A stretch of DNA of 64,000 bases from an uncultured Candidatus Puniceispirillum sp. (lineage in GTDB: Bacteria; Pseudomonadota; Alphaproteobacteria; Puniceispirillales; Puniceispirillaceae). Under the pieces are notes generated by a model that was not told the DNA's origin, did not search any database, and saw only the letters and a program-made list of their open reading frames with translations. The translations under genes were made by a program, and so were the position numbers. Below are positions 1 to 64,000 of this stretch, piece after piece. The first letter of the stretch is position 1; every line of letters begins with the position of its first letter. The stretch covers positions 124,001 through 188,000 of the forward strand of contig CAJJBY010000006.1 in the NCBI GenBank assembly GCA_905182545.1, in the 5' to 3' direction.

Positions 1-200
1 GGGTTCCTGAGCAGTGTTGGCAATGGCTTTGAACGCATTTCATCTGCCATTGTTGTAATTTCTTGCAATGCGGCGTCTGACAGTTTTACCGTCCAGTCAT
101 CTCTTTTCAAGTTTGACGCTAACCAGCCTCTGCCGGCAGCTGTAGGAATGTTTTCCAATTCGTTAAACGTTTCAGAGCTGAGGTCCATCACGCCATCCAT
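1..200 (-). CDS. N-terminal fragment of a TauD/TfdA-like dioxygenase (partial, runs off left edge)
   Basis: Reading the minus strand from ATG at 200, about 66 codons stay open to the window edge, with a strong GGAGG Shine-Dalgarno just upstream (about 206-210). The peptide has a GRGWLASNLKRDDW stretch followed by KLSDAALQEI. This resembles the N-terminus of proteins in the TauD/TfdA family of Fe(II)/2-oxoglutarate dioxygenases (a W...L..DDW..+LS.AAL.E pattern). The HxD...H metal site would lie beyond the edge, so the family call is a guess from a short segment; the reading frame itself is well supported. It lies in the accessory block left of the tRNA-Pro junction. Confidence 0.5.
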   Translation of the reverse strand, partial: MDGVMDLSSETFNELENIPTAAGRGWLASNLKRDDWTVKLSDAALQEITTMADEMRSKPLPTLLRN

Positions 201-540
201 TTCTTCCTCCCAACATATTTTTTGTTATTTAATTTTCAACCAACGACACCAAAAACATTGCCACAAAACAAGGCCAGCGCAAAGGCCGGCCAAGTTTAGG
301 AAGAAATTGCGCTAGGTTCAGCTGGTCAACAATCTTGAACTAGGGTAAACTTAGGATGAAAGATTGGCTTGCTTTGTTTCCACATCTTGCAAGAGTAATG
401 GCAGCCGTTTCTCAGATTTGAAAACGTTTATCTGACCGAATTCAAGGGTCATAGATAAAAGAAAATCATGCGAAGCTCGAAGAGAATTGGACTGTTTTTT
501 GCAGAAAGTTCAAGCTTAGCTGTGATTTTATTAAAAATTT
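201..540. other. intergenic region between divergent genes
   Basis: About 340 bases with no convincing reading frame. It separates the divergent genes at 1-200 (minus) and 541 (plus), so it should hold both promoters. It is AT-rich, mainly near 480-540. No clear stem-loop or repeat was seen. Confidence 0.5.
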
Positions 541-1650
541 ATGGAAAAAACACTCATGACAGTAATTAACAAGCGCTACCTAACGATATTGTTGTCTTTG
601 ATTATGATGGCCCTGACACACAATGCAAAAGCATTGATTGTGCCTGAAGACTGCAAGACGTCTGAAGAGACTGCTTTCTTTGCTCTGACTGCATTTGAAG
701 TGGAGTCATATATTCCGAGTGTGGATGAAGATGGCGTCCCTTATTTGAAGGGCGCTGCACTAGCAAACGCTGAAGTTAATCATTACCGCAACCAATACAA
801 GGATGCACCCCTGGTAAGGATGCCGATCGATCGCTACGCCTCACTGACGAGCAAAAGTCCAAACGCACTCAAAAATTTTGAGAGTCGGCTATTAATTGTT
901 GACCCAGAGTGCAACGAATTAAAACTCTTTTTTGGCAACTTAATTGGCACAAGCGAACTTAGCCTTAAAAACTATCTTCAAATGTTTGACGCAGCCGAAA
1001 GGTTAAATCACGTGCCACTTAGTGAATTTACTCAACAACGCGTGAGGTTGCGCCCGAAGTTGGTTGGACAAGTGATTGAAATTCTCAAGTCAGATCTTGC
1101 TTTTGACATTGCTCTTACAAAGCAAACTCTTGGTAGTGATTTTCTCAAAAATATGGGGGTTGAAAACCAAAACGACTTCTCGAAAGGAGGAGAGCTCGCT
1201 CTTTTATCATATGTGAAGAAAGGCGGTCGCATCAAAAACACTGAGAGCAATATAACGGCCTTCATTATTTTGCCAGCATCAAAAAAAGGCTTAGATGACA
1301 CGGATAAAACTGTGATGCTGCTATCTAGTGGTGTGGTGCATATTGTTTCCTCTTTGAACACGCCCCTAGCAAAATACGCATTAGGACAACTTGGAGTTCC
1401 AACTACCATTCTCAGAGTAGGTCGCCTTTTTGATGACAGCGGTCCTGTATGTTTATTGGACGAGGTTGGAAACTGGTACCGGATAATCAACGGGGGACGC
1501 ACCCGAAGCTGCAACTTTAATCAAGTTCTGATGCAAAGCCTCAAAAGTGACGGTTGGCGGAGTACCTTTGATAAACAATTGACACCAGTTTCATACCAAC
1601 AAATAAGTGACATAATGAAACAAAACGATATGCTAAAATTCATTTATTAA
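541..1650 (+). CDS. hypothetical secreted protein, 369 aa
   Basis: No family recognised. The N-terminus has a basic start (NKRY), a hydrophobic segment at about residues 13-27 and an AKA site near 31-32, which together look like a Sec signal peptide, so the product is probably periplasmic or exported. The mature part has no obvious transmembrane segment. Cys residues near 38, 121, 302 and 324 could form disulfides. Two in-frame ATG codons (541 and 556) are possible starts; neither has a good Shine-Dalgarno. The gene stands alone and is AT-richer than the core genes, in line with recent acquisition. Possible as an island cargo protein; function unknown. Confidence 0.65.
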   Translation: MEKTLMTVINKRYLTILLSLIMMALTHNAKALIVPEDCKTSEETAFFALTAFEVESYIPSVDEDGVPYLKGAALANAEVNHYRNQYKDAPLVRMPIDRYASLTSKSPNALKNFESRLLIVDPECNELKLFFGNLIGTSELSLKNYLQMFDAAERLNHVPLSEFTQQRVRLRPKLVGQVIEILKSDLAFDIALTKQTLGSDFLKNMGVENQNDFSKGGELALLSYVKKGGRIKNTESNITAFIILPASKKGLDDTDKTVMLLSSGVVHIVSSLNTPLAKYALGQLGVPTTILRVGRLFDDSGPVCLLDEVGNWYRIINGGRTRSCNFNQVLMQSLKSDGWRSTFDKQLTPVSYQQISDIMKQNDMLKFIY

Positions 1651-1964
1651 AGCTGTTAAATATTTTAGTCATCTATACAGAGTTGCTGAGCGGCAAGTCG
1701 AATGTACGACTATTTGTACAAACGCAGCGCCTGATCAGCTGATACCCCCCCCCATCGAAATCACGGACGGGCGCGGTTTGTGTGATGCGTAATTGCTTCA
1801 GGGCAGCCAAGCGACGCAATATAATAGGGCCGTCCATATACTGTTATATAAAAGATATAATAATTGTTATGAGAGTGGACGGCCTAGAATAGCTCGGTGT
1901 TGGTTGATGTTTGGTTAGGTTCGTCTTTAAACTATATTGATCAAGTTTGACGCGGGGTAACACT
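1651..1964. other. intergenic region with poly-C tract and inverted repeat
   Basis: About 310 bases. It contains a run of nine C at 1745-1753 and a long-armed inverted repeat (1828-1884). A 54-codon open frame on the minus strand (1837 to 1673) starts inside the left repeat arm and reads the C run as glycine, but has no Shine-Dalgarno, so I do not call it a gene. The TPR gene promoter should lie at the right end. Confidence 0.5.
1828..1884. repeat. inverted repeat, 9-bp arms (GGCCGTCCA / TGGACGGCC)
   Basis: Arms at 1828-1836 and 1876-1884 are perfect reverse complements separated by 39 very AT-rich bases. There is no T run after the right arm, so it is not a standard intrinsic terminator. 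It could be a small mobile-element remnant or an operator-like site upstream of the TPR gene. Only the pairing is seen; the role is unknown. Confidence 0.5.
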
Positions 1965-3242
1965 ATGCTTGAAGATAGCTACGGAAACAAGATCTCGACG
2001 AATTCAGCTGATGCTATTGCGTCATACAACCAAGGAGTCCATCAATTTCTTGGCGCTGAGCCAAACGTTGAGGCCAGTTTCAAAGCCGCAATAAGCGCTG
2101 ATCCAAAATTTACTTTGGCGCATGTTGGGCTTGCTCGAGAGATGCAATTGCGTGGTCGATCGGGTGGTGTGAAACAATCCCTCAATAAGGCCTTTGAAAC
2201 TAGCAAAAATCTATCGGCTCGAGAACAATCCCACTTGAGTGTGTCGAGCTTACTACTCAGGGGAAAGTCTGCTGAAGCTCGCGCGGCTGTATATGAACAT
2301 GTGAAAGAATGGCCTCGTGACGTACTCATCGCGCAGATGTGTACCAGTGTCTTTGGCCTGATTGGTTTCTCTGGTTTGCCCGGCAGGGAGGCTGAACAGC
2401 TGTCTTTCATGACGAACCTTACCCCCAATTATGGGGATGACTGGTGGTGCAAAGCTCAGTTAGCATTTGCGCAGCTTGAAGTTGGGCAATTGGATGAGGC
2501 TGGCATTAACATTGAAGAGGCACTCCTATCGAACCCGAATAGCGCACATTCAAAGCATATTAGAGCGCACCTCTATTATGAAAATCTGCAGGACGAAGAT
2601 GGCTTGAGCTACCTCCAAAGGCATTGGGAAAATTATGATCCGTCAGGTGCGCTCTACAACCATATCTCGTGGCATGTGGGTTTATGGTCTCTTGAGACTG
2701 GAAATCTCGAGCAAATGTGGAACGTTTTGGACAAGCACATTTCCCCTGATAATAGTCAAGGTCCTCCATTGAATGTTTTGACTGACACTGCAGCTCTGCT
2801 TTTCAGAGCGGAGCTTGCAGGGGTTGAAGTCACACCCGAAAGGTGGAGAGGCCTCAGTGCATACGCTATGACTAAATTTGCCAATCCGGGCCTTGGCTTT
2901 GCTGATTTTCACGCCGCAATTACGCACGCCCGAGCAGGTAACATTGAAGCATTGGAAAATATAATAGCTAATGCAAAAGGACCCGTTTCTGACTTAACCA
3001 AAAAAGTTGCGAGGGCATACCTTTATATGCAAGGCGCTAACTGGCTATCAGCTTCTGAACTCTTTACGAGCGTCGTGCGTGAACATGCTCGTTTTGGCGG
3101 ATCAAACGCCCAGAGAGATTTATTGGACTTTTCTTTGGCTGCATGTCTGATCCATCAGGGCAGAACGCGGGAAGCAAAAACAATTCTTGCAATCACCAGA
3201 CCGCGGGCTTTGCAAAAAGATATTATCTCGGGTTTACATTGA
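1965..3242 (+). CDS. TPR protein of the TTC38-like family
   Basis: About 425 aa from ATG 1965; a TTG six codons upstream is open too, but ATG 1965 has GGGG about 8 bases before it. The chain is built of helical pairs with TPR-type spacing, for example ASFKAAISADPKFTLAHVGL near the N-terminus and AQLEVGQLDEAGINIEEALL near 175-195. The segment NHISWHVGLWSLETGN (around 235) matches the signature of the tetratricopeptide repeat protein 38 family, found in bacteria and eukaryotes and of unknown biochemical role. No signal peptide, so probably cytoplasmic. It sits alone in the accessory block. Confidence 0.7.
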   Translation: MLEDSYGNKISTNSADAIASYNQGVHQFLGAEPNVEASFKAAISADPKFTLAHVGLAREMQLRGRSGGVKQSLNKAFETSKNLSAREQSHLSVSSLLLRGKSAEARAAVYEHVKEWPRDVLIAQMCTSVFGLIGFSGLPGREAEQLSFMTNLTPNYGDDWWCKAQLAFAQLEVGQLDEAGINIEEALLSNPNSAHSKHIRAHLYYENLQDEDGLSYLQRHWENYDPSGALYNHISWHVGLWSLETGNLEQMWNVLDKHISPDNSQGPPLNVLTDTAALLFRAELAGVEVTPERWRGLSAYAMTKFANPGLGFADFHAAITHARAGNIEALENIIANAKGPVSDLTKKVARAYLYMQGANWLSASELFTSVVREHARFGGSNAQRDLLDFSLAACLIHQGRTREAKTILAITRPRALQKDIISGLH

Positions 3243-3339
3243 ACGCAGATTGCTTCGTTTGTGGAGATAGTAAATGCCACGTTTGCGGTGTAGGAAAGAT
3301 GCAGATACATCCGTCACGATAATAGAGGGGACAGGATAA

Positions 3340-3714
3340 ATGGACAAAGATAGGCTTTATGGGAACTGTCATTGTGGAACGGTGCAGTTCTCTATCCCAC
3401 GCAGTCTTGATACGAGCTCTGTCCGACGCTGTGATTGCAGCCTCTGCAAGCGTCGCGGTGCGGTTATGTTGGCATGCCCAATTGAAGATGTAAAAATTGA
3501 AAACGGCGCTGAACATCTACTCCATTACAAGTGGAATACAAAAGTTGCCACGCACCACTTTTGCTCAAAGTGTGGGATTATGACCCACCATCAAAGGCGC
3601 ACTACTCCAGAAATTTGTGGTATCAATATCGGCTGCATCGATGAACTTGACTATCGCAGTTTTCAGGACGTGCCAATGAACAATGGCGTCGATCTAGCGC
3701 TAGTAGAAAAGTAG
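3340..3714 (+). CDS. GFA/CENP-V domain protein (glutathione-dependent formaldehyde-activating enzyme-like), 124 aa
   Basis: A short single-domain protein with the zinc-binding cysteines of the GFA family in order: CHCGTVQF (about residues 7-14), CDCSLCKRRG (about 31-40) and FCSKCG (about 71-76). The family binds zinc through these pairs; some members act on S-hydroxymethyl-glutathione but most are uncharacterised, so enzymatic function should not be assumed. Start ATG 3340 has AGGATAA just upstream. A second, more typical GFA protein lies at 6465-6908 on the other side of the tRNA-Pro junction; the two are clearly diverged and not a recent duplication. Confidence 0.8.
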   Translation: MDKDRLYGNCHCGTVQFSIPRSLDTSSVRRCDCSLCKRRGAVMLACPIEDVKIENGAEHLLHYKWNTKVATHHFCSKCGIMTHHQRRTTPEICGINIGCIDELDYRSFQDVPMNNGVDLALVEK

Positions 3715-3746
3715 CCAACCACTGGCTCGGCACTTCAGCTTAAACC

Positions 3747-4059
3747 TCAAATTTGTATTTCATTGCGTTTGGAGAGAATGCTCTCATTCACCACCCTCAG
3801 AGCGTCCAAATAGCTACCCTTAGCCGCCAGTAACTGCTTCCACCTTTTGGCCTTTCCCGAACCGCGGTCTATAGCAGCGCCTGAGCCGCCGTTCCGCGAA
3901 CACGCTCGTCCTTGCCGTGCCGCATCAACTCAACCAGCGTGTCTATAGCCTCAACCGTATATGAGCGAGCCAGTTCAGCGACGCTGTGTTCGTCCCTTGG
4001 GCGACCAACGGGGTTGCCCAATTGACCGGGTGCGAATTGCTCTGATTTCAGCCGAGTTT
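3747..4059 (-). pseudogene. decayed phage-type gene (DUF5681 / terminase-small-like)
   Basis: On the minus strand the translation runs FAPGQLGNPVGRPRDEHS, then AELARSYTVEAIDTLVELM, then RGTAAQALL before a frameshift with stop near 3869-3872. It resumes in another frame as DRGSGKAKRWKQLLAAKGSY and LDALRVV. The GQxGNPxGRP opening followed by a helical A.TVEAIDTLVELM segment and a DRG.GKA stretch is what is seen in phage-associated DUF5681/terminase-small-like proteins. There is no start codon in frame and at least one frameshift, so it is a remnant. A second diverged copy of its 3' end lies inverted at 4139-4249. Confidence 0.6.
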
Positions 4060-4138
4060 TTTGGATGGTTTACATAGGGGGATCATAGCATTAGCAGATG
4101 AAGGGAGTAAGAGGGGCAATCCCAGATCCGCCCCATAG

Positions 4139-4249
4139 CAGCCTGCGCGTTACCACAGCAAACCTTGGCCGTGGTTGTGGCAAGACCCGAAGGTTGAGGT
4201 GGTTACAGGTGCTCAGGGCAGCTATTTGGATGCGCTGAGGATGGTGTGA
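4139..4249 (+). pseudogene. 3' fragment of a second copy of the DUF5681-like gene, inverted
   Basis: The plus strand encodes PKVEVVTGAQGSYLDALRMV and then a stop (4247-4249). This matches, over about 70 bp, the 3' end of the remnant at 3747-4059 on the opposite strand (the GSYLDALR segment is shared). An in-frame stop at 4136-4138 cuts it off from any start. It looks like a relic of a rearranged prophage or island module. Confidence 0.5.
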
Positions 4250-4346
4250 ACAGTTACAGCTCAAGAGGGTTGATGATTGACCTGAAAACAGAAGATTTTC
4301 AGGATTTTTAATGATTTTGGCGCTGATCAAGTTTGCCTAACATCGG

Positions 4347-4748
4347 CTAGCTATTGTCGATGGACTTATAAATATTTAGTTCTCTCCAGTATTTTTCTGC
4401 AAGCGTATTTGCGTCACTTATCCTCAAAGCAAGCCCTCGAATGATTGCATTGCATATTGGGTCAGCTTGAGCCATTTTTGCCCGAAATACCGGCTCATCC
4501 AGTTTGATGAGCATTGCGTTGGTCTTTGCTTTAACAGTCACAGTCCTTGGTTCTGAGGTGACGAGGCCAACTTCGCCAAACAATTCACCCTCGTTTAGAA
4601 CGCCAAGGACCATTCCCTGTTTGCTTTCTATCTGAACGGAACCACTATGCACTAAATAGACGCTATCACTTGCATCATTGACGCTGTATATGACATCGCC
4701 TGCCCTAACTGCTATCTTGGCGAAACTTTTTAAATTTATCGGTTTCAT
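4347..4748 (-). CDS. stand-alone cyclic-nucleotide-binding domain protein, 133 aa
   Basis: One cNMP-binding beta-roll fills the protein. VYLVHSGSVQI, the phosphate-binding-cassette-like GELFGEVGLVTSEPRTVTVKA (residues about 69-90), and a C-terminal helix are visible. The FGE and PRT residues are those that contact the cyclic phosphate and ribose in this fold. No DNA-binding helix-turn-helix follows, unlike CRP/FNR regulators, so it may act as a small sensor for a partner. Start ATG 4748 is preferred over ATG 4763 because the codons between them (GGAGGAAAACTA) are a strong Shine-Dalgarno. It is in the accessory block with no obvious effector gene beside it. Confidence 0.75.
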   Translation of the reverse strand: MKPINLKSFAKIAVRAGDVIYSVNDASDSVYLVHSGSVQIESKQGMVLGVLNEGELFGEVGLVTSEPRTVTVKAKTNAMLIKLDEPVFRAKMAQADPICNAIIRGLALRISDANTLAEKYWRELNIYKSIDNS

Positions 4749-4813
4749 TAGTTTTCCTCCCATCAGCTATCCTGTCACATAAAGCGACTGGCGCAAATGC
4801 TGGTTTGTTCTGT

Positions 4814-4999
4814 TTAAGTTAAGCTTATTGGCTCGCTCTCAAAGCCGCTATTGACTGCTTCGCCGCTGAAACGCCGCTTAAGGCGGGTTGTCCGGATGCC
4901 GTCAGGTGTTTTCTCTAAAGTCACCAGTTCCTGCTTGAGGACGCCATTTGGCGCTGGGTTGGTCTTGTTGTTGTATAGGAAAGTGTGGTGCGCAGTCAT
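4814..4999 (-). CDS. small hypothetical protein, 61 aa
   Basis: No family recognised. It is called because ATG 4999 has a GGAGG Shine-Dalgarno about 8 bases upstream and the frame runs cleanly to a TAA at 4814. The product is polar with a basic centre (RTTRLKRRF) and an acidic, Ser-rich C-terminus; no signal peptide or membrane helix. It is divergent to the secreted protein at 5204. Confidence 0.45.
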   Translation of the reverse strand: MTAHHTFLYNNKTNPAPNGVLKQELVTLEKTPDGIRTTRLKRRFSGEAVNSGFESEPISLT

Positions 5000-5203
5000 A
5001 ACGCTATCCTCCGCTTTAGTGCTTTAGGCAGGAAGCCAAGGAGAACAAGCTGGAAGTTAAACACCTATAACCAATTTGGTGAGGATTTTGTTTGCTTGTC
5101 AAATTGCAATCAACTCATTAAAGCAATAAATAGAGGTGAGCACGTTATTGAAATGCGCCTAGCTTCAGTTTTTTATGGCTACTTGATGTATTGGAGGTTG
5201 AAC

Positions 5204-5608
5204 ATGAGGGTGACTAAATTTTTGATAGGCTTTTCCCTAGTATTCTCATTTCAGGCTCAACCGTCTTTTGCTGACGAGGAAATCATCTGCAGAGTAAAAG
5301 GCTCCGGACAAAAGGTTTTTCGTCTCGATAGCGGTATTTTCTCATCCAGCGTTTTGATTATGAATAGTTCTGGCCAATTTGTTGATTGGTGTCCGGAGAC
5401 AGACTCGCAAAAGCCGTCATTTGGCCGGGATACTGCGATTTGTAAATTTTCTGGTAAACGTTTAGGAAACAAACTTGCTTGGGGCGAGACTGTAATCGAT
5501 TTTGCTCAACCGTCTTGGAAAAGGCGCTATCGTTTCGCTAAACTAGGCCAGACTTGGAAAGAGTCTCAGCCCGGTGGCAGGGAAAGAGCGACCTGCAAGT
5601 TGAGGTAG
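5204..5608 (+). CDS. small secreted hypothetical protein, 134 aa
   Basis: ATG 5204 has GGAGG six bases upstream, so this start is preferred over an open but unsupported extension back to 4985. Residues 1-24 form a clear Sec signal peptide with a likely cut after SFA. The mature protein is about 110 aa with four cysteines (in IICRV, DWCPE, AICKF and ATCKL) that could make two disulfides in the periplasm. No known family recognised. An intrinsic terminator follows at once. It is the last gene before the tRNA-Pro junction and likely island cargo. Confidence 0.65.
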   Translation: MRVTKFLIGFSLVFSFQAQPSFADEEIICRVKGSGQKVFRLDSGIFSSSVLIMNSSGQFVDWCPETDSQKPSFGRDTAICKFSGKRLGNKLAWGETVIDFAQPSWKRRYRFAKLGQTWKESQPGGRERATCKLR

Positions 5609-5630
5609 CCCTCAAAGCAGGGCTTTTTCT
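5607..5630 (+). terminator. intrinsic terminator after the secreted protein gene
   Basis: Stem AGCCCT (5607-5612) / AGGGCT (5619-5624), loop CAAAGC, followed by a T run from 5624. It overlaps the stop codon of the gene ending at 5608. Confidence 0.75.
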
Positions 5631-5707
5631 GGTTGGTGTGGACATATCGTAGACACAATCTTATTTCAAGCGCTCAACTCATATATAAGTTAATATGTTT
5701 CAGCATA

Positions 5708-5784
5708 TTAATTGTAGCGCAGCCTGGTAGCGCACTATACTGGGGGTGTAGGGGTCGTGGGTTCGAATCCCGCCGCTCCAACTA
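5708..5784 (+). tRNA. tRNA-Pro(GGG)-like, with unpaired 5' acceptor strand (probable island junction)
   Basis: D arm GCGC...GCGC (5717-5733), anticodon stem CTATA/TGTAG around loop CTGGGGG (anticodon GGG at 5742-5744), variable GGGTC, T arm GTGGG-TTCGAAT-CCCGC (5757-5773) and 3' acceptor CGCTCCA with discriminator A fit tRNA-Pro. The 3' end reads CTA, not CCA. The expected 5' acceptor strand would be TGGAGCG, but 5708-5714 reads TTAATTG, which pairs at only a few positions. The homology therefore begins at about position 8 of the tRNA. Such a piece is what remains at the far end of an element integrated in a tRNA gene. It may not be functional. Confidence 0.7.
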
Positions 5785-5877
5785 TTTTTCATTTAAATGA
5801 TTGTTGATCGACAGGCCAGCAGGCAATATGGCTTGATTGCCGGTTATTGGTGCTGGTTATTGGTTATGGGGCATGAA

Positions 5878-6348
5878 ATGACACTAAATATGCGTGATGT
5901 TCATGTCCGCAAAATGCAAAACGCTGATTTACCTGGCATTCTGCAATTATTGGCTGACGATGAATTAGGGCAATTGCGCGAAATGCTGCAAGTGACTCCG
6001 CATGATGATTATCTGCGTGCCTTTACCGCCATTGATGCTGATCCTAATCAATATCTGGCGGTGTTTGAAAAGAATGATGACATCATCGGCTGTTTGCAAA
6101 TTTCATTCATTCCGGGCCTGTCGCGCCGCGGTGCATTGCGCGGCCAGATCGAATCGGTGCGGGTTGCCGCAAATGTCCGTGGCAATGGCTATGGAACGCT
6201 TATGATGGCATGGGCAATCAAAAAATGCCGCGAACAGGGATGCTCATTGGTGCAATTGACAAGCGACAAGACCCGCAAAGACGCCCAACGGTTTTATCAA
6301 GAGCTTGGTTTTGTGCCATCGCATGAAGGGTTTAAGCTTCAGTTTTAA
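5878..6348 (+). CDS. GNAT family N-acetyltransferase, about 156 aa
   Basis: Single GNAT fold. The acetyl-CoA pyrophosphate-binding motif VRGNGYGTLMMAWAI (R/Q-x-x-G-x-G/A type) sits in the middle, preceded by the beta strand IESVRVAANVRG and followed by the C-terminal segment KDAQRFYQELGF typical of the family. Substrate cannot be told from sequence. Several in-frame ATGs exist (5866, 5878, 5890); 5878 is chosen for the GGGG about 6 bases upstream and for fit to the family's start. First gene right of the tRNA-Pro junction. Confidence 0.8.
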   Translation: MTLNMRDVHVRKMQNADLPGILQLLADDELGQLREMLQVTPHDDYLRAFTAIDADPNQYLAVFEKNDDIIGCLQISFIPGLSRRGALRGQIESVRVAANVRGNGYGTLMMAWAIKKCREQGCSLVQLTSDKTRKDAQRFYQELGFVPSHEGFKLQF

Positions 6349-6464
6349 ATACATATTCCATGCGTTTTCTTCTCAAAAAAATGCCGTGCAGAGTAATTTC
6401 GAATTGACCCTTTTCCTGTTGTGGTTTTTATTGGGTTGGTAATCAGATAGGGGATCATTGAAGC

Positions 6465-6908
6465 ATGGCTGACGCGATTAAAATTAACGGTGGTTGCTAT
6501 TGCGGCGACATCACTATTACGAGCGAAGTATCATCAGATAAGATCATGGCCTGTCACTGCACCGATTGCCAAAAATTCAGCGGCGCGCCATTTCGCGCTG
6601 TTGCGGTTATTGCGGCGGATGATGTGAAAATTTCCGGCACTGTGAGCGAATTTCTGAAAATTGCCAAAAGTGGTAATGAGCGGTTGCAGGGTTTTTGCGG
6701 CAAATGTGGCAGTCATCTTTATGCAACTGATCCGGCCAAAACGTTGTTTATGATCCGCACTGGTTGCCTTGACCAGCATCATGACCTTGTTCCCGCCAAA
6801 CATATCTTTGGCAAATCTGCGGTTGCGTGGGTTGGCGAGATTGCTGATTCGTCATGGGTTGCCGAAGGGCCAGCAAGCGGCGCCATGACACCATTCAAAA
6901 AGGCCTAG
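6465..6908 (+). CDS. GFA domain protein (glutathione-dependent formaldehyde-activating enzyme-like), 147 aa
   Basis: All GFA zinc ligands are present: GGCYCGDI (about residues 10-16), CHCTDCQKFSG (about 30-40) and FCGKCGSH (about 78-85). CHCTDCQK followed by SGAPF is the standard signature. The family includes enzymes that speed S-hydroxymethyl-glutathione formation, but most members have no proven substrate. Cytoplasmic, no signal peptide. Single gene with a possible terminator right after it, convergent with the gene at 6938. Confidence 0.85.
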   Translation: MADAIKINGGCYCGDITITSEVSSDKIMACHCTDCQKFSGAPFRAVAVIAADDVKISGTVSEFLKIAKSGNERLQGFCGKCGSHLYATDPAKTLFMIRTGCLDQHHDLVPAKHIFGKSAVAWVGEIADSSWVAEGPASGAMTPFKKA

Positions 6909-6917
6909 CCCTTTTTT
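6897..6917. terminator. possible bidirectional intrinsic terminator
   Basis: AAAAAGG (6897-6903), loop CCTAGC, then CCTTTTTT to 6917. The stem is short and AT-rich but lies exactly between two convergent genes, and its A and T runs would serve either strand. Confidence 0.4.
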
Positions 6918-6937
6918 GCAACCATGCTTATTGGCGG

Positions 6938-7531
6938 TTAATTTGTGGCGCGGTGATCCAGAACAGCCTTGATAAATTCAACGGCAGTGATGGATTTTTG
7001 AGCGCAGTTGTCGATATTTGATATTCGGCTATCAATTGTGCTTGGTGGAAAGCCGACCACGTCCATCGCCTGTCTTAATGCCATTGTCACATTTTGAATT
7101 TGGGCTTGGCTGTCAGTGGTTTCGTCACGCATGCGCAATATGGCGATACAATCGGCAATGCTTTCATTCATCATGTGATCGGGACTATTTCTTGGCGGAT
7201 GCGGCCGATCAATATCGCCGGTTTGATGATGCGCGCATTCATGGCGATCAATAAATTTTTGTAATGATTGTGGTGATTTCGCATAGGCAAACCGGTAAAT
7301 AACCGGCGCGCCCTTATCATCGCGTCTTGCCATGCCAGCAGCTGATTCGGCTTTTGGCGAGATCTGGTTTTCAAACCGAACTGGCTCGCCTTTGTTGTTC
7401 TGGCAAGCTGGCGGGCTGGCAATATCATAGCTTGGTGTGGTTTCCTGTGCCAAGGCAGCGCATGTGGCAAAGGCGATTACCAGCATGGTTTCAAAACCGC
7501 AAAGCGTCAAAAACGTTAGGGTGCGTTTCAT
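6938..7531 (-). CDS. secreted protein with an HExxH zinc motif, 197 aa (putative metallopeptidase)
   Basis: N-terminal signal peptide (residues about 1-29, hydrophobic stretch TFLTLCGFETMLVIAFATCAA ending ALA). At about residue 96 the sequence RHECAHHQTG contains H-E-C-A-H, a match to the HExxH zinc-binding motif. About 30 residues later NESIADCIAILRMRD offers a Glu and Asp that could supply the third ligand, as in gluzincin-like enzymes. This pattern is suggestive only; I do not recognise the family. Cysteines near 43, 97, 125 and 175 could form disulfides in the periplasm. Follows the NTF2-like gene at 7540 with a short gap on the same strand. Confidence 0.6.
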   Translation of the reverse strand: MKRTLTFLTLCGFETMLVIAFATCAALAQETTPSYDIASPPACQNNKGEPVRFENQISPKAESAAGMARRDDKGAPVIYRFAYAKSPQSLQKFIDRHECAHHQTGDIDRPHPPRNSPDHMMNESIADCIAILRMRDETTDSQAQIQNVTMALRQAMDVVGFPPSTIDSRISNIDNCAQKSITAVEFIKAVLDHRATN

Positions 7532-7539
7532 ATCTGTTC

Positions 7540-7932
7540 TTATGAGGTGGCAAAACTAGATCTGAATTGCGCTGCCCATTTACCATTTTTAAAAGTGATA
7601 ACCCAAAGCGAGTCAAAATCGGCAATCAATTGATCATTGATATCAAACCGGTTTATCCGCACCGCTAGATGAACCTTATCGGCGCTTTCACGCTGAACAT
7701 CAATTGCTTGCCATGCGGTCCTTGCCCAATCATCGCCAGCTCTTGCCCTGAAATCTGACAAATAAGTCTCAGCAGACGGCCAGCAATCTAATGTTGTGCC
7801 GGCCAATCTGAAATGTGGAAAATGAAGCGTATCGGCAAGGTCGTTTTCCCGCAGGCCATTCAAGGCGTGAAGATGGCGTTCCATAACCGCCAAGGCGGAT
7901 GCTGCAGTAGAGTCAGGCTCATCGTGGGTCAT
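7540..7932 (-). CDS. NTF2/SnoaL-like domain protein, about 130 aa
   Basis: From ATG 7932 (GAGG about 6 bases upstream) the protein has an opening helix ALAVMERHLHALNGLRENDL, then a FPHFRLAG strand, then a C-terminal antiparallel sheet ending WVITFKNGKWAAQFRSSF. This layout is that of the NTF2-like/SnoaL fold, a pocket used by ketosteroid-isomerase-like enzymes and by many orphan proteins. No catalytic residues can be named. The gene is 9 bases upstream of the secreted HExxH gene, and just downstream of the RraA-like aldolase on the same strand, so a shared transcript is likely. Confidence 0.6.
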   Translation of the reverse strand: MTHDEPDSTAASALAVMERHLHALNGLRENDLADTLHFPHFRLAGTTLDCWPSAETYLSDFRARAGDDWARTAWQAIDVQRESADKVHLAVRINRFDINDQLIADFDSLWVITFKNGKWAAQFRSSFATS

Positions 7933-8084
7933 GCAGGCCTCGGTAAAATCATATTGCAATCTGGCGGCGTGTTTTGGCAAACAAACTGCCATAAAACCGC
8001 GCTGCCGCATAGGCTGCCCCTGTTTTTTGCAGATGATCATCCTTTTGCTGGTTTTTGGATCGCCTGTTTTGAGATGGCGCTTCC

Positions 8085-8816
8085 CTAATCGCGGTTACGG
8101 CAATCAATGCCGTTAAATTCGACAAGATCATCAAGCGTCTCGACATAGTGAAACCCTGCTTCTGCCAAGGCTGGGCGCATATTATAGATATCGATCCCAA
8201 GCTCGCCTGCGGCTAGTTTGACACGTTTGGCATCTTCATTGGCAATGCGGTCATCGGCAGTTTGGCGCGCGGCAGGGGCGTCTTTTCGGGCAACAACACA
8301 AATGCCATCATCATCGGCAACAATCACATCACCCGGAAAGATGATTTGTCCGGCGCAGATAATCGGCACATTAACCGCACCGGGCGTATTTTTAACCGTG
8401 CCTTTCGATGAAATGGCGCGTGACCAAACCGGAAATCCCATTTGCTGTAAATCGGCAACATCACGGGTGCCGCCATCAATCACCAACCCAACAACGCCGC
8501 GCGCGCGGGCTGATGTGGCTAAGAGATCGCCAAAAAATCCGTCGCTATTGTCGGTGGTGCAGGCGACGACAAGCATATCGCCTGGCTGGCAAAGCTCGAT
8601 CGCAACATGCAGCATCCAATTATCGCCAGGTTGTGCCAAAACGGTGATTGCCGTCCCGCTAACCCTTGCACCAGCATAAATTGGGCGCATATAGGGTTTC
8701 ATCAGACCAATGCGCCCTTGTGCCTCATGGACGGTTGAAACGCCAGCGCAGCCCAAAGCCTTTGTGGTGTCAGGATCGGTGCGTTTGATTGTGCGAACGG
8801 CAACGGTTTTCATCAT
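8085..8816 (-). CDS. ligK: RraA-like 4-carboxy-4-hydroxy-2-oxoadipate aldolase / oxaloacetate decarboxylase
   Basis: About 243 aa, RraA fold. The family core GVVGLVIDGGTRDVADL and the following FPVWSRAISSKGTVKNTPG match class II (metal-dependent) HMG/CHA aldolases (LigK, GalC, ProA types), which split 4-carboxy-4-hydroxy-2-oxoadipate into pyruvate and oxaloacetate in the last step of the gallate and protocatechuate 4,5-cleavage routes; they often decarboxylate oxaloacetate too. The D of DGGTRD binds the metal and the R of TRD contacts substrate in solved members. Start at the ATGATG pair 8816/8813 behind AAGGAT. A galD-type gene lies at 11524-12627, which supports the pathway. Fine substrate choice is not certain. 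Confidence 0.75.
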   Translation of the reverse strand: MMKTVAVRTIKRTDPDTTKALGCAGVSTVHEAQGRIGLMKPYMRPIYAGARVSGTAITVLAQPGDNWMLHVAIELCQPGDMLVVACTTDNSDGFFGDLLATSARARGVVGLVIDGGTRDVADLQQMGFPVWSRAISSKGTVKNTPGAVNVPIICAGQIIFPGDVIVADDDGICVVARKDAPAARQTADDRIANEDAKRVKLAAGELGIDIYNMRPALAEAGFHYVETLDDLVEFNGIDCRNRD

Positions 8817-8998
8817 ATTATCCTTATCAAATAGGCTTTTGATTTGAGGGGCTTGTCTTCTGGTTTTGATCATCACGCATGTTGGTGATGGTGATAAATG
8901 TCTTGCGATGTGGTGACAAGAGGGTCAGCATGAATTTATCGTTTTCACCCTGCCATTTCAGGAATTTCAGGGGTTCTTTTTGATGCGGGATTCTAATC

Positions 8999-10150
8999 AT
9001 GCTTGACCGGCTCGTTCTGCGCAATGTCTGGGTGTCATCGTGGGTTTTGTCACTGTCTCTTTTCGGTGATGCCTTGATCTATGTGATTCTGCCGGTTCAT
9101 GCCGATGCCTTTGGCGTTAGCATGCTGATGGTTGGGTTTTTACTGGCTGTAAACCGGATAATTCGCACCTTTGCCTATGGGTTAATTGTTGAATTGGCCG
9201 AACGGATTGGGGTGAAAAACCTGTGTCTTATTGCGGCGGTAACGGCAACATTATCAACCGCGGGCTATGGCTGGTTTGAAGGTGCAGTGCTTTTAACCTT
9301 GTCGCGCATGGTATGGGGTTTGTCTTTTGCGGCGCTTTTGCTGGTCACTTTGACCTATGCTGCGGTGAATCCGGCCAAAACAGGCACGCGCATCGGGCTT
9401 AGCCGGTCGGTTGAACAGGTTGGCCCGCTTTTGGCGATGACGGTAGGGGCATGGCTTGCCACCATTGTCGGGCCAAGAGATGTGTTTCTGTATCTTTCGT
9501 TGGCAACGGCAGTGTCTGTTATGCTGGCCTTTGGTCTTGATGAATCGGCGCAACCCGCCAGAGTCAAAAAGCCGGTTGCCCGCGATCGCATTTTTCCTCG
9601 ACCAGATAGCCTGGATATATTGATTTTCTGGATGGGGGCAGGGATTGACGGCGTCTTTACCGTTTCGATATCGCTGATGTGGGCGCAATATGTTTCAACT
9701 GAAATGGCGATTTTATTTGGCGGCAGTATCCTTGCTGCACGCCGTCTAAGCGAAATGCTGGTGGCGCCATGTTCGGGCATTATTGCCGATAGACTTGGCA
9801 TTCGCCTGCCGTTAACCTTGATGATTGCTTTGGCTATTGCTGGTTTTGCGATGATTGGCGCAGGGCTTTTGATGGAAGGGTCGATTGCATTGGTGTTGGC
9901 GCGCGGTGCCTTGGGAACCCTGTTTCCGGCCGCCGTGGCGCGGATCTGTCCAGATAATAAGGTCAAGGCATTGGCGCGCAACCAGACATGGCGTGATGTT
10001 GGTGCTGCGGCTGGCCCGCTGGCAACAGGCGCCGGTCTTGCGTTTATTGCGCCTGAAATAATGCATATATTTGTGTCAGCGGCCTTTGTTATCGCCTTTT
10101 GTATGTTTGTGATGTCACCTGGCTGGCGGGCGGTTGCCCGAGCTGCATGA
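8999..10150 (+). CDS. MFS transporter, 383 aa
   Basis: Twelve predicted membrane segments in two halves, with a typical MFS loop 2-3 signature near residues 62-72 (VELAERIGVKN) and a repeat of it in the second half (IADRLGIRLP). The first helix starts at once after MLDRLVLRNVW. Inner membrane. Substrate is unknown; the position between the divergent ligK-type aldolase and the galD-type tautomerase makes an aromatic or dicarboxylic acid a fair guess, no more. Transcribed away from ligK with about 180 bp between, so the shared spacer may hold both promoters. Confidence 0.8.
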   Translation: MLDRLVLRNVWVSSWVLSLSLFGDALIYVILPVHADAFGVSMLMVGFLLAVNRIIRTFAYGLIVELAERIGVKNLCLIAAVTATLSTAGYGWFEGAVLLTLSRMVWGLSFAALLLVTLTYAAVNPAKTGTRIGLSRSVEQVGPLLAMTVGAWLATIVGPRDVFLYLSLATAVSVMLAFGLDESAQPARVKKPVARDRIFPRPDSLDILIFWMGAGIDGVFTVSISLMWAQYVSTEMAILFGGSILAARRLSEMLVAPCSGIIADRLGIRLPLTLMIALAIAGFAMIGAGLLMEGSIALVLARGALGTLFPAAVARICPDNKVKALARNQTWRDVGAAAGPLATGAGLAFIAPEIMHIFVSAAFVIAFCMFVMSPGWRAVARAA

Positions 10151-10306
10151 GGGGTGTGATACAGCGGCAATGGCACGTGATTTTGCAATTGGCATTAGGG
10201 AAATACGCTTGCCGCTTTGCCCGATATCCGGCAAAACAGACGCTTTGTTGATCGCGGTCATCAGCCACAGCAAATAATGCCAACCATAAGGGGTTTGAGA
10301 CAGATC

Positions 10307-11515
10307 ATGGCAATGCCGTCTTCCTCTTTTGCGCGTGATTTGCGGCTGACGATCACCATTTTATTTTGTGGTACCTTAAGCGGCATTAATATTGCCAAAT
10401 TGGCACCTTCGATTAATGAATTATCGACCAGTTTTGGCCTTAGCCTGTCGCAGATCGGGCTTTTGGCGTCAGTGTTCACCCTTATTATGGTTTTGGCGGG
10501 GGTATTGATTGGCGGCATTGTGCGCGGCGCAGGCACCAAACGCATTTTAATGGCAGCCTTGATCATTGCCTGTATTGGCAATGCCATCAGCCTTATGGGC
10601 AGTTCGGTGACAAGCCTGTTTATTGGACGCGCCATCGAGGGGGTTAGTTTGATTGCCCTAACTTTGACCGCGCCAAGCCTGCTAGCCCAACATACTGATC
10701 CGGCAAATCGTGGTTGGGTGATGGGAACATGGGGTGGGTTTATGCCGCTTGGCAACGGGCTTGCCATTATCGCCGCGCCCTATCTTATCGAACAAGGTGG
10801 CTGGCATTTGGTTTGGCAGGTTGGGTTTGGCTTTTCGGTTTTTGTCTGCGGGCTTGGCTGGCTGTTCATTCCCGATGATAGATCGCTGATGAAGCGGCAA
10901 TTTGATCTTGCCGCGCTCAAGCTGGCGATTGCCTTGCCATTGCTGGCCATTATCGGGCTTAGCTTTGCCCTTCATTCGTTGGTTTATCAGACACTTATTC
11001 AATTCATGCCATTGATATCGCAATCGCTTGGTGGGTTCAGCCTTGCTGAGGGGGCGATGATCACGGGGCTGTTTTGTGCGGTCAATTTTGCCGGTAATTT
11101 GATTGCCGGACAGGCGTTACAAACCGGGAAAAAGCCAGCGCATATCGTCAGGTTTGTCTTTTCCATTGTGCCGATTTTGCTGATTTTGCTGGTTTTGTTC
11201 AGTCAATCATCATTTTTGCTGGTTTTGGTTTTGATTTTGACTGGCTTGGTGTCAGGCGGGTCGGCGCCGATTTTTTTCTATCTTGTCAGCCGTGCAAATG
11301 ATGATCCACAAAATCTGCCTGTTTTTGTCGCTTGGGTTTTTCAAATCCAAGGGCTTGGCATGCTGATAGGTCCGGCTTTGATTAGCTGGGTTGTTGAAAC
11401 GACCCATAGCTGGAATATCGGCATTTTATGCCTGATACCCGCTTGTTTGGCGATTATTGTCTTGTCGGTGTGGCTTGTTCTGCCAGATGCCAAGACCGGA
11501 CATAATCCTGTTTGA
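10307..11515 (+). CDS. MFS transporter, about 402 aa
   Basis: Twelve membrane segments. The first helices (TILFCGTLSGINIAKLAPSI and LLASVFTLIMVLAGVLIGG) and the loop G-x-x-x-R/K-G type GIVRGAGTKR fit the CynX/NarK-like branch of MFS carriers. ATG 10307 is used because the upstream open frame has no membrane character; GAGACAG lies before it. Its 3' end is 8 bases from the convergent galD-type gene. Substrate unknown. It is not a recent duplicate of the carrier at 8999. Confidence 0.75.
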   Translation: MAMPSSSFARDLRLTITILFCGTLSGINIAKLAPSINELSTSFGLSLSQIGLLASVFTLIMVLAGVLIGGIVRGAGTKRILMAALIIACIGNAISLMGSSVTSLFIGRAIEGVSLIALTLTAPSLLAQHTDPANRGWVMGTWGGFMPLGNGLAIIAAPYLIEQGGWHLVWQVGFGFSVFVCGLGWLFIPDDRSLMKRQFDLAALKLAIALPLLAIIGLSFALHSLVYQTLIQFMPLISQSLGGFSLAEGAMITGLFCAVNFAGNLIAGQALQTGKKPAHIVRFVFSIVPILLILLVLFSQSSFLLVLVLILTGLVSGGSAPIFFYLVSRANDDPQNLPVFVAWVFQIQGLGMLIGPALISWVVETTHSWNIGILCLIPACLAIIVLSVWLVLPDAKTGHNPV

Positions 11516-11523
11516 TCATGTGT

Positions 11524-12627
11524 TTACAATTGTTTGCCATCCCAAACTGAGACTGGCACAAAGACCTCACCCCGCGCCAGCAGGCGTGTTGTTCGCAGCA
11601 CGCCAGCGCGTTCGATCTGCAGATGGCCATCACGGTTTTCAAGACAAAGCTGAACATCGAATTTGCCTGATGGATGCTCGATTATAATATCTTTGACCAT
11701 GCCATCGGGAAGCGTGGCAAGGTCATGAATAGCGCTATCTTCATAAAGCGCGGCGCTGGCCACTGAAACCGCGCCAAGAACACCAATGGCCTTATGGCAA
11801 AATTTGGGGATAAAGGTTCGCGTATTGACCGCACCACCGGCACGCGGTTTTGAAATCAGGCTCATTTTCGGCACGGCCTTGCCTGACACATCACCAAGCC
11901 CCATTGCCTGACCAGCCTGAAGATGGATCGACTCAAGGCGTGATTTCAAAATGTCATCTCGGTTAAGCTGGTCAGGGGTTTCATCACCATTCAGACCAAA
12001 ATCTTCGGCGCGCAAACAAACAACAGGCATTCCATTATCAATGCAGGTCACCCGCACATCATCAAATTCTTCACAATGTTTGCCGGTTGGAAACAGGCTG
12101 CCGCAGGCCGATCCTTCCAGATTTTGATAATGACACATAACTGGCGCTGATGAGCCAAATACCCCATCAATGCACGCATCACCATGATAGATGGGAAACC
12201 CATTTTCCAGCGGGAATTGCAGCAGGCAGCGATTGCCGCTATTGGTCATATAGACGCGAATGCTGGCCTGATCACCAGCGGGTTTTATCAGGCCGGTTTC
12301 AACCGCAAAGGCCCCAATGCCAGATAGAATATTGCCGCAATTTGGGGTGTCATCCAGCTGGTCTTCGCCGACAAGCGCCTGCACAAAGCTGTAATCAATA
12401 TCGCTGTCATTGCGTTGAGAAGGCGCAACAATTGCGATTTTTGAGCTAAGCGGATCAGCCCCGCCAAGACCATCAATCTGACGCGGGTCGCCATAGGCAC
12501 CCATGACCCATTTCAGCAGATTGTCACGGGTTGATTTATTTTGTGGCAAATCGGCAAGGTGGAAATAAATTCCTTTTGAACTGCCGCCACGCATCTGGAT
12601 GAAGGGAATGGCTGTTTGGTTTGACAT
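11524..12627 (-). CDS. galD: PrpF-family protein, probable 4-oxalomesaconate tautomerase
   Basis: 367 aa PrpF/diaminopimelate-epimerase-like fold. The start IPFIQMRGGSSKGIYF is the strong PrpF/GalD signature, followed by DGLGGADPLSSKIAI, the DDTPNCGNILSG segment with the catalytic-type Cys, and GGAVNTRTFIP. GalD converts the enol form of 4-oxalomesaconate to its keto tautomer in gallate catabolism. PrpF itself isomerises 2-methylaconitate, so that is the main alternative; no prpC/prpD or acnD gene is nearby, while a ligK/galC-type aldolase is at 8085, which favours the aromatic route. A galB/ligJ-type hydratase is not in the window. Confidence 0.7.
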   Translation of the reverse strand: MSNQTAIPFIQMRGGSSKGIYFHLADLPQNKSTRDNLLKWVMGAYGDPRQIDGLGGADPLSSKIAIVAPSQRNDSDIDYSFVQALVGEDQLDDTPNCGNILSGIGAFAVETGLIKPAGDQASIRVYMTNSGNRCLLQFPLENGFPIYHGDACIDGVFGSSAPVMCHYQNLEGSACGSLFPTGKHCEEFDDVRVTCIDNGMPVVCLRAEDFGLNGDETPDQLNRDDILKSRLESIHLQAGQAMGLGDVSGKAVPKMSLISKPRAGGAVNTRTFIPKFCHKAIGVLGAVSVASAALYEDSAIHDLATLPDGMVKDIIIEHPSGKFDVQLCLENRDGHLQIERAGVLRTTRLLARGEVFVPVSVWDGKQL

Positions 12628-12823
12628 GATGGCCCCGTAACAAAATTCATCTTTATCCTATACATGATTTTGGCGTTCGGTGGTTGAAAATACTAGGCCT
12701 ATTTGCTGGCGCATGACTATAGTGATGGCAGGGCAGCAATCGTTTGTGGTCGATCGCATCACCACGCTTTTCTGCCTTCTATTCCGGTGTTTTGACCAAG
12801 CCAATATTTGATGAGGTATCTAG

Positions 12824-13357
12824 ATGGCCCGATTGCCAGCGCTTGACCAAGCCAAGATGAATAAACGACAAAAAGAGATTTATGACGATATCGTATCTGG
12901 CCCACGCGGCAATGTGCGCGGGCCATTGGCGGTTTGGCTGTATCGTGCCGAATTGGCGGATAAGGCACAGCAATTGGGTCGTTATTGCCGGTATGATTCA
13001 TCGCTATCGCCGCGTTTGTCCGAATTGGCGATACTAACGACAGCGCGGATATGGGACGCGGCGTTTGAATGGCAGGCGCATGTGCCACATGCGCTGGCGG
13101 CGGGCATTGACCAAGATATTGTTGACGCGTTGGCGGCCGATCATGATCCAGATTTTTCCAATGATGATGAACAGCTTGTCTATGAATTTTCGCGCGAACT
13201 GAACCTGACCCGCGGCGTGTCTGATGCGTTATATGCGAGTGCGATTTCCGTTCTTGGTGAGGAGGGAACGGTTGATCTTGTTGGGGTTTTGGGCTACTAC
13301 GCGCTGATTTCAATGACCATCAAGGCATTTGACGTTGATCCAATCACCGAAAGCTAG
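12824..13357 (+). CDS. carboxymuconolactone decarboxylase (AhpD-like) family protein, 177 aa
   Basis: All-helical CMD fold: LSPRLSELAILTTARIWDAAFEWQAH (about residues 60-85) is the family core, with the E-x(n)-H positions but no CxxC pair, so it is not a peroxidase of the AhpD type. It matches the larger gamma-carboxymuconolactone-decarboxylase-like branch. No shown reaction for this subgroup. It is divergent to galD at 11524-12627 and thus may serve aromatic-acid breakdown. ATG 12824 has a GAGG-like stretch (ATGAGGTATCTAG) ahead of it. Confidence 0.75.
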   Translation: MARLPALDQAKMNKRQKEIYDDIVSGPRGNVRGPLAVWLYRAELADKAQQLGRYCRYDSSLSPRLSELAILTTARIWDAAFEWQAHVPHALAAGIDQDIVDALAADHDPDFSNDDEQLVYEFSRELNLTRGVSDALYASAISVLGEEGTVDLVGVLGYYALISMTIKAFDVDPITES

Positions 13358-13474
13358 TGAAAGTCTCACATTGATCTTGCCGGTTGATGTTTTGAGGGTA
13401 ATTGGTGGTGCTGTTAGGCCAAGCGATCGGGTGCAAACTAATAAGTCGCATTAAGCGGTATAGGGATATTTTAT

Positions 13475-14356
13475 GTGACGCGGGCGATTTTGACGATTAT
13501 AGCGGCGATTTTTTCATTCTCATTGATGGGCGTCGCTGTCCGCATATTGACCGCTGATTATTCGATTTTTCAGATTTCCTTTACCCGAAATTTCTTCGGC
13601 TTTCTTCCAATTTTGCTGCTTCTTGCCTATAGCAAACAGATGGGGGCATTAAAAACTCCGTTTAATCAGCAAGAATGGTCGATCTGCGCATTGCGAGGCG
13701 GCAGCGTCAGTCTGGCACAATTATGCTTATTCATGGCCTATAGCAAATTGGAATTTGCCACAGTTGCCACCTTGGCGTTTTCAGGGCCGTTTTTTGTCAC
13801 CGCCTTATCGGTTCCGCTGCTTGGAGCCGTTGTTGGGTTTTGGCGGTGGTCGGCGGTGATTTTAGGCTTTTGTGGGGTCGTTATGATCATGCAGCCAGGT
13901 GCAAGCATCTTTTCGCTATTTTCGGTTTTGCCGGTGCTAGCCGCGCTTTGCTATGCGATGTCCAGTACGCTTGTGAAAATCTTCTCGGTTGATCGCTTGT
14001 CAGGCGTGATCCAGTTCCGTTCGCAAATTTTTTCGGCGGGATTTTCGCTGCTGCTATGGCTTAGCTTTGGCGAAATGGTGCCGATTGCATCGGCTTTTGA
14101 TCTTGGCCTATTTATTGCGCTTGGCTTGCTTGGTGGGGCAGGGGTTCTTGGGCTTGTTGTGGCTTACCGCATGTCCCAGCCAAGCCTGCTTGCCCCTTTT
14201 GAATATTTTGGCATTCCCTTTTCGATGTTTTTGGGCTGGTGGTTCTTTGCCGAAGCCCCATTAGACCGCCTGTTTCCGGGCGTTCTGGCGATCATTGCCG
14301 GTGGTTTGCTTATTATCTGGCGTCAAGCTCGGATTAAGGCCGATCCGGCGCCCTAG
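13475..14356 (+). CDS. EamA-family (DMT) transporter, 293 aa
   Basis: Ten membrane segments as two EamA repeats; the first opens TIIAAIFSFSLMGVAVRIL and carries the QISFTRNFFGFLP stretch typical of the first repeat, the second begins near PVLAALCYAMSSTLVKI. Inner-membrane drug/metabolite carrier; substrate unknown. The start is GTG 13475. The 3' end overlaps the convergent rhodanese gene by 4 bases (14353-14356). Confidence 0.75.
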   Translation: MTRAILTIIAAIFSFSLMGVAVRILTADYSIFQISFTRNFFGFLPILLLLAYSKQMGALKTPFNQQEWSICALRGGSVSLAQLCLFMAYSKLEFATVATLAFSGPFFVTALSVPLLGAVVGFWRWSAVILGFCGVVMIMQPGASIFSLFSVLPVLAALCYAMSSTLVKIFSVDRLSGVIQFRSQIFSAGFSLLLWLSFGEMVPIASAFDLGLFIALGLLGGAGVLGLVVAYRMSQPSLLAPFEYFGIPFSMFLGWWFFAEAPLDRLFPGVLAIIAGGLLIIWRQARIKADPAP

Positions 14357-15900
14357 TCCAATTTTGGCGATGTGGCCAATTCCTGACACCATAAATCATG
14401 AATTGCTTCATCAATCTCGTTTGGAAGAGCTTCTTCCCATGCCAGATAATCGCGGGCATCTTGCAACACACCGTGATGCCGTCTGGCAAAAAGCGCCGAC
14501 TCATCAAGTGGTAAATCAAGCCCACTATTTGCCAGCGTCGCCATGTCAAAATCAGCGTTATGCCAAAGATAAACACCGGCAATCTGCCACCCATGCCGGA
14601 TGAGGCAATCGGCAATCATACGGCCTTGGTCAGAATTGTCGGCGATGATGGCAATTGGTTTATCTGCCGGCGTTTGACCCAAAATGGCACTGATATTCTG
14701 CCAATGGCTGTTGGCGATATGACCCGAAATGAAGGCTTTTGACGGCCTGAAATCATATAGCGCAATTTTGTCTTTTTGCCAGATATCCAGCTGGGTTGCG
14801 GCAAAAGGCGTGACCGAACCGGTATCGTTACTGGCAATGTTGTTGGTAACAGTGTTTGTGATGGTTTCAATTGAGGCAATGGGCGCATCAAGATAGGCAA
14901 TCGTCACTCTAAATCCCATGCAACGCAGCCAGAAGGCGGCAAAGGCGGCGCGGCTTCCCGATCCTTGGTCAAACAGGATAACCGGAACATGGTAGCGTGC
15001 AATCGACCGGTCAGTCTGCTGGATAAGATTGGTTCCTGAAATTTTGATAACACCATGCGCCAGCCGCTGGCCAGTCGCGCCGTCATCCGACACATCGAAT
15101 AATAGTCCTGTTTTATGGTCAGCAACAAAGGCACCAAGCCCATCGGCTGTAACCTGTGTTGTGGGGATTTGCCAGCGGCGCAGGAAATTGGCAACTGCGT
15201 CAGAGGCTTCATGATCTGCGGCAAACAGACGGTTGGCATCATGTTCGCGTTCATAGCCATCAAGCTGCCAAGCTTGGGTGCCGCCGCGAAATACCGCAAA
15301 CGGGCCATCATAGCCTGATGCCATCAAGGTAAAGGCACCAATAATCGATCTCGTTCGCCCAGCGCAATGCAAAAGCGACATTTTGCCAGTGTCTTTCAAG
15401 GCCTGAACATTGGCAAGCAAAAGGCTGTTTGGCAGGCTTTGCGACTTTGGCAGGGTGAAATCTTGATATTCGGCCGTTGGGCGCACATCGAAAAGCTGCG
15501 CATCTTGATAATCGGCGAGATATTGTTTTGGCGTGACTTCAGGAAGATCAATTTCATGCGCAACCACCTCGCCAAACGCTTTTGACCAGACATATTCGCC
15601 TTTCACAAAGCCGCGCCCCATCATCGCCGGCTTTCGGGTGTTGTGAATGGTTATATTGTTAAACCCAATAGCTTTTAACTGGTGGATGGCCTCAGCACTT
15701 GCCTTGTCCTGCCAGTCAAGAAAATGAATTGGAAAATCAGGTTCCTGAAAAAGATAGCCAAGCCGCGTTGAAAAAAGCGAAAGCGGTATATTGGTGCTGC
15801 CAAACCAGTGACCGGCAACATAGTCGCGCCGTTCGCGGCTGTCGATCAGGGAAAAGCTTGTTCCAGCGTCATATAGCGCGGCGAATAATCCGTAACTCAT
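14353..15900 (-). CDS. multidomain rhodanese-like protein with four rhodanese repeats, 515 aa
   Basis: Four rhodanese-like units can be seen: about 1-105 (FSLIDSRERRDYVAGHWFGS), 120-225 (AQLFDVRPTAEYQDF), 260-355 (GLLFDVSDDGATGQRLAHG) and 385-485 (IALYDFRPSKAFISGHIANS). Only the second keeps a catalytic cysteine, in LLHCAGRTRS; the other loops have no Cys at that place (for example FLDWQD, LFDQGSGSR, IADNSDQG). So one active sulfurtransferase unit with three structural or binding units is likely. Such proteins move sulfane sulfur in the cytoplasm. It is 66 bases downstream of the cysteine-dioxygenase-like gene on the same strand, which suggests a thiol-sulfur oxidation pair. Confidence 0.8.
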   Translation of the reverse strand: MSYGLFAALYDAGTSFSLIDSRERRDYVAGHWFGSTNIPLSLFSTRLGYLFQEPDFPIHFLDWQDKASAEAIHQLKAIGFNNITIHNTRKPAMMGRGFVKGEYVWSKAFGEVVAHEIDLPEVTPKQYLADYQDAQLFDVRPTAEYQDFTLPKSQSLPNSLLLANVQALKDTGKMSLLHCAGRTRSIIGAFTLMASGYDGPFAVFRGGTQAWQLDGYEREHDANRLFAADHEASDAVANFLRRWQIPTTQVTADGLGAFVADHKTGLLFDVSDDGATGQRLAHGVIKISGTNLIQQTDRSIARYHVPVILFDQGSGSRAAFAAFWLRCMGFRVTIAYLDAPIASIETITNTVTNNIASNDTGSVTPFAATQLDIWQKDKIALYDFRPSKAFISGHIANSHWQNISAILGQTPADKPIAIIADNSDQGRMIADCLIRHGWQIAGVYLWHNADFDMATLANSGLDLPLDESALFARRHHGVLQDARDYLAWEEALPNEIDEAIHDLWCQELATSPKLD

Positions 15901-15966
15901 ATCATTTTCCTAAAAGGCATTGGGGCGGGTAAGACGAAAGCTTGAGCCAAAAGATTGGATAGGCGG

Positions 15967-16467
15967 CTAGGCTAGTTCATAGCGGAACCGTTTCACTTTG
16001 CTCATGTCAGTGCCTTCAATCCGGACAAGGCTGGTTGGCCCTTCGCGGGTTGGTGAATGCAGATCGCCTTCATTATAGACATGGGCAACCCCCGGGGCCA
16101 GGCGATAGGTGCGTGTTACCTGAACCTTGCCTGCTTTTTCGGCGCTGGCGTCTTCGATCTTGTCATAATCGCGCATTTCGGTCTCGCCGCGGGCTTGGGC
16201 ATAAATTGCCCATGACGGCCCATGATCATGCGGTGGTGATGTTTTTGGACTTTCATAATTATGCGCCAAAATACAAAAGCCAAGCTCGGCATCTTGATAG
16301 AGCAAATCGCGTTCACCTGTTGTATGCGGAACCAGCGTCTCGACATTGGCTGGATCCGAAAGCAGGTTTTGCAACAATTCGGCAATTTTTTTTCGCCCAT
16401 CTGGGCCGGGTGTCTCGCTAAGAATCCGGCGACAATCTTGGGCTAGGTTTGACAGAATTTCACTCAT
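15967..16467 (-). CDS. cysteine dioxygenase-like cupin (thiol dioxygenase family), 166 aa
   Basis: Cupin fold of the cysteine dioxygenase/3-mercaptopropionate dioxygenase superfamily. The metal-binding first cupin motif is PPHDHGPSWAIYAQARGETEM (two His plus the Glu position), and the second His lies in GVAHVYNEGDLHSP. These enzymes add O2 to a thiol to make a sulfinate with a mononuclear Fe(II) and three His ligands. Which thiol cannot be decided here. It lies just upstream of the four-rhodanese gene on the same strand; the pair is likely one operon. Confidence 0.7.
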   Translation of the reverse strand: MSEILSNLAQDCRRILSETPGPDGRKKIAELLQNLLSDPANVETLVPHTTGERDLLYQDAELGFCILAHNYESPKTSPPHDHGPSWAIYAQARGETEMRDYDKIEDASAEKAGKVQVTRTYRLAPGVAHVYNEGDLHSPTREGPTSLVRIEGTDMSKVKRFRYELA

Positions 16468-16605
16468 GAAACAGCTCCAGACGTAAAAGCAATCTGCCTA
16501 AACAGGGCAGGGATTAAGGATATTACCTTACCGCTGATCGAATGAAATTCAAAGGATTTCAGACCATTAAATTGCCAAACTCCGAACCATGCTGCCCTTT
16601 GGTCT

Positions 16606-17562
16606 TTATATGGCCTGCCGTTTTCGTTCGCGCCATGCGGTCAAGATGCCAGCAAAGGCAATTAAGCTCATGCCAAGAAGTGCTTGTTGCGGCGGCCATG
16701 CGTCGAAAATAACCCGCCCCCAAAAGGCGGCAAATAAAAGATAGGTGAAATCAATTGGTGCAAGCCAGCTGCTGTCAGCCGTCTGATAGGCGCGCGCAAG
16801 ACAGATATTGCCTGATAGATTCAGCACCGAACAGGCGATCGCAATTCCAAATATCAGCCAGGTCAATTCTGGCCAGCCAATCGCAACAAAGGGCATTGCC
16901 GCCGCAATATCTGCTGGCACAGGAAATAGCGTCAAAATTACGATGCCAGCAAGGCCGGTCAGAAAAAACAAAACAGCAACCGCAATGGTAAGCGATAATG
17001 GGTTTTCATGTCGGCAAGAATGGCGAAGGGTCAGAATGTTGCAAGCATAGAAAAAACCTGCCGCAACCGGAAGAAGCTGGATTGGCGAGAAACGCGCATC
17101 AAACGGATCAAGAATGAACAGCGCGCCGACGGCACCGATAATCAGCGCGGCAATCCGCCAAGGGCCAACCTTTTCGCCAAGGATTGGTCCGGCAAGAAGT
17201 GAAACAAAAAGTGGATAAGTATATAATCCGGCAGCCATCTGAGCGACTGTCAGATAAGGCGCACCAGAAAAAAAGCAAAACATGCAGATGCTAAGCATAA
17301 CAGCGCGAAAATAGACCGGACGCCAGTTTTGCGGCACAAGCAGGCCATAGCCGCCGCTGATCATAGCAAGCATGACAATAAAAAGCGCATTGCCGATGGC
17401 GCGTATTGTCTGGAATTGCCAGAACGAGGTTTCAGGGGCAATCAGCTTGACCGTTGCATCTTGAAGCGCCAGCGTGAAAACCCCGAATAGCAACAAACCC
17501 ATTGCCAAGAATGGCCGATCACCTGTTGGCGATTGAAAAAAAGGTAAATGTTGCTGTTTCAC
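16606..17562 (-). CDS. EamA-family (DMT) transporter, 318 aa
   Basis: Ten membrane segments in two EamA repeats, the first starting FLAMGLLLFGVFTLALQDATVKLI, with the conserved FWQFQTIRAIGNALFI stretch and a second repeat from LLPVAAGFFYACNILTLR. The C-terminus is basic (RERKRQAI), as usual. Start is GTG 17562 with AGGAAAAG just ahead. Substrate unknown; it resembles S-adenosylmethionine/amino-acid-type EamA carriers only in general form. Confidence 0.75.
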   Translation of the reverse strand: MKQQHLPFFQSPTGDRPFLAMGLLLFGVFTLALQDATVKLIAPETSFWQFQTIRAIGNALFIVMLAMISGGYGLLVPQNWRPVYFRAVMLSICMFCFFSGAPYLTVAQMAAGLYTYPLFVSLLAGPILGEKVGPWRIAALIIGAVGALFILDPFDARFSPIQLLPVAAGFFYACNILTLRHSCRHENPLSLTIAVAVLFFLTGLAGIVILTLFPVPADIAAAMPFVAIGWPELTWLIFGIAIACSVLNLSGNICLARAYQTADSSWLAPIDFTYLLFAAFWGRVIFDAWPPQQALLGMSLIAFAGILTAWRERKRQAI

Positions 17563-17570
17563 GTCTTTTC

Positions 17571-17696
17571 CTAGCTTCGCATCCGGCTTGCATTTGCGTC
17601 AAAAAGCGGCTCATTTCTCAAGCTGGCTTTTAGGCTTTGACCCAGAAGTTCGACAGTCCAGCCATCATTTGGAAAGGCAAATTCCTTTGGCACCAT
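17571..17696 (-). CDS. possible small protein, 41 aa, upstream of the EamA gene
   Basis: A short frame from ATG 17696 (or the adjacent GTG) with TTGGAGG directly upstream and a TAG at 17571-17573 that touches the Shine-Dalgarno of the EamA gene. The peptide (EFAFPNDGWTVELLGQSLKA in the first half) is not membrane-like. The arrangement resembles a translationally coupled leader frame. Too short to be sure. Confidence 0.3.
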   Translation of the reverse strand: MVPKEFAFPNDGWTVELLGQSLKASLRNEPLFDANASRMRS

Positions 17697-17982
17697 CGCC
17701 TCCAATGACTGCGACTTGAGCTTGGTTTTTTATCTTGGCCTCGTCTGGCAGGCAGTTGTAATTATCCTTTAATAATAGCTAATGCCGGTTACCCCAAATG
17801 AAATGTTCAGAAGACGGCTGAAAGATAGCTGATAGCAAACAGTCGGCGATAAAGTATTTTGCTCAGATCCTGCCGCTATGATTACATCAAGGCCGCAATG
17901 CGACTTGAAGTTTGCCATTCTGTGCCGTTATTCTAATCACCAGTCACAATTAATATTTGTTGAGGTTCAAGAGGAGTTGGCA
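17697..17982. other. intergenic region between divergent units
   Basis: About 290 bases (420 if the 41-aa frame is not real) between the minus-strand EamA unit and the plus-strand small gene at 17983. It must hold promoters for both directions. An open frame from 17878 on the plus strand extends the small gene but lacks support. No stem-loop or repeat stood out. Confidence 0.4.
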
Positions 17983-18210
17983 ATGGCATATGACGAGCAG
18001 GAAAAAGAATTGATGGCAGCCTTGCAAACACTGGTTGCCGGATTTGGCAATTATGACCCGCCGCGGCTGCGTAAAGATGGTGATATCGTGATCCCGCTTG
18101 ATGCTATTCTCAAAAAGAACCGCGAAGCAAATCGCAGTTTTGCCGAAGCCTTTAGCCAGTTGATGCGCGATGATTTGGGGCCAAAACGCAGCTCAACATG
18201 GGTGAAATAA
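17983..18210 (+). CDS. conserved-looking small hypothetical protein, 75 aa
   Basis: ATG 17983 follows a GAGGAG Shine-Dalgarno (about 17971-17976) with good spacing, so it is preferred to the longer frame from 17878. The product is charged and helical (YDEQEKELMAALQTLVAGFG at its start, DAILKKNREANRSFAEAF in the middle), soluble, with no signal peptide. No family recognised. Convergent with the acyl-CoA synthetase gene. Confidence 0.55.
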   Translation: MAYDEQEKELMAALQTLVAGFGNYDPPRLRKDGDIVIPLDAILKKNREANRSFAEAFSQLMRDDLGPKRSSTWVK

Positions 18211-18287
18211 GCAACCGCAATCAATTCCTCATAAACAGCCAGCGATCATGGTGCGGTGCAAATCTGTTTTGGTTAAATGCGGGTGAT

Positions 18288-20081
18288 TTAGTCCTGCTTG
18301 CCGCGCGTATAAAGGGCGGCGATCCGATCTTGATATTGCGCCCTTACGACATGACGCCTTACTTTTAATGTTGCTGTTAACTGACTGTTTTCAATTGTAA
18401 ATCCTTCATCAGCAATAATAAATTGACGCACCCTTTCAATTTGTGAAAGGCGGCTATTGGCGCGCTCGACCGTCTCGGCAATCAGCAATTTCAACGCTTC
18501 ATCTGATGCGGCTGCGGCGCGCGCTTCAGCACTTGGCACAATCACCGCTGCCAACCATGGCCGCCGGTCGCCATCGACAAGCGCCTGTTCAATTTCAGGT
18601 TCGATGGTCAACAGGGCTTCAACCCGACTTGGAACGATGTTTTCGCCGCCTGAATTGACAATGATTTCCTTTTTACGGCCAGTAATGGTGATATAGCCAT
18701 CATCATCACAACTGCCAAGATCACCAGTAAAAAGCCAGCCATCACGAATGGTGGCGGCGGTGCTGTGATCATCGCGCCAATAGCCTTTCATCAACAAATC
18801 ACCGCGCACCAGAATTTCCCCATCATCGGCAAAACGAACCTCAACGCCAGCAACCGGTGGGCCAACGGTTTCGATCTTGATCTTGCCAGGGCGATTTGCC
18901 GATATCACCGGCGATGCTTCAGTTTGGCCATAGCCTTGCAGCAGCTTGACCCCAAGCGCCATGAAAAAACTGCCAATTTCGGGGTTTAACGCTGCCCCGC
19001 CGGAAATGAAATATTTCAGCTTGCCGCCCAATCGCGCCTGTATTTTCTTGCGTATCAACTTTTCGAGAAGCAGATCGAGGAAAAATTCATGCGGAAGAAG
19101 CGTTCGGCTTTCAAGACGTTTGCGACCAAGGCGGATTGTTTCCAAGAACAGGGTTTCGGAAAAGCCGCCCTTGGTGCGGATGCTGCGCATGATGCGTTCA
19201 TGAAGCACGTCATAAAGCCGCGGTACCGCTGTCATAAGGCTTGGCGATACTTCTTGCAGATCGGCGCCAATCTGTTCGGCAGATTCGCAATACCAAACCT
19301 CTGATTTGGTTTGGATTGGCAAATGCATGCCTGCGGTATGTTCATAAGAATGCGATAAAGGCAAAAGTGACAGAAAGCGTTGGTTTTCCTCAACGCCGCC
19401 TTCGCTTAGAATTTCGATTGACGCTTTAATACAGGCCTGAATCGACCGATGTGTCAGCATCACCCCTTTTGGGCGTCCGCCAGTGCCGGATGTATAGACA
19501 AAACAACAGGTATCATCACTATCTTGCGCTGCGATCCGGCTATCGATATTGGCTAAAGGTTCGGTTTTGGCCAACAAATCCTGCCATCTATGAACCGTTC
19601 GCCCACCAAGATTGGGAAGTTTGGTATCAGGATCCATGGTGATCAGCATGCGCATATGCTGAACGCGTGATGCGGCAAGGGCGACACGGCTGGCAAGAAG
19701 ACCGCCCGATGTAATCGCAATCAGCGCGCCGGAATGTTCCATGATGTAGACATGATCATCTTCGGTATTGGTTGTGTAGGCTGGCACAACAATGGCACCG
19801 ATAGATATAACAGCCAAATCGGCAATGGCCCATTCAGGGCGGTTTTCTGCGCTAATCAAAACACGGTCGCGCGGCTTTATGCCAGCGGCAACCAAGGCAC
19901 CAGCCAGCCGTCTGACGGAATCGGCAACCTCGTCCCAGTTTTTACCAGTCCATTTGCCTTTGCTCTTATGGAACAAAAGCGGTTTATCACCAAGCACGGC
20001 CGCATTTTTAAAAAAAGCGCCGGCAAGATTGGCTTTGGTGACATAACGGGACATATCGGCCTTTTTTGTGGTCGCACTCAT
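18288..20081 (-). CDS. fadD: long-chain acyl-CoA synthetase (AMP-forming), 597 aa
   Basis: Full-length ANL-family enzyme. The P-loop-like motif YTSGTGGRPKGVMLTHR lies near residues 195-211, the adenine-binding LLQGYGQTEASPVI near 395, and the hinge/A8 region DGWLFTGDLGSCDDDGYITI and GRKKEIIVNSGGENIVPS near 455-490. It follows the FAA1-type (COG1022) layout with the long SLLPLSHSYEHTAG segment. It activates fatty acids with ATP and CoA for beta-oxidation or lipid synthesis. Single gene; no beta-oxidation genes adjoin. Symbol is by family; which paralogue it is cannot be told. Confidence 0.85.
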   Translation of the reverse strand: MSATTKKADMSRYVTKANLAGAFFKNAAVLGDKPLLFHKSKGKWTGKNWDEVADSVRRLAGALVAAGIKPRDRVLISAENRPEWAIADLAVISIGAIVVPAYTTNTEDDHVYIMEHSGALIAITSGGLLASRVALAASRVQHMRMLITMDPDTKLPNLGGRTVHRWQDLLAKTEPLANIDSRIAAQDSDDTCCFVYTSGTGGRPKGVMLTHRSIQACIKASIEILSEGGVEENQRFLSLLPLSHSYEHTAGMHLPIQTKSEVWYCESAEQIGADLQEVSPSLMTAVPRLYDVLHERIMRSIRTKGGFSETLFLETIRLGRKRLESRTLLPHEFFLDLLLEKLIRKKIQARLGGKLKYFISGGAALNPEIGSFFMALGVKLLQGYGQTEASPVISANRPGKIKIETVGPPVAGVEVRFADDGEILVRGDLLMKGYWRDDHSTAATIRDGWLFTGDLGSCDDDGYITITGRKKEIIVNSGGENIVPSRVEALLTIEPEIEQALVDGDRRPWLAAVIVPSAEARAAAASDEALKLLIAETVERANSRLSQIERVRQFIIADEGFTIENSQLTATLKVRRHVVRAQYQDRIAALYTRGKQD

Positions 20082-20163
20082 ACTTTGCTGTCTTTAGGGT
20101 GGTTGGTTTTCTGGTGATAAGCCTATCGAAAAATGGACCAAATGCAATGTGATTGATCGGAAT

Positions 20164-20418
20164 TTAGCGTTTGGTTTTGAGGCGTTTTGTCTGCGCACAG
20201 CTCCATAGTGAATTTGTGATCGGATGGATGGGCTGAGAGGTGCGCGGCGGCACGGCACGTTCGCCAAGTTCAAACTTATCGCGCTTGGATAAATCTTTGC
20301 GACTTAGCTGATGTGGCAGAATGGCGGCAGGGGTGTTAAAGCGGCAATATCCATTGGTTGCCGCAACGCGGTCATCGCCGATCGGTTTCCAAAATTCGTA
20401 AAAACAGCAGTTCAGCAT
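20164..20418 (-). CDS. small hypothetical protein, about 84 aa
   Basis: From ATG 20418, with GGGGGA about 6 bases upstream. The protein opens MLNCCFYEFWKPIGDD, has a NTPAAILPHQLSRKDLSKRD middle and a basic C-terminus. No signal peptide or domain recognised. It is in the gap between the LysE exporter and fadD on the same strand. A longer open frame to 20472 exists but its extra residues have no support. Confidence 0.4.
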   Translation of the reverse strand: MLNCCFYEFWKPIGDDRVAATNGYCRFNTPAAILPHQLSRKDLSKRDKFELGERAVPPRTSQPIHPITNSLWSCAQTKRLKTKR

Positions 20419-20485
20419 GTTTGTTCCCCCATCGCAACAAATGACCGTGCCAGAAAGCCGGAAAAAAGGCAAATCAGGTTGGTTT

Positions 20486-21082
20486 TCAGCCCAGCAATAT
20501 CGGCAAAAGACTGGCCAAAAGCAATGATGCCATCACGATGTTGAACAGGCGTAATCGGGTTTCTGTTTTCAAAAACTGCCCAATCAGAATGCCAAATAGC
20601 GTCCAAGTACAGGTCGACCCAAATGTGACCAGCGCCAAAACAATGAAGATTACAAGCACTTCGCTGGCAAGATTGGCAGCGCTGCTGGTATAGGCGGTAA
20701 CTGAAGAAATGATGACGGTAATGCCTTTTGGATTGACCAGTTGAAACATGGCGGCCTGCCAAAACCGCAAAGGCCTGTCATCATGGCGCGTTTCAGCTCG
20801 GCCCGCACTGGCAATTTTCCAAGCAAGATAAAGCAGAAATAAAATGCTGATTATCTTTAAAATATCATAAAGCGCGGGAAGCGCGACAAACAGGCTGGCA
20901 AGGCCAAATCCGGCCGCCACGACAAGGATCGTAAAGCCAGTAAAAACGCCCAAAATATGCGGCAGGCTGGCCCGAAAGCCAAAATTGGCACCCGACGCCG
21001 CCAACATTACATTATTTGGCCCGGGCGTAAAAGCAGCAACAAAGGCAAAAAGGCTAAACGATAAAAGGGTTGATAAATCCAT
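20486..21082 (-). CDS. LysE/RhtB-family amino-acid exporter, about 198 aa
   Basis: Six membrane segments. FVAAFTPGPNNVMLAASGANFG at the N-terminus is the LysE/RhtB signature (TPGPNN), and FQLVNPKGITVIIS is the conserved NPK motif of the third to fourth helix. Members export lysine, homoserine, threonine or cysteine-type metabolites; substrate not predictable. ATG 21082 starts the protein just before the first helix; the longer frame would add a charged, non-membrane leader. Confidence 0.85.
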   Translation of the reverse strand: MDLSTLLSFSLFAFVAAFTPGPNNVMLAASGANFGFRASLPHILGVFTGFTILVVAAGFGLASLFVALPALYDILKIISILFLLYLAWKIASAGRAETRHDDRPLRFWQAAMFQLVNPKGITVIISSVTAYTSSAANLASEVLVIFIVLALVTFGSTCTWTLFGILIGQFLKTETRLRLFNIVMASLLLASLLPILLG

Positions 21083-21356
21083 AAGGCTAGAATAACCACG
21101 CTGAGGTTTGACATGGCGTTGGATATGACCAAGCCGTAACATCAAGCATCATTTTAGGCAAAGCGGTCAATGCTTGGCAAGTAAGGCGTGGGGGCAGGTA
21201 AGGCACTATTCTGTTACAAGCAGCTGGCTTGTGCCTTCTTGTGTGAATTGCTCGAGCAAGCTGTCGGCAAGATGCTTTATGGGTTTTCTTGGGCTACCTA
21301 ACAAAACGTTTAGAATTGAAGTCACGCCAGGCTCATTTGCTTTGTCGGTTTTGGTA

Positions 21357-22853
21357 TTAATGGGTGAAACGAAGCGCTTCGCCAGCGGCGCGGATCAAGG
21401 CGCGCGCTTTATTGCGGGTTTCTTCATACTCGGAATCAGGGTCACTGTCATAGACAATGCCAGCACCGGCCTGAACATACATGGTTTGATCCTTGACCAC
21501 AGCCGTGCGAAGGGCGATACAGGTATCAAGATCACCTGCCACCGAAATATAGCCAATGGCACCTGAATAGGCACCGCGGCGGTCGGGTTCAAGCTCGTCA
21601 ATCAATTCCATTGCGCGAATTTTTGGGGCGCCAGATACTGTACCAGCAGGAAAACCGGCAATGAGTGCGTCAACTGCATCCAGATCATCGCGGATTTCGC
21701 CCTCAACCTGCGAGGCGATATGCATCACATGGCTGTAATATTCGACATCATAATTTGACTTCACCCTTACGGTTCCCGGCTTTGAAACGCGGCCAACATC
21801 ATTGCGGCCAAGGTCAAGAAGCATCAAATGTTCGGCGCGTTCTTTAATATCGGCCATCAGATCGGCTGCATTTGCGGCATCTTCATCAGGTGTTTCGCCA
21901 CGTTTTCGGGTGCCTGCAACCGGCCGAATGGTGACATCCTTGCCGCGCAACCGCACCAGAATTTCAGGGCTAGACCCAACAATCGACATTTTGTCAAAAT
22001 TGAAATGAAACAAAAAGGGCGATGGGTTCAACCGCCGCAATGACCGGTAGAGATTGATCGAGGGAAGATGAAATGGAATGCTGAAACGTTGGGATAGAAC
22101 AATCTGGAACACATCACCCGAACGGATGTAATCCTTGGCTTTGGCGACCATTTTCAAAAAGGCCGATTTTTCCATATTTGTTTCAGGCTCAGGAAGCGGG
22201 GTATTGGCATCGCCCATTTCGGTATGCGGTAATGGCCGGTCCAAATCCTCGATCGCCGTGGCAAGCCGAGATTGTGCGTCATCCCATGCTGATTTGGCGT
22301 CAGCCCAGTCGTTCGGACGAATTTGCGTCACCAAGGTAATATTATCTTTTAACCGGTCGAAAATGGCAATTAGCGATGGCCGCAATAGCAATGAGTCATC
22401 CATCTCAACCGCCGTTTGATTGGCGTTAGGAATGGTTTCGATTAACCGGATCATATCATAGCCGAAATAGCCGAATAATCCGGCGGCCATTGGCGGCAGA
22501 TCGCCAGTATCAGGCATTTCAGATTGGCGCATCAAAGCACGAAGCGATTCAAGCGGCGTTTGTGATTCCGGCTGGAACCCAGTATCATCAGCCGGCGTGA
22601 TATTGATTTCAGCGCGGCCATCACGGCAACGCCAGATCAAATCAGGGGCAAGACCAATCACCGAGAACCGGCCGCGAACTTCGCCACCTTCAACTGATTC
22701 CAGCAAAAAGCAATTTGGCTTGGCGCCAGCCAGCTTTAGATAGGCCGACACTGGCGTTTGGGTATCAGCAACTAGAACCCGCGAGACAAGCTGGCGGTTG
22801 CCAGCCTGAAATTGCGCTACAAATCTGTCAAAATTTTTACTGCTGGCAAGCAT
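21357..22853 (-). CDS. trpE: anthranilate synthase component I
   Basis: 498 aa, full length. N-terminal Trp-sensing region includes LLESVEGGEVRGRFS (the LLES motif of feedback-inhibited TrpE). The C-terminal chorismate-binding domain has DVFQIVLSQRFSIPF, PVAGTRKRGETPDEDA, LLDLGRNDVGRVS and AGAGIVYDSDPDSEYEET. With TrpG it makes anthranilate from chorismate and glutamine. Its ATG shares one base with the stop of ppiD (TAATG at 22855-22851), so it is translationally coupled. No trpG/trpD/trpC follows in this window, as in many alphaproteobacteria where they sit apart or after a gap. Confidence 0.95.
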   Translation of the reverse strand: MLASSKNFDRFVAQFQAGNRQLVSRVLVADTQTPVSAYLKLAGAKPNCFLLESVEGGEVRGRFSVIGLAPDLIWRCRDGRAEINITPADDTGFQPESQTPLESLRALMRQSEMPDTGDLPPMAAGLFGYFGYDMIRLIETIPNANQTAVEMDDSLLLRPSLIAIFDRLKDNITLVTQIRPNDWADAKSAWDDAQSRLATAIEDLDRPLPHTEMGDANTPLPEPETNMEKSAFLKMVAKAKDYIRSGDVFQIVLSQRFSIPFHLPSINLYRSLRRLNPSPFLFHFNFDKMSIVGSSPEILVRLRGKDVTIRPVAGTRKRGETPDEDAANAADLMADIKERAEHLMLLDLGRNDVGRVSKPGTVRVKSNYDVEYYSHVMHIASQVEGEIRDDLDAVDALIAGFPAGTVSGAPKIRAMELIDELEPDRRGAYSGAIGYISVAGDLDTCIALRTAVVKDQTMYVQAGAGIVYDSDPDSEYEETRNKARALIRAAGEALRFTH

Positions 22854-24712
22854 TATTGCTGGCTTCCAACCAACAATTGTTGAACCGGTGCAACATTCAG
22901 CTGCAGATCATGCTTTTCCGACAAGGACAATAACACCATATTCAGCATGTCTTCTTGCAAGGCGTTATTCATCACTTCGATAACGATTTTGCTGGTTTTG
23001 TCAATTTCGGCATCTTTGGCAGCGACAATCTCGATTGTTTTGACAGCGATGGCTTCACTGCCGGTTTCGACAATACTGCTTGCGCCGGTTGCCTGCGAAA
23101 AGGCTTTATTCGCGATCAGACCCGCAGCCTGATGATCAAGTCCAAGACCGTTGCGACGGAAAGGCTCGCTGATTGTGCCATTATCATCATTACCTTTGGC
23201 TGCATCTTCGGCGCTGGCTTTGGCCTTTTTGATTGCCTGCACCAATTTCCAATCGGCAATGGCGCGGCTTTTTACATCATTCAGGCTTCGTTTGGTTTGT
23301 GGGCTTTGCGAATTGACCCGAACCGCAAAGAACATATCGTCACCACCTTCTTGGATGACGCTTGTTTCATTCACGGCGCTTGTCCAAACAAGATCAAGAA
23401 CGGCGCTATCTTGAATGAGGTCGGCGCCATCGCCATTTACCGGATTGCCATCAATGTCGAGGCCATTGCGGCTGACATTCTTGATTTCGGCATGTGCACC
23501 GCCAACCTTGGCCGCAGCTTCAGCCAAAGTTGCCCCGGACCCAAGCGCATCTTCAAATTCATTGACCTTGTCATAAAGAATACCAATTGATTTTTCCGCA
23601 CGAAGCGCATCGACAATCTTTGCTTTCACATCATCAAGCTTGGTCGCGCCACCTTCGGTGATCGCGTCAACGACCAAAATATGCTGGCCAAAGGCTGTCT
23701 CAACAGGGCCGGCAGGCGTGCCAGTCGTAGTTGCAAACGCCACATCAGCAAGCGCTGGATCAAGAGCCGATTTTGTCACGACACCAAGATCAGTGTCAGT
23801 TTCTGTCCAATTCAGTATATCGGCAGCAACCGCGGCAAAGTCCTCACCTGCCTTGAGGCGGGAAAGGGCGGTATCGGCGGTTGCCTTATCGTCAAAAACC
23901 ATTTGCCGGATTTGGCGTGTTTCTGGGGTGCTGAACTCGTCGATGCGATTTTCAAATGCGGTTTGAATTTCGGTATCAGTAATTTCGAGGCTGCTGGCAA
24001 TCAAATCAGCGGAAATGCTGGCGATTGTTGCACTGCGCAGCTCAGGCGCGTCATAGACAGATTTGTTTTCAGCAAAATAGGCAGCAAGCGCGCCTTCGGT
24101 CGGTGCTTCGATTGTTTCGGGCGTTACCGGAAAGCTGGTCAGACGCACACTGCGACGCTCGAGATCATAAGCTGCCACAATACGGGCGCTGGCCTCATCA
24201 AAGCGTGATCCAGATGCCAAAGCGCCAACAAGCTGATCACGCATCAATACGCCATCAACACGCCGAAGGTAATCACCTTCAGACATGCCAGCATTGGCAA
24301 GGGTTTGCATGAAGCGGCCTTCGGAAAAATTACCAAGCTCATCCTTGAACGAGCCTTCATTGACAATGGCGTCGCGTTGCATATCGCGGGTAACGGTCAG
24401 GCCAAGCGAACGATTTTCGGCACGAAACAGAACATCGCGCGACATGGCGCCCATGATATCATTTAGCAAACCGCCTTGAAGCGCCTCGCCAACAGTACTG
24501 TTTGGCAGATAATTGCGGCGCGTGCGCTCAAATTCCGTTGCAACTTCACGCGGTGATACCGATTCCTCACCAGCCGAGACGGCTTTATCGCTGCCACCAA
24601 TGAGGCTGGTTGTGCCATCACCAATACCCCATAGCGCAAAGCCACCTGCCAAAAACAGGAGAAAAAACTTCATGATTGGAGATTTGGCACCGCTGCGCAT
24701 TGCCTGTAGCAT
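22853..24712 (-). CDS. ppiD: periplasmic folding chaperone/peptidyl-prolyl isomerase, PpiD type
   Basis: About 619 aa from ATG 24712 (ATG 24727 is also possible). One N-terminal membrane helix (FFLLFLAGGFALWGIG) anchors it in the inner membrane, followed by a SurA_N-like helical region, then a parvulin-type PPIase core (RQIRQMVFDDKATADTALSR ... FGQHILVVDAI, about 265-355) and a C-terminal helical domain. This is the usual PpiD layout. It helps outer-membrane and periplasmic proteins fold at the Sec translocon. Coupled to trpE by a one-base overlap. The upstream neighbour is tpiA, divergent, a common alphaproteobacterial order. Confidence 0.9.
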   Translation of the reverse strand: MLQAMRSGAKSPIMKFFLLFLAGGFALWGIGDGTTSLIGGSDKAVSAGEESVSPREVATEFERTRRNYLPNSTVGEALQGGLLNDIMGAMSRDVLFRAENRSLGLTVTRDMQRDAIVNEGSFKDELGNFSEGRFMQTLANAGMSEGDYLRRVDGVLMRDQLVGALASGSRFDEASARIVAAYDLERRSVRLTSFPVTPETIEAPTEGALAAYFAENKSVYDAPELRSATIASISADLIASSLEITDTEIQTAFENRIDEFSTPETRQIRQMVFDDKATADTALSRLKAGEDFAAVAADILNWTETDTDLGVVTKSALDPALADVAFATTTGTPAGPVETAFGQHILVVDAITEGGATKLDDVKAKIVDALRAEKSIGILYDKVNEFEDALGSGATLAEAAAKVGGAHAEIKNVSRNGLDIDGNPVNGDGADLIQDSAVLDLVWTSAVNETSVIQEGGDDMFFAVRVNSQSPQTKRSLNDVKSRAIADWKLVQAIKKAKASAEDAAKGNDDNGTISEPFRRNGLGLDHQAAGLIANKAFSQATGASSIVETGSEAIAVKTIEIVAAKDAEIDKTSKIVIEVMNNALQEDMLNMVLLSLSEKHDLQLNVAPVQQLLVGSQQ

Positions 24713-25011
24713 TTTTCCGTCGTCCATTTCTTTGTTGGTCAGGCGGTTTGGCCTGAAGATCAAAATCTTTCATATTGGTAATAAAGATTGCCGACAAGTG
24801 GGGCAACTTCAATATCGGAAAATAATGAGTTTCTAGCCGAAAAAGCAGGGTTTTTTGTCGAAATCGCCAAAAGGCATTGATCAGAAGGCTGGCATGATGA
24901 CGTTCGAGCGGGTAATGTTGCGCCATCTGAAATCGATTAAAGAGCGCCGCGATGGTCTCTTTAACGTAACACCTGCCAATGATAGTGGGCAATGATAGCG
25001 GGATTTGACCA

Positions 25012-25779
25012 ATGATTATTGCTGGAAATTGGAAAATGAACCCACCGTTAGCGGTGGCTGGCCAGCTAGCGAATGCATTGACTCTGAGCAGCTTTGAGCC
25101 GGTAACCCGCATCCTGTTTGCACCGCATCCTTATTTGGTGCCAATGTCGGTTCGGCTTGGCGGAAGTGATGTCCGGCTTGGCGGTCAAGATTGTCATCAA
25201 GATGTATCGGGGGCGCATACGGGCGATGTATCGGTGGCGATGCTTCGTGATTGCGGCGCGTCTTTGGTGCTTTTAGGCCATTCGGAACGCCGCGCCAATC
25301 ATGGTGAGACAAGCGCCTTAATCGCAGCAAAGGCAGCGCAGGCATTGGCGCATGATCTTGATGTGATGATCTGTCTTGGTGAAACTTTAGACGAACGCCG
25401 CGCCGGACTGGCCGAACAGATTGTGATTGATCAATTACATGCGTCATTGCCAGCAAATCTGCAACATGGCGACGATGGTTTTTATGGTCGGGTAATGATT
25501 GCCTATGAACCTGTCTGGGCAATTGGCACTGGCGAAGTAGCATCTGTTGACGATATCGCGGCGATGCATCAGGCCATTGCCAGCGAATTGCCAAAAAGCC
25601 AGAACGGCCACAAGCCGCCGCTGCCCATTCTTTATGGCGGGTCAGTAAATGCCGATAATGCAAAAGCGATTTTTGCCATTGACCACGTTGGCGGGGCGCT
25701 TGTTGGCGGTGCCAGCCTTGATGCGGCGGCGTTTGATTTGATTTGCGAGTCGGCGGTTTTGCAAACGTCAAAATCCTAA
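25012..25779 (+). CDS. tpiA: triosephosphate isomerase
   Basis: 255 aa TIM barrel. Catalytic residues are visible: Lys8 in NWKMN, His90 in LLGHSERR, Glu166 in AYEPVWAIGTG, and the phosphate-binding ILYGGSVNADN near the end. Interconverts dihydroxyacetone phosphate and glyceraldehyde-3-phosphate in the cytoplasm. ATG 25012 starts directly at the first beta strand. Divergent to ppiD, followed by secG and pyrG as in many alphaproteobacteria. Confidence 0.97.
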   Translation: MIIAGNWKMNPPLAVAGQLANALTLSSFEPVTRILFAPHPYLVPMSVRLGGSDVRLGGQDCHQDVSGAHTGDVSVAMLRDCGASLVLLGHSERRANHGETSALIAAKAAQALAHDLDVMICLGETLDERRAGLAEQIVIDQLHASLPANLQHGDDGFYGRVMIAYEPVWAIGTGEVASVDDIAAMHQAIASELPKSQNGHKPPLPILYGGSVNADNAKAIFAIDHVGGALVGGASLDAAAFDLICESAVLQTSKS

Positions 25780-25902
25780 CTTTTCGGAAAAAAACGCCCA
25801 ATCGGCTGTCAAAGCTGTCTTTTGCGGCATTTTGGTTGAAAAACACTTCAAGAAACCATATAAGCGGCGCAACGACTCTTATTTGCAGGAAATATAAAGA
25901 TC

Positions 25903-26217
25903 ATGGAAACGCTGGTTCTGACCATTCACATTCTGATCGCCCTTGGGCTGGTCATTACAGTTTTGCTGCAACGTAGTGAAGGTGGCGGTCTTGGCATTGG
26001 CGGCGGCGGCGGCGGCGGCGGCGGTTTTATGACTGCCCGCGGAACAGCCAATCTGTTAACCCGTATGACAACAATCTTGGCGGTTGGCTTTTTCACCACA
26101 ACGGTCACGCTTGCGATCATGGCTGGCGCGGGTAAAGAGCCGGTCTCGATTGTTGATGATGTGATCAAAGAAGCCCCTGCCAACACATCTGGCCCGGTTG
26201 TTCCAACAGGACAATAG
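25903..26217 (+). CDS. secG: preprotein translocase subunit SecG
   Basis: 104 aa with two membrane helices (TLVLTIHILIALGLVITVLL and TILAVGFFTTTVTLAIMAG) and between them the SecG signature LLQRSEGGGLGIGGGG...FMTARG. Part of the inner-membrane SecYEG channel. The loop has nine consecutive glycines encoded by a GGC repeat, more than usual. A terminator follows at 26221. Confidence 0.95.
   Translation: METLVLTIHILIALGLVITVLLQRSEGGGLGIGGGGGGGGGFMTARGTANLLTRMTTILAVGFFTTTVTLAIMAGAGKEPVSIVDDVIKEAPANTSGPVVPTGQ
25999..26024 (+). repeat. GGC trinucleotide repeat in secG (8 perfect units)
   Basis: Eight perfect GGC units (25999-26022) run into GGT, giving nine glycines in the cytosolic loop of SecG. 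Slippage here would change loop length without breaking the frame. Confidence 0.85.
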
Positions 26218-26220
26218 GCC

Positions 26221-26242
26221 AAGGCCGGAATTTGGCCTTTTG
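26221..26242 (+). terminator. intrinsic terminator after secG
   Basis: Stem AAGGCC (26221-26226) / GGCCTT (26234-26239), 7-base loop, then TTTTG. It begins three bases after the secG stop and separates it from pyrG. Confidence 0.6.
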
Positions 26243-26252
26243 TCAATCCTAA

Positions 26253-27956
<1,704 letters not shown>

Positions 27957-28106
27957 CCCGCGCTGCAGCGTGACGATAGCGTTGTCGAAATAAGTCGCTA
28001 TTGAATGGGGCCTTTATTGGATGACGCCGGTGTTCAATGGGGCTTGCATTTATACATGTTGCGCGGCTGGCCTTAACCGCCTTGCCGTGATTGGGGAGAT
28101 GATGCC

Positions 28107-28926
<820 letters not shown>

Positions 28927-29002
28927 CAAGCCAATCCGGCGTCTCAAGATCAGTTGCGCTAACCGGCTATTTTCGCTACTTATCTCTCATCTCAACCCTT
29001 AA

Positions 29003-30301
<1,299 letters not shown>

Positions 30302-30439
30302 GCTGGTAATTCTTAAAAAAACGAGGAAATACGGCGATTCGCTTTTTGCTTGACGCGATGAATCAGCTCTGATTCACTGTTGTCGTGATTAGCCATAAAT
30401 ATGATGATTTCAAGACAGTGCGTTAGCGGGGCAGGGTTC

Positions 30440-30760
30440 ATGTATGTAATGCGAAAATCATTGGCGTTTGCGGGTAGTTTTTTTCTGCTTGGAACAATGA
30501 TTGTATTTTTCGGGGTTCATACAGTGGCTGGTGAGCGCGGCATGTTGGCGCGCCCGCAGCTAGAGCGCAAAATCATGCTTGCCGAAGAACAGCTTGCCTT
30601 GCTTGAAAAGCATCAGACATTTTTGAATCACCGCATTGGCTTGATGCACAAGGGCGGTGTGGATGCCGATATTCTTGCCGAAACGGCGCGTGCTGAGTTG
30701 GGGCTTTATGCGCCAAATGATGTGATTGTTTCAATTGATCTGTCTGATTTGAAATTTTAA
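30440..30760 (+). CDS. ftsB: FtsB/DivIC-like septum formation initiator
   Basis: About 106 aa: a single N-terminal membrane helix (LAFAGSFFLLGTMIVFFGVH), a coiled coil in the periplasm (RKIMLAEEQLALLEKHQTFL) and a C-terminal ILAETARAELGLYAPNDVIV segment, which is the family signature (E..AR..LG...P.E/D.V). In the cell division complex it pairs with FtsL and FtsQ. ATG 30440 is chosen for the preceding GGGGCAGGG; ATG 30449 is an alternative. Between eno and pdhA as in other alphaproteobacteria. Confidence 0.85.
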   Translation: MYVMRKSLAFAGSFFLLGTMIVFFGVHTVAGERGMLARPQLERKIMLAEEQLALLEKHQTFLNHRIGLMHKGGVDADILAETARAELGLYAPNDVIVSIDLSDLKF

Positions 30761-30775
30761 TATCACAAGTGATAT
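30760..30775. promoter_or_regulatory. palindrome ATATCAC-AA-GTGATAT upstream of pdhA
   Basis: A perfect 7+7 palindrome touching the ftsB stop and opening a 225-base AT-rich spacer before pdhA. It has no T run after it, so an operator is more likely than a terminator. The bound regulator is not known. Confidence 0.35.
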
Positions 30776-31039
30776 ATTATAAGTTAACTGAATTTAGTTT
30801 ATACTTAAAAAAATCAATAAAAACATAATAATAAAATTGTTGCAAAAATATGAAATTCGCTGAATTCTCATTCTTTGATTATGTCATGCGGGTGTTTTGC
30901 CTTGTATGGCTGGCGCATCGGTCGGGAATTTGGTGAATAGGCAGCTTTACCTGCGTTTCACGAAAATGTCCGGTTCAAACAGACCATGGATGGGCTGGCG
31001 ATAAAACGCTGGCTGCCGCGGTCATCGAGGGTGGGACAA

Positions 31040-32107
31040 ATGACGGCGAAAGCAGAAACCAAGCGCAAACGTGGCCCTGGGCGGCCGCCAAAAACAGTCG
31101 TATCAGGAGTGAATGACATGCCGCCAACCGAAAATTTGGTTGCCATGTATAAAGACATGCTGCTGATCCGCCGGTTTGAAGAAAAGGCTGGCCAGCTTTA
31201 TGGCATGGGTCAAATTGGTGGATTTTGTCATCTCTATATCGGCCAAGAAGCCGTTGTTGTTGGGCTACAGTCAGCCTCAAAGCCGGGTGACACTGTTGTG
31301 ACATCATATCGTGACCATGGCCATATGCTGGCTTGCGGGATGGATGCTGATGGTGTGATGGCCGAATTGACTGGCCGCGAAGGTGGTTATTCGCGCGGCA
31401 AGGGCGGTTCGATGCATATGTTTAGCCGCGAAAAGAATTTCTTTGGCGGTCACGGTATTGTCGGCGCACAGGTGCCAATCGGTGTCGGGCTTGCTTTTTC
31501 CCATAAATATAAGAATGAACCAAATGTCTGCATGACCTATCTTGGTGATGGCGCGGTCAATCAGGGTCAGGTTTATGAAAGCTTTAACATGGCGGCACTT
31601 TGGAGTCTTCCGGTCGTGTTTGTTATTGAAAATAACCAATATGGCATGGGAACCAAAGTGACGCGTGCGGCCGCTGGGCGGGCGCTTGCCGATCGCGGCA
31701 TGGCCTATGGTATCCTGGGCAAACAGGTCGATGGCATGGACGTGTTGGCGGTTCGCACGGCCGCGCTTGAAGCCTTGGCACATTGCCGAGACGGGAATGG
31801 GCCTTATATCCTTGAAATGAAAACCTATCGCTATCGCGGTCATTCAATGTCAGATCCGGCAAAATATCGCACGCGCGAAGAGGTTGACGCCATGCGCAAA
31901 CAGCATGATCCGATTGACCAAATCCGCGATCTTTTGAAAAACCAGCATGTTGACGATGCGCGGCTGAAGGAAATTGACTCAGACGTCAAGGCAACCGTGA
32001 CCAAAGCAACCGAATTTGCCCAAACCAGCCCTGAGCCGGATCCATCTGAACTGTTTACCGATATTCTGTTGCCGCTGACCGACAACAAACTTGTTGCAAA
32101 GGTGTAA
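31040..32107 (+). CDS. pdhA: pyruvate dehydrogenase E1 component, alpha subunit
   Basis: 355 aa from ATG 31040. Thiamine-diphosphate binding is shown by [19 protein letters not shown], substrate and cofactor regions by [25 protein letters not shown] and [16 protein letters not shown] (the phosphorylation-loop region). With PdhB it decarboxylates pyruvate and reductively acetylates the E2 lipoyl group. The first 26 residues hold a very basic [11 protein letters not shown] run. A second start, ATG 31118, has a better AGGAG and would give a protein starting [13 protein letters not shown] without that run. First gene of the pdh-lpd-lipA cluster. Confidence 0.95.
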
Positions 32108-32109
32108 TC

Positions 32110-33487
32110 ATGGCCATTGAAATTAAAATGCCAGCTTTGTCGCCAACCATGGAAGAAGGCACACTGGCAAAATGGCTTGTTGCCGATGGTGATGATGTGC
32201 GTTCGGGCGATGTGATTGCCGAAATCGAAACCGATAAGGCAACAATGGAAGTCGAAGCCATTGAAGATGGCAAAATCGGCCAGATTTTGGTGCCTGCTGG
32301 AACCCAGCATGTAAAGGTGAATGCCGTGATTGCAATGTTGCTGGAAGATGGCGAAAGCGCCAGTGACATGAAATTACCAACGCCTGCTGAACCGGTGACC
32401 GCGCCTGTTGCCGATGATACGACAGCATCTGGCTGAAACAGCATCAGTGGCAGAAACAGTCTCAACCCCGGCGGCAGAAACCGATTGGTCAGGCAGTTCG
32501 ACATCGCTTACCGTTCGCGAGTCACTTCGCGATGCGATGGCCGAAGAAATGCGCCGTGATGAAAATGTATTTATCATGGGCGAGGAAGTTGCCGAATATC
32601 AGGGTGCCTATAAGGTAACGCAGGGGCTTCTTGACGAGTTTGGCTCGAAACGGGTGATTGATACGCCGATTACCGAACAGGGCTTTGCCGGTCTTGGTGT
32701 TGGCGCGGCCTTTGGCGAATTGCGGCCGATTGTCGAGTTCATGACATTCAATTTTGCCATGCAGGCGATTGATCAAATCATCAATTCAGCCGCCAAAACC
32801 CTTTATATGTCGGGTGGTCAAATGGGCTGTCCGATTGTGTTTCGCGGGCCAAATGGCGCGGCAAGCCGTGTGGCGGCGCAGCATTCGCAATGTTTTGCCA
32901 GCTGGTATGCGCATTGTCCGGGATTAAAGGTTGTTGCCCCTTATTCGGCCGCTGATGCCAAAGGCTTGTTAAAAGCCGCCATTCGTGACCCAAATCCGAT
33001 CATTTTTCTTGAGCATGAAGTTTTATATAGCCAAAGCTTTGACGTGCCGGATGATGATGATTGGGTTGTGCCAATTGGCAAGGCCAATATTCTGCAAAGC
33101 GGAAGCGATGTCACCATCGTTGCCTTTTCGATCATGGTTGGTCGCGCTCTTGAGGCGGCTGATCGTCTTGCCGAACAGGGCATTAGCGCTGAAGTCATTG
33201 ATCTGCGGTCAATTCGCCCGCTTGATAGTGCGACAATTGTTGAGTCGGTGAAAAAAACCTCGCGTCTGGTTACATGTGAAGAAGGCTTTCCGTTTGCTGG
33301 TATTGGCGCTGAAATTGCCATGCAGGTTATGGAACAGGCCTTTGACTGGCTTGATGCGCCAATTGCGCGTGTAACTGGCAAGGATGTTCCAATGCCTTAT
33401 GCAGCAAATCTCGAAGCGATGGCATTGCCACAAATCGACGACATTGTTGCCGCGGCGCGCACCACTTGTGATGGGTTTAAGGGGTAG
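32110..33487 (+). CDS. pdhB: pyruvate dehydrogenase E1 component, beta subunit, with N-terminal lipoyl domain; +1 frameshift in linker
   Basis: Residues 1-78 form a lipoyl domain with the modified lysine in [12 protein letters not shown], then an Ala/Pro/Thr linker, then the beta-subunit transketolase-type domain starting [15 protein letters not shown] with [18 protein letters not shown] lipoyl domain on E1-beta is known in alphaproteobacteria. The first frame stops at 32436; the catalytic domain is one base on (open from 32408). Deleting one G near 32430-32433 (TCTGGCTGA to TCTGCTGA) restores ASAETAS and one protein of about 459 aa. If real, the break would separate the lipoyl arm from the E1-beta body. 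Confidence 0.9.
32209..32252 (+). repeat. 44-bp direct repeat, copy 1 (lipoyl coding sequence of pdhB)
   Basis: Identical to 33592-33635 over 44 bases, covering the codons for [15 protein letters not shown]. The flanks also match with few changes. Confidence 0.85.
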
Positions 33488-33492
33488 GGCTG

Positions 33493-34787
33493 ATGGCGAT
33501 TGAAATTAAAATGCCGGCCTTGTCACCAACCATGACAACCGGAACTTTGGCAAAATGGCTTGTTGGCGAGGGTGACCGCGTCAATTCGGGTGATGTGATT
33601 GCCGAAATCGAAACCGATAAGGCAACAATGGAAGTTGAATCGGTTGATGATGGAATTATGGCAAAAATTTTTGTTGATGCTGGTGCCGAGAATGTCGCTG
33701 TTGGCGCCGTGATCGCGGTTCTGGCAGAAGATGACGAAACCGCAAGTGATGTTGCCAAAGCCGGCCTTCAGGAACCATCATCGGCAGCGCCTGTGCCGTC
33801 AGTCGCAAGCGAAGCACAAGCGCCACCAAACCAGCCCAGCAACCAGCACCAGTGACCGCAGCACCAGTAACAGCCGCAGCGCCATTCCCCGAAACCAAAA
33901 GCAGCGACAAGCCGCGAGTCTTTGCCAGCCCATTGGCGCGCCGGATTGCGGCTGATCGGAATATTGTGCTTGATCGTATTACCGGAAGCGGCCCCCATGG
34001 CCGGATTTTGCGCCGTGATGTTGAGTCTGCCGCCATTGCCCCAATCGCGCAAACAACCGCAGCACAAGCAGAAACGTTGCAGGCAGGGACGATCCAGCAA
34101 GGCGACAGCTATCTTGTTGCCAATAGCCAGATGCGCAAGGCCATTGCTAGCCGGCTTCAAGACTCAAAACAGCAAGCGCCACATTTCTATCTAACCGTTG
34201 ATTGTGTGATCGACAATTTGCTTGAAGCGCGTAAAGCATTGAATGTCAAAGCAGCCGAAGGGATCAAAATCTCGGTCAATGACATGATTATCCGCGCCGC
34301 AGCGATGGCTTTGATTGCCGTTCCTGAGGCCAATGCGTCATGGGAAGGCGAGAATACACGGCTGTTCCGTCATGCCGATATTGCTATGGCAGTGGCCATT
34401 GATGGCGGGTTAATCACGCCAATCGTTTGGGCCGCCGAACAAAAGGGGCTTGCCGCTCTATCACAGGTAACCGCTGATCTGGCCGCCCGCGCGCGTGATG
34501 GGAAATTAGCCGCCAGCGAATATACCGGTGGCAGCTTTACAATTTCCAATCTTGGCATGTTTGGTGTTCGTGAATTTGCCGCGGTCATTAATCCACCGCA
34601 TGGCTGCATTCTGGCGGTTGGTGCCGGTGAACAGCGGCCTATTGTCATTGATGGCAATCTGGCTGTGGCAACGGTGATGAGCGTTACCCTTTCAGCCGAT
34701 CATCGCGCTGTTGACGGGGCGGTTGGTGCGAGATGGCTTCAGGCCTTTAAGGGGTTTGTTGAAAACCCCGTCACGATGCTGTTGTAA
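33493..34787 (+). CDS. pdhC: dihydrolipoamide acetyltransferase (E2) of pyruvate dehydrogenase; -1 frameshift in linker
   Basis: N-terminal lipoyl domain (lysine in [12 protein letters not shown]), linker, peripheral-subunit-binding domain (VFASPLARRIAADRNI, then GSGPHGRILRRDV) and the catalytic acetyltransferase domain ending with TLSADHRAVDGAVGARWL (the HxxxD catalytic motif). The first frame stops at 33855; the rest is read from a frame open at GTG 33852. Adding one A in AAA at 33828-33830 gives QAPPKPAQQPAPVTAAP and restores one protein of about 431 aa. Transfers the acetyl group from lipoate to CoA. Coupled behind pdhB with a 5-base gap. Confidence 0.9.
33592..33635 (+). repeat. 44-bp direct repeat, copy 2 (lipoyl coding sequence of pdhC)
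   Basis: Identical to 32209-32252. The copies are 1,383 bases apart, in the same relative frame of each gene. Such exact identity between paralogous domains suggests recent gene conversion. Confidence 0.85.
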
Positions 34788-34861
34788 GGCACTATTCTGT
34801 TGTAATGCAACGCGCAATAGACCAATTGCAAGACGTCCGGTTCGCCGATTAGGAGACAAGA

Positions 34862-36256
34862 ATGACCGATACCCAATTTGACATTGCCGTAATTGGTGGC
34901 GGGCCTGGTGGCTATGTTGCGGCCATTAGGGCGGCCCAGCTTGGGCTAAAGCCGGTGGTGATTGAGCGTGAGAATCTTGGTGGTATCTGCCTGAATTGGG
35001 GCTGTATTCCAACCAAAGCATTGCTGCGCGCTGCCGAATTGCGTCATTCAATTGATGAAATGGCCGATTTTGGCATCATGGTTGGTGAGGTGAAAGTTGA
35101 TCTTGCGGCTGTGGTGAAACGGTCACGCAAGGTTGCAGGCCGTCTGTCGATGGGTGTTAAGCATCTGCTGAAAAAGAACAAGGTTACCGTGATTGCGGCC
35201 GAAGCCAAGCTTGGCGCGGCAAAGGGTGGTTTGCGCCAGATCAACCTGTCAAATGGGGATATGGTATCAGCCAAGCATGTGATCATTGCCACGGGCGCCC
35301 GCGCCCGCGCTCTGCCCAATATCGAGGCTGACGGCAAAACCATCCTGACGTACCGCGAAGCAATGGTTCCCGAAACCATGCCGGAATCGCTTATCATTGT
35401 TGGTTCAGGTGCGATTGGAAGCGAATTTGCCTCATTCTATCATGATATGGGCGTAAAGGTGACGCTGGTCGAGGCGCTTGAACGTATTTTGCCGGTTGAA
35501 GATGAAGATGTGTCTGCTTTCGTTCAAAAATCATTCGAAAAGCGGGGTATCACGATTATGACCGGCGTCAAATTGCAGGCGGTGACAAGTGATGCAAACG
35601 GCGTTCAGGCCAGCATCGAAGGCCATGACAAGTCATTGCAGGCAAGCCGGATGATTCTTGCGGTTGGCATTACCGGCAATACCGAAAATCTTGGCCTTGA
35701 GACGACTAAGATCAAAGTCGATCGCGGTCATATCGTGACCGATCAATGGGGCGCAACCGGCGAGGCTGGTATCTATGCCATTGGCGATGTAACCGGCCCG
35801 CCTTGGCTGGCGCATAAAGCCAGCCATGAAGGCATCATCTGTGTCGAAAGAATCACCGGTCAAAAAGATGTTCATGCCATTGGCGCGGGGGCTGTGCCGG
35901 GTTGCACCTATTGCCGCCCACAAGTCGCATCAGTTGGCATGACCGAAGCGGCGGCAAAACAGGCTGGCCATGATCTGAAAATTGGCCAGTTCCCCTTTGC
36001 TGGCAATGGCAAGGCGATTGCCCTTGGCGATGATGGCGGCTTTGTTAAAACGATTTTCGATGCGAAAACCGGCGAATTGCTGGGGGCGCATATGGTTGGG
36101 CCTGAAGTCACCGAATTGATTCAAGGCTATGCAATTGCGCGGACATTAGAAGCAACCGAAGCCGAATTAATGGCAACGATTTTCCCGCATCCAACCCTGT
36201 CTGAGGCAATGCATGAATCGGTTCTTGATGCCTATGATCGCGCCATTCATTTCTAA
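34862..36256 (+). CDS. lpd: dihydrolipoamide dehydrogenase (E3)
   Basis: 464 aa flavoprotein. FAD-binding IAVIGGGPGGYVAAIRAAQL at the start, the redox disulfide Cys43/Cys48 in GGICLNWGCIPTK, the NAD-binding LIIVGSGAIGSEFASFYHDMG in the middle, and the C-terminal interface with catalytic His in FPHPTLSEAMHESVLDAYDR. It reoxidises the lipoyl groups of pyruvate dehydrogenase with NAD+. GGAGAC precedes ATG 34862. Third in the pdh cluster and intact. Confidence 0.97.
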   Translation: MTDTQFDIAVIGGGPGGYVAAIRAAQLGLKPVVIERENLGGICLNWGCIPTKALLRAAELRHSIDEMADFGIMVGEVKVDLAAVVKRSRKVAGRLSMGVKHLLKKNKVTVIAAEAKLGAAKGGLRQINLSNGDMVSAKHVIIATGARARALPNIEADGKTILTYREAMVPETMPESLIIVGSGAIGSEFASFYHDMGVKVTLVEALERILPVEDEDVSAFVQKSFEKRGITIMTGVKLQAVTSDANGVQASIEGHDKSLQASRMILAVGITGNTENLGLETTKIKVDRGHIVTDQWGATGEAGIYAIGDVTGPPWLAHKASHEGIICVERITGQKDVHAIGAGAVPGCTYCRPQVASVGMTEAAAKQAGHDLKIGQFPFAGNGKAIALGDDGGFVKTIFDAKTGELLGAHMVGPEVTELIQGYAIARTLEATEAELMATIFPHPTLSEAMHESVLDAYDRAIHF

Positions 36257-36375
36257 GATCGCAAGGCTGATTGTGCTGGCTGTCTTGTCTTTGCATTATC
36301 TACTTTTCGGCAAAAGCCTTTTTGCCAGCCGTTAATCGGTTGTTCTCTATCAGGTTAGTCTGCTAAGAAAAAACC

Positions 36376-37329
36376 ATGCCACAGATGAACACAAGCAAAG
36401 GGGCGGCACGCCACCCCGAAAAACGTAAAAATCCAGATCGGCCCCAGCCGCGCCGTCCTGAATGGTTGCGTGTAAAAGCGCCGGTTTCTGCTGCCTATGC
36501 CGAAACAAGATCCTTGATGCGTGATCTCAATCTTGTGACCGTATGTGAAGAAGCGGCTTGCCCGAATATTGGCGAGTGCTGGGCGCAAAAACACGCCACC
36601 ATGATGATTTTAGGATCAGTTTGTACGCGGGCTTGCGCCTTTTGCAATGTTGCCACGGGTCGGCCTAATCTTTTGGATCCGCACGAGCCGGAAAATGTTG
36701 GCAAAGCGGTGGCAAAGCTTGGGCTTCGTCATGTGGTGATTACCTCGGTTGACCGTGATGATCTGGATGATGGCGGCGCACAGCATTTTGCCGATACGAT
36801 TTTGGCCATTCGCCAATTGTCACCTGGCACCACGATTGAGGTTTTGACGCCAGATTTCCTGCGTAAAGATGGCGCCGTTGAAATTGTTGTCGCAGCGCGG
36901 CCTGATGTGTTTAACCATAACATGGAAACCGTACCGCGCCTTTATCCGACAATTCGGCCGGGTGCGCGCTATTTTCACTCGTTATCCATCTTGCAAAAGG
37001 TCAAAGAGCTTGATCCAACCATCTTTACCAAATCGGGCATTATGGTTGGCCTTGGTGAAACCGATGGCGAGGTTGGGCAATTGATGGATGATCTGCGAAG
37101 CGCCGATGTTGATTTCATGACGATTGGTCAATATTTGCAGCCAACACCAAAACATGCGGTTGTCGACCGGTTTGTCGAGCCTGCTGTATTCGCGCAATTT
37201 GCAAAAATAGGTGCTGGTAAAGGGTTTTTGCTGATGTCGTCAACGCCTTTGACCCGATCCAGCTATCATGCCGATGCTGATTTTGCCGCATTGCAAGCGG
37301 CCCGAAACGTTGTGTATCTTGGCGCATAG
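36376..37329 (+). CDS. lipA: lipoyl synthase
   Basis: 317 aa radical-SAM enzyme. Auxiliary cluster cysteines Cys57, Cys62 and Cys68 in [16 protein letters not shown] cluster Cys83, Cys87 and Cys90 in [13 protein letters not shown]; the C-terminal serine ligand in [12 protein letters not shown]. Inserts two sulfurs into octanoyl groups to make lipoyl groups, here on pdhB and pdhC encoded next door. About 120 bases downstream of lpd. Confidence 0.97.
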
Positions 37330-37347
37330 TTATCGGAGCGCGCAAGA

Positions 37348-37800
37348 ATGACAATTCATAAGGAAAAACGGGTGATCCATCACCGGCCACAAGACCTTTA
37401 CGCGCTTGTTGCCAATGTGCGGTCATATCCTGAATTTCTGCCATGGTGTCTGGCGTCACGCATCCGGCAGGAATCAACCGATGCTTTGACCGCTGATTTG
37501 ATCATTGGCTTTAATATGTTTCGCGAACGGTTCACATCCTATGTCGAACTTAATCCTGCAATGCTGGAAATCACCGTAAAATATGCCGAAGGGCCGTTCA
37601 AACATTTGACCAATCACTGGCGGTTTCTTGATCATCCTGATGGCTGTGAAATTGATTTCTATGTCGATTTTGAATTTAATTCGCGGCTGTTGCAATCGGT
37701 CATTGAAACGCTGTTTACCGAGGCGGTTAAGCGCATGGTGCGGGCGTTTGAGACCCGTGCTGATTCGTTATATGGAAAAAGACTGATCAATAAATCCTAA
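37348..37800 (+). CDS. type II toxin-antitoxin RatA-like / COQ10 START-domain protein
   Basis: 150 aa of the polyketide cyclase/START fold: VIHHRPQDLYALVANVRSYPEFLPWCLASRI is the standard opening of the COQ10/RatA family, followed by LTNHWRFLDHPDG and DFYVDFEFNSRLLQSVIETLF. In mitochondria COQ10 carries ubiquinone; in E. coli RatA was reported to block ribosome subunit joining. In alphaproteobacteria it usually follows lipA, as here (18-base gap), so a coenzyme Q binding role is the more likely. Convergent with cinA. Confidence 0.85.
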   Translation: MTIHKEKRVIHHRPQDLYALVANVRSYPEFLPWCLASRIRQESTDALTADLIIGFNMFRERFTSYVELNPAMLEITVKYAEGPFKHLTNHWRFLDHPDGCEIDFYVDFEFNSRLLQSVIETLFTEAVKRMVRAFETRADSLYGKRLINKS

Positions 37801-37801
37801 A

Positions 37802-38302
37802 TTATTTCAATTCATTATAAATCATTGTTAGTAATTTATATAATGATTTCTTGCGAACTGAATCACGATCGCCAGTAAAGATGTGATGATCATGAACCGC
37901 TGGCTTGCCGCGCCATTGACAGCTAAAATGCACCAGCCCGACAGGTTTGTCTTGGCTGCCACCGCCGGGGCCGGCAATGCCGGTAACTGATGCTGCCAAT
38001 CGGGCAGCAGGCGTTTTCAACAGCGCGCCGGTGGTCATGGCAATGGCAGTCTCGGCCGAAACCGCGCCATAGCTGGCCAAGATATCGTCACTGACGCCAA
38101 GAAGGTCTTGTTTTGCCTGATTGCTATAGGTCACAAGGCCACGATCAAGAACCGCAGATGAACCAGCAATATCGGTCAATGCAGCGGCAATCATGCCGCC
38201 GGTGCAGGACTCGGCAAGAACAAGCATCACGTTTTTTTCACTTGCAAGCTTGATGATGGCCTTGGCCAGTTCAGATATTATCATGGTTGCGTTGTCAGTC
38301 AT
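37802..38302 (-). CDS. pncC: CinA C-terminal-type nicotinamide-nucleotide amidase
   Basis: 166 aa, one CinA_C domain: VMLVLAESCTGGMIAAALTDI, then GLVTYSNQAKQDLLGV, GAVSAETAIAMTTGAL and AASVTGIAGPGGGSQDKPVG. It converts nicotinamide mononucleotide to nicotinate mononucleotide and ammonia in NAD recycling. It lacks the N-terminal molybdopterin-like domain of full CinA. In one strand group with pgpA and ispDF. Confidence 0.9.
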   Translation of the reverse strand: MTDNATMIISELAKAIIKLASEKNVMLVLAESCTGGMIAAALTDIAGSSAVLDRGLVTYSNQAKQDLLGVSDDILASYGAVSAETAIAMTTGALLKTPAARLAASVTGIAGPGGGSQDKPVGLVHFSCQWRGKPAVHDHHIFTGDRDSVRKKSLYKLLTMIYNELK

Positions 38303-38326
38303 TGCGCCTCGCCAATGGAGTTAAAT

Positions 38327-38800
38327 CTAAAAGCCGAAAAATATTTGCCCTACGCCCCAAAGGCAAAGCGCGGCCAATAGGCCTGCGACAATATCATCGG
38401 CCATAACGCCAACACCGCCCGAAAGCTGCTCGGCCATGCCAACAGGGCCAATCTTGGTAATGTCAAAAAACCGGAACAAAACAAAGGCAGCGGCAAACCA
38501 CCATAGATCAAGCGGCAGAATGATCAGGGCGATCCATTGCCCTGCCACTTCGTCAATGATGACTTCTGGTGCGTCTTTGCGGCTGGTGGTTTGGCTATAA
38601 GCATCAGCCGCAAAAACGCCAATAATTGTAACAAGCAATGTTGCTGCGGCCAATATTCCGGCACCATAGCCGGCAATCATATAGCCGCTGACAACCCCGA
38701 CAGCCGATCCGATTGTACCCGGGGCAGGGCGTAAATGCCCAATTGGGCCAAGCGTGGCAAGATAGGCAAGCGATGATTGAAGTGAGCCGCTAATAACCAT
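38327..38800 (-). CDS. pgpA: phosphatidylglycerophosphatase A
   Basis: 157 aa, several membrane helices. LGPIGHLRPAPGTIGSAVGV at the start and APEVIIDEVAGQWIALIILPL (the metal-binding VIDE segment) are PgpA signatures, as is RFFDITKIGPVG. Dephosphorylates phosphatidylglycerophosphate to phosphatidylglycerol in the inner membrane. It ends 24 bases from pncC and shares one base with the stop of ispDF at 38800. Confidence 0.92.
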   Translation of the reverse strand: MVISGSLQSSLAYLATLGPIGHLRPAPGTIGSAVGVVSGYMIAGYGAGILAAATLLVTIIGVFAADAYSQTTSRKDAPEVIIDEVAGQWIALIILPLDLWWFAAAFVLFRFFDITKIGPVGMAEQLSGGVGVMADDIVAGLLAALCLWGVGQIFFGF

Positions 38801-40234
38801 TATTTTATCGTGCCAGCGTGCAAGCTCTGGTCAGATGGGGCTGGCAAGGTGATGCTGGCACTTGCTTGTGCTGCGATCCCTTCGCCGCGACCGGTAAAGC
38901 CAAGCCCTTCGGATGTTGTGGCCTTGACGCTAACGCGGTCGATTGAAATGCCGCATATTTTGGCAATGCGGTGGCGTATGGCATCGCGATGCGGGCCAAT
39001 TTTCGGCGTCTCGCAAATAAAGGTAAGGTCGAGATTCATAATGCGGCCGCCGCGTGTCAAAACACGTTTGGTGGCAAAATCAAGAAATATCGCGCTATCC
39101 GCATTTTGCCATTGCGGATCGGATGGTGGAAAATGGGCGCCGATATCACCATCGGCAAGCGCACCAAAAATCGCGTCGCATAAGGCATGTAATCCAACAT
39201 CACCGTCAGAATGCGCCAACATGCGGCGGTTACTATCCAGCTTGATACCACCAAGCCAGATCGGGCCAGATTCATTGCTGAATTTATGAACATCAAAGCC
39301 GGTGCCAAAGCGTGTTTCTGTCATGCTGTTATCATCCGTTTGCTGCTGGTATTCCTGCGCCGCGCTGTCGGCCGCGATAAGATGCGATAACATAGCAAAA
39401 TCATCAGCATCGGTCAGCTTCATAAGCTGTTTGGCGCCATCGAAAATGGTGATTTTGAAACCGGCTGCTTCGGCAAGGCTGCAATCATCGGTAAAGCCGC
39501 CTTTGCCGGCAAAATCATCATGCAGCTTGGTGATGATATCGCGGCGGAATAATTGCGGTGTTTGCGCGGCGGCAAGCTGGCTTCGGTCAATGCCGCCAGT
39601 GATAAGTCCGCGGCCGCTTGTCGGGCTATTTTGGCTGTTGTTCTTGTCGATGGTTTTGATGCTGTCGGCAAGCGGCAAAACCGGAACGGCGCCAATGATT
39701 TCATTTTTCTGCTTGTGGTCATTGGTATTATCTATAGCGGCGATTAAACCGTCCAATAGATTGGCCGGTATTAACGGGCGGGCGGCATCATGAATGGCAA
39801 CATAGTCGATATTTTGGCAATCTTTTAGCCCAGCAAGGGCGGTCAAACCAGCGTGAACCGAATCCTGGCGCGTGGCACCGCCAGCGATAAGATGAACGGG
39901 TTTCTGCGTTTCGGGTAAAATATTGGCCATATGGGGGATATAGGGCTCGGCCACGACCAGAATGATGGCAGCAATCGCCGGATGGTGATGAAAATAGTCA
40001 AACGCATGGGCGATAACCGGTTTGTCGCCTAATCGCCAAAATTGCTTTGGCAGACGTTCCAAATTATCATCCCAAATTATCATGCCCAAAATCATCTATC
40101 ACAAAGGGGCTATCTTGGCGCGCATTGAATTTGCTGGTGCTAGCTGCACGCATGCCTGATCCAGCGGCGACAATAATCGCCGCGCATGAATTGGTGCCGG
40201 ATTGATCAGGGCGTGAGATAATTTTATCTTGCAT
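38800..40234 (-). CDS. ispDF: bifunctional IspD/IspF, interrupted near its N-terminus by a 13-bp duplication
   Basis: Fusion of 4-diphosphocytidyl-methylerythritol synthase and the cyclodiphosphate synthase of the MEP isoprenoid route. From ATG 40234 the protein begins with the CTP-binding [12 protein letters not shown] (near residue 17) and reads to HDNLG and a stop. One frame over, [20 protein letters not shown] continues the IspD domain (with DAARPLI), and the IspF domain follows ([49 protein letters not shown]). The frameshift is made by two copies of a 12-base unit (13-base period). Note KFN in place of the usual PK-box spacing upstream of LPKQF, giving a slightly long N-terminal insert. 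Confidence 0.88.
40058..40083 (-). repeat. 13-bp tandem duplication breaking ispDF
   Basis: Units 40058-40070 and 40071-40083 differ only at their first base; on the coding strand each contains ATGATAATTTGG. Taking out one 13-base unit gives [12 protein letters not shown] in a single frame. Confidence 0.85.
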
Positions 40235-40457
40235 AACAGTCCTTCTTATCCCCAATGTCTGCCGCTTTGTCCAATGGATATTCAGCTTGGCAAGTGCGTG
40301 CCATCGGCGCTGCCAGCCAATTTGATCATATCGTTGGTGCTTTGGCGGCAATTGACGTTAAGTGATGGATTTTTGTGCATTAATTGCCTATTATATGGGC
40401 GTTTTACCGATATTCATTATCGGCGCTTGTCTTTTTGGGTCTGTTTCGGGGTCTTTT

Positions 40458-41447
40458 ATGTCTCTTGCTATTGATGGAAACATCTTGCCCCATGCGGCCA
40501 TACTGGCGCCGATGTCAGGGGTAACCGACTGGCCGTTTCGCCGCGCTGTACGCCGCTGTGGCGGCGGGTTGGTGGTGACCGAAATGATTGCCAGCGCCGC
40601 CGTTTTACGCGATGTGAAAAGCGAAATGCGGAAATTGCGAACCGAAGCGATTGCCGAAGCACCGCTATCAATCCAGCTTGCTGGCTGGGAACCGCCGGTT
40701 ATGGCCGAAGCGGCGAAAATTTGTGCTGATCTTGGCGCAAGCTTTATCGATATCAATATGGGTTGTCCTGCCAAAAAAGTTACGGGCAAATTATCAGGAT
40801 CAGCCTTGATGCGAGATCCGCATCTTGCCGGTGCCATTATGGCGGCCGTGGTTGATGCTGTTGATGTGCCGGTTACGTTGAAAATGCGTCTTGGTTGGGA
40901 TGATGACAGCCTGAATGCGCCGCAACTTGCCAAGATGGCTGAAAATGCCGGAATCAAGATGCTGGCCATTCACGGCAGAACACGCTGTCAGATGTATAAT
41001 GGCGGGGCAGATTGGGCAAAAATTGCTGATGTTGTGACTGCGGTTGATATTCCGGTTGTTGCGAATGGGGATATTACCTGTCTCGACACAGTGCAAAAGG
41101 CGATTGAGCAAAGCGGTGCTGCTGGTGTGATGATCGGGCGTGGGGCGCAGGGGCGTCCGTGGCTTTTGGCGCAGGCTGGTGATTTTTTGGCAGGACATGC
41201 GGTTCGCCCAACACCGTCAATTGGCATGCGCCATCATCTGATGCGGGCGCATCTTGACGATATGCTCAGCCATTATGGAACCGCGGCGATGCGGTTGGCA
41301 CGCAAACATATTGCGTGGTATGCGCATGGTCTTCCCGGTGCTGCTGAATTGCGTGATATTGCCAATAACAATACCGATGCTGCGATGGTGTTTGCTGCGG
41401 TTGATCAGTTTTTTGAAGCGCTTGACCCAAGCGATGTGGCGGCGTGA
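40458..41447 (+). CDS. dusB: tRNA-dihydrouridine synthase DusB
   Basis: About 329 aa from ATG 40458; the open frame upstream to 40362 is hydrophobic but has no Shine-Dalgarno and no family match. The FMN barrel carries LAPMSGVTDWPFRRAVRRCG, DINMGCPAKKVTGKLSGSAL (catalytic Cys in the GCPA loop), TLKMRLGWDD, GRTRCQMYNGGADW and GVMIGRGAQGRPW. It reduces uridines in tRNA D-loops. Immediately upstream of ntrBC, the classic alphaproteobacterial nifR3-ntrB-ntrC operon. Confidence 0.95.
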   Translation: MSLAIDGNILPHAAILAPMSGVTDWPFRRAVRRCGGGLVVTEMIASAAVLRDVKSEMRKLRTEAIAEAPLSIQLAGWEPPVMAEAAKICADLGASFIDINMGCPAKKVTGKLSGSALMRDPHLAGAIMAAVVDAVDVPVTLKMRLGWDDDSLNAPQLAKMAENAGIKMLAIHGRTRCQMYNGGADWAKIADVVTAVDIPVVANGDITCLDTVQKAIEQSGAAGVMIGRGAQGRPWLLAQAGDFLAGHAVRPTPSIGMRHHLMRAHLDDMLSHYGTAAMRLARKHIAWYAHGLPGAAELRDIANNNTDAAMVFAAVDQFFEALDPSDVAA

Positions 41448-42647
41448 TGCGTTTGCCGTCAAAATCACTGCCGTCAGACAGGTCAGATGTGATGGATCGA
41501 ACCGGATATCTGCACCATGACCATGATGTCGATCACCATTCGGGTGTTAGCATGGCGCAGATTCTGGCTAGCTTGCCCAATCCGATTTTTGTTTTGGATG
41601 CGGATAATTGCTTTATCTATCTCAATCAAGCTGCCGAGATGTTTTTTCAATCAAGCCAGATGATCCTGTCTGGCATGCCGCTAGATGGGTTTATTCCGGC
41701 TGATGGCAGCCTGTTTTCGATGTTGCAACGCGCCCGCGATCAGCATGTTTCGGTTGGTGATCAAGGGCTGGAACTGGCAGGGCCAAAGCTGGGGCTAAAG
41801 CTTGTCAATGTGCAAATCACCCCCTTTGGTGACACGCCGCGCCTGTTGGTGTCGATCCAAGAACGCGCGCTTGCTGAACGGCTTCGCGGCCAGTCACTAT
41901 TTCGCGGTGCAGCAAGATCTATCTCGGCAATGGCGGCTTTGCTGGCGCATGAGGTTAAAAACCCGCTTGCCGGCATTAAAGGCGCTGCCCAGCTATTGGA
42001 GTCAGGCCTTGGCGATGAAGACCGAGTCTTGACCCGCATGATTGTCGAGGAAAGCGACCGTGTTGCCGCGCTTCTTGATCGTATGGAAGGCTTTGCCGGT
42101 GGTGCGCGCCTTGTTCTTAGTCCGGTGAATATTCACGAGGTTTTGGATCATTGTCTTGGGCTTGGCGGCGGCATCTTATGGCGCGCACCTGGTGATCCGC
42201 CGGCAATATGATCCATCCTTGCCATTGGTGAATGGACATCGTGATCTGTTGATTCAGTCCTTTATAAATATTATAAAGAACGCATCAGAAGCAACTGATA
42301 AAAAATCAGAACTTGTTATAAAGACATCCTATTCACGCGGTCGCCGCCTGTCATTGGCGGCAAGCGATGGCGGATCGCATGTGCCGGTTCAGGTTGATAT
42401 TATCGATAATGGGCGCGGCATTCCTGAAGATATTCGCAACCATATTTTTGATCCGTTTGTATCAGGGCGCAATGGCGGCAGCGGGCTTGGCCTGACGATG
42501 GTTGCCAGTGTTGTTGCTGATCATGGCGGTATGATTGAGGTGGATTCAACGGCGGGTCGAACCGCCTTTCGGATGAATTTTCCGGTAGCCAAGTTAGATA
42601 AACCGGCGTCTTCGCCATCAAAACCGGCAAAAGGATCAGCCGAATGA
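41447..42647 (+). CDS. ntrB: nitrogen regulation sensor kinase NtrB (GlnL), interrupted by a +1 frameshift
   Basis: PAS-like sensor (LASLPNPIFVLDADNCFIYL), then the H-box LAHEVKNPLAGIKGAAQLLE with the phosphorylated His, then the ATPase with IKNASEATDKKS, DNGRGIPEDI and GGSGLGLTMV. The first frame ends at 42211 after reading LGLGGG; the true continuation is LAAASYGAHLVIRRQ, one base on. Removal of one G from GGG in CTTGGGCTTGG (42156-42165) joins them into one protein of about 400 aa. No transmembrane helices, so it is cytosolic and probably PII-controlled. It overlaps dusB by TGATG. Confidence 0.9.
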
Positions 42648-44074
42648 ACGTAAAGCCACCGCTTATTCTTGTTGCTGAAGATGATAAGTCGGTCAGGCTT
42701 GTTGTGCAGCAGGCGCTTGCCCGTCAGGGCTATGCTGTGCAATCAAGCGGCACAGCGGCAGGTTTGTGGAAATTGATCGAATCCGGCAAAGGCGATGTTT
42801 TGATTACCGATGTTGCCTTGCCCGATGGCGATGCGCTTGATCTGCTGCCCCGCATTCAAGAACGCTGCCCCGATTTACCGGTCATTGTGATGAGCGCGCG
42901 TTCAACATTGCTAACCGCGGTAAAAGCCCAGCAGGTTGGCGTTTTTGAATATCTGCCAAAACCGTTTGAGCTGCGCAGCTTGATCGAGGTGACGCAGCGC
43001 GCTGTTGAAACCATCGGCACGCCAAGCCGGTCAAGCGCCAAAACAGCCTCAATCGAAGAGGGCGGCCCGTTAATTGGCCGGTCGCGCCCAATGCAGGATA
43101 TTTTCAAAGCGATGGCTCGTGTTGTTAGCACCGATTTAACCGTCCTTGTGACGGGTGAAAGTGGTACTGGCAAAGAATTGGTTGCGCGTGCGCTGCATGA
43201 TCTTGGAAGCCGCCGCGCAGGCCCTTTTGTCGCGATCAATCTTGCCGCGATCCCGCGTGATCTTGTCGAAGCCGAATTATTCGGGCGAGGCAAGGATGAT
43301 GGTTCGAGTCCGGCAAAGCATCATCAGGGCCGGTTTGAACAGGCCGAGGGTGGAACGCTATTTCTTGATGAGGTTGGCGATATGCCGCCAGAGGCACAAA
43401 CAAGGCTTTTGCGGGTGTTGCAGGATGGTGAATATCTGCCCGTTGGTGCGCAGCGACCGGTCAAAACAAATATCAGGGTCATTGCAGCAACAAACCAGAA
43501 TTTGCATCACCTCATGCATCAAGGCCTGTTTCGTGAAGATTTGTTTTACCGGTTGAATGTGGTGCCATTGCGTTTGCCGCCATTGCGCGAACGCGTTGAA
43601 GATATAGGCCTGCTTGTTGCGCATTTCCAGCTTCATGCGGTCAAAGAGGGGCTGCCGTCAAAAACCTTTACCCCAGAAGCATTGCGTGCGCTGAAATCTT
43701 GGCATTGGCCGGGCAATGTGCGCGAATTGGAAAATCTGGTCAGGCGCATGCTGGTGCTTCATGCCGATACCAGCATTGATGCGGCGGCGGTTGAACGTGA
43801 ATTTCCGGCCAGCCAAACCGACTTAAATGAAGATGCCGAAAGCCTGTCCGAGTCAGTTGATGCGCATATCCGGCGCTATTTCGAGGCCTTGAAAGGCGGC
43901 ATGCCCGCCCCGGGGCTTTACGGCCGTATTTTGCGCGAAGTCGAACATCCGCTTATTCTCGCCACGTTAGAAGTAACCCGTGGTAATCAGGTTCGAGCCG
44001 CCGATATTTTGGGACTAAACCGGAATACCTTGCGCAAAAAGATCAAGGATCTGAACATAAAGGCAGGCCGCTAA
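42644..44074 (+). CDS. ntrC: nitrogen regulation response regulator NtrC, lacking the GAFTGA loop
   Basis: 476 aa. Receiver domain with phospho-acceptor Asp56 (LITDVALPDGD) and Lys near 106; AAA+ domain with Walker A GESGTGKEL (171-179) and Walker B GGTLFLDEVGDMP; Fis-type C-terminal helix-turn-helix (GNQVRAADILGLNRNTLRKK). In the place of ELFGxxxGAFTGA the sequence reads AELFGRGKDDGSSPAKHHQG, so the sigma-54-contact loop is absent. Rhodobacter capsulatus NtrC also lacks it and works with sigma-70 polymerase. ATGA overlap with ntrB. Confidence 0.93.
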   Translation: MNVKPPLILVAEDDKSVRLVVQQALARQGYAVQSSGTAAGLWKLIESGKGDVLITDVALPDGDALDLLPRIQERCPDLPVIVMSARSTLLTAVKAQQVGVFEYLPKPFELRSLIEVTQRAVETIGTPSRSSAKTASIEEGGPLIGRSRPMQDIFKAMARVVSTDLTVLVTGESGTGKELVARALHDLGSRRAGPFVAINLAAIPRDLVEAELFGRGKDDGSSPAKHHQGRFEQAEGGTLFLDEVGDMPPEAQTRLLRVLQDGEYLPVGAQRPVKTNIRVIAATNQNLHHLMHQGLFREDLFYRLNVVPLRLPPLRERVEDIGLLVAHFQLHAVKEGLPSKTFTPEALRALKSWHWPGNVRELENLVRRMLVLHADTSIDAAAVEREFPASQTDLNEDAESLSESVDAHIRRYFEALKGGMPAPGLYGRILREVEHPLILATLEVTRGNQVRAADILGLNRNTLRKKIKDLNIKAGR

Positions 44075-44075
44075 A

Positions 44076-46272
44076 ATGTTGAAATCTAATGATCAAAACA
44101 CACCCATGACGGATAAGAAAAGCTGGTTTAGCGAAGATCGGCTAGCCTATATTTCGATCTTGTTCACCCTTGGTATGGGGGCGGCCACGGCCTTTGCCTT
44201 GACCCGCGTTGACTATCTGTCAAACGATACCGATTTCGTGATGTGGCTGATCATTATTGATGCGCTGGCATTGCTTGTGCTTGGCACGCTTGTGGGGCGC
44301 CAGATCTGGCGCTTATGGTCGGAACGCCGCCAACGGCTTGCCGGTCATCAACTGCATTGGCGGATGGCGGTTCTGTTTGGTGGGGTGACCACTTTCCCAG
44401 CCGTTATTGTGACGCTATTTGCGCTTTTTGTTGTCGATTATTCGCTGCGGGGTTGGTTTGCCGAGCGCATTTCAACCGCGGTGAATGAATCTGTTCGGGT
44501 TGCCGAATCTTATTTTGACGAACATGCACGTTCGATTTCGGGCGAAGTGCTGACAATGGCCAATGATATCAATCGCGAGGCCTATCGTCTGGTTGGCAAG
44601 GGCAATTTGATGGGGCGCTATCTTAGCGATCAGGCTGCGCTTCGCAATTTGTCGGATGCGATTATTTTTGATGGTACGGGGCAGGTTTTGGCGAAATCGC
44701 AATTTGCCTTTGCGATTACCTTTACCAATCTTGAATCAAGCTGGGTCGAAAAAGCCCGAAAAGGCGAGGTGGTTGTGCTTCGCGCCGATGAAACCAATAA
44801 ATTGCGCGCCGTGGTGAAATTAAACAGCTATGTCGATGCATATCTTCTTGTTGGCCGGTTTATCGATTCAAAGGTTCTGCTGGCGATGGATCAGACGCGC
44901 CTTGCAGCATCAGATTACCAACAGCTGGGGTTCCAGCAGCTTGACCTTCAAATCAGCTTTGCGGTGTTGTTTGGAATTATTCTTTTGCTGATTCTGATTG
45001 CGTCCTTGTGGATTGGCTTGAATCTGGCAACGGCGATTGTTGGGCCGCTTGGCTCGGTTATCCATGTTGCCGAACAGGTTCGTGCCGGTAATTTGTCGCA
45101 GCGCGTGCCCGAAGATTTGCAGCTTGAAGAAATTTCGCGTCTTGGGTCGGCCTTTAACCGAATGCTCGATGAGTTGGTGCGAAGCCGCGAACAGCTTGTG
45201 CAGGCCAATACCCAGATTGATCAGCGCCGTGAATTTACCGAGGCAGTTCTTGGCGGCGTGTCATCAGGTGTTGTTGGTCTTGATCGGGATGGCAAGGTCA
45301 CTTTGCCAAATGCAACCGCGCGCGAATTGCTTGGCAAAAAAGATACTGATCTGATTGGCCAAAAACTAGCTGATGTTATTCCTGAATTTAAAGGCTTGCT
45401 GGCGATCACCAATCAGAAAAAACGCCGCTTTGGCGAAGAACAGATTATTCTTCAGCGGCAAAACAGCCATTTGATCCTGCGGGCGCGTATCGTCAGCGAG
45501 GTGATTGAAGGACGGGTCATTGGTTATGTTGTGACCTTTGACGATGTTACCAGCCTGCTGAGTGCGCAGCGCAAGGCCGCTTGGTCTGATATTGCGCGGC
45601 GTATTGCCCATGAAATCAAGAATCCATTGACGCCAATCCAGCTTGCATCTGACCGTTTGTTGAAAAAATACCGTCCAGATGATCAAAAGGCGGCTGATCA
45701 ATTCGAGGAATATGTCCGCATCATCATGCGTCAGGTCGATGATATTGGCCGGATGGTTGACGAATTTTCGGCCTTTGCCCGTATGCCGCAACCCGAAATG
45801 GATCGGCATTCTTTGCTGGAAATTGTCAATGGGCAGATTTCACTGTTTGCCAGCAAGGATTTGTCGCTTGATGTTGAAATTGATGATGCCAAGCAGGATT
45901 ATATCAACCATTTGTGATGCTGGGTTGGTTCGCCAAGCGCTTACCAATCTGCTGCAAAATGCCAAAGATAGTTTGCAAGAGCATCATGTCGCCGCGCCAG
46001 CCATTCACATTTCAATGGCAAGCGAAGATGATATGATTGCCATCACCCTCGTCGATAATGGCCCGGGATTCCCCGAAATGGATCTTGGCAAACTGCTTGA
46101 ACCCTATGTAACAACGCGGCAAAAAGGCACCGGACTTGGTCTTGCCATTGTCAGTAAAATTATGGAGGATCACGGCGGCAACATGCAGCTTGGCAAGGCT
46201 GATAGCGGCGGCGCATTGGTTTGTTTGAAATTTCCAATCCACACAACAACGCGTAATGGAAAAATCATATAA
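44076..46272 (+). CDS. ntrY: membrane sensor kinase NtrY, interrupted by a +1 frameshift
   Basis: N-terminal helices near residues 22-42, 52-72 and 92-112 and another near 290-312 bracket a periplasmic sensor part; then HAMP (GPLGSVIHVAEQVRAGNLSQ), PAS (VLGGVSSGVVGLDRDGKV) and the H-box RRIAHEIKNPLTPIQLASDR. The first frame stops at 45917 after DYINHL; the ATPase continues one base on as CDAGLVRQALTNLLQNAKDS with DNGPGFPEMD and GTGLGLAIVSKIMEDHGG. Removing one base near 45911-45917 (CATTTGTGAT) gives one protein of about 732 aa. Starts 2 bases after ntrC. Confidence 0.9.
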
Positions 46273-47673
46273 TGGCTGATGATATTCTGATTGTTGATGA
46301 TGAAAAAGACATTCGCTCGCTGTTAAGCATGACGCTTGAGGATGAAGGGATATGCCACCCTGCAAGCGGCAAATGCTGATGAGGCAAGAACGGCATTACT
46401 GGCACAGCCGCCGAAACTGGCCATTCTTGATATATGGATGCGTGATTCCGATATGGACGGCATCGAATTGCTTGAATGGGTGAAATCAATCTATCCGTCA
46501 CTGCCAGTGCTGATGATTTCAGGACATGGAACAATTGAAACCGCGGTTCAGGCCATTCGGCTTGGGGCTTATGATTTTATCGAAAAACCGTTTAAAGAAG
46601 CTCGCCTGTTGATGATGCTTGAGCGGGCGCTTGATAATGCGCGGCTGGCGCGGGAAAATATCGAATTACGGGCGCGGATTGATGATGGGGAAACCCCTGA
46701 ATTGATTGGCAATTCGGCGGTGATGCGGACAATCCGCCAATCAATCGAAAAAATCGCCCCAACCGCAAGCCGTGTTTTGATCAATGGGCCAAGCGGAAGC
46801 GGCAAAGAATTGGCCGCGCGCACGATTCACAGCCAGTCAGACCGCCGTCAAGAACGTTTTGTTGTCGCCAATTGTGCCAGATTATCAACCGAACGTGTTG
46901 ATGCTGAATTATTTGGCGCAGAAAGCCTGCAAAGCCATCGCCGTGTTGTTGGTTTGTTTGAACAGGCGCATCGCGGAACATTATATTTTGACGAAATTTG
47001 CGATTTGCCACTGGAAACGCAAGGCAAGATTGTGCGTGCCGTCAATGAACAGCGGTTTCGGCGTGTTGGCGGCAATAGCGAGGTTGTGGTTGATGTGCGG
47101 GTTATTTCGGCATCAAGCCGTGATCTGTCGTCGGAGATTAGCGCTGGCCGCCTTCGTGAAGATTTATATTACCGGCTTGGCGTGGTGCCATTATCAATGC
47201 CATCACTTGCCCATCGGCGCGAGGATATTCCGGTTCTGGCAAAATATTTCACCAATCGCATTGCCAAACATGTTGGGGTAAAGCCCATTCGTCTTAGTGA
47301 TGAGATTTTTGCTGCGATGCAGGGCTATGACTGGCCGGGCAATGTGCGGCAAATGCATAATGTGATTGAAACCCTGCTGATCATGGCACCTGATGACCGC
47401 AACCAGTCTGTGGGGCTTGATTTGCTTCCGGCTGAAATTCAGAATATATCGCGTCACGGTGCCAATTCTGATATGGAACAATTAATGGCCTTGCCATTAC
47501 GCGGCGCGCGTGAGGAATTTGAACGCGAATATTTGGAAACACAATTGCATAGATTCAATGGAAATATCTCGCGCATGGCGGCGTTTATCGGAATGGAACG
47601 ATCTGCCTTGCATCGCAAAATGAAATCGCTTGATATCGCAACGGATCTTCAAGAAGAGGGTAAAAAGACATGA
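46272..47673 (+). CDS. ntrX: response regulator NtrX, interrupted by a +1 frameshift and lacking the GAFTGA loop
   Basis: Begins ADDILIVDDEKDIRSLLSMT (acidic pocket of the receiver) at ATG 46272, which shares a base with the ntrY stop. After TLEDEG the frame breaks; from 46336 it continues YATLQAANADEARTALL and LAILDIWMRDSDMDG (phospho-Asp), then AAA+ Walker A NGPSGSGKELAA and a Fis-type C-terminus (FNGNISRMAAFIGMERSALH). Deleting one G from GAAGGGATAT (46346-46352) restores one protein of about 466 aa. Where GAFTGA should be, the sequence is AELFGAESLQSHRRVVGLFE. Confidence 0.9.
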
Positions 47674-49050
47674 AAATTGTCATCTGCGGCGCCGGACTTG
47701 TTGGCAGCGCCATCGCAAGCCATCTTTGCGAGGAACAAAATGACGTAACGGTCATTGATGCCTCGGCCGAAAATATTCAGCGTATTACCGATCAATATGA
47801 TGTTCATGGTGTTGTCGGGGTTGCATCGCATCCTGACCGGCTTACCGAAGCTGGCGTTCGTGATGCCGAATTATTGATTGCGGTTACCGAGTCTGACGAG
47901 GTGAATATGGTTGCCTGCCAGATCAGCCATACGATTTTCAATACGCCGGTAAAAATCGCCCGTATTCGCAGCACCGCCTATCTTGATCCAGCCTTTGCCA
48001 GCCTTTACAGCCCGGAAAATCTGCCCATCGACCATATCATCTCGCCTGAGGCGGAAGTGTCGGCGGCGATTAGCAACCAGCTTCGCGTGCCGGGGGCATT
48101 TGATGTGCAGAATCTCTGTGACGGCAAAATGAATCTTGTTGGCGTCCAATGTACGGAAAACAGCCCTATTTTGGGAACCTCACTTCGCCATCTAACAAGT
48201 CTTGTTCCCTGATCTTAGCCTCACTGTTTTGGCGATTATCCGTGATGGCAAGGTGATCTTGCCGCGGTCAGGTGTTGAATCAATGCAAACTGGCGACCGC
48301 GTTTACTTTGTCTGTGACAGCACGCATCTTGATCGCGCCATGGCCAGTTTTGGCCATGAAGAGGGCGAGGCGCGGTCGGTGGTCATTGCTGGCGGTGGTA
48401 GTATCGGGCTGATGTTGTCACGGGAAATCGAAGCCAATTTCCATAATACGAATAACCAAATCATCGAACTTCATGCTGGTCGGGCAAAATCGCTTGCCGA
48501 GGAATTGCAGGGAACTGGCATTATCAATGGTGATGCGCTGGATAGCGCCATTCTTCGCGAGGCCGGTGTTCACAAGACCGAAACCTTCGTTGCGGTAACC
48601 GAAGATGACGAGGTGAATATCTTGTCAGCCTTGCTTGCCAAACGAACTGGTGCCAAACATGCGGTGGCCTTGGTTAATATTCCGGGCTTTATCCCGCTTG
48701 TCAGCACGCTTGGTGTTGATGCGCTGATTAACCCGTCGCAGATCACCGTATCTTCAATTCTGGAACATGTGCGCCGTGGCCGTATTCGTGATGTTCATCC
48801 CATTGTCGAAGATCTTGGTGAGGTTCTTGAAGCCGAAGCCCTGCCATCATCCTTGCTTGTTGGTAAACCGCTACGGGCGGCCAAAATTCCAAAAGGCTTG
48901 GCGATTGGCGGCGTTTACCGCGATGGCAAGGCGATTGCGGTTCGCGGGGATACCGTGATCGAAGCTGGTGATACAGTTATCATCTTTGTCGTGCGCGGCA
49001 AGATTGCGCAGGTGGAAAAGCTGTTATCGGTTCGGCTAGATTTTTTCTAG
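47670..49050 (+). CDS. trkA: Trk potassium uptake regulator TrkA, interrupted by a +1 frameshift
   Basis: Two RCK units, each with a nucleotide-binding motif: KIVICGAGLVGSAIASHLCE at the start and VVIAGGGSIGLMLSREIE in the second half, each with an acidic strand end and a VTESDEVN / VTEDDEVN motif, and TrkA_C parts. The first frame stops after HLTSLVP at 48212; the second starts FPDLSLTVLAIIRDG. Deleting one T in AGTCTTGTTCC (48200-48210) restores SLFPDL and a protein of about 459 aa. It gates TrkH/TrkG-type K+ channels in the cytoplasm. ATGA-type overlap with ntrX, the conserved ntrX-trkA-hfq order. Confidence 0.92.
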
Positions 49051-49213
49051 GCGCAAACCTGTCCAACAAGGCTCATACCGAAAATTCACATTCAAAAACC
49101 GCGCTCATTTGATCTGAAATGGCCAGCCGTGACGGCGGCGGAAAAAGCCCGTGACAAGGCATTGTTTATTTCCATTTTTACCGTTAAGATTATCTCTTAA
49201 GGGGGATAATAAG

Positions 49214-49474
49214 ATGGCCAGTGAAAAGAGCCGCAATTTGCAAGAGATTTTCCTAAATAACGTTCGTAAGTCCCATGCCGCTGTTACGGTGTTTCTCGTT
49301 AACGGTGTCAAGCTGCAGGGCATTATCACATGGTTTGATAATTTTTCGATTCTCTTGAAGCGCGATCAGCATGTGCAGCTTGTCTATAAACATGCAATTT
49401 CGACAATCATGCCTGTGGCGCCGGTTCAGCTGCAGGATTTTGATGACAAGGACATGGATATCGAAGGTGAATGA
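49214..49474 (+). CDS. hfq: RNA chaperone Hfq
   Basis: 86 aa. Sm1 motif in [20 protein letters not shown] and [20 protein letters not shown]; Sm2 motif [12 protein letters not shown] (the YKHAIST signature). Forms the hexamer that pairs small RNAs with mRNAs. ATG 49214 is chosen as it follows AAGGGGGATAATAAG; an open frame from 49151 is not supported. The usual next gene, hflX, is not present: an inositol-monophosphatase-like gene overlaps its end instead. Confidence 0.97.
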
Positions 49475-50324
49475 CGCTGCGATTGAGCCGGTGCTTGAAA
49501 GACCATCAGCCAATCCAACGCTAAAAGCCACTATTGCGGATCTGTTGCGCGAAGCTGCTGATCGGTTCATCGTACCGCGCTTTCAAAATTTGCAATCGCA
49601 AGACATCGCCACCAAAACTAGCGACACGGATTTCGTTACCATCGCTGACCAACAGGCCGAAGCATGGCTTGCGCCCAAATTATCGGTTTTGCAGCCTGGA
49701 TTTGTGATTGGCGAAGAAGCCGCATCGCTGACACCGGCCATTTGTGATCATATTCCGCATGGTTATGGTTGGACAATTGACCCGCTTGACGGCACCAAGA
49801 ATTTTGTCAAAGGCAATCAAGCCTTTTGCAGCATGGTGGCATTGCTGTGGAATGGCCAGCCGGTGCAAAGCTGGATCTGGCAGCCGCTGACCCAAACGCT
49901 GTTTTATGCTGCCGAGGGGCAGGGCGCGGTTCGCATTGATAAAAACGGTGCGTCTAGCCTTCGTCTTAAAGACCGTTCAGATGATGTTGATCTGATGTTT
50001 GGTTCGGGCAATAGTCTTGGATTGATTGAGCCGCAAAAAAGCGCCTTTCAGGCGCGGTTGCGATTGCTGGCAGGACGTCGCTTTACCGGCAGTGCTGGCA
50101 TTCAGGCCTGTTTGATCGCCAGCGGTGATGAAGATTTTCTGATTCACGGGAATTCAACACCATGGGATCATGCGCCCGTTGATCTGCTATGCCGTGAGGC
50201 GGGCGGCTATGCGGCGATGCTTCGTGATGAAAGCCGGTTCCATGTCGCCATGAAAGCGCCCTTTATGGCAGTGTCGAGCCAAGCTGGCTGGAACCGTTTG
50301 CGTGATACGGTCTGGCGCGATTAG
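49467..50324 (+). CDS. inositol monophosphatase-family phosphatase (HisN/SuhB-like)
   Basis: About 285 aa. Metal-binding motifs of the Li+-sensitive phosphatase family are all there: IGEEAAS (first Glu), [20 protein letters not shown] (DPxDGT), and [17 protein letters not shown] (WDxAP/A). Possible substrates are inositol phosphate, histidinol phosphate (HisN) or 3'-phosphoadenosine phosphate. The R-x-x-x-G-S-A type segment [15 protein letters not shown] fits HisN best, but this is not firm. The start is GTG 49467, overlapping hfq by 8 bases; earlier codons would lie inside hfq. Convergent with mazG. Confidence 0.85.
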
Positions 50325-51133
50325 TCAGATGTCTGTTTGCGATCATAGGCCTTAGCATCTTGCCAATAGCCTTCCATTACATCAAGTGAAACATTATAAA
50401 AGGTTTTATATTTTAAAACAACCTGTTCTTCAACATAGTTAAATCTGTTTTCAAACTTTAAATTGCAATTTTGAAGGGCAGTTTCTGGATCAACCCCAGC
50501 CTTTCTTGCCAGATTTACAGCAACAAAAAGCAGATCACCAACCTCATCTTGAATGCGTGTTTGGTCTCTATTTTCACTGGCAAGTTCAACTGCTAATTCT
50601 TCGGTTTCTTCTTTCATTTTATCCAGAACCTGATCAATTTTGGGCCAGTCAAACCCAACCCGCGCGGCTCTTTTTTGCAATTTCAAAGCGCGCAGCATTG
50701 GCGGCAGGCCGCGGGCAATGCCGTCAAGAAGTTTGGTTTCGCCTTTTTGAGCGCGTTCGCGCGCCTTGATATCTTCCCAAAGTCCGTTTTGCGATTCAAT
50801 CGATGGCCGATCATCATCGCCAAACACATGCGGATGGCGTGCCACCATTTTGTCGGCAATGCTTTTGGCCACATCTTCAAGCGCAAAACTGCCTTCTTCT
50901 TCGGCAATGCGTGCGTGAAAGACAACTTGCAGCAAAAGATCGCCAAGCTCATCACGAATAGCGGTGCGGTCGCCAATTTGAATGGCGTCAGCCACCTCAT
51001 AGGCTTCTTCGATCGTATAGGGGGCGATGCTGGCAAAATCTTGGGCAACATCCCACGGACAGCCGGCTTCTGGATCACGAAGCCGGATCATAATCTGATA
51101 CAGCCGATCAAGTTCATTAAGATGATTTGTCAT
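50321..51133 (-). CDS. mazG: nucleoside triphosphate pyrophosphohydrolase MazG
   Basis: About 270 aa from ATG 51133. Two MazG units: the first with RLRDPEAGCPWDVAQDF, YTIEEAYEVADAI and DELGDLLLQVVFHARIAEEE (the EExxE...ExxD metal site), the second with KMKEETEELAVELAS and DEVGDLLFVAVNLARKAG. Hydrolyses NTPs to NMP and pyrophosphate, removing abnormal nucleotides and tuning the stringent response. The open frame to 51187 is an unlikely extension. Convergent overlap of 4 bases with the phosphatase gene. Confidence 0.93.
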   Translation of the reverse strand: MTNHLNELDRLYQIMIRLRDPEAGCPWDVAQDFASIAPYTIEEAYEVADAIQIGDRTAIRDELGDLLLQVVFHARIAEEEGSFALEDVAKSIADKMVARHPHVFGDDDRPSIESQNGLWEDIKARERAQKGETKLLDGIARGLPPMLRALKLQKRAARVGFDWPKIDQVLDKMKEETEELAVELASENRDQTRIQDEVGDLLFVAVNLARKAGVDPETALQNCNLKFENRFNYVEEQVVLKYKTFYNVSLDVMEGYWQDAKAYDRKQTSD

Positions 51134-51348
51134 GCGTGCCAGTCTATCAAAGCGATGATGTCTTGAACAATGAAAAGCAGCATCCATTAATAGATTGTCT
51201 GGGCTTTGGGCAAATCACCGATCACGCAGGGGGGAATTGAAACCATTTGCTAAATCGGTGTAAAAAGCGCAAATAATGAAGGCGTGGCTTCGGGTCGGCC
51301 AGGCATGCGCCTTTTTATATGTTTTGATGTTTGATAACAGGAATTGGC

Positions 51349-52092
51349 ATGAATATCAGCGATAATGAACCAGAAATTGTAAAGCCCGGTATTTTCGCGC
51401 GGTTGCGCGGGTGGTTCTTTACCGGCCTTCTTGTCACAGCACCGGTTTTATTGACCGTCTATATCACTTGGGCCGCGATTGAATTGATCGATGGTCAGGT
51501 GAATAAGCTTATTCCGGCTTTTTCAACCTGGAGCCTTGGCGATATTCCGGGAGCAGGGCTTGTTGTTGGCGGCGTGATGATCACGCTGATTGGCGCGATT
51601 GCTGCCGGTTTCTTGGGACGCTGGATTATCCGGCTTGGCGAGTCTTTGCTAAACCGCATGCCGGTGGTTCGCACGATCTATGGCGCCACAAAGCAGATTT
51701 TGGAAACCGTGATTTCCGCCCAGTCCGATGCGTTTCGCGAGGTCGTTCTTGTTGAATATCCGCGCTGCGGCTTGTGGGTTATCGGGTTTGTAACCGGCTC
51801 GACAAAGGGTGAGGTTGCCCGTTTGGTTCCGGGGTCAAATGTGAATGTGTTTATCCCGACAACGCCAAACCCAACATCAGGCTTTTTGCTGTTTTGTCCG
51901 GTGAAAGATATCATCCGTCTTGATATGACGAATGAAGAAGCGGTGAAGCTAGTTGTGTCGGGCGGTATTGTGTCGCCGCCAGATAGAGCGATCAATGCTG
52001 TTAAAGCCGCGAAAAAGCCGCTAGCGAAAAAAGCTGTCGCGAAAAAGTCCACCAAAAAGGCTGCCCAAAAGGCCACCAAAAAAGCGGGTTAA
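51349..52092 (+). CDS. DUF502 family membrane protein with a Lys/Ala-rich tail, 247 aa
   Basis: Two membrane helices (GWFFTGLLVTAPVLLTVYIT and GLVVGGVMITLIGAIAAGFL) then a soluble part with NRMPVVRTIYGATKQILETV, FREVVLVEYPRCGLWVIGF and VFIPTTPNPTSGFLLFCP, all typical of DUF502 (COG2928). Role unknown. The last about 30 residues are almost only Lys, Ala and Thr (KKAVAKKSTKKAAQKATKKA), a histone-H1-like tail that is not part of the domain and could bind nucleic acid or acidic lipid. ATG 51349 has a weak GGAATTGG before it. Convergent with recG. Confidence 0.85.
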   Translation: MNISDNEPEIVKPGIFARLRGWFFTGLLVTAPVLLTVYITWAAIELIDGQVNKLIPAFSTWSLGDIPGAGLVVGGVMITLIGAIAAGFLGRWIIRLGESLLNRMPVVRTIYGATKQILETVISAQSDAFREVVLVEYPRCGLWVIGFVTGSTKGEVARLVPGSNVNVFIPTTPNPTSGFLLFCPVKDIIRLDMTNEEAVKLVVSGGIVSPPDRAINAVKAAKKPLAKKAVAKKSTKKAAQKATKKAG

Positions 52093-52100
52093 GCGCAAAT

Positions 52101-54221
52101 CTAGCCAGATGCTAAAAATTTGACTGCACTATCGCGTTCAAACAGGCTTAGCAGCAAATTCATATGTTTTTGGTCATTCTGCTCTAATATCCGGCCAGCC
52201 TCGCTTCGGGCAAGGCTTAGCAGGTCGCGATGCGCCGCAAGGTCAGCAAGCACAAATTCGGGCATGCCTGATTGTCGCTGCCCCAAAAATTCACCCGGCC
52301 CGCGCAATTCCAAATCTTCTTCGGCAATGACAAAACCGTCATTCGTGTCGCGCATGACGCCAAGCCGTTTTGCCGCGGTTTCGCTTAATGCGCCGTGATA
52401 GACCAAAAGACAGCTGCTTTGCTGATCGCTACGGCCAACACGGCCGCGTAGCTGGTGCAATTGCGCAAGGCCAAACCGTTCGGCATGTTCGATAATGATA
52501 ATGCTGGCTTCAGGCACATCAACGCCAACTTCGACAACCGTTGTCGCGACCAGCAATTGCACCGTACCATCGCGGAATGCCTGCATCGCGCTATCGCGGT
52601 CACCAGCTTTCATTTTGCCATGCGCAAGTGCAACAGTGATAGCGGGAAGCGCGCGTGCCAAAGTGGCAAACCGGTCTTCGGCTGCGGCAATGTCCAGCTT
52701 GTCAGATTCTTCAACAAGCGGGCAAATCCAATAGGCGCGTTTTCCCTCGTCAAGCGCGCGGCCAAGGCTGGCTATAACATCGCCTAAACGATCACTTGGC
52801 AGCACGCGCGTGTCGATTGGCAACCGGCCAAGCGGTTTTTCGTCAAGGCGGGAATGATCAAGATCGCCATAGGCGGTCATGGCAAGGCTTCGCGGAATCG
52901 GCGTTGCAGTCATCACCATAACATCGACATGCGCTCCTTTTTCCCCAAGTAGTATCCGCTGTCGTACGCCAAACCGGTGCTGTTCGTCAACAACCGCCAA
53001 GCCGAGATCGTGAAAGGCAACAGTTTCCGATAATAGCGCATGCGTTCCAACTACGAGTGACAGGCTGCTATCGGCTAGTTTTTCAAGCGTGTCTTTCCGG
53101 CTTAGAACAGGCACGGTGGCGGTTCTGGTTTTTGCATTTGCCGTACCGCGCCCCTGGCCCAGCAAAAGGCCGATTTCGATATCAAGCGGGGCGAGCATCG
53201 CTTGGATGCTGGCATAATGCTGGCGCGCCAAAACCTCGGTTGGTGCCAAAAGCGCGGCCTGCGCCCCAGCTTCCATCGCATTTAGCATCGCACATAATGC
53301 GACAAGCGTTTTCCCCGAACCAACATCGCCTTGCAACATACGAAGCATGCGTTTTGGTTTGGCTTGATCGCTGGTAATTTCGTCAATGGCGCGGTTTTGT
53401 GCGCCGGTCATTTCATAGGGAAGGCTGGCGCGAAGCTTCCTGGTGATATGGCCATCGCCGCAATAGGCGCGGCCCGGTGTTGCCTCGGCGGCACTATGGC
53501 GCACCATGCGCATCGCTAGCTGGTTTGCCAGCAATTCGTCAAAGGCAAGACGTGCCCGCACCGGACTGGTCGGCAACAAGTCGGCTTCGTTTTGCGGGGC
53601 ATGAACGGCGCGCATCGCCGTGGCAAAATTGGGCCAGCCATGCTGTTGGACGATGGTGGGGGGGATCCATTCGGGTAAATCAGGGATGCGGGTCAAGGCA
53701 TCGGCAATAGTGCGGCGTAGAATTTTTGGCGTTAAGCCCGCTGTTAATGGGTAGATCGGTTCAAAAACTGGCATTTTACTGGCTTGTGACGGCGGTAAAA
53801 TATGATCGGGATGTGCCATTTGCACACGGCCTTGAAACAGCTCGACGCGGCCGCTGATAAGCCGGCGCTCGCCAATGGGCAATTGCTTGGCAACGTAATC
53901 ATCATGCGCATGGAAAAAAACCAGTTCCAGCGCGCCAGTTTCGTTTTCGCAAAACACCCGATAAGGACGGCGAATGCCACGCGGCGGGCGGTCATGTTTA
54001 ATCACAAGCAAATCAAAAGTGGCAATCGTGCCATCATCAACATTGGCAAGCGATGGGCGCTGGCTTCGGTCAATCAGGCCAATTGGCAAATGCCGCAAAA
54101 CATCAATGACATGCTGTCCAGCGCGCTTTTCCAGCACCGATGCCAGCTTGGCACCAACACCGGCAAGGCTGGTGGTCGACGCAAAAAGCTGAAATATCTC
54201 GGCGGGGCGCTTTGGATGCAC
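52101..54221 (-). CDS. recG: ATP-dependent DNA helicase RecG
   Basis: About 706 aa from GTG 54221, which has GGAG about 9 bases ahead; a TTG-started extension to 54287 is not supported. Wedge/OB domain in the first 250 residues (RRPYRVFCENETGALELVFF), then superfamily 2 helicase motifs: I GDVGSGKTLVAL, II DEQHRFGVRQRI, III MTATPIPRSLAM, V VEVGVDVPEASI, VI GRVGRSDQQSSCLL. It remodels stalled replication forks and Holliday junctions. Divergent to sdhE-mfd. Confidence 0.96.
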   Translation of the reverse strand: MHPKRPAEIFQLFASTTSLAGVGAKLASVLEKRAGQHVIDVLRHLPIGLIDRSQRPSLANVDDGTIATFDLLVIKHDRPPRGIRRPYRVFCENETGALELVFFHAHDDYVAKQLPIGERRLISGRVELFQGRVQMAHPDHILPPSQASKMPVFEPIYPLTAGLTPKILRRTIADALTRIPDLPEWIPPTIVQQHGWPNFATAMRAVHAPQNEADLLPTSPVRARLAFDELLANQLAMRMVRHSAAEATPGRAYCGDGHITRKLRASLPYEMTGAQNRAIDEITSDQAKPKRMLRMLQGDVGSGKTLVALCAMLNAMEAGAQAALLAPTEVLARQHYASIQAMLAPLDIEIGLLLGQGRGTANAKTRTATVPVLSRKDTLEKLADSSLSLVVGTHALLSETVAFHDLGLAVVDEQHRFGVRQRILLGEKGAHVDVMVMTATPIPRSLAMTAYGDLDHSRLDEKPLGRLPIDTRVLPSDRLGDVIASLGRALDEGKRAYWICPLVEESDKLDIAAAEDRFATLARALPAITVALAHGKMKAGDRDSAMQAFRDGTVQLLVATTVVEVGVDVPEASIIIIEHAERFGLAQLHQLRGRVGRSDQQSSCLLVYHGALSETAAKRLGVMRDTNDGFVIAEEDLELRGPGEFLGQRQSGMPEFVLADLAAHRDLLSLARSEAGRILEQNDQKHMNLLLSLFERDSAVKFLASG

Positions 54222-54429
54222 GATGCTTGTCTCCTTATCAGGTGGCAGCCGCTTAATGCCTGTCACCGACGAAATGATCGAACACAAGCACGCTTGTGTC
54301 TAGGCATTATCGCCCATATCTGTTATCTCATGCCAGCCGTTTTTTGCTGTCATTTGCCAGCCAGCCGGTTTTTGAAAAAGGCCAAGCCATGCATTTTCAA
54401 AAAAACTGGTTTTAAAAAGGAAGTTGTTT

Positions 54430-54717
54430 ATGTCGTCGCCAGCTGCACCACCCCCCATGCCTGAATTGTCAAACCGCGTTCGCCGTTTGATTTATCAAGC
54501 GAGCTATACCGGCATGAAGGAAACCGATCTTTTGCTTGGGCATTTTGCCAAAATGCATTTGCCGCATCTCAATGAGTCCGATCTAACCGATTTTGAGAAT
54601 TTGCTTGAGGCGGGTGATCCTGCGATCTATGCATGGGTAATGGGCAATGCGCCGCTGCCCGAGGTTTATGACACGCCTGTTTTTCATTTAATTAAAGAGT
54701 TCAAAAAAGAGCATTAA
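54430..54717 (+). CDS. sdhE: FAD assembly factor SdhE
   Basis: 95 aa, all-helical. RVRRLIYQASYTGMKETDLL contains the RGxxE-equivalent segment (here S-Y-T-G-M-K-E-T-D; the Arg of RG[MI]xE is replaced by Thr before Gly), followed by FENLLEAGDPAIYAWVMG, the family signature. It attaches FAD to succinate dehydrogenase. ATG 54430 follows AAGGAAG. Five bases before mfd; recG-sdhE-mfd is a conserved alphaproteobacterial order. Confidence 0.9.
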   Translation: MSSPAAPPPMPELSNRVRRLIYQASYTGMKETDLLLGHFAKMHLPHLNESDLTDFENLLEAGDPAIYAWVMGNAPLPEVYDTPVFHLIKEFKKEH

Positions 54718-54721
54718 ATAT

Positions 54722-57700
54722 ATGAAAAATATTAATAAAGTAAATTTAACAAATGATATTTGGGGCGCGCCTGACGGGGTGGCCTCTTTGGCGCTGTTGC
54801 AAATCGCTTTGGCCGGTAAATCTTTTATTTATGTGGCGCGTGATGATGTTCGTATGACGGCAATGGGCGACAGTCTGCGGCGGTTATCGCCCGATCTTCG
54901 CCTTCTTGAAATTCCAGCATGGGATTGTTTGCCGTTTGACCGGCTGTCGCCACAAGGCGGGCTTGTCGGACGCCGGATTGAAACGCTTGCCCAGCTTGCC
55001 AGTGATGCCGGAACACGGCCAAGCATTTTGCTGACAACTATTAATGCGATTTTGCAGCGCGTGCCGCCAAAAACCTATTTTACCGATAGCAGTCTGGTGA
55101 TTGTCGCGGGTCAGGCAACCAAGGATTTAACAAATGGGCAAACGCTTGGGCCTGCTGCCTTGGCTGATTATCTGGCTGGTCAGGCTTATTTGCGAACCGA
55201 TACGGTGCGGGAAACCGGTGAATTTGCGGTTCGGGGCGGCATTTTGGATGTGTTTCCGCCCGGACAAACAGCACCAGCACGGCTTGATTTCTTTGGTGAT
55301 GATGTTGAAACAATCCGCAGCTTTGATCCCGCTACCCAGCGTAGCATTGGCAAGCTTGAAAGCCTGATTTTGCGGCCAGTCGCCGAATTTATGATGAATG
55401 AGGCTACAATTGCGCAATTTCGCACCAGCTATCTGTCGCTATTTGGCGCAAAGGCCAGCCGTGATGCGCTTTATGAATCAGTGTCGGCAGGGCGAAGCCA
55501 TCCGGGAATTGAACATTGGTTACCGTTATTTCATGGAAATCTTGCCTATTTGACTGATTATTGTTCGGGTTGGCCAATTGTGCTGGATCACGAGGGCGAT
55601 GCCGCAATTGCGGCACGTTATGCGCAGATTCATGATTTCCATGAGGCGCGTCTGGCGCATGGAAGTGATGATACGGCAAGCCCGTACCGGCCACTGGCAC
55701 CGGAAAAGCTGTATTTATCGCAAGCTGAAACCGATCAATTATTCCAACAGGGCAGGGCTTGTCGCCTATTTGCCTTTGCCCCTATGCAGGATGGCACGCA
55801 AGATGGCGGGCAAGGTTCAGCCAAACCTGATCAACCTGTGGCGCAGGATGCTGGTGGGCGGGCGGCACTCCGGCTTGTCAAAGTTGAGGGCAATAGTGCG
55901 GTTCCCGAATTGGCTGCCTTTGTCACGGCCGAGCGTAGCGTCGCCAAACGCCCGATCATTGTTGCCTGTAGTTCGCCCGGGGCGGCAAGCCGACTATCCG
56001 ATCTGTTGGACGGGCATCTTGGCACGGGTGCCTTGCAACCGCTTGCCGCCATTGAAGATGCGGCCTCTGGCGGTTTCTATGTGATGCAATGGCCGCTTGA
56101 AACTGGGTTTCAAACCGATCATCTGGTGGTGGTCTCCGAGCCGGATATTTTTGGCCAGCGTTTATCACGGCCGCAATCAAAACGTGCCAAAGGTGATGAA
56201 TTTCTGCGCGAGGTCAGCGTTCTTGAGACAGGCGATCTGGTGGTTCATGCCGAACATGGGATTGGCCGCTATGAAGGGCTGATCATCATTAACAGCGCTG
56301 GTGGCGACCATGATTGTCTTCATCTTGTTTATTCTGGCGGCGATAAATTATATCTGCCGGTGGAAAATATCGAGCTGTTGTCGCGCTATGGCAGCGCGGG
56401 CGGTGAAGCCCAGCTTGACAAGCTAGGTGGTGTTGCGTGGCAGGCGCGTGTCGCCCGCATCAAAGGCCGCGTTCGGATTATGGCCGAACAACTTATCAAG
56501 ATTGCGGCGACGCGTTATCGTGCGTGCGCCGAACCTTTGATTGCCGAAGATGGCAGTTTTGGCGAATTTTGCGCTCGTTTCGCCTTTACCGAAACCGAAG
56601 ACCAGTTAAATGCGATCAATGATGTTGTTGATGATTTGGCTTCGGGCAAAGCCAGTGACCGCCTGATTTGTGGCGATGTTGGTTTTGGCAAAACTGAAGT
56701 GGCGTTGCGCGCGGCCTTTATTGCGGCAATGGCCGGTTATCAGGTGGCTTTGGTGGCACCAACAACATTGCTGGCACGCCAGCATGGCAAGGTCTTTGTC
56801 GAACGATTTGCCGGTTTTCCGGTCAAAATTGGCGTGTTGTCACGGATGACGTCAACAGCTGATGCTAAAATCATTCGTGAAAATATTGCCAGCGGCGAAG
56901 TTCAAATTGCCATTGGCACGCATGCGCTTTTGGCAAAATCAATCGCGTTTAATCATCTTGGTCTTTTGATCATTGATGAAGAACAGCATTTTGGCGTTGG
57001 CCAGAAGGAACGGCTAAAAGAGCTTCGCGGCGATATCCATGTGTTAACCCTGTCCGCAACGCCAATCCCGCGCACGCTGCAAATGGCGCTGTCAGGTGTT
57101 CGCAAAATGTCATTGATTGCAACTCCACCAGTAGACCGATTGGCGGTTCGCACCTTTGTGGGCCCATGGGATGGCGTTGTTCTTCGCGAGGCGATCCAGC
57201 GGGAAATGTTCCGTGGTGGGCAGGTGTTTGTGGTTTGTCCACGCATTGATGATATGCAGCGGGTTTATGACCGGATTACCAAGTTGGCCCCCGAAGCACG
57301 GGTGATTTCAGCGCATGGACGAATGCCAGCCAATGAGCTTGATCAGGTCATGACAAGATTTGCCGATGGTGAAGCTGATATTCTGCTATCGACCAATATT
57401 GTTGAATCGGGAATTGATATCCCGTCGGCCAATACGATGATTATTCACCGTGCTGATATGTTTGGCCTGTCGCAGCTTTACCAGCTTCGTGGTCGTGTTG
57501 GGCGGAGTCGCCAGCGTGCCTATGCCTATTTGACATCTGATCCGCAACGGCTGTTAAGCCCGCAGGCGCGCCGCCGTTTTGAGGTTATGCAAACGCTTGA
57601 TACGCTAGGTGCCGGATTTACACTTGCATCTTATGATATGGATATTCGTGGTGCGGGCAATCTCCTTGGCGATGAACAATCTGGCCATGTTCGTGAGGTC

Positions 57701-58237
57701 GGGGTAGAGCTTTATCAGGAGATGTTGCGACAAGCTGTTGATGCAGCCAAATCTGGGCGTGGCGGCGGAAGTGAAGATGATGCAAAACCGGCATGGACAC
57801 CGCAAATCAACCTTGGGCTGGAAATCCGTTTGCCTGAATCCTACGTGCCTGATCTAACTGTGCGGCTGTCGCTTTATCGCCGGATTGCCGATCTTGCTGA
57901 TCCGCAGGCAACCGATATATTGATTGCCGAGCTTGTTGACCGTTTTGGTGGTTTGCCCGATCCGGTCAAAAACCTATTTTCGGCGATCGAATTAAAACAA
58001 TTATGCCGTTTGGCAAATATTGAAAAAATTGATGCAGGGCCGAAAGGATTGTCATTGGCATTTCGCGACAATCATTTTGCACGTCCTGATGCGTTGATTG
58101 GCTGGATTGGCGGACAAGGTGGGCGGGTTCAGCTTCGTGCCGATCATCGTCTGGTGGTGGCAACGCCAATTCCAAAGCCTGAGATGCAGCCAGCGGCCTG
58201 CAAAACTGTCTTGCAAGACCTTGTCGCACTTCTATAG
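54722..58237 (+). CDS. mfd: transcription-repair coupling factor Mfd
   Basis: 1171 aa. UvrB-like N-terminal domains (PAWDCLPFDRLSPQGGLVGRR, GEFAVRGGILDVFPPG), RNA-polymerase-interacting domain (GDLVVHAEHGIGRYEGL), SF2 motor motifs GDVGFGKTEVALRA, DEEQHFGVGQKE, LSATPIPRTLQM, VESGIDIPSANT, GRVGRSRQRAYAYL, and a C-terminal TRCF domain (LGLEIRLPESYVPDLTVRLS). It removes stalled RNA polymerase at lesions and recruits UvrA. Frame unbroken over its length. Convergent with the FrnE-like gene. Confidence 0.97.
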   Translation: MKNINKVNLTNDIWGAPDGVASLALLQIALAGKSFIYVARDDVRMTAMGDSLRRLSPDLRLLEIPAWDCLPFDRLSPQGGLVGRRIETLAQLASDAGTRPSILLTTINAILQRVPPKTYFTDSSLVIVAGQATKDLTNGQTLGPAALADYLAGQAYLRTDTVRETGEFAVRGGILDVFPPGQTAPARLDFFGDDVETIRSFDPATQRSIGKLESLILRPVAEFMMNEATIAQFRTSYLSLFGAKASRDALYESVSAGRSHPGIEHWLPLFHGNLAYLTDYCSGWPIVLDHEGDAAIAARYAQIHDFHEARLAHGSDDTASPYRPLAPEKLYLSQAETDQLFQQGRACRLFAFAPMQDGTQDGGQGSAKPDQPVAQDAGGRAALRLVKVEGNSAVPELAAFVTAERSVAKRPIIVACSSPGAASRLSDLLDGHLGTGALQPLAAIEDAASGGFYVMQWPLETGFQTDHLVVVSEPDIFGQRLSRPQSKRAKGDEFLREVSVLETGDLVVHAEHGIGRYEGLIIINSAGGDHDCLHLVYSGGDKLYLPVENIELLSRYGSAGGEAQLDKLGGVAWQARVARIKGRVRIMAEQLIKIAATRYRACAEPLIAEDGSFGEFCARFAFTETEDQLNAINDVVDDLASGKASDRLICGDVGFGKTEVALRAAFIAAMAGYQVALVAPTTLLARQHGKVFVERFAGFPVKIGVLSRMTSTADAKIIRENIASGEVQIAIGTHALLAKSIAFNHLGLLIIDEEQHFGVGQKERLKELRGDIHVLTLSATPIPRTLQMALSGVRKMSLIATPPVDRLAVRTFVGPWDGVVLREAIQREMFRGGQVFVVCPRIDDMQRVYDRITKLAPEARVISAHGRMPANELDQVMTRFADGEADILLSTNIVESGIDIPSANTMIIHRADMFGLSQLYQLRGRVGRSRQRAYAYLTSDPQRLLSPQARRRFEVMQTLDTLGAGFTLASYDMDIRGAGNLLGDEQSGHVREVGVELYQEMLRQAVDAAKSGRGGGSEDDAKPAWTPQINLGLEIRLPESYVPDLTVRLSLYRRIADLADPQATDILIAELVDRFGGLPDPVKNLFSAIELKQLCRLANIEKIDAGPKGLSLAFRDNHFARPDALIGWIGGQGGRVQLRADHRLVVATPIPKPEMQPAACKTVLQDLVALL

Positions 58238-58281
58238 CGGCAGACGGATGAAAAATTCAGGCACTTACCTCCGATTAGGGC

Positions 58282-58911
58282 TTATTCTGCCGGTTTGGCA
58301 AGACAGCCATCAATAGCGGGGATTAGATGTTCGGGCATATGCGCGCCGGCAATGGCATATTGCCCCGCAAAAATCATAAAAGGAACGCCATCGACCCGAA
58401 GCTGGCGCGACATTTCGATATCATTGGCAATCTGCCGGTCAAGGGCTGGATCGGCAAGGCTGACCGGGTCAATGGTAAATCCCTGCTCATGGGCGATTTT
58501 GGCAAGTTCATCATCATCGCCAATATCGCGGCCATCAATGAAATAGGCTTTGAAAAACGCGTCACTTAAATCATGGCCTTTGGCAGCAGCGGCAAGCAGA
58601 TAGCGATGGGTTTTGCGACTATCAGGGGTGCGTTTGATTCCGTCAAAATTAAAAGCAATACCGCTTTCAAGACCGGCATCGGTGATACGACCATAAACGG
58701 CTTTGGCGGCATTGCCGAATTTGCCAATCAGATAGGCCTGACGATCCATGCCAGCCGAGGGCATTGTGGGATTAAGCAAAAAACACCGCCAGATATAGCG
58801 CGGAGTTACATGGGGGCGGGCGGCAAAGGCTGCATCAAGCCGCTTTTTGCCAATATAGCACCAAGGGCAAATGATATCGGCGTAGATTTCAACATCAACA
58901 TATTGCGTCAT
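58282..58911 (-). CDS. FrnE-like DsbA-family oxidoreductase, 209 aa
   Basis: Thioredoxin fold with a helical insert; no signal peptide, so cytosolic. The start VDVEIYADIICPWCYIGKKR holds a CPWC redox pair in its first helix. GVPFMIFAGQYAIAGAHMPE near the C-terminus has the cis-Pro of the fold. It belongs to the FrnE / 2-hydroxychromene-2-carboxylate isomerase-like branch. The CPWC pair favours a disulfide oxidoreductase over an isomerase. Substrate unknown. Confidence 0.85.
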   Translation of the reverse strand: MTQYVDVEIYADIICPWCYIGKKRLDAAFAARPHVTPRYIWRCFLLNPTMPSAGMDRQAYLIGKFGNAAKAVYGRITDAGLESGIAFNFDGIKRTPDSRKTHRYLLAAAAKGHDLSDAFFKAYFIDGRDIGDDDELAKIAHEQGFTIDPVSLADPALDRQIANDIEMSRQLRVDGVPFMIFAGQYAIAGAHMPEHLIPAIDGCLAKPAE

Positions 58912-59095
58912 GTGCCTTCATCCTAGCTGGTGATTTTGGCTTATCGAAACCTATTGTGATTGGCTTGGCAAGGCATGATTGCTAGGCCGTGCCAGCGCAG
59001 TTGATTTTGTCAACCGTCACAACCATAATAGACATGGCCATGTTAGATATGGCGCTTCGGTCTGGAATGTTATTTGGTTTTGATGATTTGGGATA

Positions 59096-59620
59096 ATGCA
59101 GATGCAGGAAAACGCCGCCTTTGAGGACTCGTCGGGAATGTCGCACGAAAAGATTAAGGAAGCGCGTGACGCGCTTTTGCAGCTTCGTACCCTTTATATT
59201 TCGGTGAATAGCCAGCAAGATAGTCCTGAAATGGGGGTGTCTCCCTTTATCCGGCGTGATGACGGTTTGTATATTTTTACCAGCCATCTCTCACAGCATG
59301 TTCGCGATTTGATGGCGCAGGGCGCGGCGACCTGTATGCTTTGTATCGATGAGGCCAAAAGCCAGAATATTTGGGCGCGTAACCGGTTAAAATTTGCTGT
59401 GGATGCGGTCGAAATTGCCCGCGACGATGCCAAATTCGGCGGGCTTTGTGATGATTTTTCTGCAGCGCATGGACCGACCATGGATTTGATCCGCAATTTT
59501 GGCGATTTTCATATGTTCCAGCTCGTGCCGCGTGATGGTGTTTTGGTGTTGGGTTTTGCCAAGGCCTTTACCGTTACGGGTTCTGATTTTACGATTGCCG
59601 CCCATATCAGCAAAGCCTGA
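59096..59620 (+). CDS. pyridoxamine 5'-phosphate oxidase-like (HugZ-type) split-barrel protein, 174 aa
   Basis: FMN-binding split-barrel family: LYISVNSQQDSPEMGVSPFI (beta strands 1-2), FTSHLSQHVRDLMAQGAATCML (the HugZ/PNPOx-like middle), then NRLKFAVDAVEIARDD and a C-terminal FGDFHMFQLVPRDGVLVLGF strand that is the HugZ-type ending. Family members oxidise pyridoxine phosphates or bind and break heme; the C-terminal form fits the heme-utilisation branch but the heme ligand is not identifiable. Starts at ATG 59096 or 59102. Four bases before the GST-like gene start, so one operon. Confidence 0.7.
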   Translation: MQMQENAAFEDSSGMSHEKIKEARDALLQLRTLYISVNSQQDSPEMGVSPFIRRDDGLYIFTSHLSQHVRDLMAQGAATCMLCIDEAKSQNIWARNRLKFAVDAVEIARDDAKFGGLCDDFSAAHGPTMDLIRNFGDFHMFQLVPRDGVLVLGFAKAFTVTGSDFTIAAHISKA

Positions 59621-59624
59621 CAAT

Positions 59625-60290
59625 ATGGCGCATTTTGACCAGCCCCCAATATTCTGGAGCTTTCGGCGTTGCCCCTATGCCATGCGGGCGCGGCTTGCGA
59701 TTGCGGCAAGTGGTCAAAACGTTCAATTGCGGGAAATTCTGCTTCGTGACAAGCCGGCCGAGTTTCTGGCCACATCGCCAAAAGGTACGGTGCCAGTCCT
59801 AAAGCTTGAAGATGGGCAGGTGATTGACGAAAGCCGCGATATCATGTTCTGGGCGCTTGGGCAGAATGATCCTGAAAACTGGCTTGCTGTTTGGCGACAA
59901 AATCCGGCTTCGGCCGTGGCCTTTCTGGATCGGCTGGATGGCGCGTTTAAGCATGATCTTGACCGGTATAAATATGCCACCCGTTATGATCGTGACGCCG
60001 GTTCGGCTCATCGAGATGGGGGTGCCGCATTTTTGACTGAGCTTGATCAAGATTTACAGCAAACAGGCGCATTATTGGGGCCACAGCTTGGCCTGTTGGA
60101 TTTTGCTAGCATGCCTTTTGTGCGCCAGTTCCGCATTGCCGATCCTGACTGGTTTGACGATCAATCCTGGCCGCATCTTCATGCATGGCTTGGCGGCTTT
60201 CTTGACTCGGCCAGGTTCCAGCTGGTGATGCAAAAATATCCACAATGGAGTCTTGATGGACAATCAATTGCCTTTCCCCCAAAGCCCTAG
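59625..60290 (+). CDS. glutathione S-transferase-like protein, 221 aa
   Basis: N-terminal thioredoxin-like domain with FWSFRRCPYAMRARLAIAAS: the CPYA motif resembles a glutaredoxin-type active site, as in beta- and omega-class GSTs. SPKGTVPVLKLEDGQVIDESRDIM holds the cis-Pro and the glutathione gamma-Glu-binding Glu-Ser pair. A short helical C-terminal domain follows. Probably a thiol transferase or reductase acting on glutathione mixed disulfides. ATG 59625, 4 bases after the upstream gene; earlier codons lie within that gene. Confidence 0.8.
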   Translation: MAHFDQPPIFWSFRRCPYAMRARLAIAASGQNVQLREILLRDKPAEFLATSPKGTVPVLKLEDGQVIDESRDIMFWALGQNDPENWLAVWRQNPASAVAFLDRLDGAFKHDLDRYKYATRYDRDAGSAHRDGGAAFLTELDQDLQQTGALLGPQLGLLDFASMPFVRQFRIADPDWFDDQSWPHLHAWLGGFLDSARFQLVMQKYPQWSLDGQSIAFPPKP

Positions 60291-60393
60291 ATGGTTTTGC
60301 TGGTTTTAATGCCAAAATTTGAACAGATTTATCAATTGTCATGAAACCGTAGCATCAATTGGCGATTATGCCTTTTAAACCAGCGAGCCCATG

Positions 60394-62154
60394 ATGTTAG
60401 ATATGCCTGAAACAAAGACAGAATTGATTGATGTTGGCGCGGTTTTGCAGGCCCGTATGCCGTCATTAAAGCATTATCCTGCGGTGCTTGTCCGGTTTTT
60501 GATCTGGTGTCTTCGCACTCTTGTCAATGAAGACCGCATCAATCAATTTTTACAAAAACATGGCTATCTTAATGGATTTGATTTGATTGATCAGGTTTTT
60601 GACGAATTGAAGATTGATTATCTGGTTCGCCATGAGGAAATCAAAAACATCCCTGTCGCAGGGCGAGTGCTGATTGTTGCCAATCATCCGCTTGGCGGGC
60701 TAGATGGGTTGGCACTACTTCGCCTTATTGGAAAAACGCGCCATGACGTGTCGATTGTTGTGAATGAATTATTATGTAACATCAATTCGTTAAACAGCAT
60801 GTTTCTACCGGTAGATGCATTTGGTGGTGAAACGCATAAAGCTGATTTAGAGCGAATTATCACGGCGTTAAATCAGGATCGTGCGGTTATTATTTTCCCC
60901 GCTGGTGCAGTGTCTCGGGTAGGGCCAAAAGGCATTCGTGATGGTAAATGGCTATCGGGGTTTTTGCGCATTGCCGAAAAGACATCAGCGCCCATATTAC
61001 CAATCCATATCAGGGCACGAAATTCGGTTCTATTCTATCTTGTTGCCAGGCTAAGAGCGACGCTATCCATGCTGATGCTGCCGCGTGAAATGACTGGATT
61101 TAAGGGCAAGATCAGCCTGACCATCGGCCAACCCATCCCCATTGGCGACTTCGAATCACTGCCAGTGGGGCGGCGCGAAAAGGCGCAGCTTGTGAACCGG
61201 CATTTACGCCGTCTTGGGCGTGGAAAATCCCCCGTCTTTAAAACGCCAAAAGGCATTATTCATCCAGTGTCACGAAAACTCCTTTGTGACGAGCTGAAAT
61301 CGGCTGAAAAGCTGGGCGTTACGGCGGATAACAAGCATGTTCTGCTAGTTGATTATGCCGAAAACAGCGTTGTTATGGATGAAATTGGCCGGTTGAGGGA
61401 ATTGACCTTTCGGTCGGTTGGCGAGGGCACAGGACAAAGCAAGGATATTGACCAATTCGATCATTATTACCGCCATCTATTGTTGTGGGATGATGATCGG
61501 CTGGAAATTGCTGGTGCCTATCGCCTTGGCGAGATCTGGCGCTGGCAGGGACAGCTAAAAACAAAGCTTTATTCACAATCGCTTTTTGACTATCAGCCGT
61601 CAATTCAGCCCCTGTTCGCGCAAGGTTTGGAACTTGGGCGAAGCTTTGTCCAGCCACAATATTGGGGGCTACGCAGTCTTGATTATCTATGGCAGGGGAT
61701 TGGCGCCTATCTCGCATCGCATCCGCAAGTAAGATATCTGTTCGGCCCGGTCAGCTTGTCAAATAATATGCCAAAACCGGCGCGTGATATGTTGGTGCAT
61801 TTCTATGAAACCCATTTTGCCGATCTGGATCAATTTGCTGTTCCTGTTATTCCTTATGTGATTGATGCAGATAGCGTGGCAGATTTACGTCAGCATATGC
61901 CCGGTCTGGATTTTGACATGGATCATGATTGGCTCCGCAGTCAGCTTGGGTTTTTGGGGCTGAAAATACCAACATTATTCAAACAATATACCGATGTTTG
62001 CACCCCAGGTGGAGTGCGGTTTTGTGGCTTTAGCATAGATCCGGCCTTTAACCATTGTGTTGATGGATTGCTTCTGGTCGATATTCACCAGTTAAAGCCA
62101 AAAAAACGCGCACGTTATATTGGTGAAGCAACGACCATCGTCTCTGAAAGCTGA
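60394..62154 (+). CDS. olsF: fused acyltransferase: PlsC-type plus GNAT-type, OlsF-like (ornithine lipid synthesis)
   Basis: About 586 aa. Residues about 70-290 are a lysophospholipid-acyltransferase domain with the catalytic block VANHPLGGLDGLALL and IIFPAGAVSRVGPKGIRDGK. Residues about 295-580 are an OlsB-like acyl-ACP N-acyltransferase of the GNAT fold (RELTFRSVGEGTGQSKDIDQ, DQFDHYYRHLLLWDDD, EIAGAYRLGE). The fusion is the layout of OlsF, which makes ornithine lipid in one protein: the C-terminal part N-acylates the amino acid, the N-terminal part O-acylates. Which amino acid is used is unknown. The His-Asp spacing in the catalytic block is HX5D, as usual in this branch. Confidence 0.75.
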   Translation: MLDMPETKTELIDVGAVLQARMPSLKHYPAVLVRFLIWCLRTLVNEDRINQFLQKHGYLNGFDLIDQVFDELKIDYLVRHEEIKNIPVAGRVLIVANHPLGGLDGLALLRLIGKTRHDVSIVVNELLCNINSLNSMFLPVDAFGGETHKADLERIITALNQDRAVIIFPAGAVSRVGPKGIRDGKWLSGFLRIAEKTSAPILPIHIRARNSVLFYLVARLRATLSMLMLPREMTGFKGKISLTIGQPIPIGDFESLPVGRREKAQLVNRHLRRLGRGKSPVFKTPKGIIHPVSRKLLCDELKSAEKLGVTADNKHVLLVDYAENSVVMDEIGRLRELTFRSVGEGTGQSKDIDQFDHYYRHLLLWDDDRLEIAGAYRLGEIWRWQGQLKTKLYSQSLFDYQPSIQPLFAQGLELGRSFVQPQYWGLRSLDYLWQGIGAYLASHPQVRYLFGPVSLSNNMPKPARDMLVHFYETHFADLDQFAVPVIPYVIDADSVADLRQHMPGLDFDMDHDWLRSQLGFLGLKIPTLFKQYTDVCTPGGVRFCGFSIDPAFNHCVDGLLLVDIHQLKPKKRARYIGEATTIVSES

Positions 62155-62210
62155 CTCTGGTATGAATTTTGCTTTTATCTTTGTGACAGCAAACCAAGGA
62201 GGAATGTGTT

Positions 62211-62420
62211 ATGGCACCGAAATTGAATTCAGATATAATTGTCGATGTGATTGAGGCCACCATTCGGGTGTTGGTTGATACCGGATTAACCCGCGATGAG
62301 GCATTGCAAGTGATGCTTAGTCAGATTGCGGTACAGGTTTCACCTGATGTGATGCAAATTGCTACCAAGCTTGCTGAAAAATATAATCATGATTTCGATC
62401 AGGTGAAATGGCATCGATGA
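62211..62420 (+). CDS. small helical hypothetical protein, 69 aa
   Basis: ATG 62211 has a near-consensus AAGGAGG eight bases ahead (62197-62203), so translation is likely. The product is two amphipathic helices (DVIEATIRVLVDTGLTRDEAL and VMQIATKLAEKYNHDFDQ) with no signal peptide. No family recognised. 56 bases after olsF and likely on the same transcript. Confidence 0.55.
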   Translation: MAPKLNSDIIVDVIEATIRVLVDTGLTRDEALQVMLSQIAVQVSPDVMQIATKLAEKYNHDFDQVKWHR

Positions 62421-62538
62421 TAACCGCAAGCCGGGCAAGCCTGTTGGCTCAGCCGAATTTGCCTTTGGCCCGCTCTAGCTTCAGGATCTGCCACATCACT
62501 TTATGTGCTTGACAAAAATCTAAGGTTTCGGCGGTGCC

Positions 62539-62960
62539 TTACTTTGCTATATGCTCGTAAAATGTATTGCGGCATACGCCAAGACGACGTGCAACAAGGC
62601 TCACATTTTATCCTGTTTTAAGCCGAATCTTTTGAATGCTAACACAGCGTTCGGCGCGGACAGGCGAGTTAGCGCATTTAGGGCAGGGGTGTTGTCACGC
62701 GTCCACGTGATGATGGCAGAGAGCCATTAGTATCCTCACGGATAACCGTCTCAGGGGCATCTGCTATAGCAAGTTGAAGTGTCTTTCTTAACTGGCGCAA
62801 ATTTCCCAACCATTTATCGGTGCGCAGCCCCATTATCGCCAATTTAGAAAGGCAGTGGCTGCGGTGATAAATCGGCTGTTATTGCCTGAGCAACTCTCTG
62901 AAAATCTGTTCGCTCATGACAAGCTCGGGATCTGGACATGACAACCGTGAACATTTTCAG
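62539..62960 (-). pseudogene. decayed C-terminal part of an AcoR-type sigma-54-dependent activator
   Basis: The minus strand reads, in three frames, ERTDFQRVAQAITADLSPQP (62,95x to 62,87x), then LRTDKWLGNLRQLRKTLQLA and IADAPETVIREDTNGSLPSS (62,83x to 62,70x), then NVSLVARRLGVCRNTFYEHI before a stop at 62539. These match, in order, the AAA+ lid, the WPGNLRQL motif and the Fis-type helix-turn-helix of AcoR-like activators (acetoin/glycerol-type regulators). Two frameshifts and a TAA within the HTH segment make it a relic. No N-terminal sensor or Walker boxes are left. Confidence 0.65.
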
Positions 62961-63085
62961 AAAATTTATCAAAGGCATTCTCCTCACACTCAGTTGCAAG
63001 GTAATAATCCACGTGGCAATAATTTGATTCAAAAAAGCTGCCTCAGATTTAAAGCATCTAAATAACAGTAATAACGTGAAATAAT

Positions 63086-63124
63086 TGGTTGCGGGGGCGG
63101 GATTTGAACCTACGACATTCAGTT
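63086..63124 (-). other. 3' fragment of tRNA-fMet (probable island attachment site)
   Basis: On the minus strand, CTGAATGTCGTAGGTTCAAA followed by TCCCGCCCCCGCAACCA is the 3' half of an initiator tRNA: anticodon-stem strand, variable loop, T arm (TTCAAAT loop) and acceptor CCCCGCA-A-CCA. The A at position 72 is the initiator-type end. The T stem has decayed (GTAGG against CCCGC has an A-C mismatch). No 5' half lies upstream, so it is not a tRNA gene but a duplicate left by integration. Confidence 0.7.
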
Positions 63125-63134
63125 TGTGCCTAAT

Positions 63135-63542
63135 TTAATCGTGAATTATGACCTCGCCCGCGGCAGGGTCAATTTCAATGATCTGTCCTGATTTGATAAG
63201 GCTGGTCACATCGCCTTCTTCAAATCGGTCACACATGGCCATATTGGCCAATGCCGCCCCTTGCACCAGAATGGTGTTTGCCTCATTAAACAAAATCCCC
63301 TTTGGCGTTACACCTCTGGCGGTCATTTCATGCAGCATCCACGCCGTTGCAACACCGCCTTTTGCCGTGTTGAACACAAGAATTTTCTGATCATATGATT
63401 GTCCGGCAAGCTTGTGCTGTGGGCGTGAAAAAACCCCCTTTATCCGGTCAAGATCATAGCGTGCGGAAAAATTATCATCAGCAACAAGCGCTTCGCCGGT
63501 AACCTTTGGTCCAACGCCTTTATGACATTTCAATCGTTTCAT
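63135..63542 (-). CDS. aconitase X small (swivel) subunit, DUF126
   Basis: 135 aa of the aconitase-X swivel domain. GEALVADDNFSARYDLDRIKG, SRPQHKLAGQSYDQKILVFN, TAKGGVATAWMLHEMTARGV and GAALANMAMCDRFEEGD follow the family layout (ALVS-type strand, KIL strand, small GS-rich loop). With the large subunit it forms a dehydratase; characterised members act on cis-3-hydroxy-L-proline (bacteria) or mevalonate-5-phosphate (archaea). ATG 63542 shares a base with the large-subunit stop (TGATG). Located on the island side of the tRNA-fMet fragment. Confidence 0.8.
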   Translation of the reverse strand: MKRLKCHKGVGPKVTGEALVADDNFSARYDLDRIKGVFSRPQHKLAGQSYDQKILVFNTAKGGVATAWMLHEMTARGVTPKGILFNEANTILVQGAALANMAMCDRFEEGDVTSLIKSGQIIEIDPAAGEVIIHD

Positions 63543-64000
63543 CAGACCATGTCTCCGTGAATGGCCGCTGCAACACAGTCCTGCATGCTGGCAAGCACTG
63601 GCTTATAGCCGTAACCACCTAAAATATTGACAATTTTTGTCGAATTGCTGAGAAGGTGAACCCAGCCATTTGCCTCGCCAATTTCACGGGCATATTGATT
63701 ATAGAAACAAGTACCCTCAAGCACTGTGCCGCCAGCAGTTTCGATTTTGTCGATAAAGCCCATTCGCCTAGCATCGCCATAGGTTTGCGGCGACGTACAT
63801 ACAATCAGCGGCAATTGCAATTTATGGCCATCAACAAGGCTGGCAACCTGTTCCATTTCGACAATGGATAATTGTGGGGCGGCAAAAACCACCACATCCA
63901 GCTGCTCGCCTTTACTGGCAAAATTGCTTCGCAAGGACGCAAGGTCGGAGTCGGTTATTTGCGTGACGGGCAGGTTGGTGCCACAAACCGCTGCCAGATT
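63542..64000 (-). CDS. aconitase X large (catalytic) subunit, DUF521, partial (runs off right edge)
   Basis: The last about 152 residues of the catalytic subunit; the frame is open to base 64000. LASLRSNFASKGEQLDVVVF, APQLSIVEMEQVASLVDGHK, LIVCTSPQTYGDARRMGF, AGGTVLEGTCFYNQY (a likely cluster cysteine) and GYKPVLASMQDCVAAAIHGD match the C-terminal half of AcnX. The protein binds an Fe-S cluster and dehydrates its substrate. The two-subunit form suggests a type II AcnX; a hydroxyproline-type dehydratase is the best guess for an alphaproteobacterium. Confidence 0.78.
   Translation of the reverse strand, partial: NLAAVCGTNLPVTQITDSDLASLRSNFASKGEQLDVVVFAAPQLSIVEMEQVASLVDGHKLQLPLIVCTSPQTYGDARRMGFIDKIETAGGTVLEGTCFYNQYAREIGEANGWVHLLSNSTKIVNILGGYGYKPVLASMQDCVAAAIHGDMV

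Follow-up and report, generated by a model that had tools for sequence, protein, structure and literature searches.

The window analyzed in this study, 64,000 nucleotides corresponding to positions 124001-188000 of contig C6 in genome G000, belongs to a 2.0-Mb draft assembly of 13 contigs with 4.48% contamination. Its first 5.7 kb (1..5713) form the right-hand part of an island of 10,143 bp, the remaining 4.4 kb of which (G000:C6:119571-124000) lie to the left of window base 1. The part inside the window encodes an orphan protein of 369 aa (541..1650, +) with no match in Pfam, NCBIfam or PADLOC, three proteins recognized by Pfam, and an ORF of 207 aa (4985..5608, +) without any family match, which likely starts at a later ATG, with a signal-peptide-like beginning. 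The three are a TPR-repeat protein of 431 aa (1947..3242, +), a GFA-domain protein of 124 aa (3340..3714, +) and a cyclic-nucleotide-binding-domain (cNMP) protein of 138 aa (4347..4763, -). In addition to these and to small ORFs, the island carries genes for a histone-deacetylase-family protein, a TauD-family dioxygenase and a PF00144 serine hydrolase of the beta-lactamase family, the last one broken into two pieces in different frames. A fragment of a tRNA-Pro(GGG) gene closes the island on the right, and a GNAT acetyltransferase gene (5797..6348, +) follows in the right flank. The GC content, measured in 1-kb windows, was 0.41-0.49 in the island, mostly 0.47-0.52 in the left flank and 0.46-0.48 in the right flank, so that the contrast is clear on the left side only.

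The initial annotation had described the genes to the left of the tRNA as orphan, secreted and phage-relic genes. This was borne out in part, since two of the ten island proteins lack a Pfam match; the phage relics were not recovered, as the comparison of the ten proteins with PHROGs gave a single weak match (E=0.047) and no structural or replication genes of a prophage. A defence function of the cargo was also considered and set aside: PADLOC matched only the cNMP domain of one protein, with its TIR and Pycsar models, and this was taken as a shared domain. The gene of the cNMP-binding protein lies in a segment of 630 bp (window 4314-4943) that has a 99% copy near the left end of the same contig (G000:C6:313-943), and homologous pieces of 460-470 bp were found at unrelated places in genomes G004, G005, G007 and G009. 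An inverted repeat of 36 nt with 86% complementarity (window 3789-3824 and 4211-4246, 386 nt apart) extends to about 78 nt at 76% and is perhaps a decayed mobile element.

The fragment (window 5714-5784, +) corresponds to positions 7-77 of tRNA-Pro(GGG) and differs from an intact copy of the gene by two substitutions in 71 bases. Its 3' end reads CGCTCCAACTA and that of the intact gene CGCTCCGACCA, the terminal CCA being changed to CTA, and the D, anticodon and T arms are intact. The six bases that precede it, TTAATT, are unrelated to CGGAGC, the 5' strand of the intact gene, so the 5' strand of the acceptor stem is absent. A tRNA-Pro(GGG) lacking this strand had been proposed at 5708-5784, and direct reading agreed with it except for a shift of a few bases in the coordinates. 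ARAGORN reported a tRNA-Pro(ggg) at 5713-5782, and the Rfam tRNA model matched the fragment over model positions 6-65 of 71 only, with 37.3 bits, compared with 58.1 bits for the intact gene. Because both programs report the fragment as a tRNA, an island of this type would be missed by annotation; PMC9897764 warns of the mis-annotation of such tRNA fragments.

The intact tRNA-Pro(GGG) is located to the left of the window in the same orientation, at G000:C6:119494-119570 (window -4506 to -4430), as had been predicted from the fragment alone. The two copies are separated by 10,143 bp (L039 7571-17713; ~10.2 kb). In BLAST, the fragment matched the intact copy over 69 bp with 99% identity and 121 bits; the next best match in the whole genome reached 39 bits, which places the repeat far beyond chance. 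The genome gave 31 tRNA matches, 30 of them with loci read by ARAGORN, and only one was an intact tRNA-Pro(GGG). Among the 31 matches there is no tRNA-Phe, and GGG is the only tRNA-Pro, probably on account of assembly gaps.

A contiguous empty site was found in one congener, in contig DFSK01000027.1 (L112, or G003:C92) of 'Alphaproteobacteria bacterium UBA3439', a genome that the NCBI taxonomy places in the Alphaproteobacteria only and that we take to belong to the SAR116 clade. Here the flanks adjoin around a single tRNA, directly followed by the GNAT gene. The alignment of the left flank (L039 6680-7570 with L112 1182-2072, 90.4% identity) stops where the tRNA ends, and that of the right flank (L039 17714-19000 with L112 2002-3275, 86.3%) begins with the fragment, the two overlapping in L112 in the tRNA alone; the fragment is thus continuous with the original downstream sequence. 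The lack of any other tRNA-Pro(GGG) in the genome, or the same flanks in all relatives, had been named by the initial annotation as signs against an island; a second copy is present, and the flanks adjoin without the island in L112. The contiguous site is known from one genome, and its state may reflect either an insertion that never occurred or a later excision. Two of 15 congeners have both flank genes on a single contig, adjacent in G003 and about 14 kb apart in G004.

The same tRNA is an insertion hotspot in relatives, with variable cargo and extra fragments. The search covered 41 genomes, and tRNA-Pro 3' fragments were detected in G002, G004, G006, G009, G011 (four), G013, G014 (three), G020 and G021. 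The finished contig of G004 displays the textbook form: tRNA-Pro, an integrase inside, a fragment of positions 21-77 and then GNAT. In G005, the tRNA is accompanied by a broken integrase (two ORF pieces) and, downstream, by 2,529 bp of the cargo of the window's island at 85% identity. The fragment of the window, which begins at tRNA position 7, is the longest at this site; the 13 others that are not cut by a contig end, as the one of G009 is (start 21), begin at positions 14-39, and these starts suggest a crossover within or close to the anticodon stem-loop. Williams is said to have proposed, in 2002, a scheme of sublocations for integration within tRNA genes. The tRNA-Glu(TTC) behaves alike, the intact gene being followed by two fragments in G006 and three in G014, mostly starting at positions 25-32. 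Contig C34 of G014 has two tRNA-Pro fragments about 11.7 kb apart (L134 7858-7902 and 19529-19573) whose surroundings are identical over the preceding 170 bp and the following 130 bp.

Stretches with a tRNA copy at both sides were treated as modules, 16 of them chromosomal (from G004, G006, G011, G013, G014 and G020); the tRNA-Pro module of G006, open at a contig break, was left out. An integrase domain (PF00589) was present inside two of the 16 (G004-P and G011-P1). The unit between two tRNA-Glu fragments of G006, with 1,648 bp, contains one intact ORF of 382 aa, a PF00144 serine hydrolase. This unit and the left end of the window's island share 93% identity, but in the latter the frame is disrupted. 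An intact homologue of 382 aa was also found in G014, where the stretch containing it terminates in a tRNA-Pro fragment. Therefore, one gene is seen beside two different tRNAs.

The initial annotation had also predicted an integrase to the left of the window, and this failed: PF00589 gave six matches in G000 at E<=0.1, none of them on contig C6, and a tblastn search of the island with the integrases from the tRNA-Pro islands of G004 and G005 gave a best E of 0.68, without any remnant. Since no integrase gene lies inside, the element can be filed only as an integrase-less island. Elsewhere in G000, integrase remnants were located near tRNA-Arg(acg) and tRNA-Leu(taa), at G000:C10:5670-6143 (with four stops) and C2:216238-216674, and these are probably further decayed tRNA islands.

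We consider, with a probability of about 0.9, that the fragment was once the 3' part of the host gene and was displaced to the far end of an island of 10.1 kb, which was targeted to the tRNA and entered by site-specific recombination. The empty site in L112 and the intact copy on the left lead to this conclusion, and they also back the earlier proposal that the fragment marks the end of an island lying to its left. The arrangements in G004 and G005, the likeness of the left arm to viral contig L211 and the six viral contigs with a tRNA-Pro half and an integrase gene (see below) speak for it too; the missing integrase, the unpaired right end, the single empty site and the draft state of the assembly speak against it. 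The incoming DNA would have brought its own 3' part of the tRNA and thereby made the gene whole again at the left junction. The corresponding segment of the host would have been pushed to the right junction, where, freed of selection, it may have drifted by two bases. The putative agent is a tyrosine integrase with its site of action around the anticodon loop; absent now, it may have been lost, or it may have been supplied in trans by a phage.

Two copies of tRNA-Pro(GGG) in one orientation would also result from an old tandem duplication in which one copy became a pseudogene and the genes in between are ordinary ones. This is highly improbable, as it is contradicted by the empty site in L112 and by an identity that stops abruptly on both sides, and the differing cargo and additional fragments that relatives have at this tRNA, together with viral contigs carrying the same tRNA half, speak against it as well. 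Hardly less improbable is an artefact of this metagenome-derived assembly: the assembly is a draft and several contigs of relatives end at the same tRNA, but both junctions lie within one contig of 280 kb, the right junction runs on without a break into the flank seen in L112, and homologous cargo follows the same tRNA in G005. As for a working tRNA, split or permuted, its chances are negligible; the three intact arms and the acceptance by ARAGORN and Rfam are in its favor, but the 5' acceptor strand is missing, CCA has become CTA, and an intact copy with the same anticodon exists.

The sequences adjoining the tRNA copies were also compared. Many copies are followed by a terminator-like hairpin and then by short tandem repeats, and many fragments have repeats again about 95-105 bp upstream. 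These arms were spotted by eye before the arm test was designed. Within 18 modules (the 16 chromosomal ones plus the viral contigs L185 and L200, with G000 and L184, a near-duplicate of L185, omitted), the left-right arm scores added up to 240.5, compared with 158.7 (s.d. 10.6) after permutation, and none of 20,000 permutations reached the observed sum. The own right arm ranked first in only 7 of 20 cases, and left-right scoring gave no convincing arm pair for G011-P4, G014-P1, G014-P2, G013-E and others.

Six IMG/VR contigs carry a tRNA-Pro half and, no more than about 600 bp from it, a gene for a tyrosine integrase, five of these integrases being confirmed by Pfam and that of L184 by its 92% identity to the one of L185. 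The integrases of L200 and L211 are 55% identical, and their otherwise similar sites have TTTGGATAC-type and TTTGGGGA-type repeats, respectively. When the L200 integrase was used as a query among the viral contigs, itself was the sole match. For 5 of the 16 modules, both arms exceeded the shuffle maximum (12.5) with one and the same viral contig (G011-P2, -P3 and -P4 with L210; G013-P and G006-E2 with L200), and for the other 11 they did not. Viral contig L209 encodes a T7-type RNA polymerase and a primase-helicase, and next to its tRNA-Pro half lies an integrase gene whose product shares 44% identity with the integrase of the G004 island.

The two ends of the window's island were scored in the same manner. 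Like the attachment region of L211, the left end has a terminator and TTTGGGGA repeats, and this arm scored 46.0 with L211, a value reached in none of 300 shuffles. No viral contig matched the right end (best 9.5), which also scored 9.5 with the left end of its own island (rank 5 of 20), so the partner of the left arm is missing. A possible right-arm repeat, TGTGGACATATCGTAGACACAA (5637..5658, +), resembles the GTGTAGACA repeats that the tRNA-Pro island of G020 has at each end, with scores of 13.5 for the left arm (0 of 300 dinucleotide shuffles) and 12.0 for the right arm (2 of 300); this likeness, the best of many comparisons, is suggestive only. With up to three mismatches, the motif occurs at ten places in the 41 genomes, six of them preceding a tRNA fragment (in G006, G013 and G014), two in G010 that are not before a tRNA fragment, and one each in G030 and G038. 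CIMEs are elements that retain their recombination sites after the enzyme is lost or borrowed; compared with them, the island has no recombinase, a clear left arm and a right arm that does not pair with the left.

The different arm types of the two ends, with likeness to L211 on the left only, incline us, by a little over even odds, to regard the island as two neighboring elements fused by a deletion in which the inner tRNA fragment and any integrase would have been lost. Another reading, which we hold appreciably less probable than an even chance, is that of a single element minus its integrase and its right arm. Decay of the integrase is indeed seen at the same tRNA in G005, and scores of 12.0 and 13.5 are weak grounds for assuming a second arm type at the right end; but own left and right ends do not match, the cargo is split among modules in relatives, where the serine-hydrolase piece alone makes up the 1.65-kb unit of G006, and genes for the 65-aa and 207-aa proteins lie beyond the last tRNA fragment in G013 and G014. 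To a wider and more tentative reading we give somewhat less than an even chance: in this marine alphaproteobacterial genus, tRNA-Pro(GGG) and tRNA-Glu(TTC) may host tandem, integrase-less small cassettes with complete arms of temperate phages, moved by the integrase of a co-resident phage. The arms would then consist of terminator, repeats, tRNA half and repeats, and one cargo gene would occur under two arm types and at two tRNAs. Such cassettes would be a tyrosine-integrase counterpart of CALINs or MITEs, and two of them, fused, would have left the window's island as a relic.

The island is of a known kind, since tRNA cassettes, repeats of a tRNA-Lys end and SAR116 phage attP sites have been described (PMC7771536, PMC10872708 and PMC3861242), and no claim is made that integrase-less modules with phage arms are unreported. 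With an intact tRNA at one end, a 3' fragment in the same orientation at the other and an empty site in one genome, it resembles the tRNA-targeted genomic islands of the Islander database (PMC4383910), whose end points are marked by a regenerated tRNA on one side and the displaced fragment on the other; unlike these, it has no integrase. Excerpts on Ca. Actinomarinales (PMC7771536) and Methylophilaceae (PMC10872708) describe, respectively, tRNA cassettes with a repeated tRNA part at the cassette end and repeats of the tRNA-Lys end. As in those additive flexible genomic islands, close relatives differ in the genes they have at the same tRNA and tRNA-fragment repeats are present, whereas the matched arm repeats and the likeness to viral attachment sites traced here are not treated in those excerpts. 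Tycheposons and other marine phage satellites (PMC10872708, PMC11389934) are likewise marine, bounded by tRNAs and carriers of cargo, but the elements described include a tyrosine recombinase, which the window's island lacks. The CALINs and MITEs treated in part of PMC11389934 also keep recombination sites while the enzyme is lost or borrowed; CALINs rely on attC and an integron integrase, unlike the tRNA half with phage-type arms found here, for which mobilization in trans is putative. SAR116 phages with an attP matching a host tRNA, and inferred to integrate into tRNA genes of the clade, are reported in PMC3861242, in a portion that does not name tRNA-Pro(GGG).

A prediction made from the raw sequence was confirmed by comparison, giving exact borders to an island that annotation would miss. 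With the hotspot pattern, it could be tested how streamlined marine bacteria acquire genes one at a time. Should integrase-less cassettes indeed be moved by phages of the same arm type, the phage responsible for the transfer of each gene could be predicted from the arm sequence alone.

Moreover, three pieces of 60-70 bp in the island (window 251-323 and 5005-5068; L039 9207-9268) have many copies in relatives with a gene-like spacing, and five copies of RepA and two of RepB were located at G004:C1:149466-153748. An integron/attC reading of RepA, RepB and RepC was not our first choice and was set aside, because the integron integrase TIGR02249 was above its cut-off in none of the 41 genomes and RepA holds a hairpin resembling a terminator. 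On visual inspection, RepA and RepB resemble the conserved ends of small genes that occur in multiple copies, and the recurrent pieces are probably the ends of such genes with a shared terminator.
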